Virus record (IMG/VR): IMGVR_UViG_3300045107_000863
Span: 1-64,000 of that record
Source of the DNA: a virus
DNA length: 64,000 bases
Direction: 5' to 3' (one strand)
A model generated the notes under the pieces. That model saw nothing but the letters and a program-made list of their open reading frames with translations, was not told the origin of the DNA and did no database searches. Of the stretch, positions 1 through 64,000 are shown piece by piece. Every line of letters starts with the position of its first letter. The first letter of the stretch is position 1. The translations under genes and the position numbers were made by a program.

Positions 1-357
1 ATGCAGATGCTGCCGATGGTGTGCGCCGGCCTGTACGCCGACGACGCACCGATCGCCGTGTTCGCCACCCTGGCCGACGCCGAGGTGTTCGCCGCGAAGT
101 ACAACGCAGAGCGCGGTTACGCCCTGGACGACGGCGAGCGGGCCCGGGTCGAGCAGGTGCCCGCCTACCCGGCCGGCGACCCGGGTGTCTCCGGCCACGA
201 GATCACCGTCTCCGAGTCGCGTCACTCCTGGGACTGGCGGTGCACCTGCGGCAACGGCGGTGTGTGGCTCGCCGACGAGCAGGCCGCCCGCGAGGGCGCC
301 GCCCGCCACATCGCCCACTGGGTGCCGGCGGACACGCAGGTGGCCCTGCCCGCCTGA
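1..357 (+). CDS. Hypothetical protein, possibly 5'-truncated by the window
   Basis: The reading frame is 118 residues and starts with ATG at the first base of the window, so an upstream start cannot be excluded. The acidic N-terminal half and a WxCxCG motif near residue 80 look like real protein rather than a shadow. I do not recognise the family. It is one of the few plus-strand genes and ends just before a strong hairpin terminator, so it forms its own rightward unit at the far end of the phage, beyond the lysis genes. Confidence 0.55.
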   Translation: MQMLPMVCAGLYADDAPIAVFATLADAEVFAAKYNAERGYALDDGERARVEQVPAYPAGDPGVSGHEITVSESRHSWDWRCTCGNGGVWLADEQAAREGAARHIAHWVPADTQVALPA

Positions 358-372
358 CCTCGGCCAGCACGA

Positions 373-409
373 AACGCCCCGACTCTCCGCTATGGAGAGC
401 CGGGGCGTT
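373..409 (+). terminator. Hairpin terminator after the first gene
   Basis: Arms at 373-388 and 394-409 pair over 16 bases with one mismatch around a 5-base loop. There is no long T run, which is usual for very GC-rich actinobacteria. It lies directly after the stop at 357. Confidence 0.7.
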
Positions 410-424
410 CGGGTACCTGAGGGT

Positions 425-565
425 GTGGATCGCGAACACTGGCGGGCCCTCGCCGACCGGCACCAGCGGTGCGACGACGAACCGCGCCGCTGCCGGGACT
501 GCGCCGCCTACTGGCCGTGCCTGTTCCGGCTCCGCGCCGACGCCGAACTGCGACCCCCGCGCTGA
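425..565 (+). CDS. Small cysteine-containing protein
   Basis: A 46-residue product from GTG at 425. An in-frame ATG at 392 would give 57 residues, but it lies in the loop of the preceding hairpin, so I prefer 425. Four cysteines, three of them in CRDCAAYWPC, suggest a small metal-binding or disulphide protein. The gene ends just before a second hairpin that separates it from the convergent minus-strand lysis genes. No family is recognised, and the short length keeps confidence modest. Confidence 0.4.
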   Translation: MDREHWRALADRHQRCDDEPRRCRDCAAYWPCLFRLRADAELRPPR

Positions 566-566
566 A

Positions 567-603
567 GCGCCCCACCCCCGCCGTGAGGCTGGGGGTGGGG
601 CGC
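567..603. terminator. Bidirectional hairpin terminator
   Basis: Perfect 13-base arms (GCGCCCCACCCCC at 567-579 and its complement at 591-603) sit between the plus-strand gene ending at 565 and the minus-strand gene ending at 643. The position between convergent genes fits a terminator serving both directions. On the minus strand it would close the long late transcript. Confidence 0.75.
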
Positions 604-642
604 CCTAGGTGCCGCCGCTGGGGAGCGGGAGCGGCACCCAGA

Positions 643-879
643 TCAGGGAGTCCGATCCAGGAACCGGCGCCGGTGCGCGTACCGCAGCGCGAAGTGCACG
701 GTCAGCCAGACGACGAGACCGCCGAACCCGAACGCGAACACCTCGCCGGGGACGTACCGGACGATCAGGTAGGTCCACGGGATGGTGCCCGCGTTGCCGT
801 CCCATGACGCCCAGCACTCCATCACCAGGGCCACCGCGGTGACGGCGAGGAAGGCGACGGTGAAGACCGCCCGCTTCAC
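643..879 (-). CDS. Small two-helix membrane protein
   Basis: A 78-residue protein with hydrophobic stretches at about residues 3-20 and 45-67 and a basic C-terminus (HRRRFLDR). The GTG start overlaps the stop of the upstream gene as GTGA, so it is probably translated by coupling. It is the last gene of the leftward late operon and sits in a cluster of small membrane proteins beside the endolysin. A holin or accessory lysis role is therefore plausible but not shown by any diagnostic motif. Confidence 0.65.
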   Translation of the reverse strand: MKRAVFTVAFLAVTAVALVMECWASWDGNAGTIPWTYLIVRYVPGEVFAFGFGGLVVWLTVHFALRYAHRRRFLDRTP

Positions 880-1268
880 AGGTGAGCCGGATCCGTCGGC
901 ACCGGGGCCACGTCGTCGCCGCGCACCGCCTTCACCGTCGCCGGCTGCGCGTAGACCGGCTTCGCGCGGGTCAGGCCGAGGGCGAGGAGGATGTGACCCA
1001 GCCTCGGGTACCGCTTCTCGACCAGTCGGGCGGCGATGTAGTAGCCGGCGGTGACCAGGCCGGTGGTGGCCACGACGACCGTGGAACTCGCGTGGGCGGG
1101 GACGACGATGTTCCAGTGCGCGGCCACCCAGGCGAGGACCGAGCCGATGAGGATCGGCACCCACGTGCGGATGGTCGAGTCGACCAGGCCGGGGCGGATG
1201 TACTCGCGCAGCACCTCCACGACGATGCTGTCCTGCGTGTCGGCCGGCTGCGGGGGGAACTCGGACAT
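876..1268 (-). CDS. Holin-like membrane protein
   Basis: 130 residues with a polar N-terminus, then hydrophobic segments at about residues 36-50 and 60-81 and a basic C-terminal tail. Two hydrophobic spans plus position in the lysis region fit a class II holin-type protein, but sequence alone cannot separate this from other small phage membrane proteins. The start is ATG at 1268. Minus-strand bases just upstream contain GGAGGGG, a good ribosome binding site. Confidence 0.6.
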   Translation of the reverse strand: MSEFPPQPADTQDSIVVEVLREYIRPGLVDSTIRTWVPILIGSVLAWVAAHWNIVVPAHASSTVVVATTGLVTAGYYIAARLVEKRYPRLGHILLALGLTRAKPVYAQPATVKAVRGDDVAPVPTDPAHL

Positions 1269-1316
1269 GACCCCTCCTGGGATCTTCGGATTCGATGGGA
1301 AAGAGCGGTGTGCGGT

Positions 1317-1604
1317 TCAGCGGCCGTGGCCCCACTCGGGATGCCCGGCCAGGAACCCGTTGACGGCGTCGTTGAGGCTCGGCCCGCCGGTCGTGCAGTC
1401 GGGCCGCTGGTCGTAGCGCCACACCGTGGCCAGGTAGCGGGCCAGGGTGGTCCGCTGACCCGGCTCGACCGCCGCTGTGGGCACCGTCTGCACCCACAGC
1501 GACCAGCGGGTGTCGCGCTGCGCTGCCGCGGCCCGACCCAGCCAGGTGTTGACGAACTCGGTGGCCTCCCGGCCGCCCGGCTCCGACAGCTCCGGTGCCC
1601 GCAC
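1317..1604 (-). CDS. Truncated thermonuclease-like protein (C-terminal part)
   Basis: 95 residues from GTG at 1604. The motif RLLNVRAPE, read just upstream of and across this start, followed by EPGGREAT, resembles the central part of staphylococcal-nuclease-like proteins, and the tail SLNDAVNGFLAGHPEWG also suits that family. The open frame continues upstream to about 1803 and reads protein-like to about 1660, but it offers no start codon and no DGDT calcium-binding segment. The gene is therefore either 5'-truncated or a variant without the catalytic N-terminus. Family assignment is by motif resemblance only. Confidence 0.5.
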   Translation of the reverse strand: MRAPELSEPGGREATEFVNTWLGRAAAAQRDTRWSLWVQTVPTAAVEPGQRTTLARYLATVWRYDQRPDCTTGGPSLNDAVNGFLAGHPEWGHGR

Positions 1605-1698
1605 GTTGAGCAGCCGCAGCTCAGGTTCGGCGCGCAGCCCGAACCCGCCGTCGGCACACCGCGACCAGGCCGGCGCCGAGCGGCGGCTGGTCGAGCTG

Positions 1699-1806
1699 AT
1701 GTGGGAAGGCGAGTGGGTGGAAGTGCCGGCCGCGTACGACTCGGCGGGCCAACCGCTGGACGGCGGTTGGCGGCGCGCCGGCGGCGGCTGGGTGCGGGAG
1801 GACTAG
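1699..1806 (+). CDS. Possible small tryptophan-rich ORF
   Basis: A 35-residue plus-strand frame with protein-like composition (WEGEWVEVPAAYDSAGQP, then W and G rich) occupies the 200-base gap between two minus-strand genes and converges on the stop at 1803. No good ribosome binding site is seen and upstream starts (GTG 1561, TTG 1606) are possible. It may be a real small gene or chance. The same interval is where the nuclease-like gene loses its N-terminus. Confidence 0.25.
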   Translation: MWEGEWVEVPAAYDSAGQPLDGGWRRAGGGWVRED

Positions 1807-2324
1807 TCGAGGCTGATCGGCGGCGGGTCCGGCCACTCCGGGTTGATCTGACGTAGCGTCGCCACCGCGTCGGCGTCCCACGTCTGATGCGACGCGAACG
1901 CGGCGCGGAGCCGCCGCTGGTCGTCCTCGGTGCCAGCGATTCGCTCGGCCAGAGCCTTCAACTGGGCCTGGTGGTCGGCGGCGAGCTGCGCAAGCCGCGA
2001 CTGATGATCGGACGACACCCGCGACAGGCGGCCCTCGTACTCGCGTTGCTGCTCGGCCAGCATCAGCCGGACGCTGGCCAGCAGCTCCAGGGCGGTCTTA
2101 ACCTGCACGGACTCGGCCTCCGCGCGGGTTTTCGCTTCCTCGGCGCGGGTCTTCTTCTCGGTGGCCTGATCCACGGCCTTCGACTGCCGACGGACCGCCC
2201 ACGTCACCACCCCTGTCACCGCAGCGACGAGGACCATCGCCATGGGGGCCGCGATCACCGCGGCGTCGGTCCAGGGGCCGGCGACGCTCACCGTCCGTAC
2301 GGCGAGCAGGTGCACCCACGTCAC
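1803..2324 (-). CDS. Membrane-anchored coiled-coil protein
   Basis: 173 residues. A hydrophobic segment at about residues 22-44 is followed by a long charged region (about 50-140) rich in K, E, Q and A with heptad-like spacing, then a proline-rich end. The architecture is an N-terminal anchor plus extended coiled coil. In a lysis cassette this recalls spanin-like or accessory envelope proteins, but that is inference from position. GTG at 2324 overlaps the upstream stop as GTGA. Confidence 0.65.
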   Translation of the reverse strand: MTWVHLLAVRTVSVAGPWTDAAVIAAPMAMVLVAAVTGVVTWAVRRQSKAVDQATEKKTRAEEAKTRAEAESVQVKTALELLASVRLMLAEQQREYEGRLSRVSSDHQSRLAQLAADHQAQLKALAERIAGTEDDQRRLRAAFASHQTWDADAVATLRQINPEWPDPPPISLD

Positions 2325-2866
2325 TGGTCGCCCCGGCGCATCCGGCGCAGCGTGCGCAGATGCACCGCCATGATGACCGACAGGTGCAGGTACACGGCCG
2401 GCGGGTAGAACGACGGTTTCGGGCCGGTGTGGTCGCTGTCGACCAGCCACAGCAGTGCCGCCCCCGCGAACGACACTGAGATGGTCACGTACCACGACAG
2501 CAGCAGCCATAGCCCCAGCATCTCGGCGGGCTTGTGCCGGTGCCAGGTGGCGACGCCCAGCACCACCCCGCCGACGGCGAGGAGCACGGCCAAGCTGTAG
2601 GGGGCGGCGGGGATTAGCCGGACGACGGTCCATGATGGGCCTTGCATACCCTCACGGCCCAGCAGCGCAAACAGCGGGGCGATGATCAGCGCGGCGGCGG
2701 CGTGGATGTGCAGCAGGCTGAGCCGGTTGGATTCCGACCGGCGGGCGACGGCCCGGGACTGCCGCGCCGAGTCGTCGACCGAGTGGACGAGGGCTTCGAG
2801 GCCGTCGAGGAGGTCAGCCATCCGTCCTGTTGGGTCGTCGGGTAGCCGCATGTTGGTGACGCTCAC
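2321..2866 (-). CDS. Multi-pass membrane protein
   Basis: 181 residues with a polar, basic first 50 residues and then about four hydrophobic segments (near 52-69, 85-107, 117-142 and 156-168), ending in RRMRRGDQ. No family is recognised. The gene overlaps both neighbours by 4 bases and belongs to the run of small membrane proteins after the endolysin gene. Confidence 0.65.
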   Translation of the reverse strand: MSVTNMRLPDDPTGRMADLLDGLEALVHSVDDSARQSRAVARRSESNRLSLLHIHAAAALIIAPLFALLGREGMQGPSWTVVRLIPAAPYSLAVLLAVGGVVLGVATWHRHKPAEMLGLWLLLSWYVTISVSFAGAALLWLVDSDHTGPKPSFYPPAVYLHLSVIMAVHLRTLRRMRRGDQ

Positions 2867-3237
2867 GGTTGCTCCAGTTGATCACGTCCGTGTGCCTCCC
2901 CAGTGGGCGCCGAAGGTGCGGGTGGGCTGCGACGTTGCCGGCCGGCGGCGCGCAGCATGCGATGGAAGGTGATGATGAAGCCCCACGTGCAGATGGCCTG
3001 GACAAGGTGTTCGCCTGTCCAGAACCATCCGCCGTGGTGGTGGTCGCCGAGCACCATCCACAGGTGCGTGCCGGCGCAGCCGAGCAGGAACCCGGCGCCG
3101 AACACCATCGCGGTGCGGGTGAGCGGAAGGTACGGCAGCACCAGCACCGGAATGGCGGCGTAGCCGGCGGCGATGACCACGTTCGCGATCAGGAACAGGT
3201 GGGTGAGGTGGGCGGAAGGGTGATGCACGGGTGCCAC
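2863..3237 (-). CDS. Membrane protein in the lysis cluster
   Basis: 124 residues from GTG at 3237, with three hydrophobic segments (about 13-36, 41-61 and 77-92), a histidine-rich loop (GDHHHGGW) and a proline/basic C-terminal tail. It is first of the membrane genes after the endolysin and a candidate holin by position. Its stop overlaps the next start as ATGA. Confidence 0.6.
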   Translation of the reverse strand: MAPVHHPSAHLTHLFLIANVVIAAGYAAIPVLVLPYLPLTRTAMVFGAGFLLGCAGTHLWMVLGDHHHGGWFWTGEHLVQAICTWGFIITFHRMLRAAGRQRRSPPAPSAPTGEAHGRDQLEQP

Positions 3238-3265
3238 CTCCGTGTTGGGCCTCGCCAGGGGTTGG

Positions 3266-4318
3266 TCAGGCGGAGGTGCGGTCCATCTCGGCGCGCAGCG
3301 CGGACACGTCGACGCCGGCGGCGGTGAGTGCCTTCAGTACGTCGGCGGCGGACCGGCTGCCGAGCCGGGCGAGGACCGCGTCGGCGATGGCGGCCTCGTC
3401 CACGAGGTCGCCGGCGACCTTTCCGGCCACGACCCGGGTGGTGGTGACGAGTTCGTTCAGGACGTTGAGGGTGGACATGCCGGCGGGGATGCCACCGCCG
3501 GTGTACTGCCAGCCGAGGGCGCGCATCTTCGTGGCGACCTTCGGGTCGTCGAGGATGGCCAGGAACTGCTGCGGGGTCATGTCGTCCTCCTGCTGGGGGG
3601 TGGCCGCCGCGGCGGCCGGGTTGAGGATGCGGGTGAGGTCGGCGAGGCTGCCGCGGAACGCGTTGACGTCGGTGGCACCGGACGCGCCGGGGCAGTCGAC
3701 GTTCGAGCCGAACTGCCACACGGTCGGGGTGACGTTCCCGTAGGGCTCCCAGCCGACCCCGGCGTCGCCGCCGCGCGCCCGGTACACGGCCGTCGGGTTG
3801 CCGTCCGGGTTGGAGCCGTAGTTGGAGGCGACCAGCGGGGCCCCGAGCAGCCGCAGGTCGGGGCGGTCCATGTGGCCTTCCCAGATCCAGCGCGGCAGAT
3901 ACACCGTGATGGCCCGCTTGTCGACGGCCCGCCAGCGCTGGCAGAAAGCCACCGCGTCAGCGAACCGGGGATGCAGGTTGCGGGTCAGCAGCTCCCCGTA
4001 CCGCTCGACGTCTAGCATCGCCCAGTTCGCGCCGGCCGCGTCCATCTCCCGCCGTAGCAGGTCCACCTGTCGGTTGATGCTGGCTTGGTCGCCGCGCACC
4101 AGGTTGTGGTAGCCGCCGAGCAGGGTGAACCCGGCCGCCCGTGCCCCGCTCACGAACTCGCGGAAGTACCGGGACGGCGGGTTGAAGCCCTGCGGGTCGC
4201 CGTAGCTCGCGCGGGCACACATCACGGGGGAGGTGGCCTGCCGGATCGCCGCCCAGTCGGGCAGGCCGCCGCGGCGGGACACGTCGTGGTGGGACAGGTC
4301 GACGTACAGCACCGTCAC
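3266..4318 (-). CDS. Endolysin, GH25 muramidase
   Basis: 350 residues from GTG at 4318; the codon frame extends further upstream but into the preceding gene. The N-terminal domain (about 1-230) carries the GH25 signature: VDLSHHD near residue 7 and the catalytic D103-V-E105 in MLDVERYGE. GH25 enzymes cleave the N-acetylmuramic acid to N-acetylglucosamine bond of peptidoglycan. After an alanine/glutamine linker comes a C-terminal helical region (about 250-350) that may bind the cell wall. There is no signal peptide, so export would depend on a holin, for which the adjacent membrane genes are candidates. Confidence 0.88.
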   Translation of the reverse strand: MTVLYVDLSHHDVSRRGGLPDWAAIRQATSPVMCARASYGDPQGFNPPSRYFREFVSGARAAGFTLLGGYHNLVRGDQASINRQVDLLRREMDAAGANWAMLDVERYGELLTRNLHPRFADAVAFCQRWRAVDKRAITVYLPRWIWEGHMDRPDLRLLGAPLVASNYGSNPDGNPTAVYRARGGDAGVGWEPYGNVTPTVWQFGSNVDCPGASGATDVNAFRGSLADLTRILNPAAAAATPQQEDDMTPQQFLAILDDPKVATKMRALGWQYTGGGIPAGMSTLNVLNELVTTTRVVAGKVAGDLVDEAAIADAVLARLGSRSAADVLKALTAAGVDVSALRAEMDRTSA

Positions 4319-4332
4319 GGCGGTGCCCCCTC

Positions 4333-5853
4333 TCAGAACAGTGGGATACCGGGGACCGGCTGAATGTCGCCGCTCGAAGCCGGCCGGAGCGCGACCGCGA
4401 ACACCACCGATGTGCCTTCGGTGAGGGTGCTGGTGAGGGTGCGGGTCACGCCGGTGCCGGCTGCCAGGGGCCCGTTGGAGTCGAACACCGCCATGGAGAT
4501 GTCCGCCGATCCGGCGTTGGTGGCCAGGCCCGCGCGGCGCACATCGGTGCCGACGTTCGACGACCACACCGACGAGCCGAGCGCGCCCGGCGTGTGCCGG
4601 GTGGCCACCCCGAAGATCAGCCACCCGTTCGCGGGCACGTTCACCGGCGGGGTGGTGACCGTGGTGGTGTCGCTGGCCCCCGCGGTGATCGCCGCGCCGG
4701 CGACCGGTGAGGTGAGGTCCACGCCCCGGTAGGCGCCGACCCAGCCGCCCATCTTCACCTGCAACGAGCTGGCCCAGTGGTACTGCGTCGGCTCGGTGGG
4801 GGTTTGCGCGGCCTGCAACGCCCGCCACGCGTCAGCCTCCGGGCTGGTCGACGAGAACGGCACCCCCGGGATGGATCCGGTGTCGTTGAAGTAGGCGACC
4901 GCGAGCACGTCGCCGCGCGACTTGAGGTAGTTGACGTGGGTGGTGAGGGTGGATGCTCGGGCGCTGCCGGTGGTGTCGAACGGCTGCTTCACCAGCCCGT
5001 ACTCCGGAACCATGAGCTTGATTCCGGGGAACGCCGTGGTGACCTTGTTGAAGACGTAGCCGAACATCTTGGTGGTGTCGTAGTAGGCGTTGATCGACGT
5101 GTCGGACTGGTAGCAGTCCACGCCGAAGAACGTCATTCCCGTGAACCCGTAGTCGGCGGGGTTCGCGCCCTTCTCGTCCAGGTCAAACCGCGTGAGGATG
5201 GGGCCGACGCCCCGGATGAGGTAGCCGTTCGGGTGGCTGTTGACGATCGACACCATCGTCTCGCCCCACGACCGGAACGTCGCCGTCGAGAACTGGCCAG
5301 CATCAACCTCGTCGCGCGGCTCATGCCACGGCGACAGGTAGAAGCCCGGGTGGTTGGCAGGTAGCGTCGGCAGGTCGTCGAGCCAGTTCTGCAGCAGCGC
5401 CGGGTCGTCCTTCCACGAGAGGTGCATGACCGCCCCTTGGGGCAGGTCGATGAACTTGCCGGTGCCGTACTTGATGGGCTCGGTCAGCGTGTCGGCGTCG
5501 GTGCCCCACACGTTGTCCTTGCCGAAGTCCCGGGTGTAGCGGATCCCCGGATAGTTCGCGACTGCGCTCGTCCACGCCGACCCGACCGGCGCGTCCATGC
5601 CGATGAGCATGCTGCCGGAGCTGCTGCTCCCCACGATTCGCGACCGGATGCGCGCGTTGAGGGTCGTACCGGACGACGCCGCGCCCCGGTCCACCAGACC
5701 GGCCGGCTCGGTGATCGTCGCCGACGAGTTGAGCAGGCCGAACAGGTGCAGCATCCAGTCGTTGGGCAGCAGCCCGGCCGGGGCCGGCACGTCGATGGAC
5801 AGCGTGGACGCGGCCGGCATGACCTCCTGGTCGTCGACTCTGCTGATGGCCAT
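4333..5853 (-). CDS. Tail protein with glycoside-hydrolase-like core
   Basis: 506 residues in three parts: an N-terminal beta-rich segment (about 1-90), a central TIM-barrel-like region (about 95-345) and a C-terminal beta-rich domain (about 360-495). The core has WHEP with E178 and MVPEYG with E284, spaced like the acid/base and nucleophile of clan A glycoside hydrolases such as GH26. This suggests a virion enzyme that degrades a cell-surface polysaccharide, or a binder descended from one. It lies between tail genes and the endolysin. Substrate is unknown. Confidence 0.65.
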   Translation of the reverse strand: MAISRVDDQEVMPAASTLSIDVPAPAGLLPNDWMLHLFGLLNSSATITEPAGLVDRGAASSGTTLNARIRSRIVGSSSSGSMLIGMDAPVGSAWTSAVANYPGIRYTRDFGKDNVWGTDADTLTEPIKYGTGKFIDLPQGAVMHLSWKDDPALLQNWLDDLPTLPANHPGFYLSPWHEPRDEVDAGQFSTATFRSWGETMVSIVNSHPNGYLIRGVGPILTRFDLDEKGANPADYGFTGMTFFGVDCYQSDTSINAYYDTTKMFGYVFNKVTTAFPGIKLMVPEYGLVKQPFDTTGSARASTLTTHVNYLKSRGDVLAVAYFNDTGSIPGVPFSSTSPEADAWRALQAAQTPTEPTQYHWASSLQVKMGGWVGAYRGVDLTSPVAGAAITAGASDTTTVTTPPVNVPANGWLIFGVATRHTPGALGSSVWSSNVGTDVRRAGLATNAGSADISMAVFDSNGPLAAGTGVTRTLTSTLTEGTSVVFAVALRPASSGDIQPVPGIPLF

Positions 5854-5854
5854 G

Positions 5855-7081
5855 TCAGTACGCCAGCCCCTGAATCGTGACCTTCGTCGGCGCCGTCGAC
5901 GGCACGTTGTCCACGTCGCAGGTGATGTACGAGCCGGCGGGCCACACCGTGGTGGTGAGGGCGGCGGCGATACCGGAGGTGCGCTGCCCGGCGACGATCT
6001 TCGGCCGGTTCCCCGACGAGTACACGGCCACGCCGTCCAACTTGGGGTTGATGATGAAGTCGCCGCCGGCCGGCGCCGTGCCGCCCGCGCTCACGACGAA
6101 GCCCCGCAGGATCAGCGGCGTGCCGGTGGGGTTGTAGAACCGGTACTGCCCGGTCCCGGCGACACCCGTCTCCTGGAACCAAGGGCCGATGGTGATGCCC
6201 GTGTTCGGGGCGCGCATCCGGCCGGCGGAGTCCACCCAGCTGAGCGGGTTTCCCGCCGCGTCAGTGAACTGGAACAGGTCAGCGGTCTGCCCCGCCAGTG
6301 CGGCGACCTGCCCGTATACGCGGTCGTTGCGGCTGGGCCGGCCCCGCAGTTGCCCGTAGGCGTCGAGGCGGGTGACCAGCACCCAGTTCGGAACGCTGAC
6401 CGTGCCGGCGTTCCACCACACCTCGTATGTGTTCGCCGCTCCGGACCGGTCGCCCGGCGGCAGACGGATGCCGAGGGCGCGGGTGGTGGTGTTGCCGGTG
6501 GGGATGACGATCTCACTGCCGCCGGCGGTCGACACCACATCCGACGGGTTCAGCCCGCCCAGGGTGGTGGGCACGTACTCACCGAGGGTGTCGTCCCACA
6601 CGGGGACCTGCCCGGCGGCAGGGCTGTCCTCCGCCCAGTCCGTCAGGTCACTCGACGCCATCAGGTGCGGGTTCGGTGCCGACACGTGCGCGGCCAAACC
6701 GGCGGCGTTCTCCGCCGCCTGGGCCTGCGCCGCCACCGCCACGTCGCTGGTATCGGCGGGCATCCACACCCGCGGCCCGCCGTTCGCGGACGCCCACGCC
6801 CCCCGCACACCCTCCGGGTACTGCACGCGGGCGATCTGCCCGAGGCCACGGCCGTCGGTGGTGTCCGACGACAGGATCGACGACACCGCCGCGCCGGACG
6901 AGTTGAGGAGGTCCGTGTACTGGGTGCCGCCGGTCTCGGAGTTCCACCACGTCACCTCGATGCCGCCGACGACGACGGCGGTTTTGCCGTCCACGTCGCC
7001 GGACGGGGTGGAGATGGTGATGGTGTCGCCGGTGAGGATGGTGTAGTCGGCGGGTCCGCCACCAGCTGACAAACGTGCCAT
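5855..7081 (-). CDS. Minor tail protein
   Basis: 408 residues, start ATG at 7081. The sequence is beta-rich with low cysteine. It has a short region near residue 135 rich in alanine with HLMASSDLTDWAED, typical of the joint between shaft and head of phage tail proteins, and a C-terminal beta domain. Together with its position beside the receptor-interacting gene this fits a fibre or baseplate-associated protein. No enzymatic motif is seen. Confidence 0.65.
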   Translation of the reverse strand: MARLSAGGGPADYTILTGDTITISTPSGDVDGKTAVVVGGIEVTWWNSETGGTQYTDLLNSSGAAVSSILSSDTTDGRGLGQIARVQYPEGVRGAWASANGGPRVWMPADTSDVAVAAQAQAAENAAGLAAHVSAPNPHLMASSDLTDWAEDSPAAGQVPVWDDTLGEYVPTTLGGLNPSDVVSTAGGSEIVIPTGNTTTRALGIRLPPGDRSGAANTYEVWWNAGTVSVPNWVLVTRLDAYGQLRGRPSRNDRVYGQVAALAGQTADLFQFTDAAGNPLSWVDSAGRMRAPNTGITIGPWFQETGVAGTGQYRFYNPTGTPLILRGFVVSAGGTAPAGGDFIINPKLDGVAVYSSGNRPKIVAGQRTSGIAAALTTTVWPAGSYITCDVDNVPSTAPTKVTIQGLAY

Positions 7082-7095
7082 GAGGCGAGCCCCTT

Positions 7096-8037
7096 TCAGG
7101 CCACGGGAAAGGTGATGGACCCGGTGAGGGTGCGGCCGGGGTTGACGCCCACCCCCTGGGGGGTGATGACGTACACGCCGCCGGTGGGGGTGACCCGCAG
7201 GCCGACGGTGAGGCCCGCCGACGAGTCGTGCCGCAGGACGCCCTCCTCCGTCGACGACGGGTAGCAGCCGGCGGGCAGTTGCAGGGCCTTGACGGTGGAG
7301 TCGGCGGCGATGGCGGTGGACCGGGACGCGGTGATCACGGCCCGCACCCAGCCGTTGCGGCGCCGCACCTCGTTCCTCGTCGCCGTCCAGCCCGCCTCGC
7401 GGGTCATGGCGGTGACACCGGAGTCGTCGAGAACCCGCGTCCAGTCGGTGCCGTCGGACAGGATCCACCGCTTGGTGTTCGTCTCGTAGGCGGTGCGGCC
7501 GAGGTGGTGTGGGGGGCGGGTGGTGTCGGTGCACAGGATCTGCCCGTCCTCGCCCACGTACCAGGCCAGCGGGGTGACCTTCGCGAGGGTGGTGACCTCG
7601 TCGCCAGCGTTGATGGTGGCCACCGCCAGCGGCAGGTCCCACACCCCTGTGGAGGTGTCGGCGCCGTACACCGGCGACGGGACCGTCGGGCTAACCAAGG
7701 GGGTGCCCGGGATCCGGACGATCGAGGCGTCCCACGGGTTGCGGGTCATCCGCCACACGAACAGGTCCTTACGGATCGTCCCCGCCGTGGCGTTGGAAGT
7801 GAGCGCGATGGACTGTTCGGTGTCGCCGGTCTCCAGCCGCAGGCCCCGCAGCCAGGCGCCCCGGTTCGCGCGGACCTTCACCGCGAGCGCCGTGCCGTCG
7901 GCGTAGATCAGCGGCGGATCCGACGGCAGCCCGGCCAGGCCGTCGGGCATCGCCGGGTACATCAGGTCCTCGTACTCCCGAGGGGTCAGAGCCCGGGAGT
8001 TGTGGGCGGTGGTGGGGTACGCGTACTGGGCCACCAC
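7096..8037 (-). CDS. Minor tail protein
   Basis: 313 residues. The N-terminus (VAQYAYPTTAHNSRALTPREYE) and the following beta-rich body with RKDLFVWRMTRN and VLATINAGDE-like turns are characteristic of baseplate or upper fibre proteins in actinobacterial siphoviruses. It lies directly after the Gp37-like gene. Function beyond structural role cannot be read from sequence. Confidence 0.65.
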   Translation of the reverse strand: MVAQYAYPTTAHNSRALTPREYEDLMYPAMPDGLAGLPSDPPLIYADGTALAVKVRANRGAWLRGLRLETGDTEQSIALTSNATAGTIRKDLFVWRMTRNPWDASIVRIPGTPLVSPTVPSPVYGADTSTGVWDLPLAVATINAGDEVTTLAKVTPLAWYVGEDGQILCTDTTRPPHHLGRTAYETNTKRWILSDGTDWTRVLDDSGVTAMTREAGWTATRNEVRRRNGWVRAVITASRSTAIAADSTVKALQLPAGCYPSSTEEGVLRHDSSAGLTVGLRVTPTGGVYVITPQGVGVNPGRTLTGSITFPVA

Positions 8038-8083
8038 GCACCTCCTCTCGTGTGCAAGGGGTGGTGGTGGGGCAGAGGTCAGG

Positions 8084-9277
8084 TCAGGGGAGGGGGATCT
8101 CGACGGTCGCCCCCCGGCGGGACAGGGCCCGCAGGATGTCCCGCTGCACCGCCGCAGACGGGTTCAGCATCTGCGCCGAGTTGACGCCGATGGTCGGCCG
8201 GATCGTCTCCAACGCGTCCGCGTCGACGTCGATCTCCACGGCGGAGATGATGTCCGGGACGTCCGGCAGCCCCTGGTAGGCCTCCACCGCGGCGATGTCC
8301 CCGAGCATGTAGTCGCCGAAGCGCTGCCCCTCAACATCGGCGGCGACCACCGCCAGGCGCTGCACCTCGCCGGTGCCGGCGAGTTCCTCGTCCACGGCGG
8401 CTTGCAGCTCGGTCAGGTTGTCGGCGCCGGCCGCGTCGACGAACGTTTCCAGCCGCCACCAGTCACCTGGGGTGCCGCGTTCGACGATGACCCGGTTGAC
8501 GCCCGCGTCTTTACCGCCGCCGATCCCGACGGTGGCGGTGGGCGCTTCCGGCTCGTGCTTGATGGACAGCAGGTTGCCCATGCTGCGGGAGAACCAGATC
8601 CCGGAGGTGAGGTCGCGGGGCTGGTACACCTGGAACTCGATGTTCGTGCCGACTTGTTGGGTGCGGAACCCGACTCGGCCGCCGGCCGCGTTGGACATGC
8701 CCCGCAGGTCGTCGGTGACCGGCTGGAAACGCGTCGTCCATGTGATCGACCCGGTGATCCCGGCCGAGGAGCCGAGGATCAGTTTCGGGATGCGTCGGGC
8801 GGCCAGGGCGCCCGGGCCGCCGTTCAGGTTCACCAGGGTCCGCATCAGCGTCTCCGGGCTGCCCGTGGTCGTCCACTTCGCGACGTCCTGCGCGGTCGCG
8901 GCGAGGGCGGGGTTCGGGTAGGACAGGCGGCCGGCGAGCAACGCCAGGTCGTCGGCGAATCTCACTGTGAGGTCGCCGTAGCCGTCGTCGCCGTGCTGCT
9001 CCGCCGACCAGTCCAGCGCGCCCGCGTACTCGATCGGCCCGGCCAACAGGATGACGCCGTTGCGTTCGACGACAGCCCGGGACATGGGGGTGCGGACCGC
9101 GGCGACCAGGTCCGGGGCGGCCGGCGCGGTGAACTCGCCTGACGACACGTCGTTGTAGCGGAGGGTCAGGGAGATGGACGCCCAGTCGTCGACCTGCTGG
9201 GAGATGACGTTCAGGTTGTGGTCGGTGATCCAGATGACGTATTCCGCCTCGACGGGGGCGGGCCCATGCACTCCCAC
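8084..9277 (-). CDS. Gp37-like minor tail protein (baseplate hub type)
   Basis: 397 residues from GTG at 9277. The first 150 residues (ITDHNLNVISQQVDDW, then GPIEYAG) and the middle domain with GGGKDAGVNRVIVERG resemble the ReqiPepy6 Gp37-like family of actinobacterial siphovirus tail proteins, which occupy the tail-tip hub position. Gene order (tape measure, distal tail protein, then this gene) supports that role. Confidence 0.75.
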   Translation of the reverse strand: MGVHGPAPVEAEYVIWITDHNLNVISQQVDDWASISLTLRYNDVSSGEFTAPAAPDLVAAVRTPMSRAVVERNGVILLAGPIEYAGALDWSAEQHGDDGYGDLTVRFADDLALLAGRLSYPNPALAATAQDVAKWTTTGSPETLMRTLVNLNGGPGALAARRIPKLILGSSAGITGSITWTTRFQPVTDDLRGMSNAAGGRVGFRTQQVGTNIEFQVYQPRDLTSGIWFSRSMGNLLSIKHEPEAPTATVGIGGGKDAGVNRVIVERGTPGDWWRLETFVDAAGADNLTELQAAVDEELAGTGEVQRLAVVAADVEGQRFGDYMLGDIAAVEAYQGLPDVPDIISAVEIDVDADALETIRPTIGVNSAQMLNPSAAVQRDILRALSRRGATVEIPLP

Positions 9278-9280
9278 CGG

Positions 9281-10210
9281 TCAGGCCGTTTCGTAGCGCG
9301 GATAGAAACTCAGCGTGATCTTCGTGCCCGCGCCGGACCCGGACACGGTGAACGTGATGTCGTTGACTCCCGGCTCCAGCCGCCACAGCGTCGACCCGGG
9401 CCGCTGCAACGCGCCCGGCATGTCCCCAGACGGCCCGGTGACCCGACCCGGGTCGGTGGTGATGTCGATGTGCTCACCGGCGAGGAGGTTGTGCACGACG
9501 GTGAACTGCTTGCCGAGGGTGTGGTTGACGGCGACGACCTGCGTCGCTGGACCGTCGATCCGCCACGTCGGCCACGCCTCCACCTCACCCGGGTTGGTGA
9601 TCTCGGTGTCGCCGAGGACCTCACCGGACGACAGGCTCGGGAAGGGTGCCAGGTAGTCGACGCTCGCCCCGTAGGAGCGGGACACGACCACCTGCTGCGC
9701 GTCGCGCCAGAACCCGTCCGGGACGAGCAGGTTCAGCTCCGGGGTGTCGAAGGTTTGCCCCTGGCCGGGGGTGCCCTCCCACCCCGACTGGTACCAGGCG
9801 AGGACCTCCCGGGCGGTTCCGTCCGGGCGGGTCAGCCGGAACAGGCCCGGCCCGAGCCGGCGGGTCTTCGCGAACGCGACTCCGTAGGCCCGCCACTTCG
9901 CCAGGAACTCCATGTGAGTGTTCCCGCGCAGCCGCACCGGCCACACGAGGGTCCGCTGCAGGGGGCGTACTCCCTGCACCCTCACCCCGCCACGCGGTTT
10001 CGGCTTCGTCTTGATCTCGACGGGGGTGATGCCGTAGCCGGTGACCGCGTTCATCGTGAACAGCTGGTTCCCGGGCGGGTTCAGCGCCCACTCGATCCCG
10101 TCGGGGTCGATCCACGACGGCACATACTCGCCCGGGTCGACCGGGACGGGCCACGTCGGCGCGGTGGGTGGGGTGGGGGTGACGGCACCGGACCCGACGA
10201 GCAGCGGCAT
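9281..10210 (-). CDS. Distal tail protein (Dit-like)
   Basis: 309 residues. It follows the tape measure gene and has the siphovirus tail component layout: an N-terminal beta domain containing the G-rich RPLQRTLVWPVRLRG segment, a middle region on width of the tail ring, and a C-terminal carbohydrate-binding-like beta sandwich ending in FTVSGSGAGTKITLSFYPRY. Such proteins join the tail tube to the tip complex. The start is ATG at 10210. Confidence 0.78.
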   Translation of the reverse strand: MPLLVGSGAVTPTPPTAPTWPVPVDPGEYVPSWIDPDGIEWALNPPGNQLFTMNAVTGYGITPVEIKTKPKPRGGVRVQGVRPLQRTLVWPVRLRGNTHMEFLAKWRAYGVAFAKTRRLGPGLFRLTRPDGTAREVLAWYQSGWEGTPGQGQTFDTPELNLLVPDGFWRDAQQVVVSRSYGASVDYLAPFPSLSSGEVLGDTEITNPGEVEAWPTWRIDGPATQVVAVNHTLGKQFTVVHNLLAGEHIDITTDPGRVTGPSGDMPGALQRPGSTLWRLEPGVNDITFTVSGSGAGTKITLSFYPRYETA

Positions 10211-10261
10211 CGCCCACCCCCACCCTCACCAACAGCCACGAGCAGACGGGAACGCGGGGGA

Positions 10262-13200
10262 TCAGTTCTTCCGGCCGACCCGGGCGCGGGCGTCCATCTG
10301 CCGGAGCAGCCCCTGAAGGTCGGCCAGGGTGAGCCGCTGCTGGCCGCCGTTCACGGTCAGCGTGTTGTGGATCGTCGTCGGGGACCCGCTGTCCCGGCCG
10401 GCCGGCACGAACCGGCCGCCGTACCAGCCTGCACCGACGGACAGGATGTCCTCGCCGCGCTGGCGGGAACCCAGCCGGGGCAGGAACAACTCCCCGCCCG
10501 TGCCCCGCTCCGCGAACCCGTACAGGGTGCTGCCAGGCCCCCACATGCCGCCCTGCGACAACGCCATCGGCCCGTACACCCCGCCGATCCGGTTCGGGGT
10601 GAGAACCGCCTGGCCGTACTGCGCTATCAGCGAGTCGATCAGCCCCTTGCCCGCACCCGCACCGCCCAGAGCGGCCCTCAACCGGGCAATGTACGACTCG
10701 TACACCCCCGATGCGGCCTTCCGGTTCCCCGTCTGCTCCAGCACCGCCTGAGCGGCGTCCTGAGCGGCCTTCAGGTAGCCGAACAGCTCCGTCAGGTTCT
10801 CCCGGCCGGTGGCGTCCTTGATGTCGAACACCGGCTTGGTCAGGCTGAAATGGTCGACCAGGTCAGCGAGGGCACCCTCCGCGCGGATGCGGCCCTCCGC
10901 CGCGGCGATGTTCCGCGACGAGCCGACCGGGACCGCCGGCGCCGGCAGGTCGTAGGAGGGCCGGCCCATCTGCCGGGTCAGCGCCGCGATGGTCGCCGCC
11001 GACACTTTCTGCTGCGCCAGCGCTCGCCGAAGCGCCGCGATGTGCGCGTCGTAGGCGGCGTTCGCGGCCTTCACCGACCCCGTCTCCGCGTACTTGGCCT
11101 GCGCGGCGTCCTGGGCGGCTTTGACAGCCGCGATCAGCGTGGAGTAGTTCTCCCGGCCCTTGGCGGTGGAGAGGCTGAAGCTGCGGCCGTTCTCCTTCAG
11201 CGCCGCGTTGAGTCGGGCGATCGCGTCGCGGGCGCTGATGGCCGCGTCGATGGACTCCAGCGCGGTGCCGCGCGTCCTGGTCGACGTCGACGACGACGGC
11301 GCGTACTGCACCAGCCCGGCCGCCGCCGCGGTGATGCCGCCGCCGGCCATGGCGATCACCTGGGCGTTGTTCCACGACGCGGCCTCGGCGAGGATGGCGA
11401 GGTTCCGGCGTCGGTCACCGCGGCGCGGGATGTACGCCTCCCCGCCGGTCTGCGGCTCGGCGAACTGCATCAGCGGCGGGTTGCTGGCGGGGTACACGTT
11501 GGCCTGCATGACGCCGCCGCCGGCCATCGCGGTCGGGATGTGGATGCCGCCCCATCGGTTCTTGAGCTGCGTCCCGCCGGGCACCTTGAGGCTGCCAGCC
11601 TGACTGCCGGAGTTGATCCATCGCACCTGCCCGGTGATAGTGAAGTGCCGATCGCGGAACGAGTCCAGCACGGCCTTCGCGGCTCGCATCTCCCGCATCG
11701 CTTCGGCTGTCCTGACCCCGACGACCACCACCCTGCCGTCGGGAAGTTGGCGGATCTTGTAGATGACCTCGCCCACCTGGTTCTTCGCGGTGACAGCCCC
11801 CGGGGCTTCGATGTCCGTCGACTTCGCCGCCGGCATCTGCCCGTACGTGGCGATCAGCCGATCGATCTGCGCGTCGGTGAGCTTCGCGTTGTGCAGCGTC
11901 TTCCGCAGCCGGTCGATGTACTCGTTGTACACGGCGTTCGCCGCGTCGATGGAGTTGGTCTCCTGGTACTTCGCGTCGGCTGCCTTCGCGCCGGCGGTGA
12001 TGAGCTCCAGTACGTTCTGCTTGTTCTCCCGCCCCTTGGCGGTGTTCGTGTCGAAGTCGGTGCCCTGCTTGTTGAGGGCCTTGCCGTTCTCCTTCAGCGA
12101 CTTCGTCAGGTCGTCGACCTTCGCTTCGGCTTGGATCTCCGCGTCGGCGAAAGCGATGGTCTTCCCGTTGATCTCGTTGAACATGTCGATCAGGGACCGG
12201 CCGGACAGCACTGCCTTGTCCATCGACCCGGACAGCAGCTTCGTGCGCTGACTCAGCGCCCCGACAGCGCTCTCAGAGCCGTGGGCCCGATCCTGTAGGC
12301 GGGTCAGCTCCCCGGTGGTGCGCGGCAACAGCTTCGCCAGCTCGTCGGCGTTCAGACCTGACTGGGCAAGGACCCTGTTCCACGCCTCTGTCGTGCCGGT
12401 GGTGTCGTTGGTGCGCTGGGCGTACTCGGAGATCGCCGCGTCGAGGGCCTGGAAGCGCTCGACGCTGCCGAGGAAGCTTCCGCCCTGGAAAATCTCGTTG
12501 AGGGACTTCACGGCGGGGATGACGCTCTCGATGCTGCGGCCCACCTTGGCGATGAACCCGTCGCTGGCCGCCGCGCCGGCGGCCTTGTTGAGGCTGTCGA
12601 GGTTCTCACCGAACACGCGTGCCAGCTCGCCCGACACGTCGCCGGTCTTCGCAAACCGCTCCACCGAGTCAGTCAGCGCGTCGACGTTCGCGGCGGCCGG
12701 CTCGAACTGCTCGAACACCACGCCGACGAGCTGAAGCGCAAGCAGCACGTTCAGGGCGCGGCCGGCTGCTCCAACGAACCCGGTCAGCGCACGGCCGGCG
12801 GTCTGGCCCGCCACGCCCAGCCCTGCGAGTTTCGTCGCTGCCGCGCTGACCGTCGTACCCATCGTGGCGGCAGCCTCGCTGACCTTCTTCATCGCCAGCG
12901 TCAGACCCAACGCCGCCAACGCGAACGACTGGGCCTCGTCGGGCAGCATCTGAAACAGGTCGAAAACGATCTTGAGCGTTTGTGACCCGGCGGCGAGGAT
13001 GTCGAACAGGGTGGCCACCGCCTCCCGGGTGCCCGGGTCGGCGAGGGCGTCCCGGGCGATCTGCGCCAGCGGCCCCAGCACCTCCGACAGCCCCTCATAC
13101 GCGGTGGTGACCGTGTCGACGATGCCAGCGATGTCCTCCGCCGACCGGCCCGACGCCACGTAGGCGTCGAGGGCGGAGGCGGTGGAGGCGATCGCGCTGT

Positions 13201-14149
13201 TCTGCCGGTTCGCCGCCGACACCACCTGGCCGGTGATCGTCAGCAAGTCCCCGGCGATGGACAGCAGCGCCCCCGCCGACTCGGCGCCGGAGCGGAAGAA
13301 GTCGTCGAGGCTACCCGACTGGCGGGCCCGTTGGATGCCGCCGATGAACCCGTCGATCGCGCCGACCAGCCGGTCACCGATCACCCTGGCGAGAGGGTCG
13401 GCGGACATGGCCAGCATGCCCAGCGACTGCGCGAACGGCTGGATACGCCGGTTCACCTGGTCAAGGAAGCGGTCAGTGCTGGCGGTGACCGTGCCGAAGG
13501 CGTTCAGCACCGTCGGGTCAGTGGCCGCGTCGGTGATCGCCGTCCACGCCTCCGACCAGTCATCGGCCAACACGAGCACCTGCCGGGACACCTCCGGCAG
13601 CGTCACCTTCGCCAGCCGGTCGAGGTTCCCGGCCGCCGACGCGAACGTGGCCCCCTGCAACGACTGCTGGGCGGCGAGGAGCTGCGGCTTCAACCGGCCG
13701 ACCTCGTTGACCAGGGCCCGCGCCGACGGGGCCAGCCGGGCGTACGGGTCGTCTGTCTTGAACAGCTCCTTGGTGGCGTCGCTGACCCCGATGGTGGACA
13801 CCTTCAGCGTGCCCATCGCCGCCGCCGCCCCACCGAGGATCCCCGGCAGGGTGCCAACGCCTGCGCCGGCGGCGACCGCGGCCGGCGCCAGGTACTGCAG
13901 AGCCCCGCCCGCGCCGAGCGCCGCCGCGGTGGTGATCAGCGACGCGCGGCGTACGCCCTCACCCCACACCTGGACGTCTTTCGCGGACTTCGTCAGGTCG
14001 TCGCCGGTCTTGCGGGACGTGTGACCGAGCTGCACCTGCGCCTCGCGCAGCTGCCGCGTGGCGCGGCTGGCGTCGTTGCTGCCCGAGACGTAATCCCGCA
14101 CCAGCATCCGCAGGCGCACCGACACGGTCCGATCAGTCACCGCCGCCAC
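10262..14149 (-). CDS. Tape measure protein
   Basis: 1295 residues, by far the longest gene, located just after the G/GT chaperone genes. It begins with a basic segment and long alanine-rich helices, has hydrophobic stretches (about 73-110 and around 380-500), and three related 85-residue repeats in the C-terminal half, each with a TAKGREN-type motif. Length sets siphovirus tail length; at roughly 0.15 nm per residue this implies a tail near 190 nm. The start is GTG at 14149 (GTG at 14140 also possible), overlapping the GT frame. Confidence 0.9.
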   Translation of the reverse strand: MAAVTDRTVSVRLRMLVRDYVSGSNDASRATRQLREAQVQLGHTSRKTGDDLTKSAKDVQVWGEGVRRASLITTAAALGAGGALQYLAPAAVAAGAGVGTLPGILGGAAAAMGTLKVSTIGVSDATKELFKTDDPYARLAPSARALVNEVGRLKPQLLAAQQSLQGATFASAAGNLDRLAKVTLPEVSRQVLVLADDWSEAWTAITDAATDPTVLNAFGTVTASTDRFLDQVNRRIQPFAQSLGMLAMSADPLARVIGDRLVGAIDGFIGGIQRARQSGSLDDFFRSGAESAGALLSIAGDLLTITGQVVSAANRQNSAIASTASALDAYVASGRSAEDIAGIVDTVTTAYEGLSEVLGPLAQIARDALADPGTREAVATLFDILAAGSQTLKIVFDLFQMLPDEAQSFALAALGLTLAMKKVSEAAATMGTTVSAAATKLAGLGVAGQTAGRALTGFVGAAGRALNVLLALQLVGVVFEQFEPAAANVDALTDSVERFAKTGDVSGELARVFGENLDSLNKAAGAAASDGFIAKVGRSIESVIPAVKSLNEIFQGGSFLGSVERFQALDAAISEYAQRTNDTTGTTEAWNRVLAQSGLNADELAKLLPRTTGELTRLQDRAHGSESAVGALSQRTKLLSGSMDKAVLSGRSLIDMFNEINGKTIAFADAEIQAEAKVDDLTKSLKENGKALNKQGTDFDTNTAKGRENKQNVLELITAGAKAADAKYQETNSIDAANAVYNEYIDRLRKTLHNAKLTDAQIDRLIATYGQMPAAKSTDIEAPGAVTAKNQVGEVIYKIRQLPDGRVVVVGVRTAEAMREMRAAKAVLDSFRDRHFTITGQVRWINSGSQAGSLKVPGGTQLKNRWGGIHIPTAMAGGGVMQANVYPASNPPLMQFAEPQTGGEAYIPRRGDRRRNLAILAEAASWNNAQVIAMAGGGITAAAAGLVQYAPSSSTSTRTRGTALESIDAAISARDAIARLNAALKENGRSFSLSTAKGRENYSTLIAAVKAAQDAAQAKYAETGSVKAANAAYDAHIAALRRALAQQKVSAATIAALTRQMGRPSYDLPAPAVPVGSSRNIAAAEGRIRAEGALADLVDHFSLTKPVFDIKDATGRENLTELFGYLKAAQDAAQAVLEQTGNRKAASGVYESYIARLRAALGGAGAGKGLIDSLIAQYGQAVLTPNRIGGVYGPMALSQGGMWGPGSTLYGFAERGTGGELFLPRLGSRQRGEDILSVGAGWYGGRFVPAGRDSGSPTTIHNTLTVNGGQQRLTLADLQGLLRQMDARARVGRKN
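10610..12100 (-). repeat. Three diverged 85-residue repeats in the tape measure gene
   Basis: Copies lie at about 11830-12100, 10960-11200 and 10610-10840. Each reads roughly T-A-K-G-R-E-N, then AKYxETGSxxAA, YxxYIxxLRxAL and a closing IxxLIxxYGQ. The copies differ widely in DNA, so they are old. Similar repeats occur in other actinobacterial tape measure proteins, where they probably extend the helical ruler. Confidence 0.75.
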
Positions 14150-15133
14150 CCCCTCGCCTACGGCCCCGGCGGCGTGCCGGCCGTTCGACCAGCACCGCGG
14201 TGTGAATCAGGTACGGGGCCTGGCCGGGGTCGGCCTTCGACCACTTCTGCTCGGACTTGGTGAGGACCTTGCAGTGCAGACACTCGATCGGCTGCTCCGC
14301 GACGTACATGCGCGGCGCGGCCGGGTTGTCCGGGTCGTTGTCCGGGTCGGTGGTCTCGGCGAGAGTGTGCCCGCACTTGCGGCACAGGCCGGCCTCATAC
14401 CAGTCGAGGGCGAGCATCCACGCCCGCTCCCGGCCCGTCCACGGCGACTCCCGACGGCTCACCCACGCGGCCGGCCGGCCCTGCTCGTCCCACGCCGTGA
14501 CCTGCGTGTGCTCGCGGGGTGTCCAGCCGTCGAACTCGCGCAGGCTGATCCCGAGGGTTCGCGCTGCGGTCAGTTTCCGCCGGAGGTCGGGCGATCCGGC
14601 GATCCGCTCGGCGAGAAAGGGACATCGTCGTCCGTCTGGTTGATCGCCCACGCCTCGTTGGCGAGCTTGTTGAACTGGGCGTCGGACAGCTTCGCGTACA
14701 GCTTTTGCCACCGCTCGCCGGTCAGCTCCGGCGACACGATCGACTTGCGGACCAGGGCGGGGAAGAACGTGTCGTAGTTGACGCCGATCATGTCCCGGGG
14801 GTTCCGTTTGCCGGTCTGCCGGTCGGTGCGCGGCGGGTGCTCGGCGAACAGGTCGGTCCACTCCGGCTTCGGCAGGGCCCGCAGCGTGAACTCGACCGTG
14901 TAGGGGCGCATCTTCTCGACCACGCGGTCCAGGTCCGGCTGCTCCGGGTCCGGCGCGTCGTCTCGGGTGGCGAGCCGGTCGTCGCCCGGCACCTTCTGCG
15001 CGTCGCGGGCGGCTGTCCGCTCGTCGATGCGGGCCTTGATGCGGGCGTGTTCGGCGCGGAGCTTCCCGTTGAAGCACAGCGCGATGGTCGTCTCGGCGAG
15101 GGTCGCATCGTCGAGGAGGGCGTCGAAATCCAT
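14133..15133 (-). CDS. Tail assembly chaperone GT fusion, made by -1 frameshift
   Basis: Ribosomes that slip by -1 on CCCTTTC (14615-14621) read 173 residues of the G frame and continue for 160 residues in the T frame, giving 333 residues. The T part contains a CRKCGHTL and IECLHCK pair of CxxC motifs, so a zinc ribbon, and a very basic/glycine-rich end. The T frame has no convincing independent start. Frameshifted G/GT pairs before the tape measure gene are a conserved feature of long-tailed phages, and the GT form is needed for tail assembly around the tape measure. Confidence 0.8.
14570..15133 (-). CDS. Tail assembly chaperone G
   Basis: 187 residues from ATG at 15133, which has GGGGAG upstream at good spacing. 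Acidic/helical N-terminus, then VEFTLRALPKPEWTDLFAEHPP, a pattern typical of siphovirus tail chaperones, and DTFFPALVRKSIVSPELT. It is the unshifted product of the frameshift pair and lies between the tail tube and tape measure genes. Confidence 0.82.
   Translation of the reverse strand: MDFDALLDDATLAETTIALCFNGKLRAEHARIKARIDERTAARDAQKVPGDDRLATRDDAPDPEQPDLDRVVEKMRPYTVEFTLRALPKPEWTDLFAEHPPRTDRQTGKRNPRDMIGVNYDTFFPALVRKSIVSPELTGERWQKLYAKLSDAQFNKLANEAWAINQTDDDVPFSPSGSPDRPTSGGN
14615..14621 (-). other. Programmed -1 frameshift site CCCTTTC
   Basis: On the minus strand the zero-frame codons are GTC CCT TTC, so the heptamer C CCT TTC has the canonical X XXY YYZ arrangement. It lies 15 codons before the G stop, and the -1 frame is open from there to 14133, overlapping the tape measure start. 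Confidence 0.8.
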
Positions 15134-15160
15134 GGTCGCTCCCCAGCGTCCTGGTAGGGG

Positions 15161-15193
15161 TACGGGCCGCACCCGGTGTGGGTGCGGCCCGTA
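15161..15193 (-). terminator. Hairpin terminator after the tail tube gene
   Basis: A perfect 14-base stem (arms 15161-15174 and 15180-15193, loop GGTGT) lies in the 87-base gap between the major tail protein and the chaperone gene. Such partial terminators boost expression of the abundant tube protein relative to downstream genes. Confidence 0.75.
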
Positions 15194-15219
15194 TGGAAGG
15201 TGAGGTGGAGGGGCGCCGG

Positions 15220-15726
15220 TCAGGGACCGGCGACGACGGCGACGTCCCGGTGGACCTTGCCGGTCACGAACGGCTTCTGCGTGATCTTGTGCACCGCGTT
15301 GCGGGCGGGCGTGTTCTTCCGCTGCGCGCCCATCTCCACCGGATACACGTCGACCAGGTCACCGGTCGCGAACGCGTCCTCCGAGTCGACACCCCACCGC
15401 AGCACGATGAAGCCCTGCGTGCCCGGCGGCAGCGCGAGACGCGCCTCGTCGTCGTCCGCCGACGCCGGGTTGAACACGTACGTGAACTCGAGCATGTCCG
15501 TGAAGTCGCCCCGCGACTCGTACACCTGCTTCGAGCACAGGCGCGGGTCCTCGATCGAGTTCTCCGACGTGTCGGTCGTGAGGCCGTCTCCGGTCAGGTA
15601 GCAGGACAGGTCGACCGACGACACGGCGTTGATCTCGGTGACCTTCGGGGCGGCGGGGTTCGCGATCGCGGTCACGAACTTCGCGGCGACGGTGCCGTTC
15701 GTGGAGACGGCGACGGGCATCGTCAT
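15220..15726 (-). CDS. Major tail (tube) protein
   Basis: 168 residues. The sequence begins with MTMPVAVSTNGTVAAKFV and is beta-rich with few cysteines, and contains FIVLRWGVDSEDAF and DVYPVEMGAQRKN. Position between head-tail completion genes and the frameshifted chaperones, plus a strong terminator right after it, identify the tube protein. The ATG at 15726 overlaps the previous stop as ATGA; ATG at 15720 is an alternative. Confidence 0.82.
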   Translation of the reverse strand: MTMPVAVSTNGTVAAKFVTAIANPAAPKVTEINAVSSVDLSCYLTGDGLTTDTSENSIEDPRLCSKQVYESRGDFTDMLEFTYVFNPASADDDEARLALPPGTQGFIVLRWGVDSEDAFATGDLVDVYPVEMGAQRKNTPARNAVHKITQKPFVTGKVHRDVAVVAGP

Positions 15727-16040
15727 GAGCGGGTACCGCCCTTCGGCTTCGGCGTGATGGTGGTCGGGGTGGCCTCACCGGTCGACGGCGGCGGCGCGCC
15801 CTCGTCGGCGGGGGTGCGGGTGGCGTCGTTGCCGGCCAGGTCGGTGCGGTACTTCGGGCGGCGGGCCCGGCCGGTGTAGTTCGGCTCGACCCCGTCGACG
15901 GGGGTCATGCCGTCGCGGAGGGCGGTCTCGAGGACGTCGTACCGGTGGCCGGTGTCGTCGTCCTGGACCCAGATGAACGGTGTGCGGCCGCGGTCGTCGA
16001 TGCGTGGCGTCCGCCGGCCGCCGAGGCGGTCGTCAGCCAT
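15723..16040 (-). CDS. Hypothetical protein, acidic/proline tail
   Basis: 105 residues. An N-terminal folded part (RTPFIWVQDDDTGHRYDV, with a following LRDGMTPVDG) leads to a disordered, T/P/G-rich C-terminus. Related small proteins often sit just before the tail tube gene in actinobacterial phages, but the role is unknown. A ribosome binding site GAGAGGAA lies upstream of ATG 16040. Confidence 0.6.
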   Translation of the reverse strand: MADDRLGGRRTPRIDDRGRTPFIWVQDDDTGHRYDVLETALRDGMTPVDGVEPNYTGRARRPKYRTDLAGNDATRTPADEGAPPPSTGEATPTTITPKPKGGTRS

Positions 16041-16054
16041 GGCTGTTTCCTCTC

Positions 16055-16510
16055 TCAGGGGGTGCGGGTGGGTGAGCTGTGCAGGGTGAAGAACAGGGGG
16101 GTGAAGTAGGCGAGCCGGCCGTCCGGCGAGCGGACATTCGGATCCGGCTGCGGCGCCGGGGGAACACCTGGCTCCAGCTCGGCGTCCCCGCACCTGCGGC
16201 CGGCGATGACCGGCCGGCGCCGGTGCACCGCCCGGCGGGCCCGGTCGGCGGCGCCCAGCACATCGGTGGTGGTGAGCCCGACACAGGTGACCTGGGTTCG
16301 GGTCCACACCTCCCCGGCGTCGCCGCGGATCCGCTCGGACAAGGGCTGCGCGGGGGTACCCCACACCACGTAGTGCGGGTACTCGACCTCTTCGTCGGAG
16401 GGCGGCCCGCCCTCGTAGGCGGGGAAGCCGGTGCCGGTGCGGAGCATCGCGGCGAGCGCGGCGGAGTGCTCAACGGACGGCTCGATCGACGGTGCGACCA
16501 CCGACCTCAC
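16055..16510 (-). CDS. Tail completion or neck protein
   Basis: 151 residues. The VEYPHYVVWGTP segment and the WTRTQVTCVGLTTTDVLGAADRARRAV helix, followed by a conserved basic RRP and a D/N-rich loop, match the tail-terminator/minor capsid type found after HK97 gp10-like proteins. Assignment rests on these patterns and on gene order. Confidence 0.62.
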   Translation of the reverse strand: MRSVVAPSIEPSVEHSAALAAMLRTGTGFPAYEGGPPSDEEVEYPHYVVWGTPAQPLSERIRGDAGEVWTRTQVTCVGLTTTDVLGAADRARRAVHRRRPVIAGRRCGDAELEPGVPPAPQPDPNVRSPDGRLAYFTPLFFTLHSSPTRTP

Positions 16511-16516
16511 CGCCTC

Positions 16517-16891
16517 TCAGTCGAGCGGGTCGGAGATCGCCTCCACGGCGGCGTGGAAGTCGGGAGAAACCCGGTCTAGGGCCGGCCCCATGAAGGCATG
16601 CGGCGCCATGCGGCTGGTGCCCCACTCGACGTAGCCGGCGTAACTGGCGGTCGCGCTGATCACCGCCTCCATGGCGCCGAACCGTCCATCCCCGTGGAAC
16701 TCCGGCGGGCCGATGGTGCCCTTCAGGTGCCCGGTGTCGACGGGAACGAGCTGCTTCGCCCACGCCTCCACCTTCAGCGCAGCCGCCCGCACTACAGCCG
16801 ATCCCTTCGCGCCGACGCGTCCACCCGCCGTCCGCAGCTCCGCCTCGACGGTGTTCAGCTCGTCCACGCCTTCGAACCAGACCGAAGCCAC
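16517..16891 (-). CDS. HK97 gp10-like head-tail protein
   Basis: 124 residues from GTG at 16891. LVPVDTGHLKGTI followed by YAGYVEWGT and PHAFMGPAL is the standard HK97 gp10 family signature. These proteins connect head and tail or complete the tail. It lies between the connector genes and the tail tube. Confidence 0.85.
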   Translation of the reverse strand: MASVWFEGVDELNTVEAELRTAGGRVGAKGSAVVRAAALKVEAWAKQLVPVDTGHLKGTIGPPEFHGDGRFGAMEAVISATASYAGYVEWGTSRMAPHAFMGPALDRVSPDFHAAVEAISDPLD

Positions 16892-16894
16892 GTC

Positions 16895-17341
16895 TCACCC
16901 CCGCCGCGCGCTGGGCTCCTCGATGTCGCAGCCGACGTTGCGCTGCCACGACAGACCGGACCGGGGCACATCCACCACCCGCAGCCGCACCCGTTCGAGG
17001 CTCGGATCGCCGGCGCAGCCGTCGACCTCCCACATGTCCCGCACCCGCGGTGCCGGGCAGTCGGCGGGCAGCACCAGCAGGTAGCCGCCCAGCGTCACCA
17101 CCCGATCCGCCTGCACCGTCGAGCCGCCGGTGCTCGCACGTATCCGCGCCGATCCCTGCCACAGCACCTGCGGGTCAGCGAAGACCGTCTTGCCTGACAC
17201 CGGATCGCGGGTACCTGCGTCGTCGAGGCGCAGCAGCCGACCCGAGACGGTCATCGCCGACTCAGATACCGGCCGGTGATGGGCCTCGAACCGGGCATGG
17301 ATCAACGGCGAGTTTGGCAACGGCACCGTCACCACCCCCAC
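16895..17341 (-). CDS. Head-tail joining protein (DUF6093-like)
   Basis: 148 residues, basic N-terminal helix then a beta-rich domain with YLLVLPADCPAPRVRDMWEV and a C-terminal strand set. The size and order (connector, this gene, gp10-like) fit the DUF6093/stopper-like neck proteins of actinobacterial phages. GTG 17341 overlaps the previous gene by 13 bases; a start slightly inside is possible. Confidence 0.62.
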   Translation of the reverse strand: MGVVTVPLPNSPLIHARFEAHHRPVSESAMTVSGRLLRLDDAGTRDPVSGKTVFADPQVLWQGSARIRASTGGSTVQADRVVTLGGYLLVLPADCPAPRVRDMWEVDGCAGDPSLERVRLRVVDVPRSGLSWQRNVGCDIEEPSARRG

Positions 17342-17985
17342 CGGTACGCGGCGAGTGGGTCGAAATCGACCACGTCCATCGCGAAGTCGTCCGCCAGCTC
17401 CACCTCGGCGGCGGCCTGCGCGCGGAGCTGCTTCGCTGACTCGCGGAGTTCCCGACCGACAGATGGCCCGTCCGTCGACAGGTCCTGCGTCGTAATGCGT
17501 TTCGCGATCAGCACCTCAGACCGGGCGATCGTCTCCAACGCCGTCGCCGCGGCCCGCTTCACGACGTGGCCTTCCATCACCAGGAACGCCGTGATCTGCG
17601 GGTCGGTGAACAGCGGGGCGACCTCGTTCAGGTCGGTGACCAGTAGCCGCACCTGCCCGATCGGCGACGTCGGATCGAGGGTGATCGGCGGCGCGCCCGT
17701 ACTCTCCCGGCTCACCACGAAGCTGCCGGCGACCGCGCCGGCCGGGACGCCGTCGACCTCGGCGGTCAGCCGGTAGCCGTGCTCCCCGGCCGCCGTAGGA
17801 GAGTAGGTGGCCCGCCACGTGTGCGACCCGTCGACGTGGTCGATGGTCATCGCCGCGGACGTGCCGTCCGGGCGGCGCGCCACACCCGTCACGGTTGCCG
17901 CCGTCAACGGCGCCCCGGCGGTCACCGTGACCAGGTCCCATTCGAGGACGAACACGCCGCCCACCCACAGCTCCCGGACGGTCAT
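17329..17985 (-). CDS. Head-tail connector with N-terminal beta domain
   Basis: 218 residues from ATG at 17985. The first 95 residues form an immunoglobulin-like beta domain (VFVLEWDLVTVTAGAP, HTWRATYSP). From about 105 on (PIGQVRLLVTDLNEVAPLFTD, then AAATALETIARSEVLI) it looks like an adaptor-type connector built of short helices. The fusion of a surface-type beta domain with a connector is common in related phages. Confidence 0.6.
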   Translation of the reverse strand: MTVRELWVGGVFVLEWDLVTVTAGAPLTAATVTGVARRPDGTSAAMTIDHVDGSHTWRATYSPTAAGEHGYRLTAEVDGVPAGAVAGSFVVSRESTGAPPITLDPTSPIGQVRLLVTDLNEVAPLFTDPQITAFLVMEGHVVKRAAATALETIARSEVLIAKRITTQDLSTDGPSVGRELRESAKQLRAQAAAEVELADDFAMDVVDFDPLAAYRWGW

Positions 17986-19367
17986 CTGATCCTCACCCCC
18001 GCCGTGGTGCTGCCGGCCCGAGCCGCTTTCGTCGTCGACGTCGCCCGCACGCTGCTGGTGGTGGTGCCGGCGCGGACCCGGCGGGTGTCCACCGGCCGGG
18101 CCGGCGGCACCACCGTCGTCGCCCACGCGGTGTCCACCTCGAGCGCCGGCTCCCCGAGGTACGCCCACTCGCCGACGCCGCCCGGGACGCCGTCCGCCTC
18201 GCTGCCGACACCTGCCCCGACGGTCTTCACACCCGCGCCCGCGCCGGCGGTGTCCAACTCTGCGGCGGGAGCGCCCGGGCGGAACTTTCCCCCGACGCCG
18301 CCAGCCGCCGTACTCGTCTCGCCCGCCGCTCCGATGCCCGTCTTCCCGCCGGCACCCGCCGCTGCGGTGGCCGTCTCAACCGCCACCACCGCGGTGCAGG
18401 TCTTCACCCCGCCGCCGACCACCACGGCGGACGACTCCACCACCGGTAGGGCGACGCCGGTCTTCGTCCCGCCGCCGGCCGGCACGGTCGACAGATCCCC
18501 GACCACGCCGGCGGTGCGGCTCTTGACGCCTGCACCCGCGACCGCGGACTCCACCGCAGCGGCCAGCGACCCGGAACCGGTCTTCCCCCCGAAGCCACCT
18601 ACGGACGTGCTGGTCTCACCGGCGCCGACCGGCTCCGACTCCTTGATACCGCCGCCGGCCGCCGCCTGGTCGACCTCGCCTGCGATGTTACCAGCTGCCG
18701 ATACCGCCGCCGGGCCCAGCCAGTCGACGTCGCCGGCGGCCAGGTCGTCCAGCCACGAGTCCGGCAGGTTCGACGCGGCGGCGGCGTTACCCCACGTGAT
18801 CTCGTCGACCGTGGTGGCTGACGAGTAGTTGTCGGTGGCCGACATGCTCGTGAACAGGCTCGTCGAGTCGCCCACGAACACGCGGACCGTGTTCGTCTGC
18901 GTCGCGCCCGGCCTCACGTCCGTCTCGATGCGGTACCAGGTGTTCGCCGCGAGCGTCGTGCCGCCGGACGTCGTCGAGATCCCGTTCGCGCTGTTCCGCA
19001 GCTCCAGTTGCCCGCCCGCGCCCATCCGCACCCGGAGTACCTGCGTACCCGCAGCGCGTACCCGCACCAAGTCCCGGGCCGTGGCCACCGAGGAGAACCG
19101 GACGTACAGGCGCAGCCACAGCCGCGGCCGGGATCCGAGGGCTGTCGAGTCCCAGAACAGCAGCCCCTGCGCGCTGGTCGCACCGACGGCGTGGCGGATG
19201 GACCACCCGCCGTGCGCCGACTGCGCGTTGTCGTACCGCAGGGTCACACCGGAGCCGATGGAGACGCTGCTCCAGGCGGTCCCGGACGCGCCGCCGGAGT
19301 TGCCGACGGTGACGTTCGTGCCGGCACCGGCGGTCGCGCCGGACTCGGCCGAGTTGTCGACGCGCAC
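17982..19367 (-). CDS. Lectin-like structural protein with 20-residue repeats
   Basis: 461 residues from GTG at 19367, with AGAGGGG as ribosome binding site. Residues 1-215 form a concanavalin/LamG-like beta domain (WSIRHAVG, RLYVRFSS, NTWYRIETDV, VDEITWGN). Residues about 225-425 are roughly ten tandem 20-residue units with lysine at 242, 262, 282, 302, 322, 342, 361 and 381. The C-terminus is basic and threonine-rich. It overlaps the connector gene as ATGA and lies among head genes, so a head fibre or capsid decoration that binds sugars is likely, though not proven. Confidence 0.6.
   Translation of the reverse strand: MRVDNSAESGATAGAGTNVTVGNSGGASGTAWSSVSIGSGVTLRYDNAQSAHGGWSIRHAVGATSAQGLLFWDSTALGSRPRLWLRLYVRFSSVATARDLVRVRAAGTQVLRVRMGAGGQLELRNSANGISTTSGGTTLAANTWYRIETDVRPGATQTNTVRVFVGDSTSLFTSMSATDNYSSATTVDEITWGNAAAASNLPDSWLDDLAAGDVDWLGPAAVSAAGNIAGEVDQAAAGGGIKESEPVGAGETSTSVGGFGGKTGSGSLAAAVESAVAGAGVKSRTAGVVGDLSTVPAGGGTKTGVALPVVESSAVVVGGGVKTCTAVVAVETATAAAGAGGKTGIGAAGETSTAAGGVGGKFRPGAPAAELDTAGAGAGVKTVGAGVGSEADGVPGGVGEWAYLGEPALEVDTAWATTVVPPARPVDTRRVRAGTTTSSVRATSTTKAARAGSTTAGVRIR
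18110..18690 (-). repeat. Tandem 60-bp coding repeat (20-residue period)
   Basis: About ten units of consensus (V/A)-E-T-x-x-A-x-G-G-G-x-K-T-G plus six variable residues. The DNA copies differ at many positions, but the period is exact for most units. The result is an elongated, glycine/alanine-rich repeat rod. Confidence 0.75.
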
Positions 19368-19409
19368 CGGTCACCCCTCTCGCCGTCGCCTCCCAGAGGG
19401 GCGGTCCGG

Positions 19410-19859
19410 CTATGAGGCGGTGAACCATCCGTTGGCGGCGTGCACGTACGTGAACTGGTTGCCGTCCGGGGTGACCGTGCAGTCGAGGTACACCAGCGGC
19501 ACCAGCTCGGCGTCGGTGCCAGATCCTGGGTTGGGGTCGTAGGCGTAGCAGAGTTTCGCCACGGCCCCGCCGCCCATCTGTCCGGACGTCCACGACGGAT
19601 CCCCGGAGTCCACCGACCTTGTGTTGCTGGTGTCGTTGACGGCCACCGTCACCCCGGTCAGGGTCTTGCGGCCCATCGTGGTGTTCTCGTCGGCCGGCCC
19701 GGCGAGCAGGTCGGCGACGGTGTCGTAGTCGGCGAGGGTGTCCTCGGCCGGCAGGTTCGCGGCGAGCAGCGGGACCACCACGATCGAGCCAGTGGCGGCC
19801 TGGGCCAGCGCCGCGTAGCTGGCCACGGAACCCTTGGAGATGTTCGCGACGACCGACAT
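19410..19859 (-). CDS. Hypothetical structural protein
   Basis: 149 residues from ATG at 19859, preceded by GAAGAGGG. Small residues and beta strands dominate (NGWFTAS end, YVHAAN). It is in the head gene cluster between a proline-rich gene and the lectin-like gene. A minor capsid or decoration role is likely from position only. Confidence 0.5.
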   Translation of the reverse strand: MSVVANISKGSVASYAALAQAATGSIVVVPLLAANLPAEDTLADYDTVADLLAGPADENTTMGRKTLTGVTVAVNDTSNTRSVDSGDPSWTSGQMGGGAVAKLCYAYDPNPGSGTDAELVPLVYLDCTVTPDGNQFTYVHAANGWFTAS

Positions 19860-19872
19860 GCCAGCCCTCTTC

Positions 19873-20370
19873 CTACTCGGGTTCGATGACGCCCGCGCGC
19901 ACGCACGCGGCGATGATGTCGTCCCGGCCGGCACCTTGGGGATACTTGACCTGGGCAACGTTCGCGAACGCCTCCCACGCGTCGCTGCCGGAGCCCTTTC
20001 CCCGGCGAGGCGGCGGCGAGGGGAGCGACGCGTTGCCGTCCTCCCGCTGCGGTGCCCGCTTCGGCGCCGGTTCGTTCACCGAACGGACGCCGCCCGGCGG
20101 GGTCGGCTTGGCCGGCTCATCGACCGGCTTCGCCTCGGCGGGCGGCGGGGGCGGGGCGGGCTCAGCCACAGGGACCGGCCCGCCCTCTCCCTCACCACCG
20201 GCAGAGCAGGGCAACCTGGGGGGAAGCACCAGCTCTTGCTGCACCGGGGCCGGCTCGGGGAGCCGATCCAGGATCTGCCGCAGCACCTCGCCATGCGCCT
20301 CCATCTCATCGAGGAGCATGGCGAGGAACTGGTCGGTTGCCGTGGCCGCGTGAGGTCGCGCCGCCGTCAC
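19873..20370 (-). CDS. Hypothetical protein with proline-rich linker
   Basis: 165 residues. A helical N-terminus (residues 10-45, DQFLAMLLDEMEAHGEVLRQILDRL read in pieces) is joined by a long P/A/E-rich linker (about 60-125) to a short helical C-terminal domain (AWEAFANVAQ, then DDIIAACVRAGV). GTG 20370 overlaps the HNH gene stop as GTGA. Function unknown. Confidence 0.5.
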   Translation of the reverse strand: MTAARPHAATATDQFLAMLLDEMEAHGEVLRQILDRLPEPAPVQQELVLPPRLPCSAGGEGEGGPVPVAEPAPPPPPAEAKPVDEPAKPTPPGGVRSVNEPAPKRAPQREDGNASLPSPPPRRGKGSGSDAWEAFANVAQVKYPQGAGRDDIIAACVRAGVIEPE

Positions 20371-20993
20371 GGCGACACCAGTGCGAAGTAGTCGGCGATC
20401 ATCGCCATACGCTCCTCGGCATAGAACGGTTGCAGCGGGAACCACACGTCCAGCGGCTTCGTTGACTTGCTGCTGTTACACGAGCCACACGCCGGCACAA
20501 TGTTCCACGGCACATACGGGCCACCGGACTCCACCGGGATGACGTGCTCTTGGTGGAGCTTCTCAGCCGCGCCACAGTAGGCGCACCGATCCTCGAACCA
20601 CTCCAGGCAGAGCGACCAGTCCTCGGTGGTGAAGGCGGACTCCAAGCCAGCAGTGCGGGCCCGGCGGCGCTGCTGCAGCAGAGCGAGGCGTGCCCGACCT
20701 TCTGGCGACAGCCGCCACTTGCGGTTCGCGCGCTGGATGACGGCCTTGCCGCGTTCGGTCTGGTAATAAGCCCGCTTGTATGCAGGCTGTTGGGCGCGAA
20801 TGATGTCCACGCGCTGTTCCCGATAGGTCTTCCACTTCTCGCGGTTGGCCTCGTAGTAGGCCTTGTCGCGAGCGGCGTTGCAATCCTTGCAGTCCGGGCG
20901 AAATCCGCCCCGGTCTTTGGTTCCTCGCCGGCGGAAGAACTCCTCGGTCTCCGGCTTGCTGATGCCACACTTCGAGCAGGTACGCTCCTGCAT
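20367..20993 (-). CDS. HNH endonuclease
   Basis: 208 residues from ATG at 20993 with AAGGAG upstream. N-terminal CSKCGISKP and CKDC pair (zinc), a basic helical middle, then CAYCGAAEKLHQEHVIPVESGG and NIVPACGSCNSSKS, the classical HNH core with CxxC pairs. It sits just after the major capsid terminator, between head genes, a usual place for free-standing homing endonucleases. Confidence 0.85.
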   Translation of the reverse strand: MQERTCSKCGISKPETEEFFRRRGTKDRGGFRPDCKDCNAARDKAYYEANREKWKTYREQRVDIIRAQQPAYKRAYYQTERGKAVIQRANRKWRLSPEGRARLALLQQRRRARTAGLESAFTTEDWSLCLEWFEDRCAYCGAAEKLHQEHVIPVESGGPYVPWNIVPACGSCNSSKSTKPLDVWFPLQPFYAEERMAMIADYFALVSP

Positions 20994-21023
20994 GTCGGCG
21001 CTCCTTACAGCGTCGGCATTTCG

Positions 21024-21053
21024 CCAGGGCAGGTGTTCCCGCACCTGCCCTGG
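21024..21053 (-). terminator. Hairpin terminator after the major capsid gene
   Basis: Perfect 12-base arms (CCAGGGCAGGTG at 21024-21035 and its complement at 21042-21053) in the 100-base gap between the capsid stop and the HNH start. It would limit readthrough after the most abundant structural gene. Confidence 0.75.
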
Positions 21054-21096
21054 CCCGTCTCTCCGATTATCTCAAAGAGTCCACAGTGGTGGGCGA

Positions 21097-22290
21097 TCAA
21101 GCACCCTGCGACGCTACGCCCGATTTGGGGTCCATGAGCGTTCCGCCGTATACGTGACGAATTTTCCACTCGACACTGTCGGTCTCGAAGTCCCCGTCGG
21201 TCGGGTCGATCGGCCCGCCGCCGACCCGCACCGCGTTCGGGGTCTTCTGGAACAGCTCCGGCGACTCGTGGCCGATCAGGAACCCGATCTCCATCGCCGG
21301 CCGGCCCACGTCCGGGTTCGCGAACAGGTACCAGGCGGTGCTGCCCCGCGTGGTGTCGACGATCGGCAGCCACGGGTCCACGACCACGGTCATGTCGTTG
21401 CGCAGCCAGTTCTGGGTGCGCATCTGGTCGTTGCCGGTGCCCGCCCCACCACCGGACGCGGCGAGGATCTCGGTGGCGTTCATGATGTTGTTCGCGGTGA
21501 CCTTCAGGGCCGGCGGCACGACCAGCACCACCGACTCGATGTAGATCGGCGCGCCGTCGGCGTCGACTTGCTGGCCGAGGAGGGTGTACGCCTGCTGCAG
21601 CGACGTCACCGACAGGGCGGATCCGCCGCCGGTGAGCAGGTTCTTGTTGCCGCTGCTGAAGAACGTGCTGTTGGGGCCGCTGGAGGTGGCGAACAGGGTC
21701 GTCCAGAACCGCTCCTCGCTGCGGCGGGCGGCGTTGCCGAGCCGGCGGGGGATGTCCGCGAACGCGTCGAGGTCGTCGTTGATGAGCGTCTCCCACGACA
21801 GCGGGATCCGCCGGCCCTTCTTCGTGACGGCGTAGTCGTACTTGCCGTCCGTGAGGCTCGCGGCCGGGTACTCCGACTGCTGCTTCACGTCGGCGAGGAT
21901 CGCCTCACCGCCGTCGAGGGTGAACCGCCGCACCGTGCGGAAGTCCCGGACCCGGCCGCGGCGGGCGACCCGGTCCCACACGACGGGCTGGGACTGGTAG
22001 TTCGCGAGGATCTGCCGGTCGAGGATGTCACCGAACAGCAGCTGGAAGTCGGAGGTCGTCATGGCCTCCTGGAAGTCCAGCGCCGCCCGACGCGACCCGT
22101 TGATGACGGACGCGTACAGGTTCGCGGCCTTTATGAGTCGCCGCTGGTAGACGGCGTTCTCGGCGGCGCGCTGCCGGCGGGCCGCCGCCGACAGGCTGCG
22201 ACCCTCCCCGGCGTAGATGGTGTCGGTGGACGCTTCCCGCGCGGACCAGGAACCCAGGTCGGGGAGAACGTCGAGAGCATTGGTGGTCAC
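21097..22290 (-). CDS. Major capsid protein
   Basis: 397 residues. It follows the protease/scaffold and cement genes and has HK97-fold-like features: a helical N-terminus (about 30-75), TSDFQLLFGDILDRQILANYQ, then KGRRIPLSWETLINDDLDAFADIPRRLGNAARR in pieces, and a C-terminal domain with MRTQNWLRND and VRVGGGP. The N-terminal segment may be cleaved by the upstream protease. Related capsids occur with DUF2190 cement proteins. Confidence 0.85.
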   Translation of the reverse strand: MTTNALDVLPDLGSWSAREASTDTIYAGEGRSLSAAARRQRAAENAVYQRRLIKAANLYASVINGSRRAALDFQEAMTTSDFQLLFGDILDRQILANYQSQPVVWDRVARRGRVRDFRTVRRFTLDGGEAILADVKQQSEYPAASLTDGKYDYAVTKKGRRIPLSWETLINDDLDAFADIPRRLGNAARRSEERFWTTLFATSSGPNSTFFSSGNKNLLTGGGSALSVTSLQQAYTLLGQQVDADGAPIYIESVVLVVPPALKVTANNIMNATEILAASGGGAGTGNDQMRTQNWLRNDMTVVVDPWLPIVDTTRGSTAWYLFANPDVGRPAMEIGFLIGHESPELFQKTPNAVRVGGGPIDPTDGDFETDSVEWKIRHVYGGTLMDPKSGVASQGA

Positions 22291-22303
22291 GGCGTGTCTC
22301 TCC

Positions 22304-22669
22304 TCAGTAGCCGATCTTCACGGGGATGGTGGCGGTCGCACCCGAGGCGACCGCGGCGAGCGCGTACCCGAAGCGGACGGCGCCGGAGTCGCCGGACGCC
22401 TTCGACAGCTTCGGCGTGTTCGCGGCGACGTAGTAGATGATGTCGCCGACCGCGACGGCGGAGCCGGCGGCGGCGGTGGTGACGCCCTTGACGGCGAGGT
22501 TGTACACGCCGTTGGTCTTGATCGTGGTGAGGCCGTCGGCCTCCTCCGTGATCAGGGCGACGCCCGGGAGCTGACCGGCGACGACGGGGTCACCGGAGAC
22601 CGGGACCGCCGGGTCGGAGCAGACCACCGCGAACTGCTCGCCGTCGTCGAACACCTGGCTCTTGGCCAT
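22304..22669 (-). CDS. Capsid cement protein (DUF2190-like)
   Basis: 121 residues. VKGVTTAAAGSAVAVGDIIYY followed by a beta-rich end (ATATIPVKIGY) is the pattern of DUF2190-type cement/decoration proteins that lock capsid subunits together. It lies directly before the major capsid gene, the usual place. Confidence 0.75.
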   Translation of the reverse strand: MAKSQVFDDGEQFAVVCSDPAVPVSGDPVVAGQLPGVALITEEADGLTTIKTNGVYNLAVKGVTTAAAGSAVAVGDIIYYVAANTPKLSKASGDSGAVRFGYALAAVASGATATIPVKIGY

Positions 22670-22675
22670 CTCAGG

Positions 22676-23287
22676 TCACCGCCCCTTCGCCGCGAGCGCG
22701 GCCACGTTCTCGGGCATGCCGATCGCCTTGAAGACGTCGGCCATGCCGCCCTGGAACTGCTCCCGGCTCATCTGCATGGTCGGGTCACCCTCGGCGCCGA
22801 GACCGGCGACCCGGCCGACGCCCTGCGCCTCCAGCAGACTCGCGGCGTGGACCCGCTCGGCGCGGATCGACGCGGTGACTGCCGCCTCGAGCGCGGCCTG
22901 GTCGACGGTGCCGTCGTCGGCGAGCGGCACGTGGTTGAGGATCTGCCCGTGGACGCGCGGCCCGATCAGGCCCCGCATCTCGGCGGGCACGCCGGACTCG
23001 TCGGCGGTGAGCATCCGGTCGACGGTGGTGCGGCCGGCCTCGTTGGCGCGCAGCCGCCGCATCTCGGTGACGGCTTCCTGCGCCTCGGCGCGGGCGCGGC
23101 GGGCGTCGGCCTGGGCCTCGGCGAGCTGCTCGCTCATGGCCTGCTCGCGCTGGCGGAGCCGGTCACGCTCGGCCTCGACGATCGCGAGGCGCGCCTCGGC
23201 GGGGGCTTCGGTGGCGGGGGTGCGGGCCTCGGTGGTGGCCGTCCCCGCCTCGCCCGGCGAGGTTCCGCCGGTCTGGGTACCCGACAT
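22676..23287 (-). CDS. Nested scaffold protein (internal start)
   Basis: The in-frame ATG at 23287 has an excellent ribosome binding site, GGAAGGAG, seven bases upstream. It yields 203 residues: a flexible T/P/A N-terminus, a coiled coil (about 45-95) and a helical C-terminus. Lambda C/Nu3 uses the same nested arrangement. No separate scaffold gene is present. Confidence 0.6.
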   Translation of the reverse strand: MSGTQTGGTSPGEAGTATTEARTPATEAPAEARLAIVEAERDRLRQREQAMSEQLAEAQADARRARAEAQEAVTEMRRLRANEAGRTTVDRMLTADESGVPAEMRGLIGPRVHGQILNHVPLADDGTVDQAALEAAVTASIRAERVHAASLLEAQGVGRVAGLGAEGDPTMQMSREQFQGGMADVFKAIGMPENVAALAAKGR

Positions 23288-24553
23288 CGCGGGCTCCTTC
23301 CTGGTGGGTGGGTTGGGTGCGGCCGGCGGGGTGCCGCCCGTCACGCTCTCGACCGCCGCAGCGGCCAAGCCTGGGGTGGTGCTGGTGGTGGATTCGCCGG
23401 CGGCGACCGGGTCGTACACGACCCGGGCCACCACCTCGGTGGGGTCGCCAGCGAGGGCGGCCTGCCCGTCGGCGCCGACGGTGTACGCCTGCTGCCAGGT
23501 CTTCGACCCGTCGCGGTTGTTGACGTCGAACCACAGCACCTTGCGGTCCGGGTCGAAGTCCCGCACCCACGCGTACACGTCGGCGCCGCCGTGGGTCTTC
23601 TGCACCGCCGTCTGCAACGACATGCGCAACTGCTCGACCGGCGCTTCACCGGCCCGCCGCGCTTCGGCGGTGGCCTGCTCGCCGTCATCGGGCTCGTCCC
23701 ACAGGTCCCGCCGGTACAGCTGCGGCTGGTCCGCTTCGACCCGCGCCGTGTAGGCCGTGAGCCCGTCACCGATCGCCGCCGACAGGGTGAGCCTCTCCGG
23801 CCGGGTCAGCCGTCCCTGGCCGTACATGTCGTCGGCCAGTTGGGTGAGCGACAGGTGCAGGCGCGACTCCAGCCAGCCGCCGATGCTGCGCGCCTCTTGG
23901 GTGTGGGCGCGCACCGACTCCAGCACCGACGACAGGATTCCGCCGCCGGCGGCCGGCGTGGTCACGAAGTCCACCGACCGGCCCTCGGGGATGCCGGAGA
24001 CGACGAACCCCTGCCGACCGTCGGCTTCGCCGTGCTCGCCGTACACCCACGCCCGGATCGACATGCCGATCGCGTCGCGCATGTCCTCGATCGCGTCGCG
24101 CCACAGGGAGAACAGCCGCACCTCGGCGACGAGCCCGTTCTCCTTGTCGCTCCAGCGGGCGTCCTCGGTGAGGACCGCGGCGAGGTTCTTCACCGAGCCG
24201 GCAGGGCGGGCGGCGTCTTCCTCGTCGGTCGCGTGATCGATGTAGCAGAGGGTGCCCTTGGGCCATGCGGTCGGCCCGTCACGCTTGAGGACGTCGGCCG
24301 GGTAGTAGTTGGAGTTGAGACTCCACCCGGCTTTGATCAGCCGGATGGGCAGCCGACCCGTCCGCGACGCGGGCGCTTCGAGGATGGTGGGCGCTTCGAC
24401 CGCGGCGACCCGCTCCGTCGGCCGGTCGAGGGTCGCCGACGTGGCGGACTCGGCGATCTCCGCGAGGATGTGCCGGCTGCGGTCGGTGTAGCGGACCAGG
24501 GCGCGGCCGATGTCCGCCCGGGTGGGCGGGGGCGCCGTTCGCGGTCTGGACAT
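22676..24553 (-). CDS. Prohead protease-scaffold fusion
   Basis: 625 residues from ATG at 24553 with GGGAGG upstream. Residues about 65-220 form a serine prohead protease domain: CYIDHATDEE holds the likely catalytic histidine, GMSIRAW the likely serine, and SVDFVTTPAA closes the fold. A variable middle leads to a C-terminal scaffold-like part (from about 423) with a long R/E/A-rich coiled coil. Fusion lets the protease enter the prohead with the scaffold. An internal start produces the scaffold alone. Confidence 0.78.
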   Translation of the reverse strand: MSRPRTAPPPTRADIGRALVRYTDRSRHILAEIAESATSATLDRPTERVAAVEAPTILEAPASRTGRLPIRLIKAGWSLNSNYYPADVLKRDGPTAWPKGTLCYIDHATDEEDAARPAGSVKNLAAVLTEDARWSDKENGLVAEVRLFSLWRDAIEDMRDAIGMSIRAWVYGEHGEADGRQGFVVSGIPEGRSVDFVTTPAAGGGILSSVLESVRAHTQEARSIGGWLESRLHLSLTQLADDMYGQGRLTRPERLTLSAAIGDGLTAYTARVEADQPQLYRRDLWDEPDDGEQATAEARRAGEAPVEQLRMSLQTAVQKTHGGADVYAWVRDFDPDRKVLWFDVNNRDGSKTWQQAYTVGADGQAALAGDPTEVVARVVYDPVAAGESTTSTTPGLAAAAVESVTGGTPPAAPNPPTRKEPAMSGTQTGGTSPGEAGTATTEARTPATEAPAEARLAIVEAERDRLRQREQAMSEQLAEAQADARRARAEAQEAVTEMRRLRANEAGRTTVDRMLTADESGVPAEMRGLIGPRVHGQILNHVPLADDGTVDQAALEAAVTASIRAERVHAASLLEAQGVGRVAGLGAEGDPTMQMSREQFQGGMADVFKAIGMPENVAALAAKGR

Positions 24554-24615
24554 GGTCGGGCCTCCCGTTTGCGGGCGTGGTGTGCGGGCACGGCAGCCCG
24601 AAGGGTCGGTGTTGG

Positions 24616-24951
24616 TCAGGCGCGCGGAGGCCAGTCCCACTGGCCGTGCCCGTCGCCGCGGGGTACCGCGTATTCGCGGTAGTCCTTGCCGAGGCCGAAC
24701 ACCAGCAGGTCCACGGTGTCGTCGTCGGGCAGTTCGGCCACGAAGTCAGCCGGGCGGGCGACCGTTTCGTGCGTGACGGTGGGGTTGCTGGCGCTCACCA
24801 CGGTGCGCGGCTCTGCCCCCCACCGCTCGACGACGGCCGGGACGGTGGTGTCGCGGGTGCGGATGACCAACGCCGGGGAAAGGACATCATTGCCCGGCCC
24901 GTTATCGATCTTCGACTTGTAGATGACGATGCGGCCGATGGTGGGCTTCAC
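24616..24951 (-). CDS. Hypothetical protein near the protease
   Basis: 111 residues, compact beta-rich N-terminus (IGRIVIYKS) and an acidic C-terminal region with WDWPPRA end. Similar small proteins sit among head genes of actinobacterial phages. Role unknown. Confidence 0.6.
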   Translation of the reverse strand: MKPTIGRIVIYKSKIDNGPGNDVLSPALVIRTRDTTVPAVVERWGAEPRTVVSASNPTVTHETVARPADFVAELPDDDTVDLLVFGLGKDYREYAVPRGDGHGQWDWPPRA

Positions 24952-24964
24952 GGATCTCCTTCGA

Positions 24965-26041
24965 TCAAGTGGCGTGGCGGTCGGCGATGCGCTGCAAGTC
25001 CCGCAGTGGGGTCGGCGCGTACGACGGCCGCCAGCCGGGAGTGGTGCGGCGGGTGGCCAGGTCCTGCCACTGGATCCGCCCCGACCTCAGCAAGGCCAGG
25101 CGGGCGGCGCCGAGGATCGCCAGCTGCTGCTCCTCGGGCAGCCCGTCGAACCGGGCCCGCGCGTCGGGGGTGCGGTCGGCCGGCTCGTCGAGGTCGATGC
25201 CCAACTCCGACCACGGCTTCACCTTCGGCAGCCGCGTGCAGCGGCCCTGCTGGTGGTCGAGCGGCCCTTCCTCGTCGAGGGGGTGCACGGTGCCGTGCAT
25301 CGCCCAGCAGCTCGAACAGGTTCTGGCGTCGAGGGACGAATGCCAGGTCCAGCCGTCGAGGACGTCGGCGTTCGCGGCGTGCGCGTACCGGCTGGTCGTG
25401 CGGTACGCGTCGAGGAGCTCAGTCCGGGCGATGACAGTCGCCCGGTGCAGGCCGCCGTTGAAGTCGCCCTCGACGCGGGCCAGCATGTCCCGGGCGACGG
25501 TGTTCGGGTTGTCGCCGACCACCACACCCTTGATCAGGGAGCGGCGTACCGCGTCCATCGCCGCCGCCGACAGGGGACGGGTGCGGGCGGTGATCTGTTC
25601 CCGGGTGCGCCGCACGATCACATCGAGCGCCGTCGGGGTGAGCTTCGCCGCGAATCCTGCCGCTGCCGTTGCGGCCATCGTCGCGGGAAGCTGCGACGCG
25701 AGCAGCGCCGGCTCGGCGGCGGCTGTCGCTGCGACGACCGTGGCGGCGGCGCCGCCGGTGGTGAGGTTCGTTTGGGCGGCGAGGTCGTCGAGGGCGGCGG
25801 AGGTGGCCACCACCGCGGCGGCGAGCCGCTCCACCCGCGCCAACTGCCACGGCGGCGGCCACTGCCCGTCGGCGGCGGCTTTCGCGATCAGGTCGGCGAC
25901 CGCCTGCTGCCAGGCGGGGGCGAGTTCGTCCCACGCCCGCACCCACGCCTCAGCGAGCTGCCGGGTCGTATCGTCCGCCGCCCCGCCGACGGTGGTGGCG
26001 AGTAGGCGAAGCTGCCGCAGCGTTTCCCGGCTGATCGCCAC
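24965..26041 (-). CDS. MuF/gp7-like head morphogenesis protein
   Basis: 358 residues. A long alanine-rich helical N-terminus leads to the conserved end of the SPP1 gp7/Mu F family: VIARTELLDAYRT, WHSSLDARTCSSCWAMHG and GRCTRLP, including a CxxC. These minor head proteins travel with the portal and may be injected. Position after the portal fits. Confidence 0.82.
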   Translation of the reverse strand: MAISRETLRQLRLLATTVGGAADDTTRQLAEAWVRAWDELAPAWQQAVADLIAKAAADGQWPPPWQLARVERLAAAVVATSAALDDLAAQTNLTTGGAAATVVAATAAAEPALLASQLPATMAATAAAGFAAKLTPTALDVIVRRTREQITARTRPLSAAAMDAVRRSLIKGVVVGDNPNTVARDMLARVEGDFNGGLHRATVIARTELLDAYRTTSRYAHAANADVLDGWTWHSSLDARTCSSCWAMHGTVHPLDEEGPLDHQQGRCTRLPKVKPWSELGIDLDEPADRTPDARARFDGLPEEQQLAILGAARLALLRSGRIQWQDLATRRTTPGWRPSYAPTPLRDLQRIADRHAT

Positions 26042-26051
26042 GGCAGCCCCC

Positions 26052-26396
26052 TCAGCCCCGCAGCTCCAGCAGCGCGCTCCGCGGCCCGGGATAGACCTTG
26101 TTGGCGTGGCTCTGCGGCTGGATCTGAAAGTCGATCGGCAGACCGGTCATCTGCTGGCCGAGCGCCGCGAACGCGAGGGTGATCGCAGCCAGCCGCGGGT
26201 CGGTCTCGCTGCTGCGGAAGATGTCGCCGAACCGCTCGGCGAACTCCTCGTCGGGCAGGATCAGGCGGACGTCCACGTCCCGCCAGTCCTTCCGGTCGAG
26301 CGACGAACCAACCTGGTATGGGACGTGGCCGAAGTAGTCGCGGACGATCACGCCGAACTTCGTCAGCCAGATGCCGGCCGGCATGCCCGTACTCAC
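26052..26396 (-). CDS. Putative nucleotidyltransferase-fold protein (paralog 1)
   Basis: 114 residues with VGSS at 29-32, WRDVDVRLILP with D40 and D42, and LPIDFQIQ with D89. This GS, DxD, D pattern is the minimal signature of the polymerase-beta-type nucleotidyltransferase fold. No further domain is present, so substrate and activity are unknown. A related protein is encoded at 55418-55828. It lies between the SAP-domain and MuF-like genes, so it may be packaged. Confidence 0.55.
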   Translation of the reverse strand: MSTGMPAGIWLTKFGVIVRDYFGHVPYQVGSSLDRKDWRDVDVRLILPDEEFAERFGDIFRSSETDPRLAAITLAFAALGQQMTGLPIDFQIQPQSHANKVYPGPRSALLELRG

Positions 26397-26415
26397 GTCG
26401 CCCCTCCCAGCTCGC

Positions 26416-26835
26416 TCAGCGCAGTGCGTCCTGGGCCAGCGTCCCCGCCGCCGCCGACAGCATCCGAAGGTCCCGCAGCACGTCCTCGACGTGACCGCGC
26501 ACCCGACGCGACGTGGCCGCGAGAACCGCCGACCGCGGATCGTCGACCGTCGACTCGAAGTCCGACAGCGGCTCCGTGATCTCCTTCGTGAGCTGCTCGC
26601 TCATCTCGTCGGTCAGGGCGCGCAGCCGGTCGGCGAACGCCAGCGTCTCGTCGACGTTGACGGTCCGGTCGTCGGCCAGCAGCGCGTTGCCGCGCACCTT
26701 CTTCGCGGTCGCCTGCTCCGCGTCGGCGTCCTCGAGGCGGGCGATCAGCTCCGCCTTCGTGCCCGACGTCTGCAGGTCCCGCTTCACGGCCTGCTCGCGC
26801 AGCTTGTCCGCGTTCAGCTCGTCGTACTTGCCCAT
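26416..26835 (-). CDS. SAP-like domain protein
   Basis: 139 residues. The N-terminal 40 residues (LNADKLREQAVKRDLQTSG then KAELIARLEDAD) form a SAP-type DNA-binding helix pair, and the rest is charged and helical. It is next to the portal gene; such proteins are common there and may bind phage DNA or serve as an injected or portal-associated factor. Confidence 0.65.
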   Translation of the reverse strand: MGKYDELNADKLREQAVKRDLQTSGTKAELIARLEDADAEQATAKKVRGNALLADDRTVNVDETLAFADRLRALTDEMSEQLTKEITEPLSDFESTVDDPRSAVLAATSRRVRGHVEDVLRDLRMLSAAAGTLAQDALR

Positions 26836-26858
26836 GTCTCTACCTCCGGTTCGCCTGG

Positions 26859-28781
26859 TCACTTCCGCTTGCTGCGCCGGCCGGGCCAGCGGCCCGTCGC
26901 GTCGTGGTAGTAGGTGGCGCACAACCCTTCCGGGTCGGTCACGTACTTCCCGAGGTGGGCGACGCAGCGTTTGAACGCGCCCGGCGCGCCCCACGCGACC
27001 TTCCCGGCCCCGGGCCCCGCCACCCAGTACTGGTGCAGGTCCTTGTCGGAGCGAGCCGCGCGCAGGTCGTACAGCACGTTCGGTACCGCCGGCATGCCGG
27101 CGTCAGCCGCTTCGGCGGTGGGATCGTCGGGCGGATCCACCGGGTCCACCGGGTCGCCGTCGTCCAGCTCGCCGTCCGGGACCATCGACCCCGGGCTGGC
27201 GTCGGCCGGGTCCTGGCCGGCGCGCTGCCGGTCCGCCGCCGCCTGGCCGCCACCCAGAGGTGGGCCCGCCGGCCACTCGAAGTTCCCGTCCTCGTCGAGT
27301 AACTGCTCCACGATCTTGTCGACCTGCCGCACACCGATCGCCGTCAGCATCAGCCGCAGCACCACCTCAGGCGGCACCGTGCCCGTGTCCGACGCCGTCT
27401 TGATTGCCTGAACGACCTTCGTCACGTCGGTGTCGTCGAGGTCCGGCCAGTCGATGTCGATCGTCAGGTCCGTGTCCCCCGCGAGGGCGACCTGCTCCCG
27501 GCCCGTCCAGTTGTCCCGGCGGATCACCCCGCGCAGCGGACCGGACACCGCCCGGACCGCTTCGGTGATGACGTACAGCAGGATCCGCTGATAGGCAGCC
27601 GCCCACAGGTCCCGCCGCTGCCCCATTGCCAACTCGGTCGGCTGGTCCAGTGTCTCGGCGACCGCCCGGGCCCCGGTCTGGCCGGGGTCGGCGAGCAGCA
27701 TCGTCACCGGCACGTCCAACGCCGACGCGACCATCGTCGCCAGAGGCCGACCCGAGTCCGCGTCGATCGTCGCACCCGACTTGGAGATCGCCTCCAACTG
27801 AACGTCCGGCCCCAGCACCGCGGTGCCGCCGGCCAGCATCGGCTCACCGGTGCTCGGGTCCCGGCCCGGACCCTGCGCCACCCGCGCCTTCACCGCGTTC
27901 GCCTTCCGGCCCGGGGTGGTGGCCTTCCACGCGTACCGGGACAGGGCGCGCATCAAACGCGCCCAATCCTCCAGGAACTCCTTGTACGCCTTCGCCCAGT
28001 CGATCGCCGCATACGCGTCGGGGATACCACGGTCCCAGCCGTGCGGCCGGTTCGCCGCCACATGCAGCACCGGGGACTCCCACCGCACCGGCTGCCGGCC
28101 GATCTGCCGGGGGCGGGTCGCCGGCCGGTAGTCGACCGCCGGGTAGTACGCCTCCAGCGTGTCGTGGGTGACGCTCCCGGTCACCGGGTCGAGGGTTTGC
28201 CGCACCCACCGCCGGTGGTAGTACCACGGCTCCGTGCGGTCCTCCGGGTTCGTGACCACCCGCACGATCTCGTCGGCGCCGATGGTGCGGACCTGCACCT
28301 GCCCCGTCGACGGGCGGGTGAACAAGGTCAGGAACACCTCACCGTCGGTGCCGAGCGCGTGTTCCAACTGGTCCCGCGCCTCCGCGCCCGTGACGGCCCG
28401 CTGGTTCGCCGGGTCGGTCAGGAAGTCGTTGATGACCTTCTGCACGTCCTGCTCACCGGGCTGCCGGCCGTTCGCCCGGGCCGAGATTTCCACGCCCTGG
28501 CCCCACACGTACGCGCTGCGTAGGTTCAGGCCACGGCGGATCAGCGGCGACTTGATCGCGTACAGGCGGCAGATGGCCCGCAGCCGCACCATGCCCTCGG
28601 CGGAGAACTCCTGCTCGGCGTTCGCGAGGACCGCGATCCAGCCGGGCTCGTTCAGGGACCGCTCCAGGTCGGCGACGGACTCCGACAGGAGCTGGTTGTT
28701 GCCGACCTGCTGGGTGAGCTGCTCCGACAGCTGCCGGACCTCGGCCCGCAACTCCCGGGTCTCGGTAAAGGGAATCCGCAT
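26859..28781 (-). CDS. Portal protein
   Basis: 640 residues, directly after the large terminase gene. It has a helical N-terminus, IKSPLIRRGLNLRSAYVWGQG, and a central clip/stem region around HVAANRPHGWDRGIPDAY, typical of SPP1-like portals. The C-terminus beyond about 525 is acidic and proline-rich and ends in a basic cysteine-containing domain. The portal forms the dodecameric DNA channel. ATG 28781. Confidence 0.85.
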   Translation of the reverse strand: MRIPFTETRELRAEVRQLSEQLTQQVGNNQLLSESVADLERSLNEPGWIAVLANAEQEFSAEGMVRLRAICRLYAIKSPLIRRGLNLRSAYVWGQGVEISARANGRQPGEQDVQKVINDFLTDPANQRAVTGAEARDQLEHALGTDGEVFLTLFTRPSTGQVQVRTIGADEIVRVVTNPEDRTEPWYYHRRWVRQTLDPVTGSVTHDTLEAYYPAVDYRPATRPRQIGRQPVRWESPVLHVAANRPHGWDRGIPDAYAAIDWAKAYKEFLEDWARLMRALSRYAWKATTPGRKANAVKARVAQGPGRDPSTGEPMLAGGTAVLGPDVQLEAISKSGATIDADSGRPLATMVASALDVPVTMLLADPGQTGARAVAETLDQPTELAMGQRRDLWAAAYQRILLYVITEAVRAVSGPLRGVIRRDNWTGREQVALAGDTDLTIDIDWPDLDDTDVTKVVQAIKTASDTGTVPPEVVLRLMLTAIGVRQVDKIVEQLLDEDGNFEWPAGPPLGGGQAAADRQRAGQDPADASPGSMVPDGELDDGDPVDPVDPPDDPTAEAADAGMPAVPNVLYDLRAARSDKDLHQYWVAGPGAGKVAWGAPGAFKRCVAHLGKYVTDPEGLCATYYHDATGRWPGRRSKRK

Positions 28782-28796
28782 GAAGGCCGGACCCCC

Positions 28797-31439
28797 TTAC
28801 ACCGGTGAGATGCCGAACCCGTCGTCTTCTTCGTCCTCGACGACCTGATCCGGCAGCGGCGTCGCCACAGCGGTCAGCGTCAGCGCGTCCGCCCGGTCCG
28901 GGGATGGCAGGCCCCGCTTCTTCATGTCCGCCTTCGACTCGATCTGAATCTGCTGCCGGGCCGTGTACTTGTACTTCATCGCCCCCAACTGGGCGGCCAG
29001 GTCGTCGTCGTTCGGGTCGATGTCGATGTCGCCGGCCTCGAAGCGTTCCCGGACCGCCCACCACCACTCGGCGCGGGCGTTGAGGAAGTGCTCCGAGTCG
29101 ACAGCCCTGCCGCCGGCCTGCATGTCGACAACGTCGTGGCCGAGCTGCACCAGCTGGTCGACGACACCGCCGCCGACACCCACACCGTCGACGCGGATCT
29201 CATCCACGTGGTGTTCGGTCTTCGCGACGATCACCTTGCTGGTGGTGTCGGTGGTGGCCTGCATGGCGTGGTCACCGACGATGCGGGCGACGGGGCCGCG
29301 GCGCAGGCAGAACACCGTGCGGTCGGAGCCGTAGCGGGCGACGTCGACGCCGAGGATCGACCACGGCCCCGGCTCGCACGAGCGGTCCTGGGCGGCGGCG
29401 ATCCACGCGGGTGGGATCAGCACGTCCTCGCCGATGTCCGGGAACTCGCCGAGGACCTTCGACGTGAAGCGCGGCGAGGTGACGCCCCAGCGGCGCATCT
29501 TGTCCGCGACCCACTCCGGGTCGAGCATGAGCGGCCGCAGGCCGTCGGGCACGAACTCGTCGGACGGGCCCAGCCCGAGCCGCTCGAACAACTCCGGCAG
29601 GCCGGGCTGCTCGGCGATCCGCTCGGCGGTCATGTTCGGTGTTTCGAGGCCGGAGATGCGGATGACGTTCCAGCCGGAGCCGGGCTTGCACACCTCGTTG
29701 AACTCCGTCGACGGGTCGTCGGGGTTCCCGATCGCGAGGATGCGGCAGTCGGCGTTCGTGGTGATGGCCTCGACGGCGGTGTACAGCTGGGTGGGGATGC
29801 CGCACGCCTCGTCGAGGATGACCAGCACGTACCGACGGTGGATGCCTTGGAAGCCGTGCTCGTCGGTGTCGGCGGGTTTCCGGCCGAACCCGATGAGGGT
29901 GCCGTCGTCGAGTTTCCACTCGTCGGACTGCAACACCCGGCCGGGCAGCGGCTCGCCGCGGCCGGCGGCTTTCTTCGCGGCGGCGCGGATCTCTTCCCAC
30001 AGGATCGCGTGGACCTGCTTGTAGGTGGGTGCCGTGGACACGACGATCGCCTCACCGGGCGGGTGGGTGTCAAGCCACCAGGCGGCGATACGGGACGCGA
30101 TCCAGCTGTTGTGCTCGACGAACGTGGTGAGGAACGTGTGGTACGTCTCGACCGAGATCACCACCGTGGGCAGGTCGCCCATCGGCTCGACCTCGGCCAC
30201 CGTCTCCCACCGGTACCCGGCAGGGCACTCCCGGCGCATCCACCGCGACGGGCGCTGTGACCGGCTGGCGACCTCAACGACCTGCGCAACGGCCGCTTCC
30301 TTGCCGAAAATCCCGACGACCTCAGCGAACCGGATCTGATCCTCGGCTCGGTTGACGGCCCACTCCCATGCGTCGAACGTCTTGCCGTCTAGCTTGATCG
30401 CGCGGCGGCGCGTCTGACCGACAACGCCGAGGCGCAGCGCGGCCAGCTCGACCTCGCGGATCAGCTGCTCGGACGCCAAGGTGATGCCGATCTGCGCGCG
30501 CTCGCTGCCCCGGTCGTTGCGGACGTAGGCGTATCCGTCGCACGCGAACAGCCGATTCAGGAACAGCGCCAGTTTCTCGTCTGGGAGTTGCCACGCGGCG
30601 ACCGGGAACCGCTTTTCCTTGGCGCGGACGCCGAACATTCCGTGCTCGCGGACAAGGTTGAGCACCGGGTTCGACCCGGCTCGGCCCGAGCGACCGCCGG
30701 CTGCATGGATGGTGACCGTGTACTTGCTCGACGGCGTGCGGTCGACCCGGCCCCCGAGGCGAACGGCCACCTCGCAGAACTCGTCCATCGCTGGACCAGC
30801 CTGCTGGGTGAAGCAGATTTCCCGTGTGGTGCCGCCATCGCCGAGCAGATAGGCGAGCAGCTTGATCTGGTCGTCGGTCAACGGCGACGGCCGCTGCGGC
30901 ATGTTCAGCCGCTCGGGAACCAAGACCAGGTCGCCAGGCTTGACGTCCTCGGTGTTCGTCCATCCGATCGAGGTCACGACAGAGCGGTTACCCGGTCCAC
31001 CGCCGGTCCGCTTGCCGAGAAACAGGGGGTGGTTCCCGGTGCGGATAACCTCACGGCCGTGCTTGGTGCGTACCCGGTACGTCGGCTTGACGCCGTTGTC
31101 GGTGGCCCATGCCGTGGTCGGGATTTGCTGGCCGTCGGGCGCGAAGGCAAGAACCTGGAACGTGGTGCCAACGAGGTCAGTGGCCTTCATGAGGCGACCA
31201 TCGGCGAGGGGAATCACGCTCTCACTATATACGCACTTGCCGGCGTTGTGGCACGACTTCACGGCGGTGCGCCGGTTGTCCCGCACGCTCTCGGCGATCT
31301 GCCGCTGCTTGGACCACAGGAACTCACCGAGCCGGTTCTGACACCAGCCGACGGGGTCGGCGAGGTACGGCGACGGTGGCTTCGGCTTGAACCGTTCGGC
31401 GGCCTCGGCCCAAGCCATGCTGATGTCGAGCAGGGTCAC
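28797..31439 (-). CDS. Terminase large subunit with intein
   Basis: 880 residues from GTG at 31439; without residues 69-444 the mature protein is 504 residues, a normal size. The spliced P-loop reads SCHNAGKS. Walker B is VLVILDEACG, and the C-terminal RNase H-like nuclease has GVDVARYGSDRTV and DSEHFLNARAEWWW. The enzyme cuts and pumps concatemer DNA into proheads through the portal encoded next. The intein splits the P-loop between K and S, so splicing is needed for ATPase activity. Confidence 0.9.
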   Translation of the reverse strand: MTLLDISMAWAEAAERFKPKPPSPYLADPVGWCQNRLGEFLWSKQRQIAESVRDNRRTAVKSCHNAGKCVYSESVIPLADGRLMKATDLVGTTFQVLAFAPDGQQIPTTAWATDNGVKPTYRVRTKHGREVIRTGNHPLFLGKRTGGGPGNRSVVTSIGWTNTEDVKPGDLVLVPERLNMPQRPSPLTDDQIKLLAYLLGDGGTTREICFTQQAGPAMDEFCEVAVRLGGRVDRTPSSKYTVTIHAAGGRSGRAGSNPVLNLVREHGMFGVRAKEKRFPVAAWQLPDEKLALFLNRLFACDGYAYVRNDRGSERAQIGITLASEQLIREVELAALRLGVVGQTRRRAIKLDGKTFDAWEWAVNRAEDQIRFAEVVGIFGKEAAVAQVVEVASRSQRPSRWMRRECPAGYRWETVAEVEPMGDLPTVVISVETYHTFLTTFVEHNSWIASRIAAWWLDTHPPGEAIVVSTAPTYKQVHAILWEEIRAAAKKAAGRGEPLPGRVLQSDEWKLDDGTLIGFGRKPADTDEHGFQGIHRRYVLVILDEACGIPTQLYTAVEAITTNADCRILAIGNPDDPSTEFNEVCKPGSGWNVIRISGLETPNMTAERIAEQPGLPELFERLGLGPSDEFVPDGLRPLMLDPEWVADKMRRWGVTSPRFTSKVLGEFPDIGEDVLIPPAWIAAAQDRSCEPGPWSILGVDVARYGSDRTVFCLRRGPVARIVGDHAMQATTDTTSKVIVAKTEHHVDEIRVDGVGVGGGVVDQLVQLGHDVVDMQAGGRAVDSEHFLNARAEWWWAVRERFEAGDIDIDPNDDDLAAQLGAMKYKYTARQQIQIESKADMKKRGLPSPDRADALTLTAVATPLPDQVVEDEEDDGFGISPV
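30108..31235 (-). mobile_element. Intein with LAGLIDADG endonuclease in the large terminase
   Basis: 376 residues beginning with C69 and ending VEHN (H443, N444), followed by extein serine. Splicing motifs: block A with CVYSESVIPL, block B TGNH (T134, H137), block F ISVETYHTF. Two dodecapeptide motifs, LAYLLGDGG at 195-203 and LNRLFACDG at 294-302, mark a homing endonuclease that could spread it to intein-free alleles. Confidence 0.92.
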
Positions 31440-31552
31440 CGTTCACCCCCGCGTGCTGGCCTGCTCCTCATGCTCACCGGCCAACCGAGCAGCGACCCGA
31501 CCAGCATCACCCAGGCGGCGATCGTGCGGGCACGCCGGAACCGCTGCTGCAC
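31436..31552 (-). CDS. 38-residue membrane peptide before the terminase
   Basis: GTG at 31552 has CGGAGGGGG upstream, and the stop overlaps the terminase start as GTGA. The product has a basic N-terminus, one hydrophobic span (TIAAWVMLVGSLLGWPVSM) and a basic tail. It may be a real small protein or mainly a coupling leader for the terminase. Confidence 0.5.
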   Translation of the reverse strand: MQQRFRRARTIAAWVMLVGSLLGWPVSMRSRPARGGER

Positions 31553-31567
31553 CGGCGCCCCCTCCGG

Positions 31568-31864
31568 TCAGGGCGCGTCGGCCAGGGCGCGGTCGGGCTT
31601 GCGGTCCAGCGCCGCCCAGTCCCGCTGCTTGCGGTACGACTTCGGGGAGCGCCTGGTTGCGGCCTCGGCCTTCGCCCCGTCCAGGTAGCGGAAGCGGCGG
31701 TGACCGCGCCAGTTCCGGTCGGCGAGGGGCAGGAACACGCGTACGCCGTTCCGGTCGAGGTAGCCGTCGGTGTGCCAGCGGTTGACGAGCTGCGCGGACA
31801 CGCCGAGCGCCTTGCCCATCTCGGCGGCGGTCAGCTTCGCGTCAGGGTCAGCGGTCAGCCGCAC
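31568..31864 (-). CDS. Small HTH protein
   Basis: 98 residues from GTG at 31864; upstream in-frame codons run through a terminator hairpin and are not used. LTAAEMGKALGVSAQLVNRWHTDGYLD is a MerR/excisionase-type winged helix, followed by FRYLDGAKAEA and a basic tail. DNA binding is likely. It precedes the large terminase, so a packaging (small-terminase-like) role and a regulatory role are both possible. Confidence 0.65.
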   Translation of the reverse strand: MRLTADPDAKLTAAEMGKALGVSAQLVNRWHTDGYLDRNGVRVFLPLADRNWRGHRRFRYLDGAKAEAATRRSPKSYRKQRDWAALDRKPDRALADAP

Positions 31865-31884
31865 CGGCCACCCCCTCAGATGCG

Positions 31885-31923
31885 ACGAAGCCCCGCACGC
31901 CGGGATGGGCTGCGGGGCTTCGT
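31885..31923 (-). terminator. Hairpin terminator
   Basis: Perfect 13-base stem (ACGAAGCCCCGCA at 31885-31897 and complement 31911-31923). It lies between the zinc-ribbon gene stop (31995) and the HTH/terminase genes, so it separates or attenuates the upstream transcript from the late packaging genes. Confidence 0.75.
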
Positions 31924-31994
31924 GACGTTCAGTAGGCATAGCTTCGCCGGGCACTACGTTAAATCCTCGGGTGGGATTCCGCCAGTGCCAGTGA

Positions 31995-33008
31995 TCACAC
32001 CGCCCGAAGATCAGCCGTTCGGCGGGGCCGAAGCCGCATCAGGTCGGCCACCTCCTCCGGCGCACGCGCGGACCGCTCGTCGGCGGCCTCGGCCTTCACC
32101 AGGTCCCGGTACTGGCCGATCGTGAACACCTTCAGGCAGTCCGGGTTTTGGCATTCCACGTCCCCGGTGCCGTCCTGCCGGCGGAACAGCATCCGCAGGT
32201 CGCAGCGGTCACACGGCACGCCCTCGCACTGCTCGGCTTCGGGGTCGAAGTCGCCGAGGGCCCCCATCATCTGCCCGCGCACCCGCTGGACGGCGGCGGC
32301 GAACGCGTCGATGCCGGGGTGGTGGTCGCACGCCCAGTCGAGGCGCTTGCCCAACCAGTCCACGAGGTGGGGGATGGTGGGGGTGGGCCGCCAGCGGGCG
32401 CCGGGCGCACCGGCGTCGATCCACGCCCGCACTTCCTGGTCGAGGACCTGCGCGACGGGCACCTCACCGATCTGGTCGCCGGCGGGAACCATCACCTTGT
32501 GGCCGTTCGGGTCACGGCGGGGCTGCCTGTCCAGGACGGTGAACCGGTCGGTGACGTGCTGGAAGTCGCGGTGGAGGGTGACGGTGCCGTCGCCGTTGTC
32601 GACGAGCCGGTCGGCGGCTTGGAACCGGGTGTGGTTGACGGTGACCGGGGTCAACGCGCTGGCCTGCACCCAGTTGTCGCCGGTGGTGTCGATGGGTCGG
32701 CCGCCGTCGCGGACCACGTCGCCGAGGAGGTCGTGGATGTGGAGGTCGATCGGGACGGGTGCCTCGTCGGCGCCGCCGGTGACGATGATGTCGGGGGCGA
32801 GGGACGGGGCGGGCCCGGCGGCGAGTGGGGTGTGGGCGGTGTCGGCGGCGGGGATGAGTTCGCCGGCGAGCCGGTCGGCGAGGTCGGGGATGCTGGCGAG
32901 GGCGAGGGGCAGCCAGTTGCGGCAGGGGTCGCAGACTTGGCCGCTGTCGCGGGGCCGTTTCTGGCAGACGGCGCAGTCGGTGTCGGTCGGGTGGTCCTCG
33001 TGGGTCAT
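31995..33008 (-). CDS. Hypothetical zinc-ribbon protein
   Basis: 337 residues. Cysteine pairs near the N-terminus (CAVCQKRP, CDPC) and near the C-terminus (CDRCDLRM, CQNPDCLKVF) suggest two zinc ribbons flanking a mixed middle region with WLGKRLDWACDHHP. It is typical of uncharacterised proteins in actinobacterial phages. Its ATG overlaps the stop of the IS-split gene as ATGA, so disruption upstream may reduce its coupled translation. Confidence 0.6.
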   Translation of the reverse strand: MTHEDHPTDTDCAVCQKRPRDSGQVCDPCRNWLPLALASIPDLADRLAGELIPAADTAHTPLAAGPAPSLAPDIIVTGGADEAPVPIDLHIHDLLGDVVRDGGRPIDTTGDNWVQASALTPVTVNHTRFQAADRLVDNGDGTVTLHRDFQHVTDRFTVLDRQPRRDPNGHKVMVPAGDQIGEVPVAQVLDQEVRAWIDAGAPGARWRPTPTIPHLVDWLGKRLDWACDHHPGIDAFAAAVQRVRGQMMGALGDFDPEAEQCEGVPCDRCDLRMLFRRQDGTGDVECQNPDCLKVFTIGQYRDLVKAEAADERSARAPEEVADLMRLRPRRTADLRAV

Positions 33009-33117
33009 GGCCGCCACTCCTCGAGGTATCCTGGCCGGTCGGCGTACGGCAGGGCCAGCAGGCGCACGGTCGAGCAGGGTTCCGCCTTCAAGCATCCCTC
33101 GCATCTGAGGTCGACGA

Positions 33118-33250
33118 ATTGACATCCTCTCCGCCCTAAAGGACGGAGATTCCCTCCACGCTGCGCGTGGAACACGCGACGTCCGGGTGGGTTACCGCTT
33201 CTCTGCGCGCCGCCGAGACGAGTCCCGGTCTTACATGCGCTCCACGGTCG
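33118..33250 (-). ncRNA. Possible omega RNA at the TnpB end
   Basis: In IS200/IS605 elements the TnpB guide RNA spans the 3' end of tnpB and the element end, with the guide taken from flanking DNA. Here this segment includes two hairpins (33131-33146 and about 33155-33169). Assigned by analogy; boundaries are approximate. Confidence 0.35.
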
Positions 33251-34377
33251 TTTGAGTTGTCCGCCTGTCCGGCGGCCAACACGTTCTTCGCGGCGTTGTG
33301 ATCGCGATCGTGGGTGCTGCCACACGGGCACGCCCACGATCGGATCGACAGATCCATCTTCTCGTTGATCCGGCCGCAGTCCGAGCACATCTTCGTGCTG
33401 GGGAACCAGCGGTCGACCCTGGCGAAGGTCCGCCCGTACCGGGCGGCCTTGTACTCCAACATGCCCGTGAACGACGCCCAACCGGCGTCGTGCACGGACT
33501 TCGCGAGCCGGGTCCGGCCGAGACCGACGACGCACAGGTCCTCGACATAGATCGCTTGGTTCTCGCGAACTACGTTCGTGGAGAGTTTGTGCTGCCAGTC
33601 CCGCCGGGTGTCGGCCACCCGGGCGTGCGCCCGAGCGACCTTCACGACGGCCTTTTTGCGGTTCTGACTCCCGCGCTGCTTGCGGGAGAGAGCCTGTTGC
33701 AGCCGCTTGAGCTTGCGGGCCGCGCGGCGCAGAAACTTCGGTGCCGCGACCTTCGTGCCGTCCGACAGGACTGCGAAGTGGGTCAGGCCCAGGTCGATGC
33801 CAACCTCGGATTCGACCGGCGGCAACGCCTCGTCCGTCACCTGCACAACGAACGAGGCGAAGTACCGGCCAGCCGCATCCCGGATGATCGCCACACTCGA
33901 CGGATCGGAGGGCAGCGCCCGCGACCAGCGGACCGGCAGGTCGCCGATCTTCGGCAGCCGCAGGCGGCCGTTGTCGAGGACCTTGAACCGGGAGTTCTTC
34001 GTGAACCGGATCGCCTGCCGGTTGTCCTTGCGGGACCGGAACCTCGGCGGGGCCACCTTGCGGCCCTTGCGCTTGCCCGTGATCGAGGCGAAGAAGTTGC
34101 GGTACGCCGTGTTGAGGTCCGCCAGTGCCTGCTGCAACACGACCGACGACACCTCGCCCAGCCACGCCCGTTCCGGCGTTGCCTTCGCCTCGGTGATCAG
34201 GCGGCGGGACAGTTCGCCGTCCGAGATGTACTTCTCGCCCGCCTCCCGGGCCTGCTGGCGCAGCCTGAGTCCGTCGTTGAACACCACCCGCGCACACCCG
34301 AACGCCCGAGCCAGCTCGATCTGTTGGACGGGCGTCGGGTAGACGCGGAAGTTGTACCGGAGCTGCACGAGAAGCAC
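33136..34377 (-). CDS. tnpB: TnpB RNA-guided nuclease
   Basis: 413 residues from GTG at 34377. N-terminal FRVYPTPVQQ, OrfB core, and a split RuvC site with D195 in GIDLG, E279 in YVEDL and D359 in HDRDHNAAKN. The zinc finger has C331, C334, C350 and C352. All catalytic residues are present, so it is likely active. TnpB cuts DNA next to a TAM and helps the element persist after transposition. Confidence 0.9.
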   Translation of the reverse strand: MLLVQLRYNFRVYPTPVQQIELARAFGCARVVFNDGLRLRQQAREAGEKYISDGELSRRLITEAKATPERAWLGEVSSVVLQQALADLNTAYRNFFASITGKRKGRKVAPPRFRSRKDNRQAIRFTKNSRFKVLDNGRLRLPKIGDLPVRWSRALPSDPSSVAIIRDAAGRYFASFVVQVTDEALPPVESEVGIDLGLTHFAVLSDGTKVAAPKFLRRAARKLKRLQQALSRKQRGSQNRKKAVVKVARAHARVADTRRDWQHKLSTNVVRENQAIYVEDLCVVGLGRTRLAKSVHDAGWASFTGMLEYKAARYGRTFARVDRWFPSTKMCSDCGRINEKMDLSIRSWACPCGSTHDRDHNAAKNVLAAGQADNSNDRGAHVRPGLVSAARREAVTHPDVACSTRSVEGISVL

Positions 34378-34393
34378 TGTACCATGTTGGTTT

Positions 34394-34810
34394 ATGGCCG
34401 ACCTTGAAGGTATACGCACTGGTAGACACTGTGTCTTTGCTCTGCACGCTCACTTGGTCTTCGTGACGAAGTTCCGGCACCCCGTGTTCGGTGACCGGCA
34501 CCTCGCCCGAATGGAAGAGATCATGCGGGCGGTGTGCGCCGACTTCGAGACCGAGTTGGTCGAGTTCAACGGGGAGAACAACCACGTCCACCTGCTCGTC
34601 AACTTCCCGCCCAAGGTCGCCCTGGCGAAGCTGGTCAACAGCCTCAAGGGCGTGTCCAGCAGGAGGATGCGGCAGGAGTTCCCCGACCTCGTACGGCACT
34701 ACTACCGGGCCAACAAACTCTGGTCTGGTTCGTACTTCGCGGGCTCCGTCGGCGGCGCCCCGCTCTCGATCGTGAAGCAGTACATCGAGCAGCAGAACCG
34801 CCCGGTTTAA
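34394..34810 (+). CDS. tnpA: IS200/IS605 TnpA transposase
   Basis: 138 residues from ATG at 34394. The HUH motif is H64-V-H66 and the catalytic tyrosine is Y130 in IVKQYIEQQ. It is a complete Y1 single-strand transposase of normal length. It diverges from tnpB with start codons 16 bases apart. Confidence 0.92.
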   Translation: MADLEGIRTGRHCVFALHAHLVFVTKFRHPVFGDRHLARMEEIMRAVCADFETELVEFNGENNHVHLLVNFPPKVALAKLVNSLKGVSSRRMRQEFPDLVRHYYRANKLWSGSYFAGSVGGAPLSIVKQYIEQQNRPV

Positions 34811-35106
34811 GGCACTGCTCGGGCCTTGGCGGCCCTCCCAGCGCGGGCCTTCACCCCCGGCCTGAAGGCCGGAGCACTGGCCCGCCAATCCGGTAGCGGG
34901 GACAACGGCGGGCAACAGCGCCCCGCAGCGGCCGGCGGCGGCGAGCCGACCAGCAACGGCCAGCGACGCCAGCACGGTGTGGGCATAGTGCCCTCGTTCG
35001 GCCTCGTCCGGGTCGGTGTCGTCGGGCACCCACACCGGCGATTCTTCGGCGTCGACAAGCGCGCGAACAACCAACTGCACGTCGTCGTCGGTGTACGGCC
35101 TGCCCA

Positions 35107-35271
35107 TCACCGCCGCCTCCCCGCCACAAGCCCCAACAGCCGCCGCCGGCGCCGAGCCCGCAACACCACCACCGCCAGCACACCCGGCAACCGCACCGCC
35201 ACCACCTCCGACGACAACTCGACCAGGGGATGCGGCACACTACCCGACCCGTCAACCAACCCGCCCGTCAC
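35107..35271 (-). CDS. 54-residue membrane peptide
   Basis: GTG at 35271 overlaps the small terminase stop (GTGA) and its own stop overlaps the next start. The product has an acidic N-terminus, one hydrophobic span (about residues 23-37) and an arginine-rich tail (RARRRRRLLGL). The overlaps argue that it is real. Function unknown. Confidence 0.55.
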   Translation of the reverse strand: MTGGLVDGSGSVPHPLVELSSEVVAVRLPGVLAVVVLRARRRRRLLGLVAGRRR

Positions 35272-36053
35272 GCCACACCACCCTCGATCACCCGCGGCGA
35301 CCCGCCACCCACCTGGTCCATGTGCTGCGCCACCAGCGCCATCACCCGCTCATCCGCCGCCACACCCAAATCCCCGAGCACACCCACGATCACCGACGCG
35401 ATCATCGCCCCCACCTGCTGCGCCAACTCCACCCTGGCCTCAGCCACCTTCGCCTGCACGGCCAGGGCGCAGTAGCGGGCCACCCGATCCGACGCCTCGC
35501 CCTCCAACTTCACGAGCGCCCGAATGCCCTCGTCGACCGCGTACACCCGGCCCTCCCGGTCCGCGTCGTACCGCTGCCCGACCAGCGCCGCGACCCCGCC
35601 GGTCGTGAAAATCCGCTCCAGGTCGGCGCGCGCCGCCTGCAACGCCGGATGCTCCGACCCGTCACCGCCGCCCGCCTCATCAGCGACCAGCAGCCCGCCC
35701 GCGTCGTGCGCCTGCCGCAGCCGCTCCGCCGCCTCGTACGCCTCCCCGACCAGCCGCCCGTACGTGTTCGTCTTCCACCGCCAGAACGCGATCAACCGCA
35801 GGATCTCCGACCTCGGGTCGATGCGGGAGCCGTCATGCGAGTCGAGCATCCACTGCCGCACCTCCAGCCGGATCGCGCCCTCCGCCCGCGCCTGCGCGAG
35901 AGGCTTTCCGGCGTGGTTCTTGCATGCGTTCGTGCCGGCAATCGCGTTCGCCCCGCAGAGGCTCCCGGCCTTGTTGCGGTAGCCGGCGTCGCCGCACTTG
36001 CGGGCCCCGGTCGGGGTGCCCTTGGGGACGTTGCTGCCCATGGGGTTGCTCAT
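35268..36053 (-). CDS. Putative terminase small subunit
   Basis: 261 residues. N-terminal cysteines (CGDAGYRNKAGSLCG, then CKNH) are followed by a helical domain with VRQWMLDSHDGSRIDPRSEIL and FWRWKTNTYGRLVGEAYEAAERL, and later long helices. This pattern is common just before head genes in actinobacterial phages and is usually taken as small terminase. DNA recognition is not visible from motif alone. ATG 36053 overlaps the loader gene stop as ATGA. Confidence 0.55.
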   Translation of the reverse strand: MSNPMGSNVPKGTPTGARKCGDAGYRNKAGSLCGANAIAGTNACKNHAGKPLAQARAEGAIRLEVRQWMLDSHDGSRIDPRSEILRLIAFWRWKTNTYGRLVGEAYEAAERLRQAHDAGGLLVADEAGGGDGSEHPALQAARADLERIFTTGGVAALVGQRYDADREGRVYAVDEGIRALVKLEGEASDRVARYCALAVQAKVAEARVELAQQVGAMIASVIVGVLGDLGVAADERVMALVAQHMDQVGGGSPRVIEGGVA

Positions 36054-36820
36054 GCGTCGGCCTGCCCGGTCTGGTGGTTGGCGTGGGGGCGGGGCATTTT
36101 GCAGCCGGGGTGGGTGCAGGTGATGCCGGTGGCGTCGGGTTCGAAGTCGTGGGTGGGGAGGCGGTGGCGTGGTGTGTCGTCGTCGATGGCTGCGCGCATC
36201 TTGGTGATCCATCTGTCGATGTCGCCGTTGTGGATGAGGGTGTGGATGAGGGCGTCTTCGTTGCCGACGGTGATGGTGTTGTGGAGGAGTTCGAGGGTTT
36301 TCTTCGTCTCTCGTTCGGTCAGTCCGTACTCGGCGAGTTGGTCGGTGGCGGGCGTTAGCGAGGGGGGTGAGGGGGGAGAGATGGGTCGGGTCGGGACGGG
36401 TCGGGACGGGGTTGAGCGCACTTCTTGCGAAGTTCGCTGCCCGTTCGCCTGTGCGTTCGGCCGAACATCGTGGTTGGTTCCGGGCTTGTTCTCCCGGTAC
36501 TTGCGCATCCGGTCGCGTGCGGCAGCCCGCTTGTCCTGCAATTCCTTGCTCGACGGTTGGTATTCGTCCCAGTCGTGGAACTGGAAGCCAGGCTCGCCGT
36601 TACGCGTTGTCGAAGTCCACAGGCCAACGGATTCAAGGCGACGCGTAATCGGCGTGATCTTGGACGCGAAGCGGGCCACAACTGACGCGGGAATGAACCC
36701 GTCGGTCTCGTTTGCGGCGCACCACGACCCGGCCATCACCCACACGCCCATGGCGAGAGGGCCGGCCTGGCGGGTCTTGTGGTGGTCGTGCAACCGGTCG
36801 TCGACCTTGAACCATGTCAT
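36050..36820 (-). CDS. Replication initiator or helicase loader
   Basis: 256 residues. N-terminal winged-helix-like domain (MTWFKVDDRLHDHHKTRQ, RFASKITPITRRLESVGLW), a charged linker, and a C-terminal helical domain with LTERETKKTLELL, then a CTHPGC motif. It is next to the dnaB gene, as DnaD/O-like replication proteins often are. Codon usage is somewhat less GC-extreme in the linker. Confidence 0.65.
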   Translation of the reverse strand: MTWFKVDDRLHDHHKTRQAGPLAMGVWVMAGSWCAANETDGFIPASVVARFASKITPITRRLESVGLWTSTTRNGEPGFQFHDWDEYQPSSKELQDKRAAARDRMRKYRENKPGTNHDVRPNAQANGQRTSQEVRSTPSRPVPTRPISPPSPPSLTPATDQLAEYGLTERETKKTLELLHNTITVGNEDALIHTLIHNGDIDRWITKMRAAIDDDTPRHRLPTHDFEPDATGITCTHPGCKMPRPHANHQTGQADA

Positions 36821-36850
36821 CGGGGTGCTCCTATCGGGTGGTGCTGTCTG

Positions 36851-38269
36851 TCAGGCGAGGGCGACGGACGCGAACCGCATCGTGTGCAGCTGCGCGGCGA
36901 GGGTGACGGTGTCGGTTGGGCCGCCGCGGTGCTTCGCGACGATCGCGTCTGCCTCCCCGGCGCGGGGGGATTCCTTGTCGTAGTAGTCGTCGCGGTGCAG
37001 CAGGATCACGATGTCCGCGTCCTGTTCCTGCGACCCGGACTCGCGGAGGTCGGACAGGCTGGGCCGCTTGTTGGCGCTGCGCTCGGACTCGCGCTTGAGC
37101 TGGGAGCAGGCGATGACCGGCACCTCCAACTCCTTCGCGAGGAGCTTCAGGCCGCGGGAGATCTCGGCGACTTCCTGCTGCCGGGATTCGACACGTTTGC
37201 CGGTGGACAGCAGCTGCAGGTAGTCGACGATGACCATGTCGAGTTTGCCGCGCTGCTTGAGGCGGCGGGCGCGGGCCCGGATGCTTGTCAACGTCTGGTT
37301 GGCGTAGTCGTCGATGTGGAGGCCGGATTCGTCGATCTCGGCGGACTTGCGGGTGATCGCTGTCCATCCGGCGTCGTCGACGTGGCCGCGCCGTAGGGCG
37401 GTGAACAGGAGGCTTGTCTCGGCGGAGATGACCCGCATGAGAATTTCGGGGCCGGTCATCTCGAGGTTGAACACGGCCACGTGCTTCCCGGCCTTGAGGG
37501 CGTTGTGGCGGGCGATGTCCATGGTGAGGACGCTCTTGCCCATGCCGGGCCTGCCCGCAATGATCACGAACTGGCCGCCGCGTAGGCCGCCGTTGAGGAG
37601 GTCGTCGAGGTCGGGCAGTCCGGTCGACAGGCCGGGGTCTTCGCCCTTGCCTGCGGCGTCGATCTGGTCGAGGGTGGCGCGAACGAGGTCGGCGATGGGT
37701 GTGACACCGGTGTCGGTGTCGCCGACGGCGTCGAAGAACAGGGCTCCGGCCCGGTCGAATGGGTCGTCGTCGGGGTCGCGGGGGCCTTCGTAGCCGATGC
37801 GGGTGACCTTCATGCCGATCTCGATGAGGCGTCGCTGGTCGGCTGCCGTTTTGACTTTCCGCGCGTACCAGGGGGCGCTGGCGACGATCGGCACGGACTC
37901 GGTGAGGGTGGTGAGGTAGGTGGCGCCGCCGATGCGGTTGAGTTCCCGGGCGGCGTAGAGGCGGTGGGCGACGGCGGCGGGGTCGGTGGGTTCACCGCGG
38001 CCGTACAGGTCGAGGATGGCGTCGAAGATCGTGGCGTGGATGGGGCGGTAGAAGTCGCTGCCGCCGAGGATGTCGATGACGTCGCCGATGGTGTCTTTCG
38101 ACAGGAGCATCGAGCCGAGGACGATGCTTTCGGCGGCGACTTCGTGGGGTTGGGTTGTGCTGGGCTGGCTGTCGGCTGGCGGTTGCGGGTCGGGGGCACC
38201 GGGTGCCGGCCGTCGACCCTGGGTGTCGTCCAGGTCGCGGCGTGGCCGGTGGTCGGTGTTGATGCTCAC
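36851..38269 (-). CDS. dnaB: Replicative DNA helicase DnaB
   Basis: 472 residues. N-terminal DnaB domain (AAESIVLGSMLLSKDTIGDV near 45), linker, and the RecA-like ATPase with GRPGMGKS at 239-246, NLEMTGPEIL and VDYLQLL near 350. It unwinds DNA at the phage fork and would be loaded by the neighbouring protein. Full length. Confidence 0.92.
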   Translation of the reverse strand: MSINTDHRPRRDLDDTQGRRPAPGAPDPQPPADSQPSTTQPHEVAAESIVLGSMLLSKDTIGDVIDILGGSDFYRPIHATIFDAILDLYGRGEPTDPAAVAHRLYAARELNRIGGATYLTTLTESVPIVASAPWYARKVKTAADQRRLIEIGMKVTRIGYEGPRDPDDDPFDRAGALFFDAVGDTDTGVTPIADLVRATLDQIDAAGKGEDPGLSTGLPDLDDLLNGGLRGGQFVIIAGRPGMGKSVLTMDIARHNALKAGKHVAVFNLEMTGPEILMRVISAETSLLFTALRRGHVDDAGWTAITRKSAEIDESGLHIDDYANQTLTSIRARARRLKQRGKLDMVIVDYLQLLSTGKRVESRQQEVAEISRGLKLLAKELEVPVIACSQLKRESERSANKRPSLSDLRESGSQEQDADIVILLHRDDYYDKESPRAGEADAIVAKHRGGPTDTVTLAAQLHTMRFASVALA

Positions 38270-38297
38270 GCGGTGCTCCGGGGTTTCGGGTGGCGGG

Positions 38298-38510
38298 TCA
38301 GAACAGGGCTTGCTGCTGGCTGGCCGGCGGCTGATGGGGCGTGTCGGCGGGTTGCGGGGGCAGGTCGTGGACTTGGGCGGTGGTGCCGGCCCAGGCGGTG
38401 GACGCGTCGAGGTGGTCGGTGCAGACGACTTCTTGGCGGCCGGGCGCGGTGACGAGGTGGGCGGCGAGGTGCGGGGTGCGGCCGCGGGCGCAGTAGACGG
38501 GCCGGTCCAT
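38298..38510 (-). CDS. Small hypothetical protein
   Basis: 70 residues. ATG 38510 overlaps the previous stop as TGATG. It contains CARGRTPHLAAHLVTAPGR and VCTDHLDAS with two cysteines, and a P/Q-rich C-terminus. Possible small metal-binding protein. Confidence 0.5.
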   Translation of the reverse strand: MDRPVYCARGRTPHLAAHLVTAPGRQEVVCTDHLDASTAWAGTTAQVHDLPPQPADTPHQPPASQQQALF

Positions 38511-38761
38511 CAGGCTGCCGCCCGCTGCCGGACGTAGCGGATCCACTCGTCGGGGGTGGAGCGGGTCATGTCGGCGAGGACTCGGGCGGTGCCGCCGGCC
38601 ATGCCGACGGCGAACGCGAGGGCTTGTGCGGTCTGGTCGGGGGTGAGCCGGTCGACGAGCTGGGCGGCGGTGTGTGGGTTGCCGGTGGCGGCGGCGTGGA
38701 TGGCGTCGATGACGTCGGCGGCGAGGGGGAGGGTGTCGTCGGTGAGGATGGGGCTGGTCAT
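38510..38761 (-). CDS. Small hypothetical protein
   Basis: 83 residues with GGAGGGCACC before ATG 38761. Helical, alanine-rich (VIDAIHAAATG, AQLVDRLTPDQTAQALAFAVGMAG) and ending RYVRQRAAA. No family recognised. It lies after a hairpin, so it may start a new coupling group. Confidence 0.55.
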   Translation of the reverse strand: MTSPILTDDTLPLAADVIDAIHAAATGNPHTAAQLVDRLTPDQTAQALAFAVGMAGGTARVLADMTRSTPDEWIRYVRQRAAA

Positions 38762-38792
38762 GGTGCCCTCCGTGTGGGTTGGTGGTGGGGGT

Positions 38793-38828
38793 GGCGCGGT
38801 CGCCCGGGGGAGGGTGGACGACCGCGCC
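38793..38828 (-). terminator. Hairpin, possible attenuator
   Basis: Perfect 10-base stem (GGCGCGGTCG at 38793-38802, complement 38819-38828) with a 16-base loop in the 120-base gap after the clamp-like gene. Confidence 0.55.
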
Positions 38829-38883
38829 GGTTTGTGTCCTGGGCCGGCGGTTGGTGGGCTGCGCCCTGGCCGGTCGGGTGGGT

Positions 38884-39516
38884 TCACGCGGCGGCCCGGT
38901 CCTCGGGCAGCGGGCAGATCGCGCCGACGAACCGCTTGCCGATGGTGACGTGGGTGAGGCCTGCGGCGAACGCGAGCTGCAGCGGGCCGCGGGCGCGGAC
39001 CTTCGCGAAGTCGGCGAGGAACTTCGCGGTGTACTTCTGCCCGGTGACCGGCTCGATGCGGTCGTTGTTGGCGAGCATCTCCCGCACGTTCGGGTACTCG
39101 TCGAGGACGCCCTGGATCTGCATGACGAGCCGGGAGTGGCCGGTGTCGCGGGACCGTTCGACCTTCAGGACACCCTGGTGCAGGTCGATGGTGAGGGGCA
39201 CCCGGTACTCCTTGGGGCCGAGCTTGTAGTTGCTGATGACGTCCTTGGCGTCGTCGAGGGGCATGAGGATCGACCACGGGTTGTCGGCGCCGCCCCAGTT
39301 GGAGAACAGGTCGTCCTGGCCGTCGTCGTCGGGTTCGTCGTCGGGGTGCCAGGTGGAGATGCCGAGCCGGATCCGGTCGGTGGCGGTGGCGTGGAGGTAC
39401 TCGCCGTCCCAGTCGAGGCGGACGCAGTTGAGGGTGCCGACGTCGGCCTTGGGGTGGGCGAAGTTGACGACGTCGGCGAGGACACCGGTGAGGTCACCGG
39501 TGGGGATGGTGATCAC
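38884..39516 (-). CDS. Sliding-clamp-like protein (short)
   Basis: 210 residues. LDWDGEYLHATATDRIRLGI resembles the strand pair of DnaN-type clamp domains, and ALGPLQLAFAAGLTHVTIGKRFVGAICPLPE-like text near the end resembles a second. A normal bacterial clamp has about 370 residues in three domains, so this would be a two-domain phage version. Neighbours SSB and DnaB fit a replication role, but confirmation needs structure comparison. Confidence 0.5.
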   Translation of the reverse strand: MITIPTGDLTGVLADVVNFAHPKADVGTLNCVRLDWDGEYLHATATDRIRLGISTWHPDDEPDDDGQDDLFSNWGGADNPWSILMPLDDAKDVISNYKLGPKEYRVPLTIDLHQGVLKVERSRDTGHSRLVMQIQGVLDEYPNVREMLANNDRIEPVTGQKYTAKFLADFAKVRARGPLQLAFAAGLTHVTIGKRFVGAICPLPEDRAAA

Positions 39517-39797
39517 GTGAGGCTCCTAGTCAGGTCGGCGCACAGGGCGGTGGTGGTCGGGTTGGGTTTCGCGCAGGTCGGACACATGGCGTGGCGGGTG
39601 CCGTCGGCGGTGGTAGGAGCGACGCGCCAGCCGGCGGCCCGGGCGTCGGAGTCCTGTTCGACGGTCGTTGCGGGGCGGATGCCGTCCCCGTCGCGGCGTG
39701 GCCGGGCCTTGAAGCTGCGCCCGCATGGTTGGCCGGTGGCCCGGCCGCGTCCGTCGAGGGCGCGGCCGGTGCATCGGACTGGTGGGGGGCGATCCAT
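39513..39797 (-). CDS. Small cysteine-containing hypothetical protein
   Basis: 94 residues. Two cysteine pairs (VRCTGRALDG with QPCGRSF, and CPTCAKPNP) suggest a zinc ribbon. The start overlaps the SSB stop as TGATG and its stop overlaps the clamp-like gene start as ATGA. Confidence 0.55.
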   Translation of the reverse strand: MDRPPPVRCTGRALDGRGRATGQPCGRSFKARPRRDGDGIRPATTVEQDSDARAAGWRVAPTTADGTRHAMCPTCAKPNPTTTALCADLTRSLT

Positions 39798-40258
39798 CAG
39801 AACGGGGGCTCCTCGTCCCAGTTCCCGCCGCCGGTGCGTGCTCCGGCGGGCGCGGCACCGGTCCGCGTGCTGCCACCCCCGCTGGTGCCGTTGTTGTCGC
39901 GGGCGTTCTTCTCGACCTTGGCGGTGGCGAACTTCAGCGTCGGGCCAATCGCGTCGATCATCAGGTCGATCGCGAACCGCTTCTGTCCGTCCTTCTCGTA
40001 CTGCCGGGTCTTCATCCGCCCGGTCACCTGGACCTCGTGGCCCTTGGCGAGGGACTCGGCGATGTTCTCGGCTTCCCGGTCCCAGGCGGTGCCGTCGACG
40101 AAGAACACATCGCCGTCTTCCCACTGGTCGGTCTGGGGGTTCTTGCGACGGGAGTTGAAGGCGAGCCGAACCTTGACGACGGCCTTGCCGCTGGGCGTGA
40201 AACGGAGCTCAGGGTCTTCGGTGAGCCGGCCGACGCCGGACAGGGTGGGCAGGGTCAT
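39797..40258 (-). CDS. ssb: Single-stranded DNA-binding protein
   Basis: 153 residues from ATG 40258. OB-fold with GVGRLTEDPELRFTPSGKAVVKVRLAF, FFVDGTAWDREAENIAESLAKG and VTGRMKTRQYE, a glycine/threonine-rich linker and an acidic tip WDEEPPF that recruits partner proteins. It protects single strands during phage replication and recombination. Confidence 0.92.
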   Translation of the reverse strand: MTLPTLSGVGRLTEDPELRFTPSGKAVVKVRLAFNSRRKNPQTDQWEDGDVFFVDGTAWDREAENIAESLAKGHEVQVTGRMKTRQYEKDGQKRFAIDLMIDAIGPTLKFATAKVEKNARDNNGTSGGGSTRTGAAPAGARTGGGNWDEEPPF

Positions 40259-41253
40259 GCTGCGGTCCTTTCGGAGGTGCGGCCGGTAGCCGCGGCGTTG
40301 GTGGTGCTGGGTTGGGTTTTCGCGGTGGAGCGGGTCGCGGTGTTGCGGAGCTGCTCGACGACGTGGGTTTTCAGGCCGTGCAGGGTGGCGAAGTCCTTCA
40401 GTCCGGGCCCGTCGAGCAGACGTGCGCGGCGCTGCCGTTCCCACGCATGCCACAGGGCGATCTGCTCGGCGGCGTTGAGGTCGTCGAAGCGTGCATCGCC
40501 GATGAGAGCGCGACGTACGAGGACTTCATCGACGTCCTGCTCCGGCGTGTTTTCGGGCTGCCCGGTGTGGGGGGTGGCCGCCGGGTCGTCGATGTCGTCG
40601 TCCCATGCGAGGGGCGGTGCCCATTCCCGGTTCGCGGCCATGCGCCGGGTACGGGTGCGGACCATGCCCGCCGGCGGCGGGGTGGCCGACATCTGCTCGT
40701 ACAGCTCGGCTACCTCACGGGCGGTACGCACGGTAACGAGTTGCTGGGTGAGCAGGTCGTTGAAGTTGCGGATACCACGGTTCAACCGTCGGGCTTGCTC
40801 GGCGATGGACCAGCCGAACGCGGCGAGGGCTTGGATGCGGCGGCGGGTCCCGGCGGCGTTGACGAACGCTCCGTCGGCGAGGGCGCTGGTGTCGGCCTTG
40901 ACCGCGAGCAGTGCTTGGGCGACGTGGGGGCGCAGCCGCTTGGTTGGCGGACGTCCGCTGTGGTGCCGCCAGACGAGGTGTTGAACGGTGGCTGTGCCGA
41001 CGCCGGCGAGTTGGGCGATGCGGGCGGCGCCGAGGCCTTTGGCGCGTAGCTGGTTGACGTGTTGGCGTACTGGTGCGGCGTCAACGAGCGGCGCCCATCG
41101 GCCGTAGGCGTTGAGGCGGTTGTATCTGTCGTTGTAGTCGCGGTTGGCGGCGCGGCAGGGGGTGCACCGGCAGCGGTGGATCTTGTATCCGCTGAGGGTG
41201 CCGTGGCGTGGGTCGTCCGGCGTGAGGGGGCGGCGGGTGGTCTTGTTGGTCAT
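40255..41253 (-). CDS. HTH-containing hypothetical protein
   Basis: 332 residues. An N-terminal segment with HRCRCTPCRAANRDYN is typical of actinobacterial mobile-element proteins. GLGAARIAQLAGVGTATVQHLVW is a helix-turn-helix near residue 70, with a helical remainder. It overlaps the SSB gene (ATGA). DNA binding is likely; the target is unknown. Confidence 0.6.
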   Translation of the reverse strand: MTNKTTRRPLTPDDPRHGTLSGYKIHRCRCTPCRAANRDYNDRYNRLNAYGRWAPLVDAAPVRQHVNQLRAKGLGAARIAQLAGVGTATVQHLVWRHHSGRPPTKRLRPHVAQALLAVKADTSALADGAFVNAAGTRRRIQALAAFGWSIAEQARRLNRGIRNFNDLLTQQLVTVRTAREVAELYEQMSATPPPAGMVRTRTRRMAANREWAPPLAWDDDIDDPAATPHTGQPENTPEQDVDEVLVRRALIGDARFDDLNAAEQIALWHAWERQRRARLLDGPGLKDFATLHGLKTHVVEQLRNTATRSTAKTQPSTTNAAATGRTSERTAA

Positions 41254-42725
41254 GCCGGCAGCTCGATTGTCTCGCCGTGGCTGAGGACGTTGTTCAGCAG
41301 CGTGGCGTATGCGTGCGCTGCTTGCTGCGGGACGACTCCGTTGCCGAGGCACTTGAGCGCGCCGTTACGCGGGACATGGTCGGTTACCCAGCCGACGGGC
41401 AGGCCCATGAGCCACTCAACGAACACGGGGCTGAGGCGGGGCTGCCCATTCGCGCCGGGCTCGGTGGGGTCGGGTGCGGGCCGGCCGACTACCTGCTCCC
41501 AGCGGGTGATGGCGGGCGCGTAGCTGCCCCACCGGTCGGCATGCGCCACGTCGGAGAGCGTCCAACTGGTTGTGGTGGTGGTCGGCTTGGGGTTGGTCCG
41601 GTTCGCGGTGGCGTTCCGGCCGCCCTTCGCGTCGGTGGCCGTCAGGGTCGGTAGGAGCTGCATGACGGCGGAGGGCAGCATCAGGTCGCCGGAGCTGCCG
41701 CGCTGGTTGGGTCCGCCCTTCGTGCCGTCGGTGGCTCGTGGGGTGGGTAGGAGCGCGATGGCGTCTTCCAGGTTGCGGCGGCCCTGCTCGTGCATCCGCC
41801 GCTGCGCGGTGTCCGCGTTCGGGGTGCCCCGCCGGTCGCCGAGCTGGGCGGCTGGCGTCGGCAGAAGCGCCACCGCCTCGTTGAGGTCCACGCCGCGCGG
41901 GTTCGCGTTGCGGCCCTTGCTGTCACGCGCCCTGGGCGTCGGGAGCAACGACACGGCGGTGCGCAGGTCCGGGCCTCCGGTGCCGTGCACGCCGGGTCCG
42001 CGCATGTCGTTCGTCCTGGGCGTGGGCAGCAGGGTCAGGCCGTCTGCTCCAGCACCACCTGCGACAGGGGCGGCCGGAACCCTTCCGACGCCCGCCTGCC
42101 CGGCGTGCCCGTGTCCGAAGCGCGGGGGGTTGGCAGCAGGCCAGGCAACGATGAAGACCCGCTTGCGGCGGTGCGGGGCACCGACGTCCGACGCGGGAAC
42201 AGTCGCCCACTCCGCATCGAACCCGAGGGCGGCAAGGTCCGCGAGTACGGCTCCGAGTGCCCGCACCACAAGGTCAGGGTCGACGTCTCCCAGACACCAC
42301 GGGCAGGGTTCCACGTCGCTATGGGCTCGGGCACTGAGCAGTCCTTCCACGTTCTCCAGGAACACCAGCGGCGGGCGGAGTACCCCGATGCCGTAGGCGA
42401 TGTGCGACCAGATGCCGGTGCGGGTGCCTGGCTTCAGGCCGGCGCGTTTCCCGGCGGCGGACACGTCGGTGCAGGGGAAGCCGGCGGTGAGGACGTCTAC
42501 GCGTGGCAGGGCGGCCCAGTCGACGGCGGTGAGGTCCCCGAGGTTGGGCACATCGGGCCAGTGCGCGGCAGCCACCTGGGCGGCGTACTGCGGGACCGGC
42601 TTTCCAGCGGAGGTGAGCGCCGGGTCGAACTCGGCGTACCAGAGGTGCTCCAGGGGGCCGAGCACTGATTCGGCGGCGAGCTCCAACCCGCCGTATCCCT
42701 TGCATAGGGCGCCAGAGGTCAGCAT
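41250..42725 (-). CDS. DNA cytosine-5 methyltransferase with LPTP repeats
   Basis: 491 residues. Motif IV is GFPC (C85 catalytic), motif VI ENVE (124-127), motif VIII near RRKR (186-189) and motif X near GNGV (461-464). Between VIII and IX, in the target-recognition region (230-372), five LLPT(P/L) segments recur about every 30-40 residues. Cytosine methylation may protect phage DNA from host restriction. No cognate endonuclease is next to it. Confidence 0.88.
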   Translation of the reverse strand: MLTSGALCKGYGGLELAAESVLGPLEHLWYAEFDPALTSAGKPVPQYAAQVAAAHWPDVPNLGDLTAVDWAALPRVDVLTAGFPCTDVSAAGKRAGLKPGTRTGIWSHIAYGIGVLRPPLVFLENVEGLLSARAHSDVEPCPWCLGDVDPDLVVRALGAVLADLAALGFDAEWATVPASDVGAPHRRKRVFIVAWPAANPPRFGHGHAGQAGVGRVPAAPVAGGAGADGLTLLPTPRTNDMRGPGVHGTGGPDLRTAVSLLPTPRARDSKGRNANPRGVDLNEAVALLPTPAAQLGDRRGTPNADTAQRRMHEQGRRNLEDAIALLPTPRATDGTKGGPNQRGSSGDLMLPSAVMQLLPTLTATDAKGGRNATANRTNPKPTTTTTSWTLSDVAHADRWGSYAPAITRWEQVVGRPAPDPTEPGANGQPRLSPVFVEWLMGLPVGWVTDHVPRNGALKCLGNGVVPQQAAHAYATLLNNVLSHGETIELPA

Positions 42726-42979
42726 CAGGCGGTCGCCTTCCGTGGTGGGGTGATGCCGAGGGCGGCTGCGGTTTCGTCGCGCCAGGTGCGGGCGGCGCGG
42801 AGCTGGGTGGGGTCGTGGTCGGTGCGGGTGTTCCAGTCGGGGCCGAGGAACCGGTTGCAGGCGATCGCGGTGAGGTTGCGGTAGGCGGCGGCGCGCTGCT
42901 GCTGCCGTCGCCGCTCGCCGTCGGCGGCGGTGGCGACGCGGGTGGTGTCGTATCCGCCTTCGATGGCTTGGACGCCCAT
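42725..42979 (-). CDS. Small hypothetical protein
   Basis: 84 residues, basic and helical (RRRQQQRAAAYRNLTAIA), with WRDETAAALGITPP at the end. TGATG overlaps on both sides. Confidence 0.5.
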   Translation of the reverse strand: MGVQAIEGGYDTTRVATAADGERRRQQQRAAAYRNLTAIACNRFLGPDWNTRTDHDPTQLRAARTWRDETAAALGITPPRKATA

Positions 42980-43827
42980 CAGTGGTTCTCCTTGCCGGGG
43001 ATGGTGTCGGTGGTCGTGGTGCACCGGCTGCAGCCGGCGGAGGTGCGGAGCAGGCCCTGCTGGTAGGCGAGGTGCACGGCGTGCGCGGCGTTGCGGGCGC
43101 CGAGCTGCCGGTACAGCTCCTGCATGTGGGTTTTCGCGGTGGTGGGGGAGACGCTGAGCGTCGCGGCGATGTCGTTGACGGCGGCACCGTCGGCGAGCAG
43201 TCGGATGATCTGGTCGCGTCGGCGGGCCGGGGTTCCGGCTACCGGCCGGGTCTGCGTCGCGGCGTCCGGCCGGGCGGGCTGGCGGCCTTCCCGCATTTCC
43301 CGCCGGTTCTTCAACCGCAGCATCGCCTCCGTGACGGACATGTGGCCGGACTGGACGTCGCGCTGCTCACCGGGGGTGAGGTGCACGAGGCTGATCCGGT
43401 CACGCACCCAGGCGGGGCTTTTGCCGACCATGCGGGCGAGGTTTTCGCGGGTGACGTTGTGTTCGAACATCAGCTTGTGGAGGGCGCGGGCTTCGGCCAT
43501 CGGGTCGAAGGCGCGGGTGTGGCCTTGGATGGACAGCTGCCGGACGGCGCGGCGGATGGGGTTGTCGTCGGTGTGGCGGACGACGGCGGTGAGGTGGAGG
43601 ATCCCGGCTTGGTTCGCGGCGGCGTGCCGGCGGTGGCCGTCGAGGAGTTGGTAGCGGTTGCCGGTGAGGGGTTCGACGAGAACGGGGACGAGTTGGCCGA
43701 CGACTTTGAGGGAGGCGGCGAGTTCGGCGACGTCGCCGATGTGGCCGCGGGTGCTGGGGCCGGGTTCGATGTGGTCGATGGGGAGGCGCAGCAGCGCGGG
43801 GCGGCTGGTTGTGGTTGTGGTGGTCAT
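42979..43827 (-). CDS. ParB-like protein fused to a LuxR-type HTH
   Basis: 282 residues. Residues 10-110 form a ParB/Srx-like domain (IEPGPSTRGHIGDVAELAASLK, LLDGHRRHAAA), followed by a ParB-type HTH (TRENLARMVGKSPAWVRDRISL). From about 205 comes a second, LuxR-type HTH (DGAAVNDIAATLSVSPTTAKTHMQELYRQLG), then a cysteine-containing tail. It likely binds DNA at two kinds of site and may regulate or segregate. Two-HTH layout is unusual. Confidence 0.75.
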   Translation of the reverse strand: MTTTTTTSRPALLRLPIDHIEPGPSTRGHIGDVAELAASLKVVGQLVPVLVEPLTGNRYQLLDGHRRHAAANQAGILHLTAVVRHTDDNPIRRAVRQLSIQGHTRAFDPMAEARALHKLMFEHNVTRENLARMVGKSPAWVRDRISLVHLTPGEQRDVQSGHMSVTEAMLRLKNRREMREGRQPARPDAATQTRPVAGTPARRRDQIIRLLADGAAVNDIAATLSVSPTTAKTHMQELYRQLGARNAAHAVHLAYQQGLLRTSAGCSRCTTTTDTIPGKENH

Positions 43828-44222
43828 CAGGCGGCCGTCCGGGTTTGGTTGGTGGTCTGGTTCGCTGCCGCGTACTTGGCCAGCGCGCTGTGCAGATCGG
43901 GGTCGTCGGAGTTCTCCGCCCAGATCGCTGCGGCGACGACGAGGGCCTGCACTTCGGCGGCGGTGAGGTCGAGAAGCGGCTGGTGGTGGTCGCCGACGAG
44001 TGCCACGTTCAGGCCGTAGGCGGCGGCGACGTCGATGAGGGTGCCGACGAGGACGTCGGTGGTGGTGTGTTCGATGGCGTGGACTTGGGATTTGCCGGTG
44101 CCGGCCTGGTCGGCGGCGTCGCGGATGCTGTAGTCGAGGGCCATGCGGTGGGCGCGGAGGCGTCGGCCGAGGGTGGCGCGTTCGGTGAGGGCCCGGCCGT
44201 TGCGGGGGGTGTCGGTGGTCAT
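43827..44222 (-). CDS. XRE-family HTH protein
   Basis: 131 residues. LGRRLRAHRMALDYSIRDAADQAGTGKSQVHAIE is an XRE helix-turn-helix. The remainder is hydrophobic/helical. Probably a regulator or an accessory DNA-binding protein. Overlaps neighbours by 1 base. Confidence 0.7.
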   Translation of the reverse strand: MTTDTPRNGRALTERATLGRRLRAHRMALDYSIRDAADQAGTGKSQVHAIEHTTTDVLVGTLIDVAAAYGLNVALVGDHHQPLLDLTAAEVQALVVAAAIWAENSDDPDLHSALAKYAAANQTTNQTRTAA

Positions 44223-45076
44223 CACGCCGCCGCCGTCCGGGCGGCCGGGTACTGGTCCCAGGTGCGGCCGTCCAGCTCGCGGCCGTTGGCCTTGGGGGTG
44301 CGTCCGCCCCACTGCTTGAAGAAGAAGGCGGTGCCGGCGGCCTGGCAGCGGTCGCGGAGGTCGCGCACCCAGTCCGGGTTGATGGGTCGGGCGCCGGGGC
44401 CGGACTCGCCGCCGGCGATGAGCCAGTCGATGCCGGTGAGGTCGAGCGACGGGAGCGGGCCGAGGAGCGGTTCGGCGGAGATGAACCGCACGGCGGCCGG
44501 GGTGTCGCGGAGCGCGTCGGCGCGGCGGACGTGGTCGTCGGACTCGATGCTGGTGCCGAGCCACACGTTCGGCAGCGGCCAGTGCCCGGTCAGGATCGCG
44601 TCGTGGATGCTGTCGGCGTTCTCGCAGCGCTGAGCGCCCCGGTGGGCCACCTCGGCGAGTAGGCCCGGCGTCGCGAAGAACCGCGCCATCCGCTCGGGCC
44701 GCTTGGTGAGCACCTGGTACGTGTGCCGGTCGCTGGTGGCGGCCATGACGCCGAAGACGTCGATGACGAAGTGGCGCGGCACCCGGGCGTGGAACAGGTC
44801 CGACATGGAGTTGACGAACACCGTCCGCGGCTCGCGCCACCGCAGCGGGATCGACAGGGCGTCCGGGTGCACGGCCACGCCGAAGCCGGGGCCGGAGGTG
44901 CGCGGGTCGCCGTCGGTCTGGTACTTCGCCGAGCCCATGCCCTTGAGCCGCTTGGCGAGGGTGAGCGCGTAGCAGTGGTCGCAGCCGGCGGAGATCCGGT
45001 CGCAGCCGGTGGTGGGGTTCCAGACGGCGCCGGTGGTTCCGGGTCGCTGCGTCCATTCGATGGTGGTGTCAGCCAC
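44222..45076 (-). CDS. Phage Gp37/Gp68 family protein (DUF5131)
   Basis: 284 residues from GTG 45076. IEWTQ, WNPTTGCDRISAGCDHCYA, VFVNSMSDLFH, WLGTSIE and IAGGESGPGARP are hallmark motifs of this family, which resembles radical SAM enzymes. Three cysteines near residues 25-35 could hold an iron-sulphur cluster. It is often found in phages beside DNA metabolism genes; its reaction is not established. Confidence 0.85.
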   Translation of the reverse strand: MADTTIEWTQRPGTTGAVWNPTTGCDRISAGCDHCYALTLAKRLKGMGSAKYQTDGDPRTSGPGFGVAVHPDALSIPLRWREPRTVFVNSMSDLFHARVPRHFVIDVFGVMAATSDRHTYQVLTKRPERMARFFATPGLLAEVAHRGAQRCENADSIHDAILTGHWPLPNVWLGTSIESDDHVRRADALRDTPAAVRFISAEPLLGPLPSLDLTGIDWLIAGGESGPGARPINPDWVRDLRDRCQAAGTAFFFKQWGGRTPKANGRELDGRTWDQYPAARTAAA

Positions 45077-45479
45077 GGCAGGCTCCGGTGTTGATGTTGC
45101 GGACGGCGCGGGTGATCGCGGCGGACAGTTCGAGCGCCGCGGCGCCGGTGTGGGTGAGGCCGTCGACGACCACCACGCCTGCCGAGTCGGCGCGGACGAT
45201 GACGCCGGACAGGCCGTCGACCGTCGCGGACCGGTACGGCAGGGCCGGGTGCGGGGTCGCGATGATGGTGTCCATGACGAGCCGCTCGGCGGTGGTGTGC
45301 TCGGCTCGCAGCTGGCTGATTTCGGCGCGGAGCTGCTCGACCTCGTCGCAGAGGGCGGGCACGCGGGCGGCGAGCCCGGCGGCGAGGACCGGCCTGGCTT
45401 CGGCGCGGCGGCTGTCGGCGGCGGCCTGCTGGTAGGTGGTGTGGTCGGCGCGGATCGCGGCGATGTCGTTGGTGATCAC
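45069..45479 (-). CDS. Coiled-coil hypothetical protein
   Basis: 136 residues from GTG 45479 (GTGA overlap). Central helical segment CDEVEQLRAEISQLRAEHTT and a C-terminal domain with VRADSAGVVVVDGLTHTG. Function unknown. Confidence 0.55.
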   Translation of the reverse strand: MITNDIAAIRADHTTYQQAAADSRRAEARPVLAAGLAARVPALCDEVEQLRAEISQLRAEHTTAERLVMDTIIATPHPALPYRSATVDGLSGVIVRADSAGVVVVDGLTHTGAAALELSAAITRAVRNINTGACRG

Positions 45480-46027
45480 CGGGCCACCGCCGACCAGTTC
45501 ACCGCGGTGAGCGCGGCCCGCTGCGCGGCCGGCAGCACCGTAGCGGGGGCACCGAGGTGGTCGAGGCCCATCGCCCGCAGCCACCAAGCGTCGCACTGGT
45601 TGTCGTCGCCGAACTCCTTCCCGGCGCGCTTGAACGCGGCTACGGCCATCTCCGGCTTGCCGGCGTTGCCCTTCCCCGTGGCGTACTTCTTGAGGGAGGC
45701 GGGCGTGATGAGGACGTACGGCACCTTGAGCCGCAGCAGGTAGGCCCGGACGGCGCCATGGACCATGCCGGTGATACCGGCGCTCTTGGCGTGGGTGGGC
45801 AGGTCTTCGATGACGACCAGGTCGATGTCGCGGCCGTCGACGGCGATGCCGACTTCCTGGCAGATGGTGAGGAGCCGCCGGTCGCCGGTCTCTCGGCCGG
45901 CGACGGTGTAGGTGCTGCCGTCGCACCAGGCGATGCCGGTAGCGGTCATGGAGAGGTCGAGCCCGACGACCCGGGGGGTCGTGGTGGTGGTCTGCATCTC
46001 CGTGGGGGTGGGCAGGGTCGTGGTCAT
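45476..46027 (-). CDS. RuvC-like Holliday junction resolvase
   Basis: 183 residues. VVGLDLSMTATGIAW with D24, LVVIEDLP with E74 and DNQCDAWWL with D146 give a RuvC-like acidic triad, and ITPASLKKYATGKGNAGK is also typical. It would resolve or trim branched DNA before packaging. Confidence 0.85.
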   Translation of the reverse strand: MTTTLPTPTEMQTTTTTPRVVGLDLSMTATGIAWCDGSTYTVAGRETGDRRLLTICQEVGIAVDGRDIDLVVIEDLPTHAKSAGITGMVHGAVRAYLLRLKVPYVLITPASLKKYATGKGNAGKPEMAVAAFKRAGKEFGDDNQCDAWWLRAMGLDHLGAPATVLPAAQRAALTAVNWSAVAR

Positions 46028-46650
46028 CGGGTAACCGCCTCGGTGTTGTTGGTGTCGTCGGTGAGGGGTCCGCAATCGCCGAGCAGGGTGTGCCAGGTGA
46101 CGGGCCGTCCGGCGCCGCGCTCGCCCTGCCACCACAAGCTGGGGCCGGGCGGGTAGGGGGAGCGGACCCAACGCTGGCCGTGCCGGTCGCGGACGGCGTC
46201 CACGTTCGGCTCCGGCGTTGCCGACCAGGTACCGCCCGGAGCGCTGGCGGACTCCGTGTTACCCGGCATGAGGTCCACCGCCCGCATGAGCGCCATCGAC
46301 TCGGGGAGGGACGAGTAGGTCAGGCCTGCCCGCCACGCGGTCGCAGCGTCGATGACCGGCTGCTGCGCGGTGAGCCGTTCCAGCGCCTCGGACAGGCCTG
46401 CGGTCAGCCGCTCGATTTCGACGCGGGCGGCGTCCAGCTCGGTGTTGGTGGTGCCGTCGGGCCACGTCAGGTCGATGCTGGCCTTGCCGATCAGGTCGAT
46501 GACCTCGTTGGCGATGCTCGCGTCCAGGTTGGTCTCGACGACGTCGATGTCGTACGCCTGGCCGATGTGAGCCCATACGTCGATGTGGTCGATGTCGCGG
46601 GCGTGGCTGGTCATGAGGTCGGCGGCGATGGCCTTCACGTCGGGGATCAC
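46024..46650 (-). CDS. Hypothetical protein
   Basis: 208 residues from GTG 46650. An acidic N-terminal part (IDHIDVWAHIGQAYDIDVVE) is followed by a helical segment (DAARVEIERLTAGLSEALERL) and a C-terminus in which WVRSPYPPGPSLWWQG stands out. Not recognised. Confidence 0.55.
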   Translation of the reverse strand: MIPDVKAIAADLMTSHARDIDHIDVWAHIGQAYDIDVVETNLDASIANEVIDLIGKASIDLTWPDGTTNTELDAARVEIERLTAGLSEALERLTAQQPVIDAATAWRAGLTYSSLPESMALMRAVDLMPGNTESASAPGGTWSATPEPNVDAVRDRHGQRWVRSPYPPGPSLWWQGERGAGRPVTWHTLLGDCGPLTDDTNNTEAVTR

Positions 46651-47210
46651 GCCGACACCCCCGCCGTCTTCTTGGCCTCCTCGGCAGCCTCGCGGGCGGC
46701 GTGGAACTCCGACAGCTTCCGGGGCGTCCACGTGCACTTGTCCGTGTCGAACCCGCTGTCCGAGGTGCCCGGCTTGGCCGCGTAGCAGGCCCACAGCACT
46801 CCGTTGTGCTCGAACAGGTCCGGTCGGCTGATCGTCCACCCGAACTCCTTCGCCCGGGGCAGCCAGCAGGATCGGGGCAGGCCGTGCTTCTCCATCACGG
46901 CGCGGACGTCGACCGGCTGGTGCTCGGCGAGCCACTTGCGGGCTGCCTCGCCCGGTTTGCCGGGGCGCGGTTCGAGGTTGCCGCGCACCACACGCCAGCC
47001 GTCGGGGATGTGGTCGCCCTGCTGCTCGATCGCCGTGATGCTCCGGCTGTGACCGCCGAACCCGGAGTCGCGGACGAACACTCGCGGGCCCGCGCCGAGG
47101 GTCTTCACGTCGGCGGCGATCTTCTTGCCCATCTCGGCGCGGGCGGCAAGGGCCTGCAGGTAGGTGTTCACGGTGTTCGGGTCGTCGGTGGAGTAAGCGT
47201 GATCGGTCAT
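46647..47210 (-). CDS. Hypothetical protein
   Basis: 187 residues; ATG 47210 has AGGAGGA upstream. Middle RVFVRDSGFGGHSRSITAI and VLWACYAAKP with a few cysteines; helical charged C-terminus. Not recognised. Confidence 0.55.
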   Translation of the reverse strand: MTDHAYSTDDPNTVNTYLQALAARAEMGKKIAADVKTLGAGPRVFVRDSGFGGHSRSITAIEQQGDHIPDGWRVVRGNLEPRPGKPGEAARKWLAEHQPVDVRAVMEKHGLPRSCWLPRAKEFGWTISRPDLFEHNGVLWACYAAKPGTSDSGFDTDKCTWTPRKLSEFHAAREAAEEAKKTAGVSA

Positions 47211-47221
47211 GGGGGTCCTCC

Positions 47222-47557
47222 TCAGAAGTCGTGGATGCAGTGCTGGCAGAACGTGATGCCGCTGGGCCGGCTCGTTAGCGAGCGCAGCAGCATCCACACG
47301 GCGGACGGGCGGCCCTTCGCGTACCAGGGGACGTCCCGCATCAACTCGCGCGGCGGGTCCATCGGGTCGAGCAGGTCTTTCCACGTCAGTCGGAGCACCT
47401 GCCGGATGTACTCCAGCCAGAGGTTCAGGGCCGAGGGATAGACGTGGCCGCACTCGAAGCAGACGATGTACGCCTTGTCGGCGGGCTCGTCCACGTGGTG
47501 GCTGTGGCAGTGCAGGCTCGCGCACGCGTCGGTGATCTCGTGCTGCACGAGCTTCAT
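47222..47557 (-). CDS. Hypothetical protein with CxxC motifs
   Basis: 111 residues. Two CxxC pairs, CFECGHVYP near residue 33 and CQHC near the C-terminus, suggest zinc binding. Tryptophan-rich middle. It overlaps the upstream HNH gene by 4 bases. Confidence 0.55.
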   Translation of the reverse strand: MKLVQHEITDACASLHCHSHHVDEPADKAYIVCFECGHVYPSALNLWLEYIRQVLRLTWKDLLDPMDPPRELMRDVPWYAKGRPSAVWMLLRSLTSRPSGITFCQHCIHDF

Positions 47558-48249
47558 GCCCCCACCTCCGCCCGCTCGGCGGCCGGCGCTGACATGGTCT
47601 TGTCCTGCGAGCGTCGACGTTGCTCACGTACGCGCTGGCATGTACGGCACGCTCTGTTGCCGTTGGGGCGCCACCGTGTGTTCTCTTCGTCGAATAGATG
47701 GCCGCGGGGACAGTGGGTCTTCGAGCGAGGAACCACCGGCCGGCCCTGACGGGCGCTGTGCGCTGCCCGAGTGCGGTCCGTCCTGCACGTTTGGCAGTGC
47801 CGAGCCCCCCTCGCGTCAACGTAGGTGTTGGTCGAGTCGAACGGGTGCCCCTTGCTGCAATGGGTCTTCCTGCTGTTGATCGCAGAAGGGGTGTTGCGGG
47901 AGGCGTGCGTGTTCGCGGCGCTCGTTGCCAACACGAGATGAGCCGGGTTGACGCACCGCCGGTGCAGGCAGTCCTTGCCGCCGATGCAGTCGGCGTCCTG
48001 GTTGTGGCAGGCGTGATCCACGGTCATGTCCGCCGGGATCGGCCCGTTCCAGAGCGCGTAGGAAACCCTGCGGGTCGCGTACTTGTGGCCCCGAATGCGG
48101 ATCTGCGTGTATCCGTTCCACTCCACGCGCTTCTGCCAGATCCAGCAGCCGGATTCGTTCTGCACGATGTTGGCCCGAATCCGCGCTGCGGGAGGCTCCG
48201 CCCGTCGACCAATTCCGGTCAGCATCTCCGCAGACAATGCGATGCTCAT
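47554..48249 (-). CDS. HNH homing endonuclease (paralog A)
   Basis: 231 residues. SGCWIWQKRVEWNGYTQI, VDHACHNQDADC and CLHRRCVNPAHL carry the HNH catalytic histidines; two C-terminal repeats of THC(S/P)xGHxFD zinc-ribbon type follow. It is clearly related to the protein at 50962-51450. Probably a free-standing homing endonuclease inserted between phage genes. Confidence 0.85.
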   Translation of the reverse strand: MSIALSAEMLTGIGRRAEPPAARIRANIVQNESGCWIWQKRVEWNGYTQIRIRGHKYATRRVSYALWNGPIPADMTVDHACHNQDADCIGGKDCLHRRCVNPAHLVLATSAANTHASRNTPSAINSRKTHCSKGHPFDSTNTYVDARGARHCQTCRTDRTRAAHSARQGRPVVPRSKTHCPRGHLFDEENTRWRPNGNRACRTCQRVREQRRRSQDKTMSAPAAERAEVGA

Positions 48250-49160
48250 GCCGCGGCCCTCACCTGCTCGCTGGCCAACTCAGGCAGGGGACGCAGCGGC
48301 CAGCAGGTGCTGATGTCGGCAGCACGGCGCCGCAGGTCCTCCGCGTCCGCCAGCCGGGTGTCCCGGTCGGCGTCGTCCGACGCCCGCTCGGCGAGGTGCT
48401 CCAACTCGTTGGCCTGCTTCATCCAGTAGGCGGCCAGCCCTTCGGCCTGGGTGGCGTACCAGCCGACCTGCGCGGCGTGCAGCTCGGCGAGGCTCATGCC
48501 GGCCAAAGACTGGAAGGTCTCGGCGATCCGCGACGGGTACTTCCGGTCGGCGTACAGCTGGGTCAGCCGCTCCGTCGGCATCTGCGCGCGTTGGGCCAGT
48601 CGGAACACCACTCGGCACGCCGCGAGCGCGTCGAACGTCGCGTCGTGCGCCCCGTCCAGACGGACGTTGTACGTCTCGCACAGCGCCGTCAGACTCCGCT
48701 TCCCCGGCCGGTACCGGTCCACCGCCTTGTCCAGGCACATCGGATCGATCACCGGGGCGACAAGCCGGCCACCGAGACGCTCATGCAGCGATGTCAGGCC
48801 GTGGCGGACCAGTTCGTGGCTCAGGATCGACAGGTCGTACGGCGCGTTGGCGATCACCACCGGGATACCCGCCTGAAAGGCGCTGGCCAGGTCACGGGCA
48901 ATCCACTCCAGCTCGCCCGCGGGCGGCTTGCCCTCGGCCTGCACCCGCTCGGTCGTGTAGCCGTGCACCTCGGCGGCGGCGTCGGGCACCGGCACGCCGG
49001 GGTTGATGACGGTTGACCGGATGTCGGTGGCGGCCTTCCCGCCGTGCGGGTTGGGGGTGATGGCCACGAGGGTGGCGGTGACGATGCGGTCGGATTCGAC
49101 GGCAACGCCGGTGCTCTCCACGTCGAAGCCCAGCATCGGGCCGAAGGTCGTCCAGCTCAT
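48246..49160 (-). CDS. DEDDh 3'-5' exonuclease
   Basis: 304 residues. GFDVESTG with D13 and E15, ANAPYDLSIL with D109, and HDATFDA with H172 and D177 give the full DEDDh set of the DnaQ family. The C-terminal third is helical. No DNA polymerase is encoded in the window, so it may work with the host polymerase or in recombination. Confidence 0.85.
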   Translation of the reverse strand: MSWTTFGPMLGFDVESTGVAVESDRIVTATLVAITPNPHGGKAATDIRSTVINPGVPVPDAAAEVHGYTTERVQAEGKPPAGELEWIARDLASAFQAGIPVVIANAPYDLSILSHELVRHGLTSLHERLGGRLVAPVIDPMCLDKAVDRYRPGKRSLTALCETYNVRLDGAHDATFDALAACRVVFRLAQRAQMPTERLTQLYADRKYPSRIAETFQSLAGMSLAELHAAQVGWYATQAEGLAAYWMKQANELEHLAERASDDADRDTRLADAEDLRRRAADISTCWPLRPLPELASEQVRAAA

Positions 49161-49705
49161 CAGATCGTCCACTCCGGCGTTGTGTCGTACGCAGCGTCGT
49201 GCTCGGCGCGGATCTGCTCGCAGCGGCAGTCCCCGGAGCCGGTCCGGGCGGGGCAGGCCGACCAGTGCCGGGCACGCTCCGCGAGCGCCTCCACCTCGGC
49301 CGGCTCCGTGGGCAGGTCCGCGATGAGCGCCCGGTACAGACGAGTGCCGCGCAGCCAGCCCTCCGGGTCGCGGATCATCCGGTCGGAGTGTTCGTCGAAC
49401 GCGTCCAGCGCGGAGTCGGACATCATGTCCAGCTCACTGAAGGTCCGACGGCCCAGCACCGGCTTCCCGCTGTCCTCGCCCACCACGTCCCGGTAGGCCG
49501 GCCTGGTCATCACGGCGATCTCGCCGCCTGCGTAGAAGAACGCGAGGGTGGCAGCGCGGCGCATCAGGAACCGGGCGGCGTTGTGTCGCCACTCCGGGTC
49601 CATGTCAGCGACGCGGATGGGTTGGCGGGGCTTCTTCGGCACCCACCACTCGCCCTGGTTGAGGTACCCGTAGTAGGCGATCTCCTGGTCCAGGTTGGTA
49701 GTCAC
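49160..49705 (-). CDS. Hypothetical protein
   Basis: 181 residues from GTG 49705 (GTGA overlap). IAYYGYLNQGEWWVPKK, FLMRRAATLAFFYAGG and a C-terminal CPARTGSGDCRCE suggest a small folded protein with cysteines. Not recognised. Confidence 0.55.
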   Translation of the reverse strand: MTTNLDQEIAYYGYLNQGEWWVPKKPRQPIRVADMDPEWRHNAARFLMRRAATLAFFYAGGEIAVMTRPAYRDVVGEDSGKPVLGRRTFSELDMMSDSALDAFDEHSDRMIRDPEGWLRGTRLYRALIADLPTEPAEVEALAERARHWSACPARTGSGDCRCEQIRAEHDAAYDTTPEWTI

Positions 49706-50958
49706 GCGATCACCCCGTCCTTGACTTCCTGGAGGAACGTCTGCATCTGCCAGCCGTTGATCTCGTCGGACGGCTTGTCGAACCGGGCGGTGATCCGCTG
49801 CTCCAGCGCGTCGCTGTCCCACTGCTTCTTCCCGGCGGCGGACAGGACCTGCATCCACAGCGCGTCGGTGTCCGGCTCGTCGACGTCCGGCTCGTCGACC
49901 TCGCCGAGGCTGGCCTCCGGGGTCCGCTCGGTGGCGTCGGCGGCGGGCGGGGCGCTGGTCGGCTTGACCTTCTCCAGCTCCGCCTTCCGGCCGAGCCACG
50001 CCTTCCGGACCGCCTCGTCGTCCAGGCCGGCGGCCTTGAAGTCGGCGGCGGCGGAGTCGAGCTGCTGCCGGTTCAGGCAGGCGGCGATCATCCGGAGCGC
50101 CTGCACCTTGGTGACGCGCGGCGCGCTGTCGGCGGCCGGCGTCGCCGCGGGCCGCCCGCTGGCCGCCTGGGCGGGCTGCTCCGGCGCGGCGCCGATCGCC
50201 TGCCGCTCAGCCCCGCCGACGGCCTGCTGGCGGGGGCCACCGTTGATGGCCATCGCCGGCACCTCACCGGCGAGGATCTGCTGCGCGGTCGCCCCCCGCA
50301 GCCCGACAGAAATCGCGATGAACTGCTTCGTCTTCCCGTTCGCCACCCGTGTCCGCGGCTCGATCCGCAACGCGATCGGCACCACCAGCGACGGGTCCAC
50401 CCGCGACTTGATCAGGTCCACCATCGCGGGGATCTCGTTGGCCGAGTAGAAGCCGTGCGACTCCATCCGCCACAACCCCACGTCGGGCAGCTCCGGCACG
50501 ATCAGACCCAGCCGGGTGTGCGGCCGGCACACCCGGGTCGGCGGCTCCAGGTAGAACTTGTCGCCGAACGCCGCCAGGCACACGCACGGCTTCTTCGACA
50601 GCTGCTCGGTCTCCCCGTCGCAGCGCTTCTGGCAGCCGCCGGACGACCACATCTCGTACGACTGGGACAGCGGGTCACCCGGGGGCAGGAGCGCGTCGAT
50701 GGTGTTGGTGTCGGTGACGACCCGCCACTGCTCGGCGCCGTTGCCTTGCGGCTTCCACCGTTCGGCGGTGCCGCCGTACAGCTCGGCGGCGGCTTCGATG
50801 TAGTCGCGGGTGGGGGAGGTGAGTAGCCACGTCTTCGACTTGACGGGGCGGGTCTTCTCCTTGTTCGCCCGCTGGTCGAAGTACGTCTCGGTCCATCCGG
50901 CGCGGAGCCGGCCGAGTTCGCGGAGGCTCCGCTGCAGGGTCAGGATGCGTCCAGCCAT
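49702..50958 (-). CDS. phiC31 gp3-like (RDF-family) protein
   Basis: 418 residues. LRELGRLRAGW, SPTRDYIEAAAELYGGT, SYEMWSSGGCQKRCDG, CVC and LIVPELPDVGLWRMESHG match the phiC31 gp3 family, the recombination directionality factors of serine integrases. Beyond about 235 it has an A/Q-rich linker and a helical C-terminus ending with NGWQMQTFLQEVKDG. As the integrase at the right edge is of tyrosine type, its role here is uncertain. Confidence 0.72.
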   Translation of the reverse strand: MAGRILTLQRSLRELGRLRAGWTETYFDQRANKEKTRPVKSKTWLLTSPTRDYIEAAAELYGGTAERWKPQGNGAEQWRVVTDTNTIDALLPPGDPLSQSYEMWSSGGCQKRCDGETEQLSKKPCVCLAAFGDKFYLEPPTRVCRPHTRLGLIVPELPDVGLWRMESHGFYSANEIPAMVDLIKSRVDPSLVVPIALRIEPRTRVANGKTKQFIAISVGLRGATAQQILAGEVPAMAINGGPRQQAVGGAERQAIGAAPEQPAQAASGRPAATPAADSAPRVTKVQALRMIAACLNRQQLDSAAADFKAAGLDDEAVRKAWLGRKAELEKVKPTSAPPAADATERTPEASLGEVDEPDVDEPDTDALWMQVLSAAGKKQWDSDALEQRITARFDKPSDEINGWQMQTFLQEVKDGVIA

Positions 50959-50961
50959 CAG

Positions 50962-51450
50962 TCAGGATGCCTTTCGGGTGCGGGAGCGGGCGCGCTCGCG
51001 GGCGCAGGTCCGGCAGTGCCGAGATGCGCCGGGCGCGTCAGCCCAGACGTAGGTGTTTTCGGGGGTGTACTCGTGACCCTGCGGGCAGTGGGTCTTCGCT
51101 GCGTTCTGCGCGGCGATGGCAACCGTGCTGCGGTGGGTGTTATCTCGCGCCGAAACGGGCTCCAGGTGGAGCGGGTTGACGCATCGGCGGTGGAGGCAGG
51201 AGTCCCCGCCGGAGCAGGAGCTGTCGCGGGTGTGGCATAGGTGGTCGAGATTCATGCCTTCGGGGATGGGCCCGATGGCGAGCTCGTAGGCCACCCGGTG
51301 CGCGCGCTTCATGCGGCCGCCGACGTAGATCTGCCCGTAGCCCTTTGGGATGACGTGCCCCTTCCACGTCCAGCAGGTGAGCCAGGACGCAGGCACGTCG
51401 ACCTTCGAGAGGAGCCGATCGAGGACAGGGCGGCGGGGAAGTTGGTGCAT
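50962..51450 (-). CDS. HNH homing endonuclease (paralog B)
   Basis: 162 residues. TCWTWKGHVIPKGYGQI, LDHLCHTRDSSC and CLHRRCVNPLHLEPV give the same HNH core as the 47554 gene, with one C-terminal zinc-ribbon repeat (THCPQGHEYTPENTYV). It sits between the gp3-like and nuclease genes. Confidence 0.85.
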   Translation of the reverse strand: MHQLPRRPVLDRLLSKVDVPASWLTCWTWKGHVIPKGYGQIYVGGRMKRAHRVAYELAIGPIPEGMNLDHLCHTRDSSCSGGDSCLHRRCVNPLHLEPVSARDNTHRSTVAIAAQNAAKTHCPQGHEYTPENTYVWADAPGASRHCRTCARERARSRTRKAS

Positions 51451-52628
51451 CAGAATGGGATCCCGTCGTCGTTGGCGGAGCCCGGCACCGGGGCGGGCTC
51501 GCGGCCGACGCCGAGCGCGTCAGCCGCGGTCGCGGTACGCCGCCCTGCGGCCGGGGCTCGGCGGGTGGTGGCCGCCTTGTTGATCGGGAAGCCGTCGCCC
51601 GCGGGGGTCGGCCGGGCGGTGGTGGTCTTGCCGGCGGCGCGCTTCTCGCGGGCCTTCCGGTTCCGCTTGTCCCGCTGGTAGTCCTCCGGCAGCGGGAACG
51701 TCCGCACCTGGAACGCCTTCTCGCCGACCTCCTCCAGCCACTGCCACACCCCGAGGAGCTTGAGGAACGCCTCGTACGTGGCGTCGTCGGCGAGGACCGG
51801 CCGGAACGTGTATCCGTCGGGGCGTAGCTGCAGGATCGCCGCGCCGTCGGTCGGCGGGAGCGGGTGTTCGGTGCCGTCGCGCAGCAGCATCACCTCGCCG
51901 CGCCGGTAGGGAGCGAGCTGCAGCGGGTGGTCGACGTACAGCTGCGCGCCTTCGCCCTCGCGGGTCTTCCCGTCGACGGTGACGACCACGTCGGAGCCGA
52001 CGTGCCCGAGGCGGGCGCAGAAGTCATCGGCCAGTTCGGTGCGGCCCCACGAGATGCGCAGCTGCCCGTCCAACGTGCCACCCCACCCGTGGGTGTGGTT
52101 GAGGATCGTCGACTCGGCCATCTCCCACGAGTCGGGGGTGAGCCCGTAGTCGGCGACGAACGTCCGGAACGCGGTCACGTACGGGGTCAGGTCGTCCGCA
52201 TGGTCGGGCATGATCCCGCCGGACAGCACCCACTCCTTGATGAGGGCGTGGACGCGGGTGCCTTCGTCGGCGCGGCGCTGCGACTCGACCCAGTGACGGT
52301 TCTTGAGTTCGGCGTGGACGCAGTCCTTGCAGTTCCGACACGGGCAGGCGTCGCAGCGCATTCGCCAGTCGTGCTCGCATCGGTTGCGGGTGTTGCCGCA
52401 GGCCTTGGTGCGGGACGCGGCGACGATGCGGGGGAGCTGCGCGAACGTGTGGTCGGCGGTGAGGCCAGCGGACCAGCGGACGAGGGCTTCCTTGCCGAGG
52501 TTGTCGAGGACGGTGGAGACGCGCACGTACTGCCGGCCGGTGCCGGGATGGGTGTAGAACTTGCCGTCGGGTTCGACGGGGCCGGTGTACAGCTGCCGCC
52601 AGGTGCGCTCGGCGGTGGGGGCGCTCAC
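51450..52628 (-). CDS. PD-(D/E)XK (RecB-like) nuclease
   Basis: 392 residues from GTG 52628. A cysteine cluster (CEHDWRMRCDACPCRNCKDC) near 85-105, GGTLDGQL and VVVTVDGKTREGEG fit the Cas4/RecB-type PD-(D/E)XK nuclease core with an adjacent iron-sulphur or zinc site. It probably acts in phage recombination with SSB and the exonuclease. The C-terminus is flexible, A/T/P-rich. Confidence 0.75.
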   Translation of the reverse strand: MSAPTAERTWRQLYTGPVEPDGKFYTHPGTGRQYVRVSTVLDNLGKEALVRWSAGLTADHTFAQLPRIVAASRTKACGNTRNRCEHDWRMRCDACPCRNCKDCVHAELKNRHWVESQRRADEGTRVHALIKEWVLSGGIMPDHADDLTPYVTAFRTFVADYGLTPDSWEMAESTILNHTHGWGGTLDGQLRISWGRTELADDFCARLGHVGSDVVVTVDGKTREGEGAQLYVDHPLQLAPYRRGEVMLLRDGTEHPLPPTDGAAILQLRPDGYTFRPVLADDATYEAFLKLLGVWQWLEEVGEKAFQVRTFPLPEDYQRDKRNRKAREKRAAGKTTTARPTPAGDGFPINKAATTRRAPAAGRRTATAADALGVGREPAPVPGSANDDGIPF

Positions 52629-52783
52629 CGGTCGGCCGCCCGCTCGAATGCGGCGTCGGCGGCGATGAAGCAGGCGAGGCACTCGGCGGTGGTGGACGGG
52701 AGGCCGCAGATGACGCAGCTGGTCCCCCTGGCCTGGGCCTCGACCGCCTGTGGTGGGGTGGGCACCTCGGTGGTCACGGTCAT
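52625..52783 (-). CDS. 52-residue zinc-ribbon protein
   Basis: ATG 52783 with GGGGAG upstream; stop overlaps the nuclease start (GTGA). The sequence contains CVICGLP and CLAC, a four-cysteine zinc site. It shares this motif with the next gene upstream. Likely real given the overlap and motif. Confidence 0.65.
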   Translation of the reverse strand: MTVTTEVPTPPQAVEAQARGTSCVICGLPSTTAECLACFIAADAAFERAADR

Positions 52784-52787
52784 GTCG

Positions 52788-53204
52788 TCACTCCCCGTCC
52801 GGCTCGCGGTTGGCGATGCTGATCTGCTGCGCTTCGTGGACCAGCCCGCAGAAAAGGCGGGCCGCCTCCAGCTCGTCTCGTGCGGCCTCGTACGACGACT
52901 GCCCGTAGGTGCCGAGGTCGATCAGCCGCTTGGTGTGGTCGAGGCCCCGCCCGGCGTTGGCGATGCGCACCTGCGCCCGGTGCTCGGCGACCCGCAGGTC
53001 GGCGTCGGACAAGGTGGCGAGGTAGGCGCGGAGGGCGACGGCGATCAGGTCGCCGGCCAGAGCGCGGGTCTGCGCGGCGTTCTCTGCGGCGGCGCGGTCG
53101 TCCAGCTCCTGCTGGCACATGGCGCACAGGCCCGGCTTGCCGATGGCGGTGCCGCAGATGACGCAGCGGTAGTCCGCCGCGGTCGCCGTCTCGGTGGTGC
53201 TCAT
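52788..53204 (-). CDS. Zinc-ribbon helical protein, first gene of the leftward block
   Basis: 138 residues from ATG 53204 with GGGAG upstream. CVICGTAIG and CAMC form a zinc ribbon at the N-terminus; the rest is helical with RAYLATLSDADLRVAEHRAQ. It begins the long leftward replication/recombination block, directly under control of the TGTACA region. Confidence 0.65.
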   Translation of the reverse strand: MSTTETATAADYRCVICGTAIGKPGLCAMCQQELDDRAAAENAAQTRALAGDLIAVALRAYLATLSDADLRVAEHRAQVRIANAGRGLDHTKRLIDLGTYGQSSYEAARDELEAARLFCGLVHEAQQISIANREPDGE

Positions 53205-53230
53205 CGATTGATCAGCTCCCGAACTAGTGA

Positions 53231-53288
53231 CGTACAACGGGCCGTGCATTACACTCACATCTTATGTACATCACGACTCATTGTACAA
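53231..53288. promoter_or_regulatory. Operators with TGTACA cores between divergent genes
   Basis: CGTACA at 53231-53236, TGTACA at 53265-53270 and 53282-53287 (the last within palindrome TTGTACAA). The centres of the last two are 17 bases apart. TGTACA is the known core of YefM operators, and a Phd/YefM-like gene starts at 53315. A TAGAAT at 53302-53307 could be its -10 box. Control of both directions is inferred. Confidence 0.6.
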
Positions 53289-53314
53289 GTAGCCTGCAAG
53301 CTAGAATCGCCGCC

Positions 53315-53548
53315 ATGGACATCGGGAACGAAGACCTGCCGATCTCCGAGGCGCGCGCCAACATCACTGAGGTGCTCGCCTCGGTACGACTGCTACGCCG
53401 CTGCGTCTTCCTGCTCAGCAGGGAAAAGCCCATCGCCGCCGTCGTGCCGGTGGAGCTGGGCCGACTCGTGCGCCGGGCGGGCGGCCCTGACAAGGCGGCC
53501 GAAATCCTCGCCGAGCACCTAGGCGACCCGGACCCCGACGACACCTGA
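53315..53548 (+). CDS. Orphan Phd/YefM-family antitoxin-like regulator
   Basis: 77 residues. LPISEARANITEVLASVR then VFLLSREKPIAAVVPVE is the Phd/YefM fold that dimerises and binds DNA. The C-terminal toxin-binding part is short. No RelE, YoeB or Doc gene is adjacent: it faces an HNH gene and diverges from the replication block. Together with TGTACA sites this suggests use as a transcription regulator. ATG 53315; a longer frame from 53264 is unlikely. Confidence 0.7.
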   Translation: MDIGNEDLPISEARANITEVLASVRLLRRCVFLLSREKPIAAVVPVELGRLVRRAGGPDKAAEILAEHLGDPDPDDT

Positions 53549-53555
53549 CGCCCGC

Positions 53556-53954
53556 TCACCGGCCACCGCCGTCCAACGCTGCGAAGAAGCCCTGGCGGCG
53601 CAGTCGCGTGTAGCACGTGCCGCATCGACCCCGCCCTGAATGGAACCGCTTCTTCCCGCACGTCACGCAGACCACCTCACGTCGAGGTCGCCCGGGGCGC
53701 TTGGGTTCCGGGTGTTGACGAGGCGCGTCGAACCGGCGGTGGCAGGTGACACACATCCGCTCGTAGTCGTTGACGTCGTCGTACCGGCCGGTCAGGTTGG
53801 CCCACTCATACCGCGCGTCCGGGTCGCTCTTCCCGCACCGCTCGCACGCCTTCGGCCGACCGCGGGCAATCTCAACCCGACGGTGAAGGGCGTTGTATTT
53901 GGCCCGGGAGCCCCGCCAGTTCGGATTTGACGACCAGTTTTGATCTCTAGACAT
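53556..53954 (-). CDS. HNH-like zinc protein
   Basis: 132 residues from ATG 53954. ALHRRVEIARGRPKACERCG, YEWANLTGRYD and CVTCHRRFD form the HNH-like core with CxxC pairs; a second zinc ribbon, CVTCGKKRFHSGRGRCGTCY, follows. Resembles short phage HNH endonucleases. Converges with the antitoxin-like gene. Confidence 0.72.
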   Translation of the reverse strand: MSRDQNWSSNPNWRGSRAKYNALHRRVEIARGRPKACERCGKSDPDARYEWANLTGRYDDVNDYERMCVTCHRRFDAPRQHPEPKRPGRPRREVVCVTCGKKRFHSGRGRCGTCYTRLRRQGFFAALDGGGR

Positions 53955-54528
53955 CGGCAGCACGCCTCAACAGCCGCTGGCCGGCCCGCGCCGCCCACCC
54001 CGCGCACAACAGCCCCGGCGAGCCGTCTAACCGGTATGGCACCCCGCCGACCATGGGCGGCTGCCAGTCGTTCGGGCTGCCCTCCACCGTCCGCCCGTCC
54101 GGGTGCTCCCAACGGACCGGGCGGCGCATCCCCTCGTGACACCAGAAGGGTTTCCCGTCGGCAACCAGCTCGTACAGCGCCGCCTCGGACCACTCGTCGG
54201 CCCGCTCCGGGCTGTCCTTGCGGAACGCGCAGTCGCCGCACATGCGCGGCTGTGCCGCGAGGTCCTGCGGCCCGACCGGTGGGCGGGGCGGCTGCTGGTC
54301 CTCGGCGAAGACCGGCGTCCAGCAGATGCAGTTCGCGGGCCCGCCCTGTACGTCGCCCCAGCAGCAGCCGGTGCCGTCGTCGTCGGGATGCGCTTCGGCC
54401 CATGCGCGGGCGGCGTAGGAGCCGGCTCCGCAGTCGAGGAACTTGGTGAGCTCGGGCGGGATGGTGACACCAACCTCGGCGGCCTGGTCGACGATCCGCT
54501 GGACGGCGTACTTCTCGAAAGCGCTCAC
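53947..54528 (-). CDS. Hypothetical cysteine-rich protein
   Basis: 193 residues from GTG 54528. Many cysteines (GTGCCWGD, CICW, MCGDCAFRKDSPER, FWCHEG) in a pattern often seen in actinobacterial phage proteins of unknown function. Metal binding is likely. GTGA overlap with upstream gene. Confidence 0.6.
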   Translation of the reverse strand: MSAFEKYAVQRIVDQAAEVGVTIPPELTKFLDCGAGSYAARAWAEAHPDDDGTGCCWGDVQGGPANCICWTPVFAEDQQPPRPPVGPQDLAAQPRMCGDCAFRKDSPERADEWSEAALYELVADGKPFWCHEGMRRPVRWEHPDGRTVEGSPNDWQPPMVGGVPYRLDGSPGLLCAGWAARAGQRLLRRAADV

Positions 54529-55421
54529 GCAGCCGCCCCCGACCGGCAGCCGTACGGCGAGCATCCGTCCGGGTCTCCGTCCTCAGCCAGCTCTATCTCG
54601 GCCAGTGCGTCGAAGATGTCCGGCGACCGGTCGGCCCATTCCTTGCGGGTCACCCGGTTGATCGGGGCGATGGATAGCGGCAGTCGGGAGCGGTGGAGGA
54701 ACGCCTCCCCGTTGAGCGGCAGACCGCGGGCGCCACCCTTGCGGATCGCCTCGTCGAACGCCACGGCGTCGGCCCACTCGTCGGGGTGGTTGTCGCGGAG
54801 CTCCCGCCACTGGGCGTTGCCGTGGAACGGGCAGCCGATGCAGGCGCTCTTGGCGGTGTCGCCCCAGCCGCGGGCCGTGAGCCACCGCTGGCAGTCCTTC
54901 CGGCTCATGCCGAGGTCGAGCAGCGGGTAGCGCTTGCGGGAGTAGAGCACGCCCTCCTTGTCGGAAACCCGGTGGATCTCGTCGGTGGAGAACCCGATCC
55001 ACTGCTCTGCCACCCGGCCCTTCGGCACCCGGCGGTAGTCGGGGGCTTCGGCGCCGAGCAGTTCGCGGACCTTTCGGCCGATGGGAGCCAGCTTGTACTC
55101 GCTGGTGCACTGCCGGCGGCCCATGCCGTTGGAGCCGTCTGGGTTGCGAACGAAGTACGGGATGGACGCGTACCGGTGGGCGGGGTCGAGGCTGTCGTGG
55201 CGGAGGTTGCCGTTGGCGACGCGGTACAGCGGGATGCCGGCCGCGTTGAGCACCTTCTCCAGCCGGGCGAGGTGGTCGTAGACCTTGCGCGGCTCCCAGC
55301 CGGTGTCCGCGAAGATCGCGCCGTCCAGGCCGGGCAAAGTGCCGTCGGCGGCCATGAGAGCCAGGACGGTGGACTGGACGCCCGCGCCGAGCGACAGCAG
55401 CCGCATAGTCGGCGCGCTCAT
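54525..55421 (-). CDS. PAPS-reductase-like ATP pyrophosphatase
   Basis: 298 residues. LSLGAGVQSTVLAL is a variant ATP-PP loop, ADTGWEP matches PAPS-reductase-type enzymes, and cysteines C105, C177, C194 and C197 (CIGCPFH) could hold an iron-sulphur cluster. Related phage proteins may modify nucleic acids, as DndC does for phosphorothioation, but no dnd partner genes are seen. Substrate unknown. Confidence 0.75.
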   Translation of the reverse strand: MSAPTMRLLSLGAGVQSTVLALMAADGTLPGLDGAIFADTGWEPRKVYDHLARLEKVLNAAGIPLYRVANGNLRHDSLDPAHRYASIPYFVRNPDGSNGMGRRQCTSEYKLAPIGRKVRELLGAEAPDYRRVPKGRVAEQWIGFSTDEIHRVSDKEGVLYSRKRYPLLDLGMSRKDCQRWLTARGWGDTAKSACIGCPFHGNAQWRELRDNHPDEWADAVAFDEAIRKGGARGLPLNGEAFLHRSRLPLSIAPINRVTRKEWADRSPDIFDALAEIELAEDGDPDGCSPYGCRSGAAA

Positions 55422-55828
55422 GCGGGCTCACCGCCCGGCGGGGAGGGGAAGAGGCCGAGCGGCACCCGAGGCTGCCCTTGGTAGAAGCTGGCCTTGGCCT
55501 GTGACTGCACCTGGAAGTCCACCGGCAGCCCGGTGGCCTGGCCCAGCCACAGCGACGTCGACGAGCAGACCAGCGACCACAGCGGGTGCGTTCGTGGGTT
55601 GCCGTTCAAGCCGGGGAACAGTTCGGCGAACCGGTCGTTCGGCAGGATGATCCGCACGTCGACGTCCCGCCATGTGGCGTAGGAGACCGAGCTGCCGACG
55701 AGGTAGCAGATGCTGTCGAAGGCGGTGTTGACGGCGAGGCATGCCTGGTTGAGTAGGAAGTAGCCGGGCGACCCGACGTACGTCTCCCGGCGCCGGCCGG
55801 GAACGGCGGGACTACCCACGATCCTCAC
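55418..55828 (-). CDS. Putative nucleotidyltransferase-fold protein (paralog 2)
   Basis: 136 residues. VGSS at 44-47, WRDVDVRIILP with D55 and D57, and LPVDFQVQ with D104 match the protein at 26052. It keeps all three acidic positions and adds an N-terminal extension. It lies beside the ATP-pyrophosphatase gene. Confidence 0.58.
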   Translation of the reverse strand: MRIVGSPAVPGRRRETYVGSPGYFLLNQACLAVNTAFDSICYLVGSSVSYATWRDVDVRIILPNDRFAELFPGLNGNPRTHPLWSLVCSSTSLWLGQATGLPVDFQVQSQAKASFYQGQPRVPLGLFPSPPGGEPA

Positions 55829-56045
55829 CGCCCGGGACAGGCTCGACGGTGAAGTCGGTGACCCCGTCGAGCGGCACGTACGTGCGGGGCAGGTCAGTGC
55901 CGATGACGATGCACCGGCTCGCCGAGTCGATACGCCATCCCCGCTCGACCGGGAAGTAGCGGCGCTGGTGGTCGGCGTACTCGACGCGCAGTTGAACGCG
56001 ACTCACAGTCGGGGCTCCGCTGTTCGGTGCGGGGATCGTGATCAC
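55812..56045 (-). CDS. Small hypothetical protein
   Basis: 77 residues from GTG 56045, beta-rich (VQLRVEYADHQRRYFPVERG). GTGA overlap upstream and 17-base overlap downstream. Not recognised. Confidence 0.5.
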   Translation of the reverse strand: MITIPAPNSGAPTVSRVQLRVEYADHQRRYFPVERGWRIDSASRCIVIGTDLPRTYVPLDGVTDFTVEPVPGGEDRG

Positions 56046-56281
56046 GAGCCACCCCGCTGCATGGTGATGTCGTTGTCGTGCCCGTGCCCGCACCCGGTGA
56101 TCAGGTGCACGGTCCGGCAGGTGCGGGTGCCGGCGTCGGGGCCGGGCCGGGCGGCGGCGATCCGCCGGCAGCCGCAGCCCAGCTCGTCGACGCGCTGCAC
56201 GGCCAGGTCGACGGTGACGGTTGCGCCCGTCGTGTCGTCGACGGTGGCGGTCACCTGGTCGCCGGCCCTGATCGCGGTCAT
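56042..56281 (-). CDS. Small hypothetical protein
   Basis: 79 residues: a short beta domain (IRAGDQVTATVDDTTGATVTVD) plus a cysteine/histidine cluster (GCGCRR, CGHGHDND). ATGA overlap with the sigma-like gene. Confidence 0.5.
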   Translation of the reverse strand: MTAIRAGDQVTATVDDTTGATVTVDLAVQRVDELGCGCRRIAAARPGPDAGTRTCRTVHLITGCGHGHDNDITMQRGGS

Positions 56282-57243
56282 CGCGCGGCCCCGCCGGCAG
56301 CGGTGCGGCGGGTACGGCGAGCCCGGTCGTACTCCGCCTCCTTCGGCGCGCACAGCTCGCACAGCGTTTCCTTGCGCTTGCGGTGGCGCAGCGCCGCAGC
56401 GAGGGTCCCGCACGGCTGCACGGGCCGGGCGTCGTTACGGCGGTCCGGGTGCCTCAACGCCACCCGGTGGGGCGTCTCGTGCTCCAGCCACAGCTGCATG
56501 CAGGCGCGGCGGGCGACGTTCAGCCGGCGGTTGAACGCCGTCCTGGTGAGGCCGAGGGAGCAGGTGGCGGCGTCCCGGTCGGTGTGCCGGGCCCACGGCC
56601 CGCCGCAGTGCGCGCAGTCGTCGTAGGACTGGGCGCGGGCGTCGGCCTCGCCCTGGTGGACGGCGAGGGCGACGATCGCCGCCCGGTACGGCTCCCCCAG
56701 CGAATCCATGAGACGGGGCAACGCGAACCGCTCCACGATGGGTTCCTCGGGGCTGGCGGTGACGCGGGCGCCGAGCCAGTAGGCACAGAACCGGGGGGCG
56801 GTGGCCAAGCCGGCGTCCCATTCGCGGTCCCGGTACCCGTAGGTGGTGCGGTGGTCTCTGACGATCGCCCAGATGGCTCCTTTGCCGACGGCGAGGAGGT
56901 CCCGCTCCGGGGGCCACTGGTCGACGGTGTAGAGGTGCAGGGCGATCGCCGACCAAGCGGTGTCGTGCAGGTCGCGTTGGTCGGCGGCCATGCTGCGGTT
57001 GGAGCCGGCGGATTGGCGGGCGAGGCGGTGCAGGTCGGCGAGGGTGTAGCCGTGGGCGAGGAGTGCGGGTGGGGATGGGGCGGGGCTGGGGCCGGGGCCA
57101 AGGTCAGCAGCACGGCGGGCCCGCGCTGCGTCGGTGACGGGGATGCCCTTACAGGAGTGGATGACCGGCCAGACGTACTTGCCGCATCCATCGCATTCCG
57201 TGCGGCCGTCGCCGGGATCGGCGCGCGGGTGGTCATTGAGCAC
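56278..57243 (-). CDS. Sigma-70-like protein
   Basis: 321 residues. N-terminal zinc motif (CDGCGKYVWP), then a helical part (DLHDTAWSAIALHLYTVDQ, AVGKGAIWAIVRDHR) resembling sigma region 2, and YRAAIVALAVHQG with CSLGLTRTAFNRRLNVARRACMQLW resembling region 4 HTH. Such proteins are widespread in actinobacterial phages. They may redirect host RNA polymerase, but promoter recognition is not shown. C-terminal CGTL and CELC pair. Confidence 0.5.
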   Translation of the reverse strand: MLNDHPRADPGDGRTECDGCGKYVWPVIHSCKGIPVTDAARARRAADLGPGPSPAPSPPALLAHGYTLADLHRLARQSAGSNRSMAADQRDLHDTAWSAIALHLYTVDQWPPERDLLAVGKGAIWAIVRDHRTTYGYRDREWDAGLATAPRFCAYWLGARVTASPEEPIVERFALPRLMDSLGEPYRAAIVALAVHQGEADARAQSYDDCAHCGGPWARHTDRDAATCSLGLTRTAFNRRLNVARRACMQLWLEHETPHRVALRHPDRRNDARPVQPCGTLAAALRHRKRKETLCELCAPKEAEYDRARRTRRTAAGGAAR

Positions 57244-57415
57244 GGCGGGCTCCGAAGTTCTCCAGGGCCTCGACGGTCATGGCGGTCAGCTCGTCGTCGC
57301 TGGCGTCGTAGAACGCGTCGTAGTCGGCGTGGTCGCGCGGCAGCGGGTGCTCGTCGGCGGTGTGCGTCGCGCCGGGGCGCCGGCACCAGTCGCAGGTGGG
57401 GCCAAGGCCGGTCAC
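57233..57415 (-). CDS. Small zinc-binding hypothetical protein
   Basis: 60 residues from GTG 57415 (GTGA overlap). PTCDWCRRPG and HTADEHP suggest a small metal site; acidic C-terminus. Confidence 0.55.
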   Translation of the reverse strand: MTGLGPTCDWCRRPGATHTADEHPLPRDHADYDAFYDASDDELTAMTVEALENFGARRAQ

Positions 57416-57765
57416 GGCGCGGTCCAGTACGTCACCGGGAACGCGCCGGGCGCGGTCGGGTCGGCGTGGGCCAGGAGCCAGCAGGAGGCGCTGACGGCGG
57501 TGTTGACCATCCATGTGTGCCGGATGCAGTCGGTGATGTCGTCGACGGTGCAGGTGGCGAACTGCTCGGGCACGCCGTAGAACTCGCGGGCGTGCCGGCG
57601 CAGGGCGGCGACCATGCGGTGCTTACCGACGTGGCCGAGGGCGAACACGTCCCCGTCCTCGCCGATGTCGGAGAGGGGGACGCGGTAGTAGGTGCCGAGC
57701 ATCAGGAGGTTGGGGGTGGTGCCGGTGGGCAGGTCCCAGGGGGCTGGGGCGGTGATGGTGAGCAC
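57412..57765 (-). CDS. Hypothetical protein
   Basis: 117 residues, MLTITAPAPWDLPTG then helical VGKHRMVAALRRHAREF and DITDCIRHTWMVNTAVSA. Not recognised. Precedes a 60-residue gene by GTGA overlap. Confidence 0.5.
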   Translation of the reverse strand: MLTITAPAPWDLPTGTTPNLLMLGTYYRVPLSDIGEDGDVFALGHVGKHRMVAALRRHAREFYGVPEQFATCTVDDITDCIRHTWMVNTAVSASCWLLAHADPTAPGAFPVTYWTAP

Positions 57766-57776
57766 GGCGGGGCTCC

Positions 57777-58070
57777 TCAGGCGGGGATGTCGGCGGTGGC
57801 GGTGGGGAAGGCCCGCATTCGGGCGGCCAGGTCCCGCAGCCGGCCGGCGAGGGCGTCGAGGTGGTCGGGGTTGGTGACGGCGACACCGCCGACGTGGGCG
57901 GCCTGGCCGAGGTCGAGCACATGGAGGGCCCGCTGGTTGTCGCCGACGAGCAGGGTGTGGCCGTGCGGGTCGGGGCGGACGGGGTAGACGCCGGGGGTGA
58001 GGCGCTGCTCGGTCCTGGTGTGGGAGGTGTCGACGGTCTCGCCGGCGATGGCGTCCGGGTGGGTACTCAC
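57777..58070 (-). CDS. Hypothetical protein
   Basis: 97 residues from GTG 58070, with VYPVRPDPHGHTLLVGDN and a helical end AGRLRDLAARMRAF. Not recognised. Confidence 0.5.
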   Translation of the reverse strand: MSTHPDAIAGETVDTSHTRTEQRLTPGVYPVRPDPHGHTLLVGDNQRALHVLDLGQAAHVGGVAVTNPDHLDALAGRLRDLAARMRAFPTATADIPA

Positions 58071-58447
58071 GGCCGGCTCCTCAGGTGGGGTCGGCGTCGG
58101 GCGGCCCAGCCGATGGCCAGCAGCCCTCCGTAGAACGACGCCGACCCGACGGGCAGGGACACCCACCACGGCCAGCCGTACTCGCCGGTCGTCCCGGCCA
58201 GCACCACACCGGCGACCCAGCCGAACACCCAGGCGTAGCGGCCGAACTCGGCCAGCCGGGCGGGGCTGGTCAGGTGCCCGGTGCGGCGCAACACCTCGAG
58301 CACCGCCGCCGCTGTTTCCCGGGCGTGTCCGGGGGCGACACCGAGGCCGGTGCCCCAGCTGTACGGGGACGTCTCGTCGCCGCGGCGGCGGGTCGCCTCG
58401 CGGGTGACGATGGAGGCGACCAGGTCGACGGTTGACGGTTCAGCCAC
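58067..58447 (-). CDS. Membrane protein
   Basis: 126 residues. Helical soluble N-terminus, then two hydrophobic segments (about 72-86 and 94-115) and a basic tail. Start GTG 58447 chosen for minimal overlap; GTG 58456 or 58459 possible. Confidence 0.55.
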   Translation of the reverse strand: MAEPSTVDLVASIVTREATRRRGDETSPYSWGTGLGVAPGHARETAAAVLEVLRRTGHLTSPARLAEFGRYAWVFGWVAGVVLAGTTGEYGWPWWVSLPVGSASFYGGLLAIGWAARRRPHLRSRP

Positions 58448-58733
58448 GACGACCACCACCGATCGCGGGGATCAGCTCGGTCTGGTCCCGCAGGACGGGG
58501 ATGACCGCGGTCGGCGCGTCCGCCGTGTTGCAGGCGGCGGCGCGGACCGGCCGGCGGGCGCCACGGTGGCGGCGGACCCGGGCGGCGGCCGGAAGGGACG
58601 ACTTGACGGCCGGCCGGGGCCGGTTGCGGGCGGCCAGCCATGTGAGGACGGCCAGCGCGGCAACGATGAACACGACACCCACGGAGGTGGCGATCCGCGA
58701 CCCGGCCAACACCAAATCCAGGAGGGCGATCAC
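58440..58733 (-). CDS. Single-pass membrane protein
   Basis: 97 residues from GTG 58733 with one hydrophobic segment (about residues 2-35) and a long basic, arginine-rich cytosolic tail. GTGA overlap upstream. Confidence 0.55.
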   Translation of the reverse strand: MIALLDLVLAGSRIATSVGVVFIVAALAVLTWLAARNRPRPAVKSSLPAAARVRRHRGARRPVRAAACNTADAPTAVIPVLRDQTELIPAIGGGRRG

Positions 58734-59209
58734 GACGCCACCCCCGGCAGGAACGTCGTCTTCTCCAGCTCGGCCGTGTACCGGCCGTGGCCGAGCGCCA
58801 CCCGCAGGGCGGAGACCTCCTCGAACCAGGTCAGCGGCTCACCCGGGGCGGGCGCACGGCCGACGGTGGACGCCAGCGGCGCGGCCGTGTCGAGGATGGG
58901 AGTGGGGGCCGGTACCTGGGTCAGCTCGTCGAGGGCGACCGCCCACCCGGGCAGCACAACCGGCGTGCTGGCCGGGCTGTTGACGGGCCACACGGTGGCG
59001 TCAGCGCCGCTGTTGTTGCGGTCGAGGTGCCGCCACCGGTCGAGGGTCGGCGCGTATTCGGTGTCGATGTCGGCGGTGCGGCGGGCGTCGGCCCGGTCGG
59101 CGCGGCCGGCGGCGTATCCGCCGGCGACGAGGCCGAGAATGCCGGTGCAGAACGCGCCGTACGCCCACCAGGGGATGGTGAGGGTGAAAGTGGCCGATGC
59201 GCCGTTCAC
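58730..59209 (-). CDS. Membrane-anchored hypothetical protein
   Basis: 159 residues from GTG 59209. One hydrophobic segment near 8-34 (WWAYGAFCTGILGLVAGGY) and a soluble, proline-rich C-terminus with a helical end. Confidence 0.55.
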   Translation of the reverse strand: MNGASATFTLTIPWWAYGAFCTGILGLVAGGYAAGRADRADARRTADIDTEYAPTLDRWRHLDRNNSGADATVWPVNSPASTPVVLPGWAVALDELTQVPAPTPILDTAAPLASTVGRAPAPGEPLTWFEEVSALRVALGHGRYTAELEKTTFLPGVAS

Positions 59210-59367
59210 CGGGCACCCCCGATGGTGGTGGGGCGGGTGCGGCTGATGTAGGGCCGCGTGTTGACGGCCTCGGGGTGCCGCTCGGCGACCTGCGCGAACT
59301 TGCGGTCGACGGCGCTCTGCGGGGTGTTGTGGTCGGAGCCGGCGTAGATGAGGGCGTATGAGGTCAT
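59206..59367 (-). CDS. 53-residue hypothetical protein
   Basis: Small basic/helical protein (FAQVAERHPEAVNTRP) in an overlapping run; ATG 59367. Confidence 0.5.
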   Translation of the reverse strand: MTSYALIYAGSDHNTPQSAVDRKFAQVAERHPEAVNTRPYISRTRPTTIGGAR

Positions 59368-59372
59368 GGGGG

Positions 59373-59525
59373 TCACCACCTGGTGCGCAGGGTGAAGGGG
59401 GAGTGGCGGCGCCGGTGGCAGCCGGCGCAGGTGCGGGCCCACCGGCCGCAGTGGGGGTGGGTGCACTGGATGAATCCGGTGAGGGCGACGGCCGCGGTGG
59501 CGATGCCACGGGCGAGGGCGGTCAC
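59373..59525 (-). CDS. 50-residue zinc-ribbon protein
   Basis: Hydrophobic N-terminus (GIATAAVALTGF) then CTHPHCGRW and CAGCHRRRH, four cysteines. GTGA overlap with the methylase stop. Confidence 0.55.
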   Translation of the reverse strand: MTALARGIATAAVALTGFIQCTHPHCGRWARTCAGCHRRRHSPFTLRTRW

Positions 59526-60361
59526 GAGGTCACCACGTCGAAGGCGTCGAGCAGGGACGGCTGGGTTCCGAGCGGACGGTTGGACCACAGCACTTCGGTA
59601 CGGTTGGCCCACACCTCCCCCTGGCCGGTGCCGGCGGCGATCGTGTGGCGGTCCCAGCCGGGGTAGAGCTCACGGTCGTACAGCTCGCTGGCGTACCCGG
59701 ACAGCACCACGGCGGACTTGCACGCGTGGAGCGCGGCGGCCAGGTCGCGGTGGTCGGCCTCGGCGCGCATCTCGTGGTGGTAGCCGTCCCACGACCGGCA
59801 CCTGGTGGTGCCGAGGTACGGCGGGTCGACGTAGAGCAGCACGTCCGGGTCGACGCCGTACTTGGCGATCAGGTCGAGGGCGGGCATGGACTCCAGCGAC
59901 ACCCCGGCGATGCGTTCGGCGGTCTGGTGGATGCGGCTGACGTACGCGTCGAGGTAGTCGGGCAGCGAGGTGACGGGGGTGGCGGCGGTCTTGACGTTGT
60001 GCCGCCACCCGGTGCGCCTGCGGGCACCGGCGCGGCCCTGGGTGAGTTGGACGAAGACGCGGCGAGCCACCTCGAGGTCGGGGCCGGTGAGGTCGTAGGA
60101 CGCCTGGTGCTCGGCGCGGCTGTGCGGGGTGAGCGCGCAGACCCTGGCCAGCTCGGCGGGCTGGTCGCGCAGGACACGCCAGAACGTCATGAGCGCACCG
60201 TCGATGTCGTTGACGGTCTCGTGGCCGCTGGGGGTCTTGGCGAGGAGCACGGCGAGGCTGCCGCAGTAGGGCTCGACGTAGTGGTTGTGCGGGGGGAACA
60301 GCGCGGCGATGGCGGGGCCGACGGTGATCTTCCCGCCGAAGTACGGGATGGGTGGCTTCAC
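59522..60361 (-). CDS. DNA adenine methyltransferase (Dam/D12 type)
   Basis: 279 residues. FGGK at 8-11 (SAM binding), YVEPYCGSLAV, and DPPY at 179-182 (catalytic) give a complete D12-class N6-adenine methylase. It probably protects the phage genome from host restriction or sets methylation-based control. Stand-alone, no endonuclease beside it. Confidence 0.9.
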   Translation of the reverse strand: MKPPIPYFGGKITVGPAIAALFPPHNHYVEPYCGSLAVLLAKTPSGHETVNDIDGALMTFWRVLRDQPAELARVCALTPHSRAEHQASYDLTGPDLEVARRVFVQLTQGRAGARRRTGWRHNVKTAATPVTSLPDYLDAYVSRIHQTAERIAGVSLESMPALDLIAKYGVDPDVLLYVDPPYLGTTRCRSWDGYHHEMRAEADHRDLAAALHACKSAVVLSGYASELYDRELYPGWDRHTIAAGTGQGEVWANRTEVLWSNRPLGTQPSLLDAFDVVTS

Positions 60362-60534
60362 GACAGTTCACCGCCGAGATGGGCGACCGCCGCGATCAGC
60401 CCGACGACGATGAGGAACACCACGGCGCCGACGACCCGGTTCCACAGTCGGTCGCGGCGGGCCTCACGCTCGTCGGCTGCCCGCTGTTCGGTCTCCCGCC
60501 ACGACGGGATCTCGTCCTGCCAGTCGACGCTCAC
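60358..60534 (-). CDS. 58-residue membrane protein
   Basis: Charged N-terminus (WQDEIPSWRETEQRAADEREARRDRLW), then one hydrophobic segment AVVFLIVVGLIAAVAHLG. GTGA overlap upstream. Confidence 0.55.
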   Translation of the reverse strand: MSVDWQDEIPSWRETEQRAADEREARRDRLWNRVVGAVVFLIVVGLIAAVAHLGGELS

Positions 60535-60797
60535 CGGACCACCTCCCCGGCGGCGGCGATCCGCCGATGCCCGGCAAGGTCGACGCACACCGCCGGCGGC
60601 TGTCCGCACAGTTGGCAGGCGGTGACCGGGGGGCAGCCGGGGCAGCCCTGCACCGGGGAGGGGTGGGCGAGGGTGTGGGCGTCAGGGCTGACGGTGTCGG
60701 CCCAGTAGGCGATCGCGGCGAACGTGTCCGGGTCGGTCCACGCCTCGTAGGTGGGGGACGGCAGCAGCCGCACGCCGGTCACGGTCGGGGCGCTCAC
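60531..60797 (-). CDS. Small hypothetical protein with cysteines
   Basis: 88 residues from GTG 60797; CPGCPPVTACQLCG near the middle. Repeated short N-terminus MSAPT shared with neighbours. Not recognised. Confidence 0.5.
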   Translation of the reverse strand: MSAPTVTGVRLLPSPTYEAWTDPDTFAAIAYWADTVSPDAHTLAHPSPVQGCPGCPPVTACQLCGQPPAVCVDLAGHRRIAAAGEVVR

Positions 60798-61051
60798 CGG
60801 GGCTCACCGTCCTCGGGGAGTGCGAAGCGGACCGAGTTGAGGGCGGCAAGAGCGGCACCGCGGTGGTACGCCTCGGCGCCCCCGCGAACGATCTCCCGCA
60901 GGACGTGGGTGTTTACCTTCCCGGCGTTCAGGTCGGCGCGCGCCTGCTCCAGGTACCTGGCGATGTCGGCCAGCTCACGTTCGAGGTTCTCGCGGTGGCG
61001 TTCCACCTCGCTGTCCCAGCCACGGCGAATGAGGTCGTTGGGCAGGCTCAT
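60794..61051 (-). CDS. Small helical protein
   Basis: 85 residues, charged helices (WDSEVERHRENLERELADIARYLEQ). ATGA/GTGA overlap. Not recognised. Confidence 0.5.
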   Translation of the reverse strand: MSLPNDLIRRGWDSEVERHRENLERELADIARYLEQARADLNAGKVNTHVLREIVRGGAEAYHRGAALAALNSVRFALPEDGEPR

Positions 61052-61317
61052 CGCGCACCGCCGTCGGCGTCGCGGACCAGCCGGTATCCGGTGCTGGTCG
61101 GGCGGAACCGGTCGAGCCGGATGCGAGTGCGGCGACCAGCTTCCGCCTTCTGCTGTGCCTCGTGTCCCCGGGCGGGTCGGCCACGCTGATCGACCAGCTC
61201 CACAACGGCGTGCGTGCGGCCGACCTCCACGACGCGGACCCTCCGGCCCTCGGCGCGCTTGTCGTTGTCAGCCCACACCTGCCCGACCCGCACAGGGGGA
61301 ATGGTCGGGGCGCTCAC
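61048..61317 (-). CDS. Small hypothetical protein
   Basis: 89 residues from GTG 61317, basic, beta-rich SH3-like pattern (VRVGQVWADNDKRAEGRRVRV). Confidence 0.5.
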   Translation of the reverse strand: MSAPTIPPVRVGQVWADNDKRAEGRRVRVVEVGRTHAVVELVDQRGRPARGHEAQQKAEAGRRTRIRLDRFRPTSTGYRLVRDADGGAR

Positions 61318-61589
61318 CGCATGCCCCCGACCGAACCGGTGGCGAACTCGGCGACCATGCGCTCGTTGCGCAGCCGCTCCCAGCCCTTCGCCTCCAACGT
61401 GAGAGGGCCGGCGGACTCCAGGAGACGGCCGGGCGTCGCGGACGCGCCGCCGGCAACGCGGTGGAGCGCGCACCGCACCTCGTCGTTGGCCTCCCAGGTC
61501 TGGGTGACCCACTCGACGCCGTGGCGGTCGACCCACACGTCGCCGTCGAGCGGCGGCCAGTGCGCGGGAAGGATGGTGGGGGCGCTCAT
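61314..61589 (-). CDS. Small hypothetical protein
   Basis: 91 residues with DVWVDRHGVEWVTQTW and a conserved-looking C-terminus (GWERLRNERM). ATGA overlap. Not recognised. Confidence 0.5.
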   Translation of the reverse strand: MSAPTILPAHWPPLDGDVWVDRHGVEWVTQTWEANDEVRCALHRVAGGASATPGRLLESAGPLTLEAKGWERLRNERMVAEFATGSVGGMR

Positions 61590-62209
61590 CGGGCCTCACC
61601 GCCCTCAGCGGCGATGTGCGCGGCGATCACCGGGGCGACGGTGGTCCTGAACCACGCCGACGCCTCGAAACCGCCGGACGCCAGCCCGATCAGCGACTCG
61701 TAGCCCTCGTGAACCTCGCCGGTGAACTCGTTGCGCCACTTCCAGGCGATCCCACTAGCGTCGAGCCACAGGCCGAGCTCGGCGACGAGCCGGGCGTGCA
61801 GGTCGCCGCAGCCCATCCCCTCGGAGTCCCGGTAGCCGTACGCCGTGTCGATGGACACCTCCAGCCAACAGGGCTGGTCGTGCTCGGTCCGGTTGCACTG
61901 CGGCTCGTCGGCCTCGTAGAACTTCGAGCCGGGGATGTTGCAGGTCCACTCGTCGTGCTGTGCCGACTCCTCGGCGGTGCGGTAGGCAGCACCGGGGCGG
62001 TAGGCAGCACCGGGGCGGTAGTAGACCATCAGCCAGCCGGGCAGGTTCTGCATCGGTTCGTTCGAGATGCACTCGCCGCTGTCCGACCACTTCTGCTGCT
62101 TGGGCCCACGGCGATCCTCGTCGTACTGGCCGAGCAGACGCTGGCACTCGGTGAACACCTCGCGGTGGTCAACCTCGCCGAGCACGTAGATGCGGGTGTC
62201 GAGCGTCAT
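61586..62209 (-). CDS. Hypothetical protein with duplicated hexapeptide
   Basis: 207 residues. RIYVLGEVDHREVFTECQRLLG, then a tandem RPGAAY repeat encoded by an exact 18-bp duplication, then NIPGSKFYEADEP and IDTAYGYRDSEGMGCGDLHARLVAELGLWLD. Common in actinobacterial phages, role unknown. Confidence 0.6.
   Translation of the reverse strand: MTLDTRIYVLGEVDHREVFTECQRLLGQYDEDRRGPKQQKWSDSGECISNEPMQNLPGWLMVYYRPGAAYRPGAAYRTAEESAQHDEWTCNIPGSKFYEADEPQCNRTEHDQPCWLEVSIDTAYGYRDSEGMGCGDLHARLVAELGLWLDASGIAWKWRNEFTGEVHEGYESLIGLASGGFEASAWFRTTVAPVIAAHIAAEGGEAR
61979..62014 (-). repeat. 18-bp tandem duplication
   Basis: Two identical copies (61979-61996 and 61997-62014), followed by a partial third (GCGGTA). 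It keeps the frame and duplicates RPGAAY. Confidence 0.9.
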
Positions 62210-62526
62210 GCCGCCACCCCGCACACCGCGGCGACCGCGCCAGCGGCCCGTCGGGTCTCCGCCGCCGGGGCGGCCTGGTCAATGGGGATGACGCCGAACG
62301 CCCGCAGCAGATCCGCGCACGCCCGCTGCGCCGCCACGGGGTCGACCATCGGGCCGGCCGGGATCTTCCCCGCACTCCACAGACCGAGGTACGTCTCACC
62401 CATCAGGTCCAGCGCCGAGTAGGTCGGCACCGTCGGGTTCGGGTTGGGGTTCGGGAACGGGTTGTCCCGGGTGGGCTGCGGCCCGCGCGGCTCGTCTCCG
62501 CTGCCGCTAGGATTCGGATTGGTCAT
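62206..62526 (-). CDS. Small hypothetical protein with PNPN repeat
   Basis: 106 residues. A low-complexity N-terminus (NPFPNPNPNPTVP) precedes a helical domain (MGETYLGLWSAGKIP, CADLLRAFGVIP). First gene of the block after a hairpin. Confidence 0.5.
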   Translation of the reverse strand: MTNPNPSGSGDEPRGPQPTRDNPFPNPNPNPTVPTYSALDLMGETYLGLWSAGKIPAGPMVDPVAAQRACADLLRAFGVIPIDQAAPAAETRRAAGAVAAVCGVAA

Positions 62527-62572
62527 CGTTCCGACCTCTCTCAGGGCTTGTCGGTGCGGTGGTTTCTCTGGG

Positions 62573-62603
62573 AGCGCTCGACCGCCGTGAACGGTCGGGC
62601 GCT
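62573..62603 (-). terminator. Hairpin after the regulator genes
   Basis: 12-base arms with one mismatch (62573-62584 and 62592-62603), loop of 7, between the HTH gene stop (62614) and the next start (62526). Confidence 0.55.
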
Positions 62604-62613
62604 TTCGTGTTGC

Positions 62614-62925
62614 TCAGGCGACTCGCTTGATGCCGCCGCGTGTCTGCGTCTGCGCGTTGTAGGCGCGCGCCGCCGCCAACTCGTCGGCCTCCCGCTCCGC
62701 CGCCGACGGCTCCTCGCCGGAGCCCTCGCGGCGGTAGCGCTCCAGGAGCGCGTCGAGCTGCTCGTGGGTGAAGCCGATCGCTCCCTTGCGGTTGATGTGG
62801 TCGAGGACGCCGGCGTGGCAGTCGTCCTTGAGGGACCGCTCCGTCCACGGGGTGCGCTTGGCGACCTCGGCGACGGAAACGATCCACATGTCGGCCCACT
62901 CTTCGGGCCACCCGCCGGGCTTCAC
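62614..62925 (-). CDS. Small HTH protein, excisionase candidate
   Basis: 103 residues from GTG 62925. WIVSVAEVAKRTPWTERSLKDDCHAGVLDHI is a MerR/excisionase-type winged helix. The remainder is charged. Next to the switch genes, close to the integrase, it is the best local candidate for an excisionase. GTGA overlap. Confidence 0.55.
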   Translation of the reverse strand: MKPGGWPEEWADMWIVSVAEVAKRTPWTERSLKDDCHAGVLDHINRKGAIGFTHEQLDALLERYRREGSGEEPSAAEREADELAAARAYNAQTQTRGGIKRVA

Positions 62926-63212
62926 GCGACTTCCACCAGGTCGGCGCCGGCCGCGCTGCGGTCGATGTCGCTCACCCACTGGCGCAGCTCGCGGCCCTGC
63001 CGGATGTGGGTGGGGCGGATGCCGAGGGCGCGGGCCCAGGCGTCGAGGAAGCGGGGGGATGCCTGGCGGTGGCCGAGTTCGGCGTTGTTGAGGGCGGTGA
63101 CGCTGACGTCGTGGCCCTGGGCGCGGATTTCGTCGGCGAGTTGTTCGAGGGTCAGCCCGCGCCACTCGCGGAGCGCCCGGAGGCTGACTTGCGGGGGGAT
63201 CGGCTGTGACAT
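62922..63212 (-). CDS. XRE-family regulator of the leftward switch
   Basis: 96 residues. LRALREWRGLTLEQLADEIRAQGHDVSVTALNNAELGH is an XRE HTH. ATG 63212 lies inside the first TAGCGCTA operator, so its mRNA may be leaderless; a TTG at 63230 would add six residues. Divergent from the larger repressor: Cro-like role is likely. Confidence 0.7.
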   Translation of the reverse strand: MSQPIPPQVSLRALREWRGLTLEQLADEIRAQGHDVSVTALNNAELGHRQASPRFLDAWARALGIRPTHIRQGRELRQWVSDIDRSAAGADLVEVA

Positions 63213-63239
63213 AGCGCTAGCTTGCGCCAACTAGCGCTA
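63212..63239. promoter_or_regulatory. Two TAGCGCTA operators
   Basis: TAGCGCTA at 63212-63219 and again at 63232-63239, each self-complementary, centres 20 bases (two helix turns) apart, directly at the start of the small XRE gene. Divergent regulator genes on both sides make them likely repressor sites. Confidence 0.7.
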
Positions 63240-63368
63240 GAAAGCAAGTGAAAGGTGATGCTGGTGGGTCCACCGATCGGGTGAGCCTCGCCGACCGTTT
63301 GTTTGGTGGGATGACCCTGCGTGGTGAGATACTCACGACGATAAATCGGAGGCTGGGGAGCAACCGTG

Positions 63369-63866
63369 ATGACCGCAGTACGCGCGAAGCCCGCCACGGG
63401 CTGGACCTTTCAGAACCTTTCAGCAAAGATGGCGCAGGTGACGGCGAGTGAACCCGACTGGCAACGCCTCGGCACCTACGTATCCCGCCGACGCGACGAA
63501 CTCGGCCTAACCCAATCCCAAGTACAAGCCCGCGGCGGACCCTCCGTCGCCACCATCCGCAACATCGAAACCGCCATCAAAGACAACTACCGCGACAGCA
63601 ACCTCCGCGCCCTCGAACGCGTCCTCAACTGGCCCACCGGCGCCATCGACCGCATCCTCACCGGCGGCGAACCCCACGACAGCGCGACCACACACGCCGG
63701 CGACGACCAGTTCAACGCCGCCGTCGCCCTGCTACGCGCCATCCGGGACAACCCCAACCGGTCCCGACACCTACGCGCCATGGCCGCCGCCCAGCTCGAC
63801 CAACTCGCCGCGCTCCGCGAAGCCGACGAAGCCGAAGCCGAACAAGGCCGAACCGCCGCGTCCTAA
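63369..63866 (+). CDS. XRE-family repressor
   Basis: 165 residues from ATG 63369 (GTG 63366 possible), with GGGGAG upstream. LGTYVSRRRDELGLTQSQVQARGGPSVATIRNIE is an XRE HTH; the C-terminal half is helical (FNAAVALLRAIRDN, HLRAMAAAQLDQLAALREADE). No LexA-type peptidase domain is visible. Position suggests the phage immunity repressor. It converges with the integrase gene and their stops overlap. Confidence 0.75.
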   Translation: MTAVRAKPATGWTFQNLSAKMAQVTASEPDWQRLGTYVSRRRDELGLTQSQVQARGGPSVATIRNIETAIKDNYRDSNLRALERVLNWPTGAIDRILTGGEPHDSATTHAGDDQFNAAVALLRAIRDNPNRSRHLRAMAAAQLDQLAALREADEAEAEQGRTAAS

Positions 63867-64000
63867 CCCACCTCGTCGTCAGCCGCCAGCAGCAACTTCT
63901 CCACGCTGTCCAGACGATCCGAGTCATCGCCCTCCCAAAGGTGGCCGTAGATATCCATCGTGATCTGGTAGTTCGCGTGCCCCACCCGAAGCTGCACCCG
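63863..64000 (-). CDS. int: Tyrosine integrase, C-terminal fragment (window edge)
   Basis: The last 45 codons are visible. VGHANYQITMDIYGHLWEG contains the family's H and catalytic tyrosine (TMDIYGHL). The gene continues beyond 64000. This marks the phage as temperate with site-specific integration. The attachment site should be near but is outside or not recognisable here. Confidence 0.85.
   Translation of the reverse strand, partial: RVQLRVGHANYQITMDIYGHLWEGDDSDRLDSVEKLLLAADDEVG

Follow-up and report, generated by a model that had tools for sequence, protein, structure and literature searches.

A predicted class 1 homing intein in the P-loop of the large terminase of a Micromonosporaceae-type tailed phage

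Results

The terL locus and its insert

The window analyzed here is a stretch of 64,000 nucleotides from a virus record of 65,170 bases (IMGVR_UViG_3300045107_000863), in which head, tail, portal and replication genes surround the gene for the large terminase subunit (terL). Translation of the minus strand gives one stop-free open frame of 880 residues. Its first 68 residues and residues 445-880 form a large terminase according to PHROG phrog_2, and residues 69-444 are an insertion. The features of the gene, all on the minus strand, are as follows.

28797..31439, minus strand: terL precursor gene, 880 aa, GTG start (PHROG phrog_2, terminase large subunit, E 3e-29)
31236..31439, minus strand: N-extein, 68 aa, ending with the Walker A residues SCHNAGK (junction reading and homologue comparison)
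30108..31235, minus strand: predicted class 1 intein with homing endonuclease, 376 aa (translation, profiles and predicted fold)
31197..31235, minus strand: splicing block A (Cys1; CVYSESVIPLADG) (TIGR01445; alignment A2)
31020..31061, minus strand: splicing block B (HGREVIRTGNHPLF region; T66-x-x-H69), with H69 invariant in the 19-sequence alignment A2
30831..30860, minus strand: endonuclease block C, LAGLIDADG motif 1 (LLAYLLGDGG, Asp133) (alignment A2)
30594..30629, minus strand: endonuclease block D (Lys208 and Pro211, both invariant in alignments A2 and A3)
30528..30569, minus strand: endonuclease block E, LAGLIDADG motif 2 (ALFLNRLFACDGYA, Asp233), with Asp233 and Gly234 invariant (Pfam LAGLIDADG_3)
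30423..30446, minus strand: endonuclease block H (LAALRLGV) (alignment A2)
30120..30173, minus strand: splicing block F (PTVVISVETYHTFLTTF region, His366) (alignments A1 and A2)
30108..30119, minus strand: splicing block G (VEHN), with His375 and Asn376 invariant in alignment A2
30105-30107, minus strand: Ser+1, directly after block G (translation)
28797..30107, minus strand: C-extein, 436 aa, beginning with the P-loop Ser and comprising the remaining ATPase and the nuclease domain (phrog_2, E 1e-29)

An earlier note on this DNA, made from the sequence alone, had read the insert as an intein lying exactly between the Walker A Lys and Ser, and its bounds proved exact to the base: the Cys1 codon occupies 31233-31235, the codon of the last Asn occupies 30108-30110, and the junctions read SCHNAGK/CVYSE and TFVEHN/SWIAS. 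The Walker A motif that is split in this way begins with Ser instead of Gly or Ala (S-CHNA-GK-S). Once spliced, TerL would be a protein of 504 aa.

Elsewhere in the window, an IS200/IS605-type element (33136-34810; TnpB at 33136-34419 on the minus strand and TnpA at 34352-34810 on the plus strand) lies between two phage genes, and it is regarded as an insertion because the same two genes are only ~260 bases apart in two related contigs (L003 and L004). In a C5 cytosine methyltransferase gene (41250-43187), LLPTPxAxD repeats separate the two conserved halves. A second intein was considered there and rejected, since the extra length consists of these repeats and gave no Hint match.

Splicing and endonuclease motifs

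Splicing blocks A, B, F and G and both LAGLIDADG motifs, as the earlier note had claimed, are present, and alignments show that the splicing residues are all kept, namely Cys1, T66-G-N-H69, the block F His366, His375-Asn376 and Ser+1. The only departure noted is Val359, which by eye stands at a block F site where Asp or Cys is common; the relatives have Ala, Cys, Gly or Asn here, and inteins are known to accept many substitutions in their active sites (PMC7664689). The Trp-Cys-Thr (WCT) triplet that defines class 3 inteins (PMC5050341, PMC7664689) was looked for in alignment A2 and is missing from the window intein, which reads HPLF at block B, with no Trp following the His, and has Val at position 4 of block F and Glu preceding HN. 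Cys1, TxxH, HN/S, the missing WCT triplet, an in-frame insertion lacking in homologues and a predicted Hint fold together characterize the insert as class 1. For the nested domain, Asp133, Lys208 and Asp233 are intact and the frame is open throughout, so that two motifs with their acidic residues and the block D Lys point to a LAGLIDADG endonuclease.

Profile and fold evidence

The insert scored 44 bits with Pfam LAGLIDADG_3 (cut-off 22.5) and 24.7-26.5 bits with NCBIfam TIGR01445 intein_Nterm (cut-off 24.5), and 23.6 bits with Pfam Intein_splicing, which is under the gathering cut-off of 35.8 for that model. Given these Pfam and NCBIfam scores, the splicing blocks and LAGLIDADG motifs are not a chance resemblance. 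In a comparison with known inteins, as the earlier note had proposed, a profile built from 19 related inserts matched solved inteins, the best being TliVMA (E 1e-19), followed by the DnaB, PkoII, GyrA and RecA inteins.

AlphaFold2 with a two-row alignment yielded a useless model (pLDDT 42.5), and a 35-row alignment was used instead, giving a pLDDT of 94.9 and a pTM of 0.93. The best PDB matches of this model in Foldseek were the TliVMA intein-endonuclease (7qss/7qsu) and PI-SceI (1vde), with E values of 4e-19 to 2e-15; the endonuclease-associated TliVMA intein ranked first, followed by PI-SceI, PI-PkoII and PI-PfuI. The predicted structure thus has the Hint fold.

Intein-free homologues and the likely host

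With the C-extein as query, 59 viral and 16 genome loci were recovered. As the earlier note had asked, the precursor was aligned with intein-free terminases, and an uninterrupted SCHxxGK-S/T site was present in 62 fetched TerL loci, which are not all independent, some being duplicates of one phage. The nearest terminase, that of a Micromonospora sp. ATA32 prophage, is 90% identical to that of the window and has no intein. An apparent 88-aa insertion in one other TerL (L090) turned out to be a run of N. Related actinobacterial terL genes share 68-90% identity over the 60 nt that surround the junction.

Named relatives of the terminase come from Micromonospora, Actinoplanes/Paractinoplanes, Dactylosporangium, Actinomadura, Streptosporangium and Nocardioides. 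Because the closest named hits, which are prophage relatives, belong to Micromonosporaceae, the host of the phage is most likely a member of this family, among the soil actinobacteria.

These homologues bear on the reading that the segment is no intein but a normal domain of the terminase or a join made during assembly. The precursor being a single open frame is the sole point for this reading. It is opposed by homologues in which the segment is missing precisely at Lys/Ser, by related inserts found at the same site in many independent contigs, and by a fold and profiles that are those of inteins, and we therefore give it practically no credence. The refuting case set out in the earlier note, homologous terminases having the segment as a normal domain, was looked for and did not turn up. 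An intein with a LAGLIDADG endonuclease, as the earlier note had proposed, is backed by the empty-site homologues, the profiles, the fold and the same-site inteins in very different terminases. We are accordingly highly confident that a tailed phage of Micromonosporaceae type here carries a class 1 homing intein, with predicted splicing and homing, in its large terminase.

Related inteins and their distribution

Scans of viral contigs, in which the viral collections were searched by short conserved peptides, recovered a family of TerL inteins at the Lys/Ser or Lys/Thr junction. Six IMG/VR members from uncultured phages, L066 (56% identical to the window intein), L117 (54%) and L061, L068, L069 and L070 (45-47%), share the insertion site, length (375-389 aa) and block order of the window intein, whereas their terminases are 29-60% identical to that of the window. 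Intein and extein identities to the window are 56% and 40% for L066, the nearest intein, 54% and 60% for L117, 47% and 36% for L061, 46% and 38% for L069, and 45% and 29% for L070. Among distant pairs, inteins are about 36-56% and terminases 24-40% identical, the intein identity being the higher in every such pair.

In the intein tree, L117 and L066 are paired (98/97) and the window intein is the sister of that pair (98/95). In the terminase tree, by contrast, the window lies among intein-free Micromonospora-type phages, L117 groups with the intein-free L024, and L066 falls outside. Forcing the L117 and L066 terminases together was strongly rejected by the AU test (p about 3e-27); in the intein tree alone, forcing the window and L117 together was borderline (p 0.056). 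Third-position GC is 0.85 in the intein and 0.93 in the C-extein. The patchy distribution, together with an intein tree unlike the terminase tree, fits horizontal arrival by homing, as judged from these sequence comparisons.

No near-identical or closer copy of the window intein was found in the collections searched (the viral ones by short conserved peptides). With a nearest intein of only 56% identity, none of these comparisons shows homing in the recent past. A donor in a host chromosome was also looked for: 77 of the 301 genomes of the Micromonospora ATA32 family were matched (E<=1e-10), but only at 24-33% identity, and no close donor copy was found among the 301. The match in the ATA32 genome itself, the sole one opened, is a DnaB intein.

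It is possible, though we consider it unlikely, that the intein is still splicing-competent while its endonuclease is no longer active, with passive inheritance and with loss explaining the patchiness. The lack of a near-identical copy would agree with this, as would the fact that only one other class 1 copy, that of L117, occurs among close terminases. The endonuclease frame is nevertheless open throughout and retains its two catalytic Asp residues and the Lys of block D, and the trees point to transfer rather than vertical descent. The insert is therefore most likely active as a class 1 homing intein, as predicted from its sequence.

Class 3 inteins at the same junction

The TerL of Micromonospora sonchi (L086), which is 81% identical to that of the window, contains a 352-residue insert at the identical Lys/Ser junction of the P-loop.

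L086:6945-8000 (Micromonospora sonchi): class 3 intein (Gly1, WCT triplet, LAGLIDADG-like endonuclease)

This insert begins with Gly and has the Trp (HLW), Cys (TKC) and Thr (PTHN) of the class 3 triplet; NCBIfam and Pfam intein models gave no match to it. Among its relatives are inserts at this P-loop junction in two phage terminases, those of Clavibacter phage CMP1 and Microcystis phage Mwe-JY05. Because so similar a terminase holds a class 3 intein at the class 1 site of the window, the sequences indicate that inteins of the two classes entered one codon junction independently. Occupants of the junction include class 1 inteins in the window, L117 and L066, and class 3 inteins in M. sonchi, CMP1 and Mwe-JY05. 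We tentatively propose, as a possibility rather than the probable case, that the Lys/Ser or Lys/Thr junction of this terminase family may be a homing hotspot for which two intein classes with different chemistry compete and that, if so, phage terminases may form a standing reservoir of P-loop inteins entering cellular ATPases.

Other arrangements were observed among the TerL contigs. One Walker A motif in L081 (2546-5119 of IMGVR_UViG_3300039159_000083) holds two class 1 inteins of 431 and 425 aa that are 44% identical, in the layout GRGG/intein/SK/intein/ST with a middle extein of two residues; the two copies differ too much at the DNA level to be explained by a simple duplication in the assembly. 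In L079 and L080, an intein at Lys/Thr is accompanied by a second intein-like insert downstream (LFYDW/CWPQ...HN/CTR). Related inteins lie outside the P-loop in L128 and L131 (RESKF/C...VEHN/SGKHA), and a few residues earlier within it in L135, L142 and L144 (GRR/C...HN/T or C-GKS). In L117, from position 3001, the open frame continues for ~200 residues past the TerL C-terminus (QLDGSRISCAGRSW...), perhaps because of a fusion, or because a second terminase-like nuclease domain ends here.

Discussion

According to the proposed mechanism, the precursor would be made as one 880-residue chain in which the insert keeps the Lys and Ser of the P-loop apart. The Hint domain would then act through an acyl shift at Cys1, transesterification to Ser+1 and cyclization of Asn376, so that the 376-residue intein is excised and ...AGK-S... 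is restored in a 504-residue TerL. The precursor would presumably have no ATPase activity until spliced, by analogy with the P. horikoshii RadA P-loop intein, which, as cited in PMC6195587, disrupts ATPase function. The nested LAGLIDADG endonuclease is predicted to cut intein-free terL of co-infecting or resident phages at the conserved codon junction, and repair of the cut gene would copy the intein in.

A retained regulatory switch, in which slow or conditional splicing would time the packaging ATPase late in infection, appears quite improbable. In other proteins, P-loop inteins have been shown or proposed to act as switches that respond to redox state or temperature (PMC6195587, PMC5790916), and Cys1 could be redox-sensitive; almost all close relatives, however, do without the intein, and five mycobacteriophage terminase inteins (sites b, c, e, f and g) spliced readily in E. 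coli (PMC5050341). A homing intein thus remains our preferred explanation.

In itself, the window intein will not surprise specialists. It is a well-resolved further example of phage P-loop inteins from outside mycobacteriophages, and the locus offers a natural panel of one terminase with intein-free, class 1 and class 3 alleles, which would allow tests of how inteins compete in homing and of what splicing costs a packaging motor.

Comparison with known systems

P-loop inteins of TerL, including those at the Lys/Thr site 'TerL1-a', were described in mycobacteriophages (Kelley et al. 2016, PMC5050341), in which the terminase inteins b and c cut intein-free targets (PMC5050341). Like the window intein, TerL1-a inteins directly follow the invariant P-loop Lys and precede a hydroxyl residue, but this is Thr in mycobacteriophages and Ser in the Micromonosporaceae-type phage. 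No mycobacteriophage TerL intein was recovered as a relative of the window intein by tblastn against 50,697 phage records at E<=1e-5, suggesting a different lineage at the TerL1-a site. The TerL intein of Bacillus phage vB_BauM_KLEB27-3 also occupies the Lys/Thr P-loop site, but is 29% identical over the intein and 24% over the terminase.

In the mycobacterial DnaB intein DnaBi1, as in the window, the Ser of the P-loop also serves as the +1 nucleophile in splicing (PMC6195587), although DnaBi1 is a class 3 intein without an endonuclease, whereas the window intein is class 1 with one. TliVMA (7qss, 7qsu) and PI-SceI (1vde) share with the window intein a Hint domain and a nested LAGLIDADG endonuclease, at ~15% sequence identity and in V-type ATPase subunits as host proteins. 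TerL P-loop inteins have therefore been known since 2016, and the window adds another lineage from outside mycobacteriophages.
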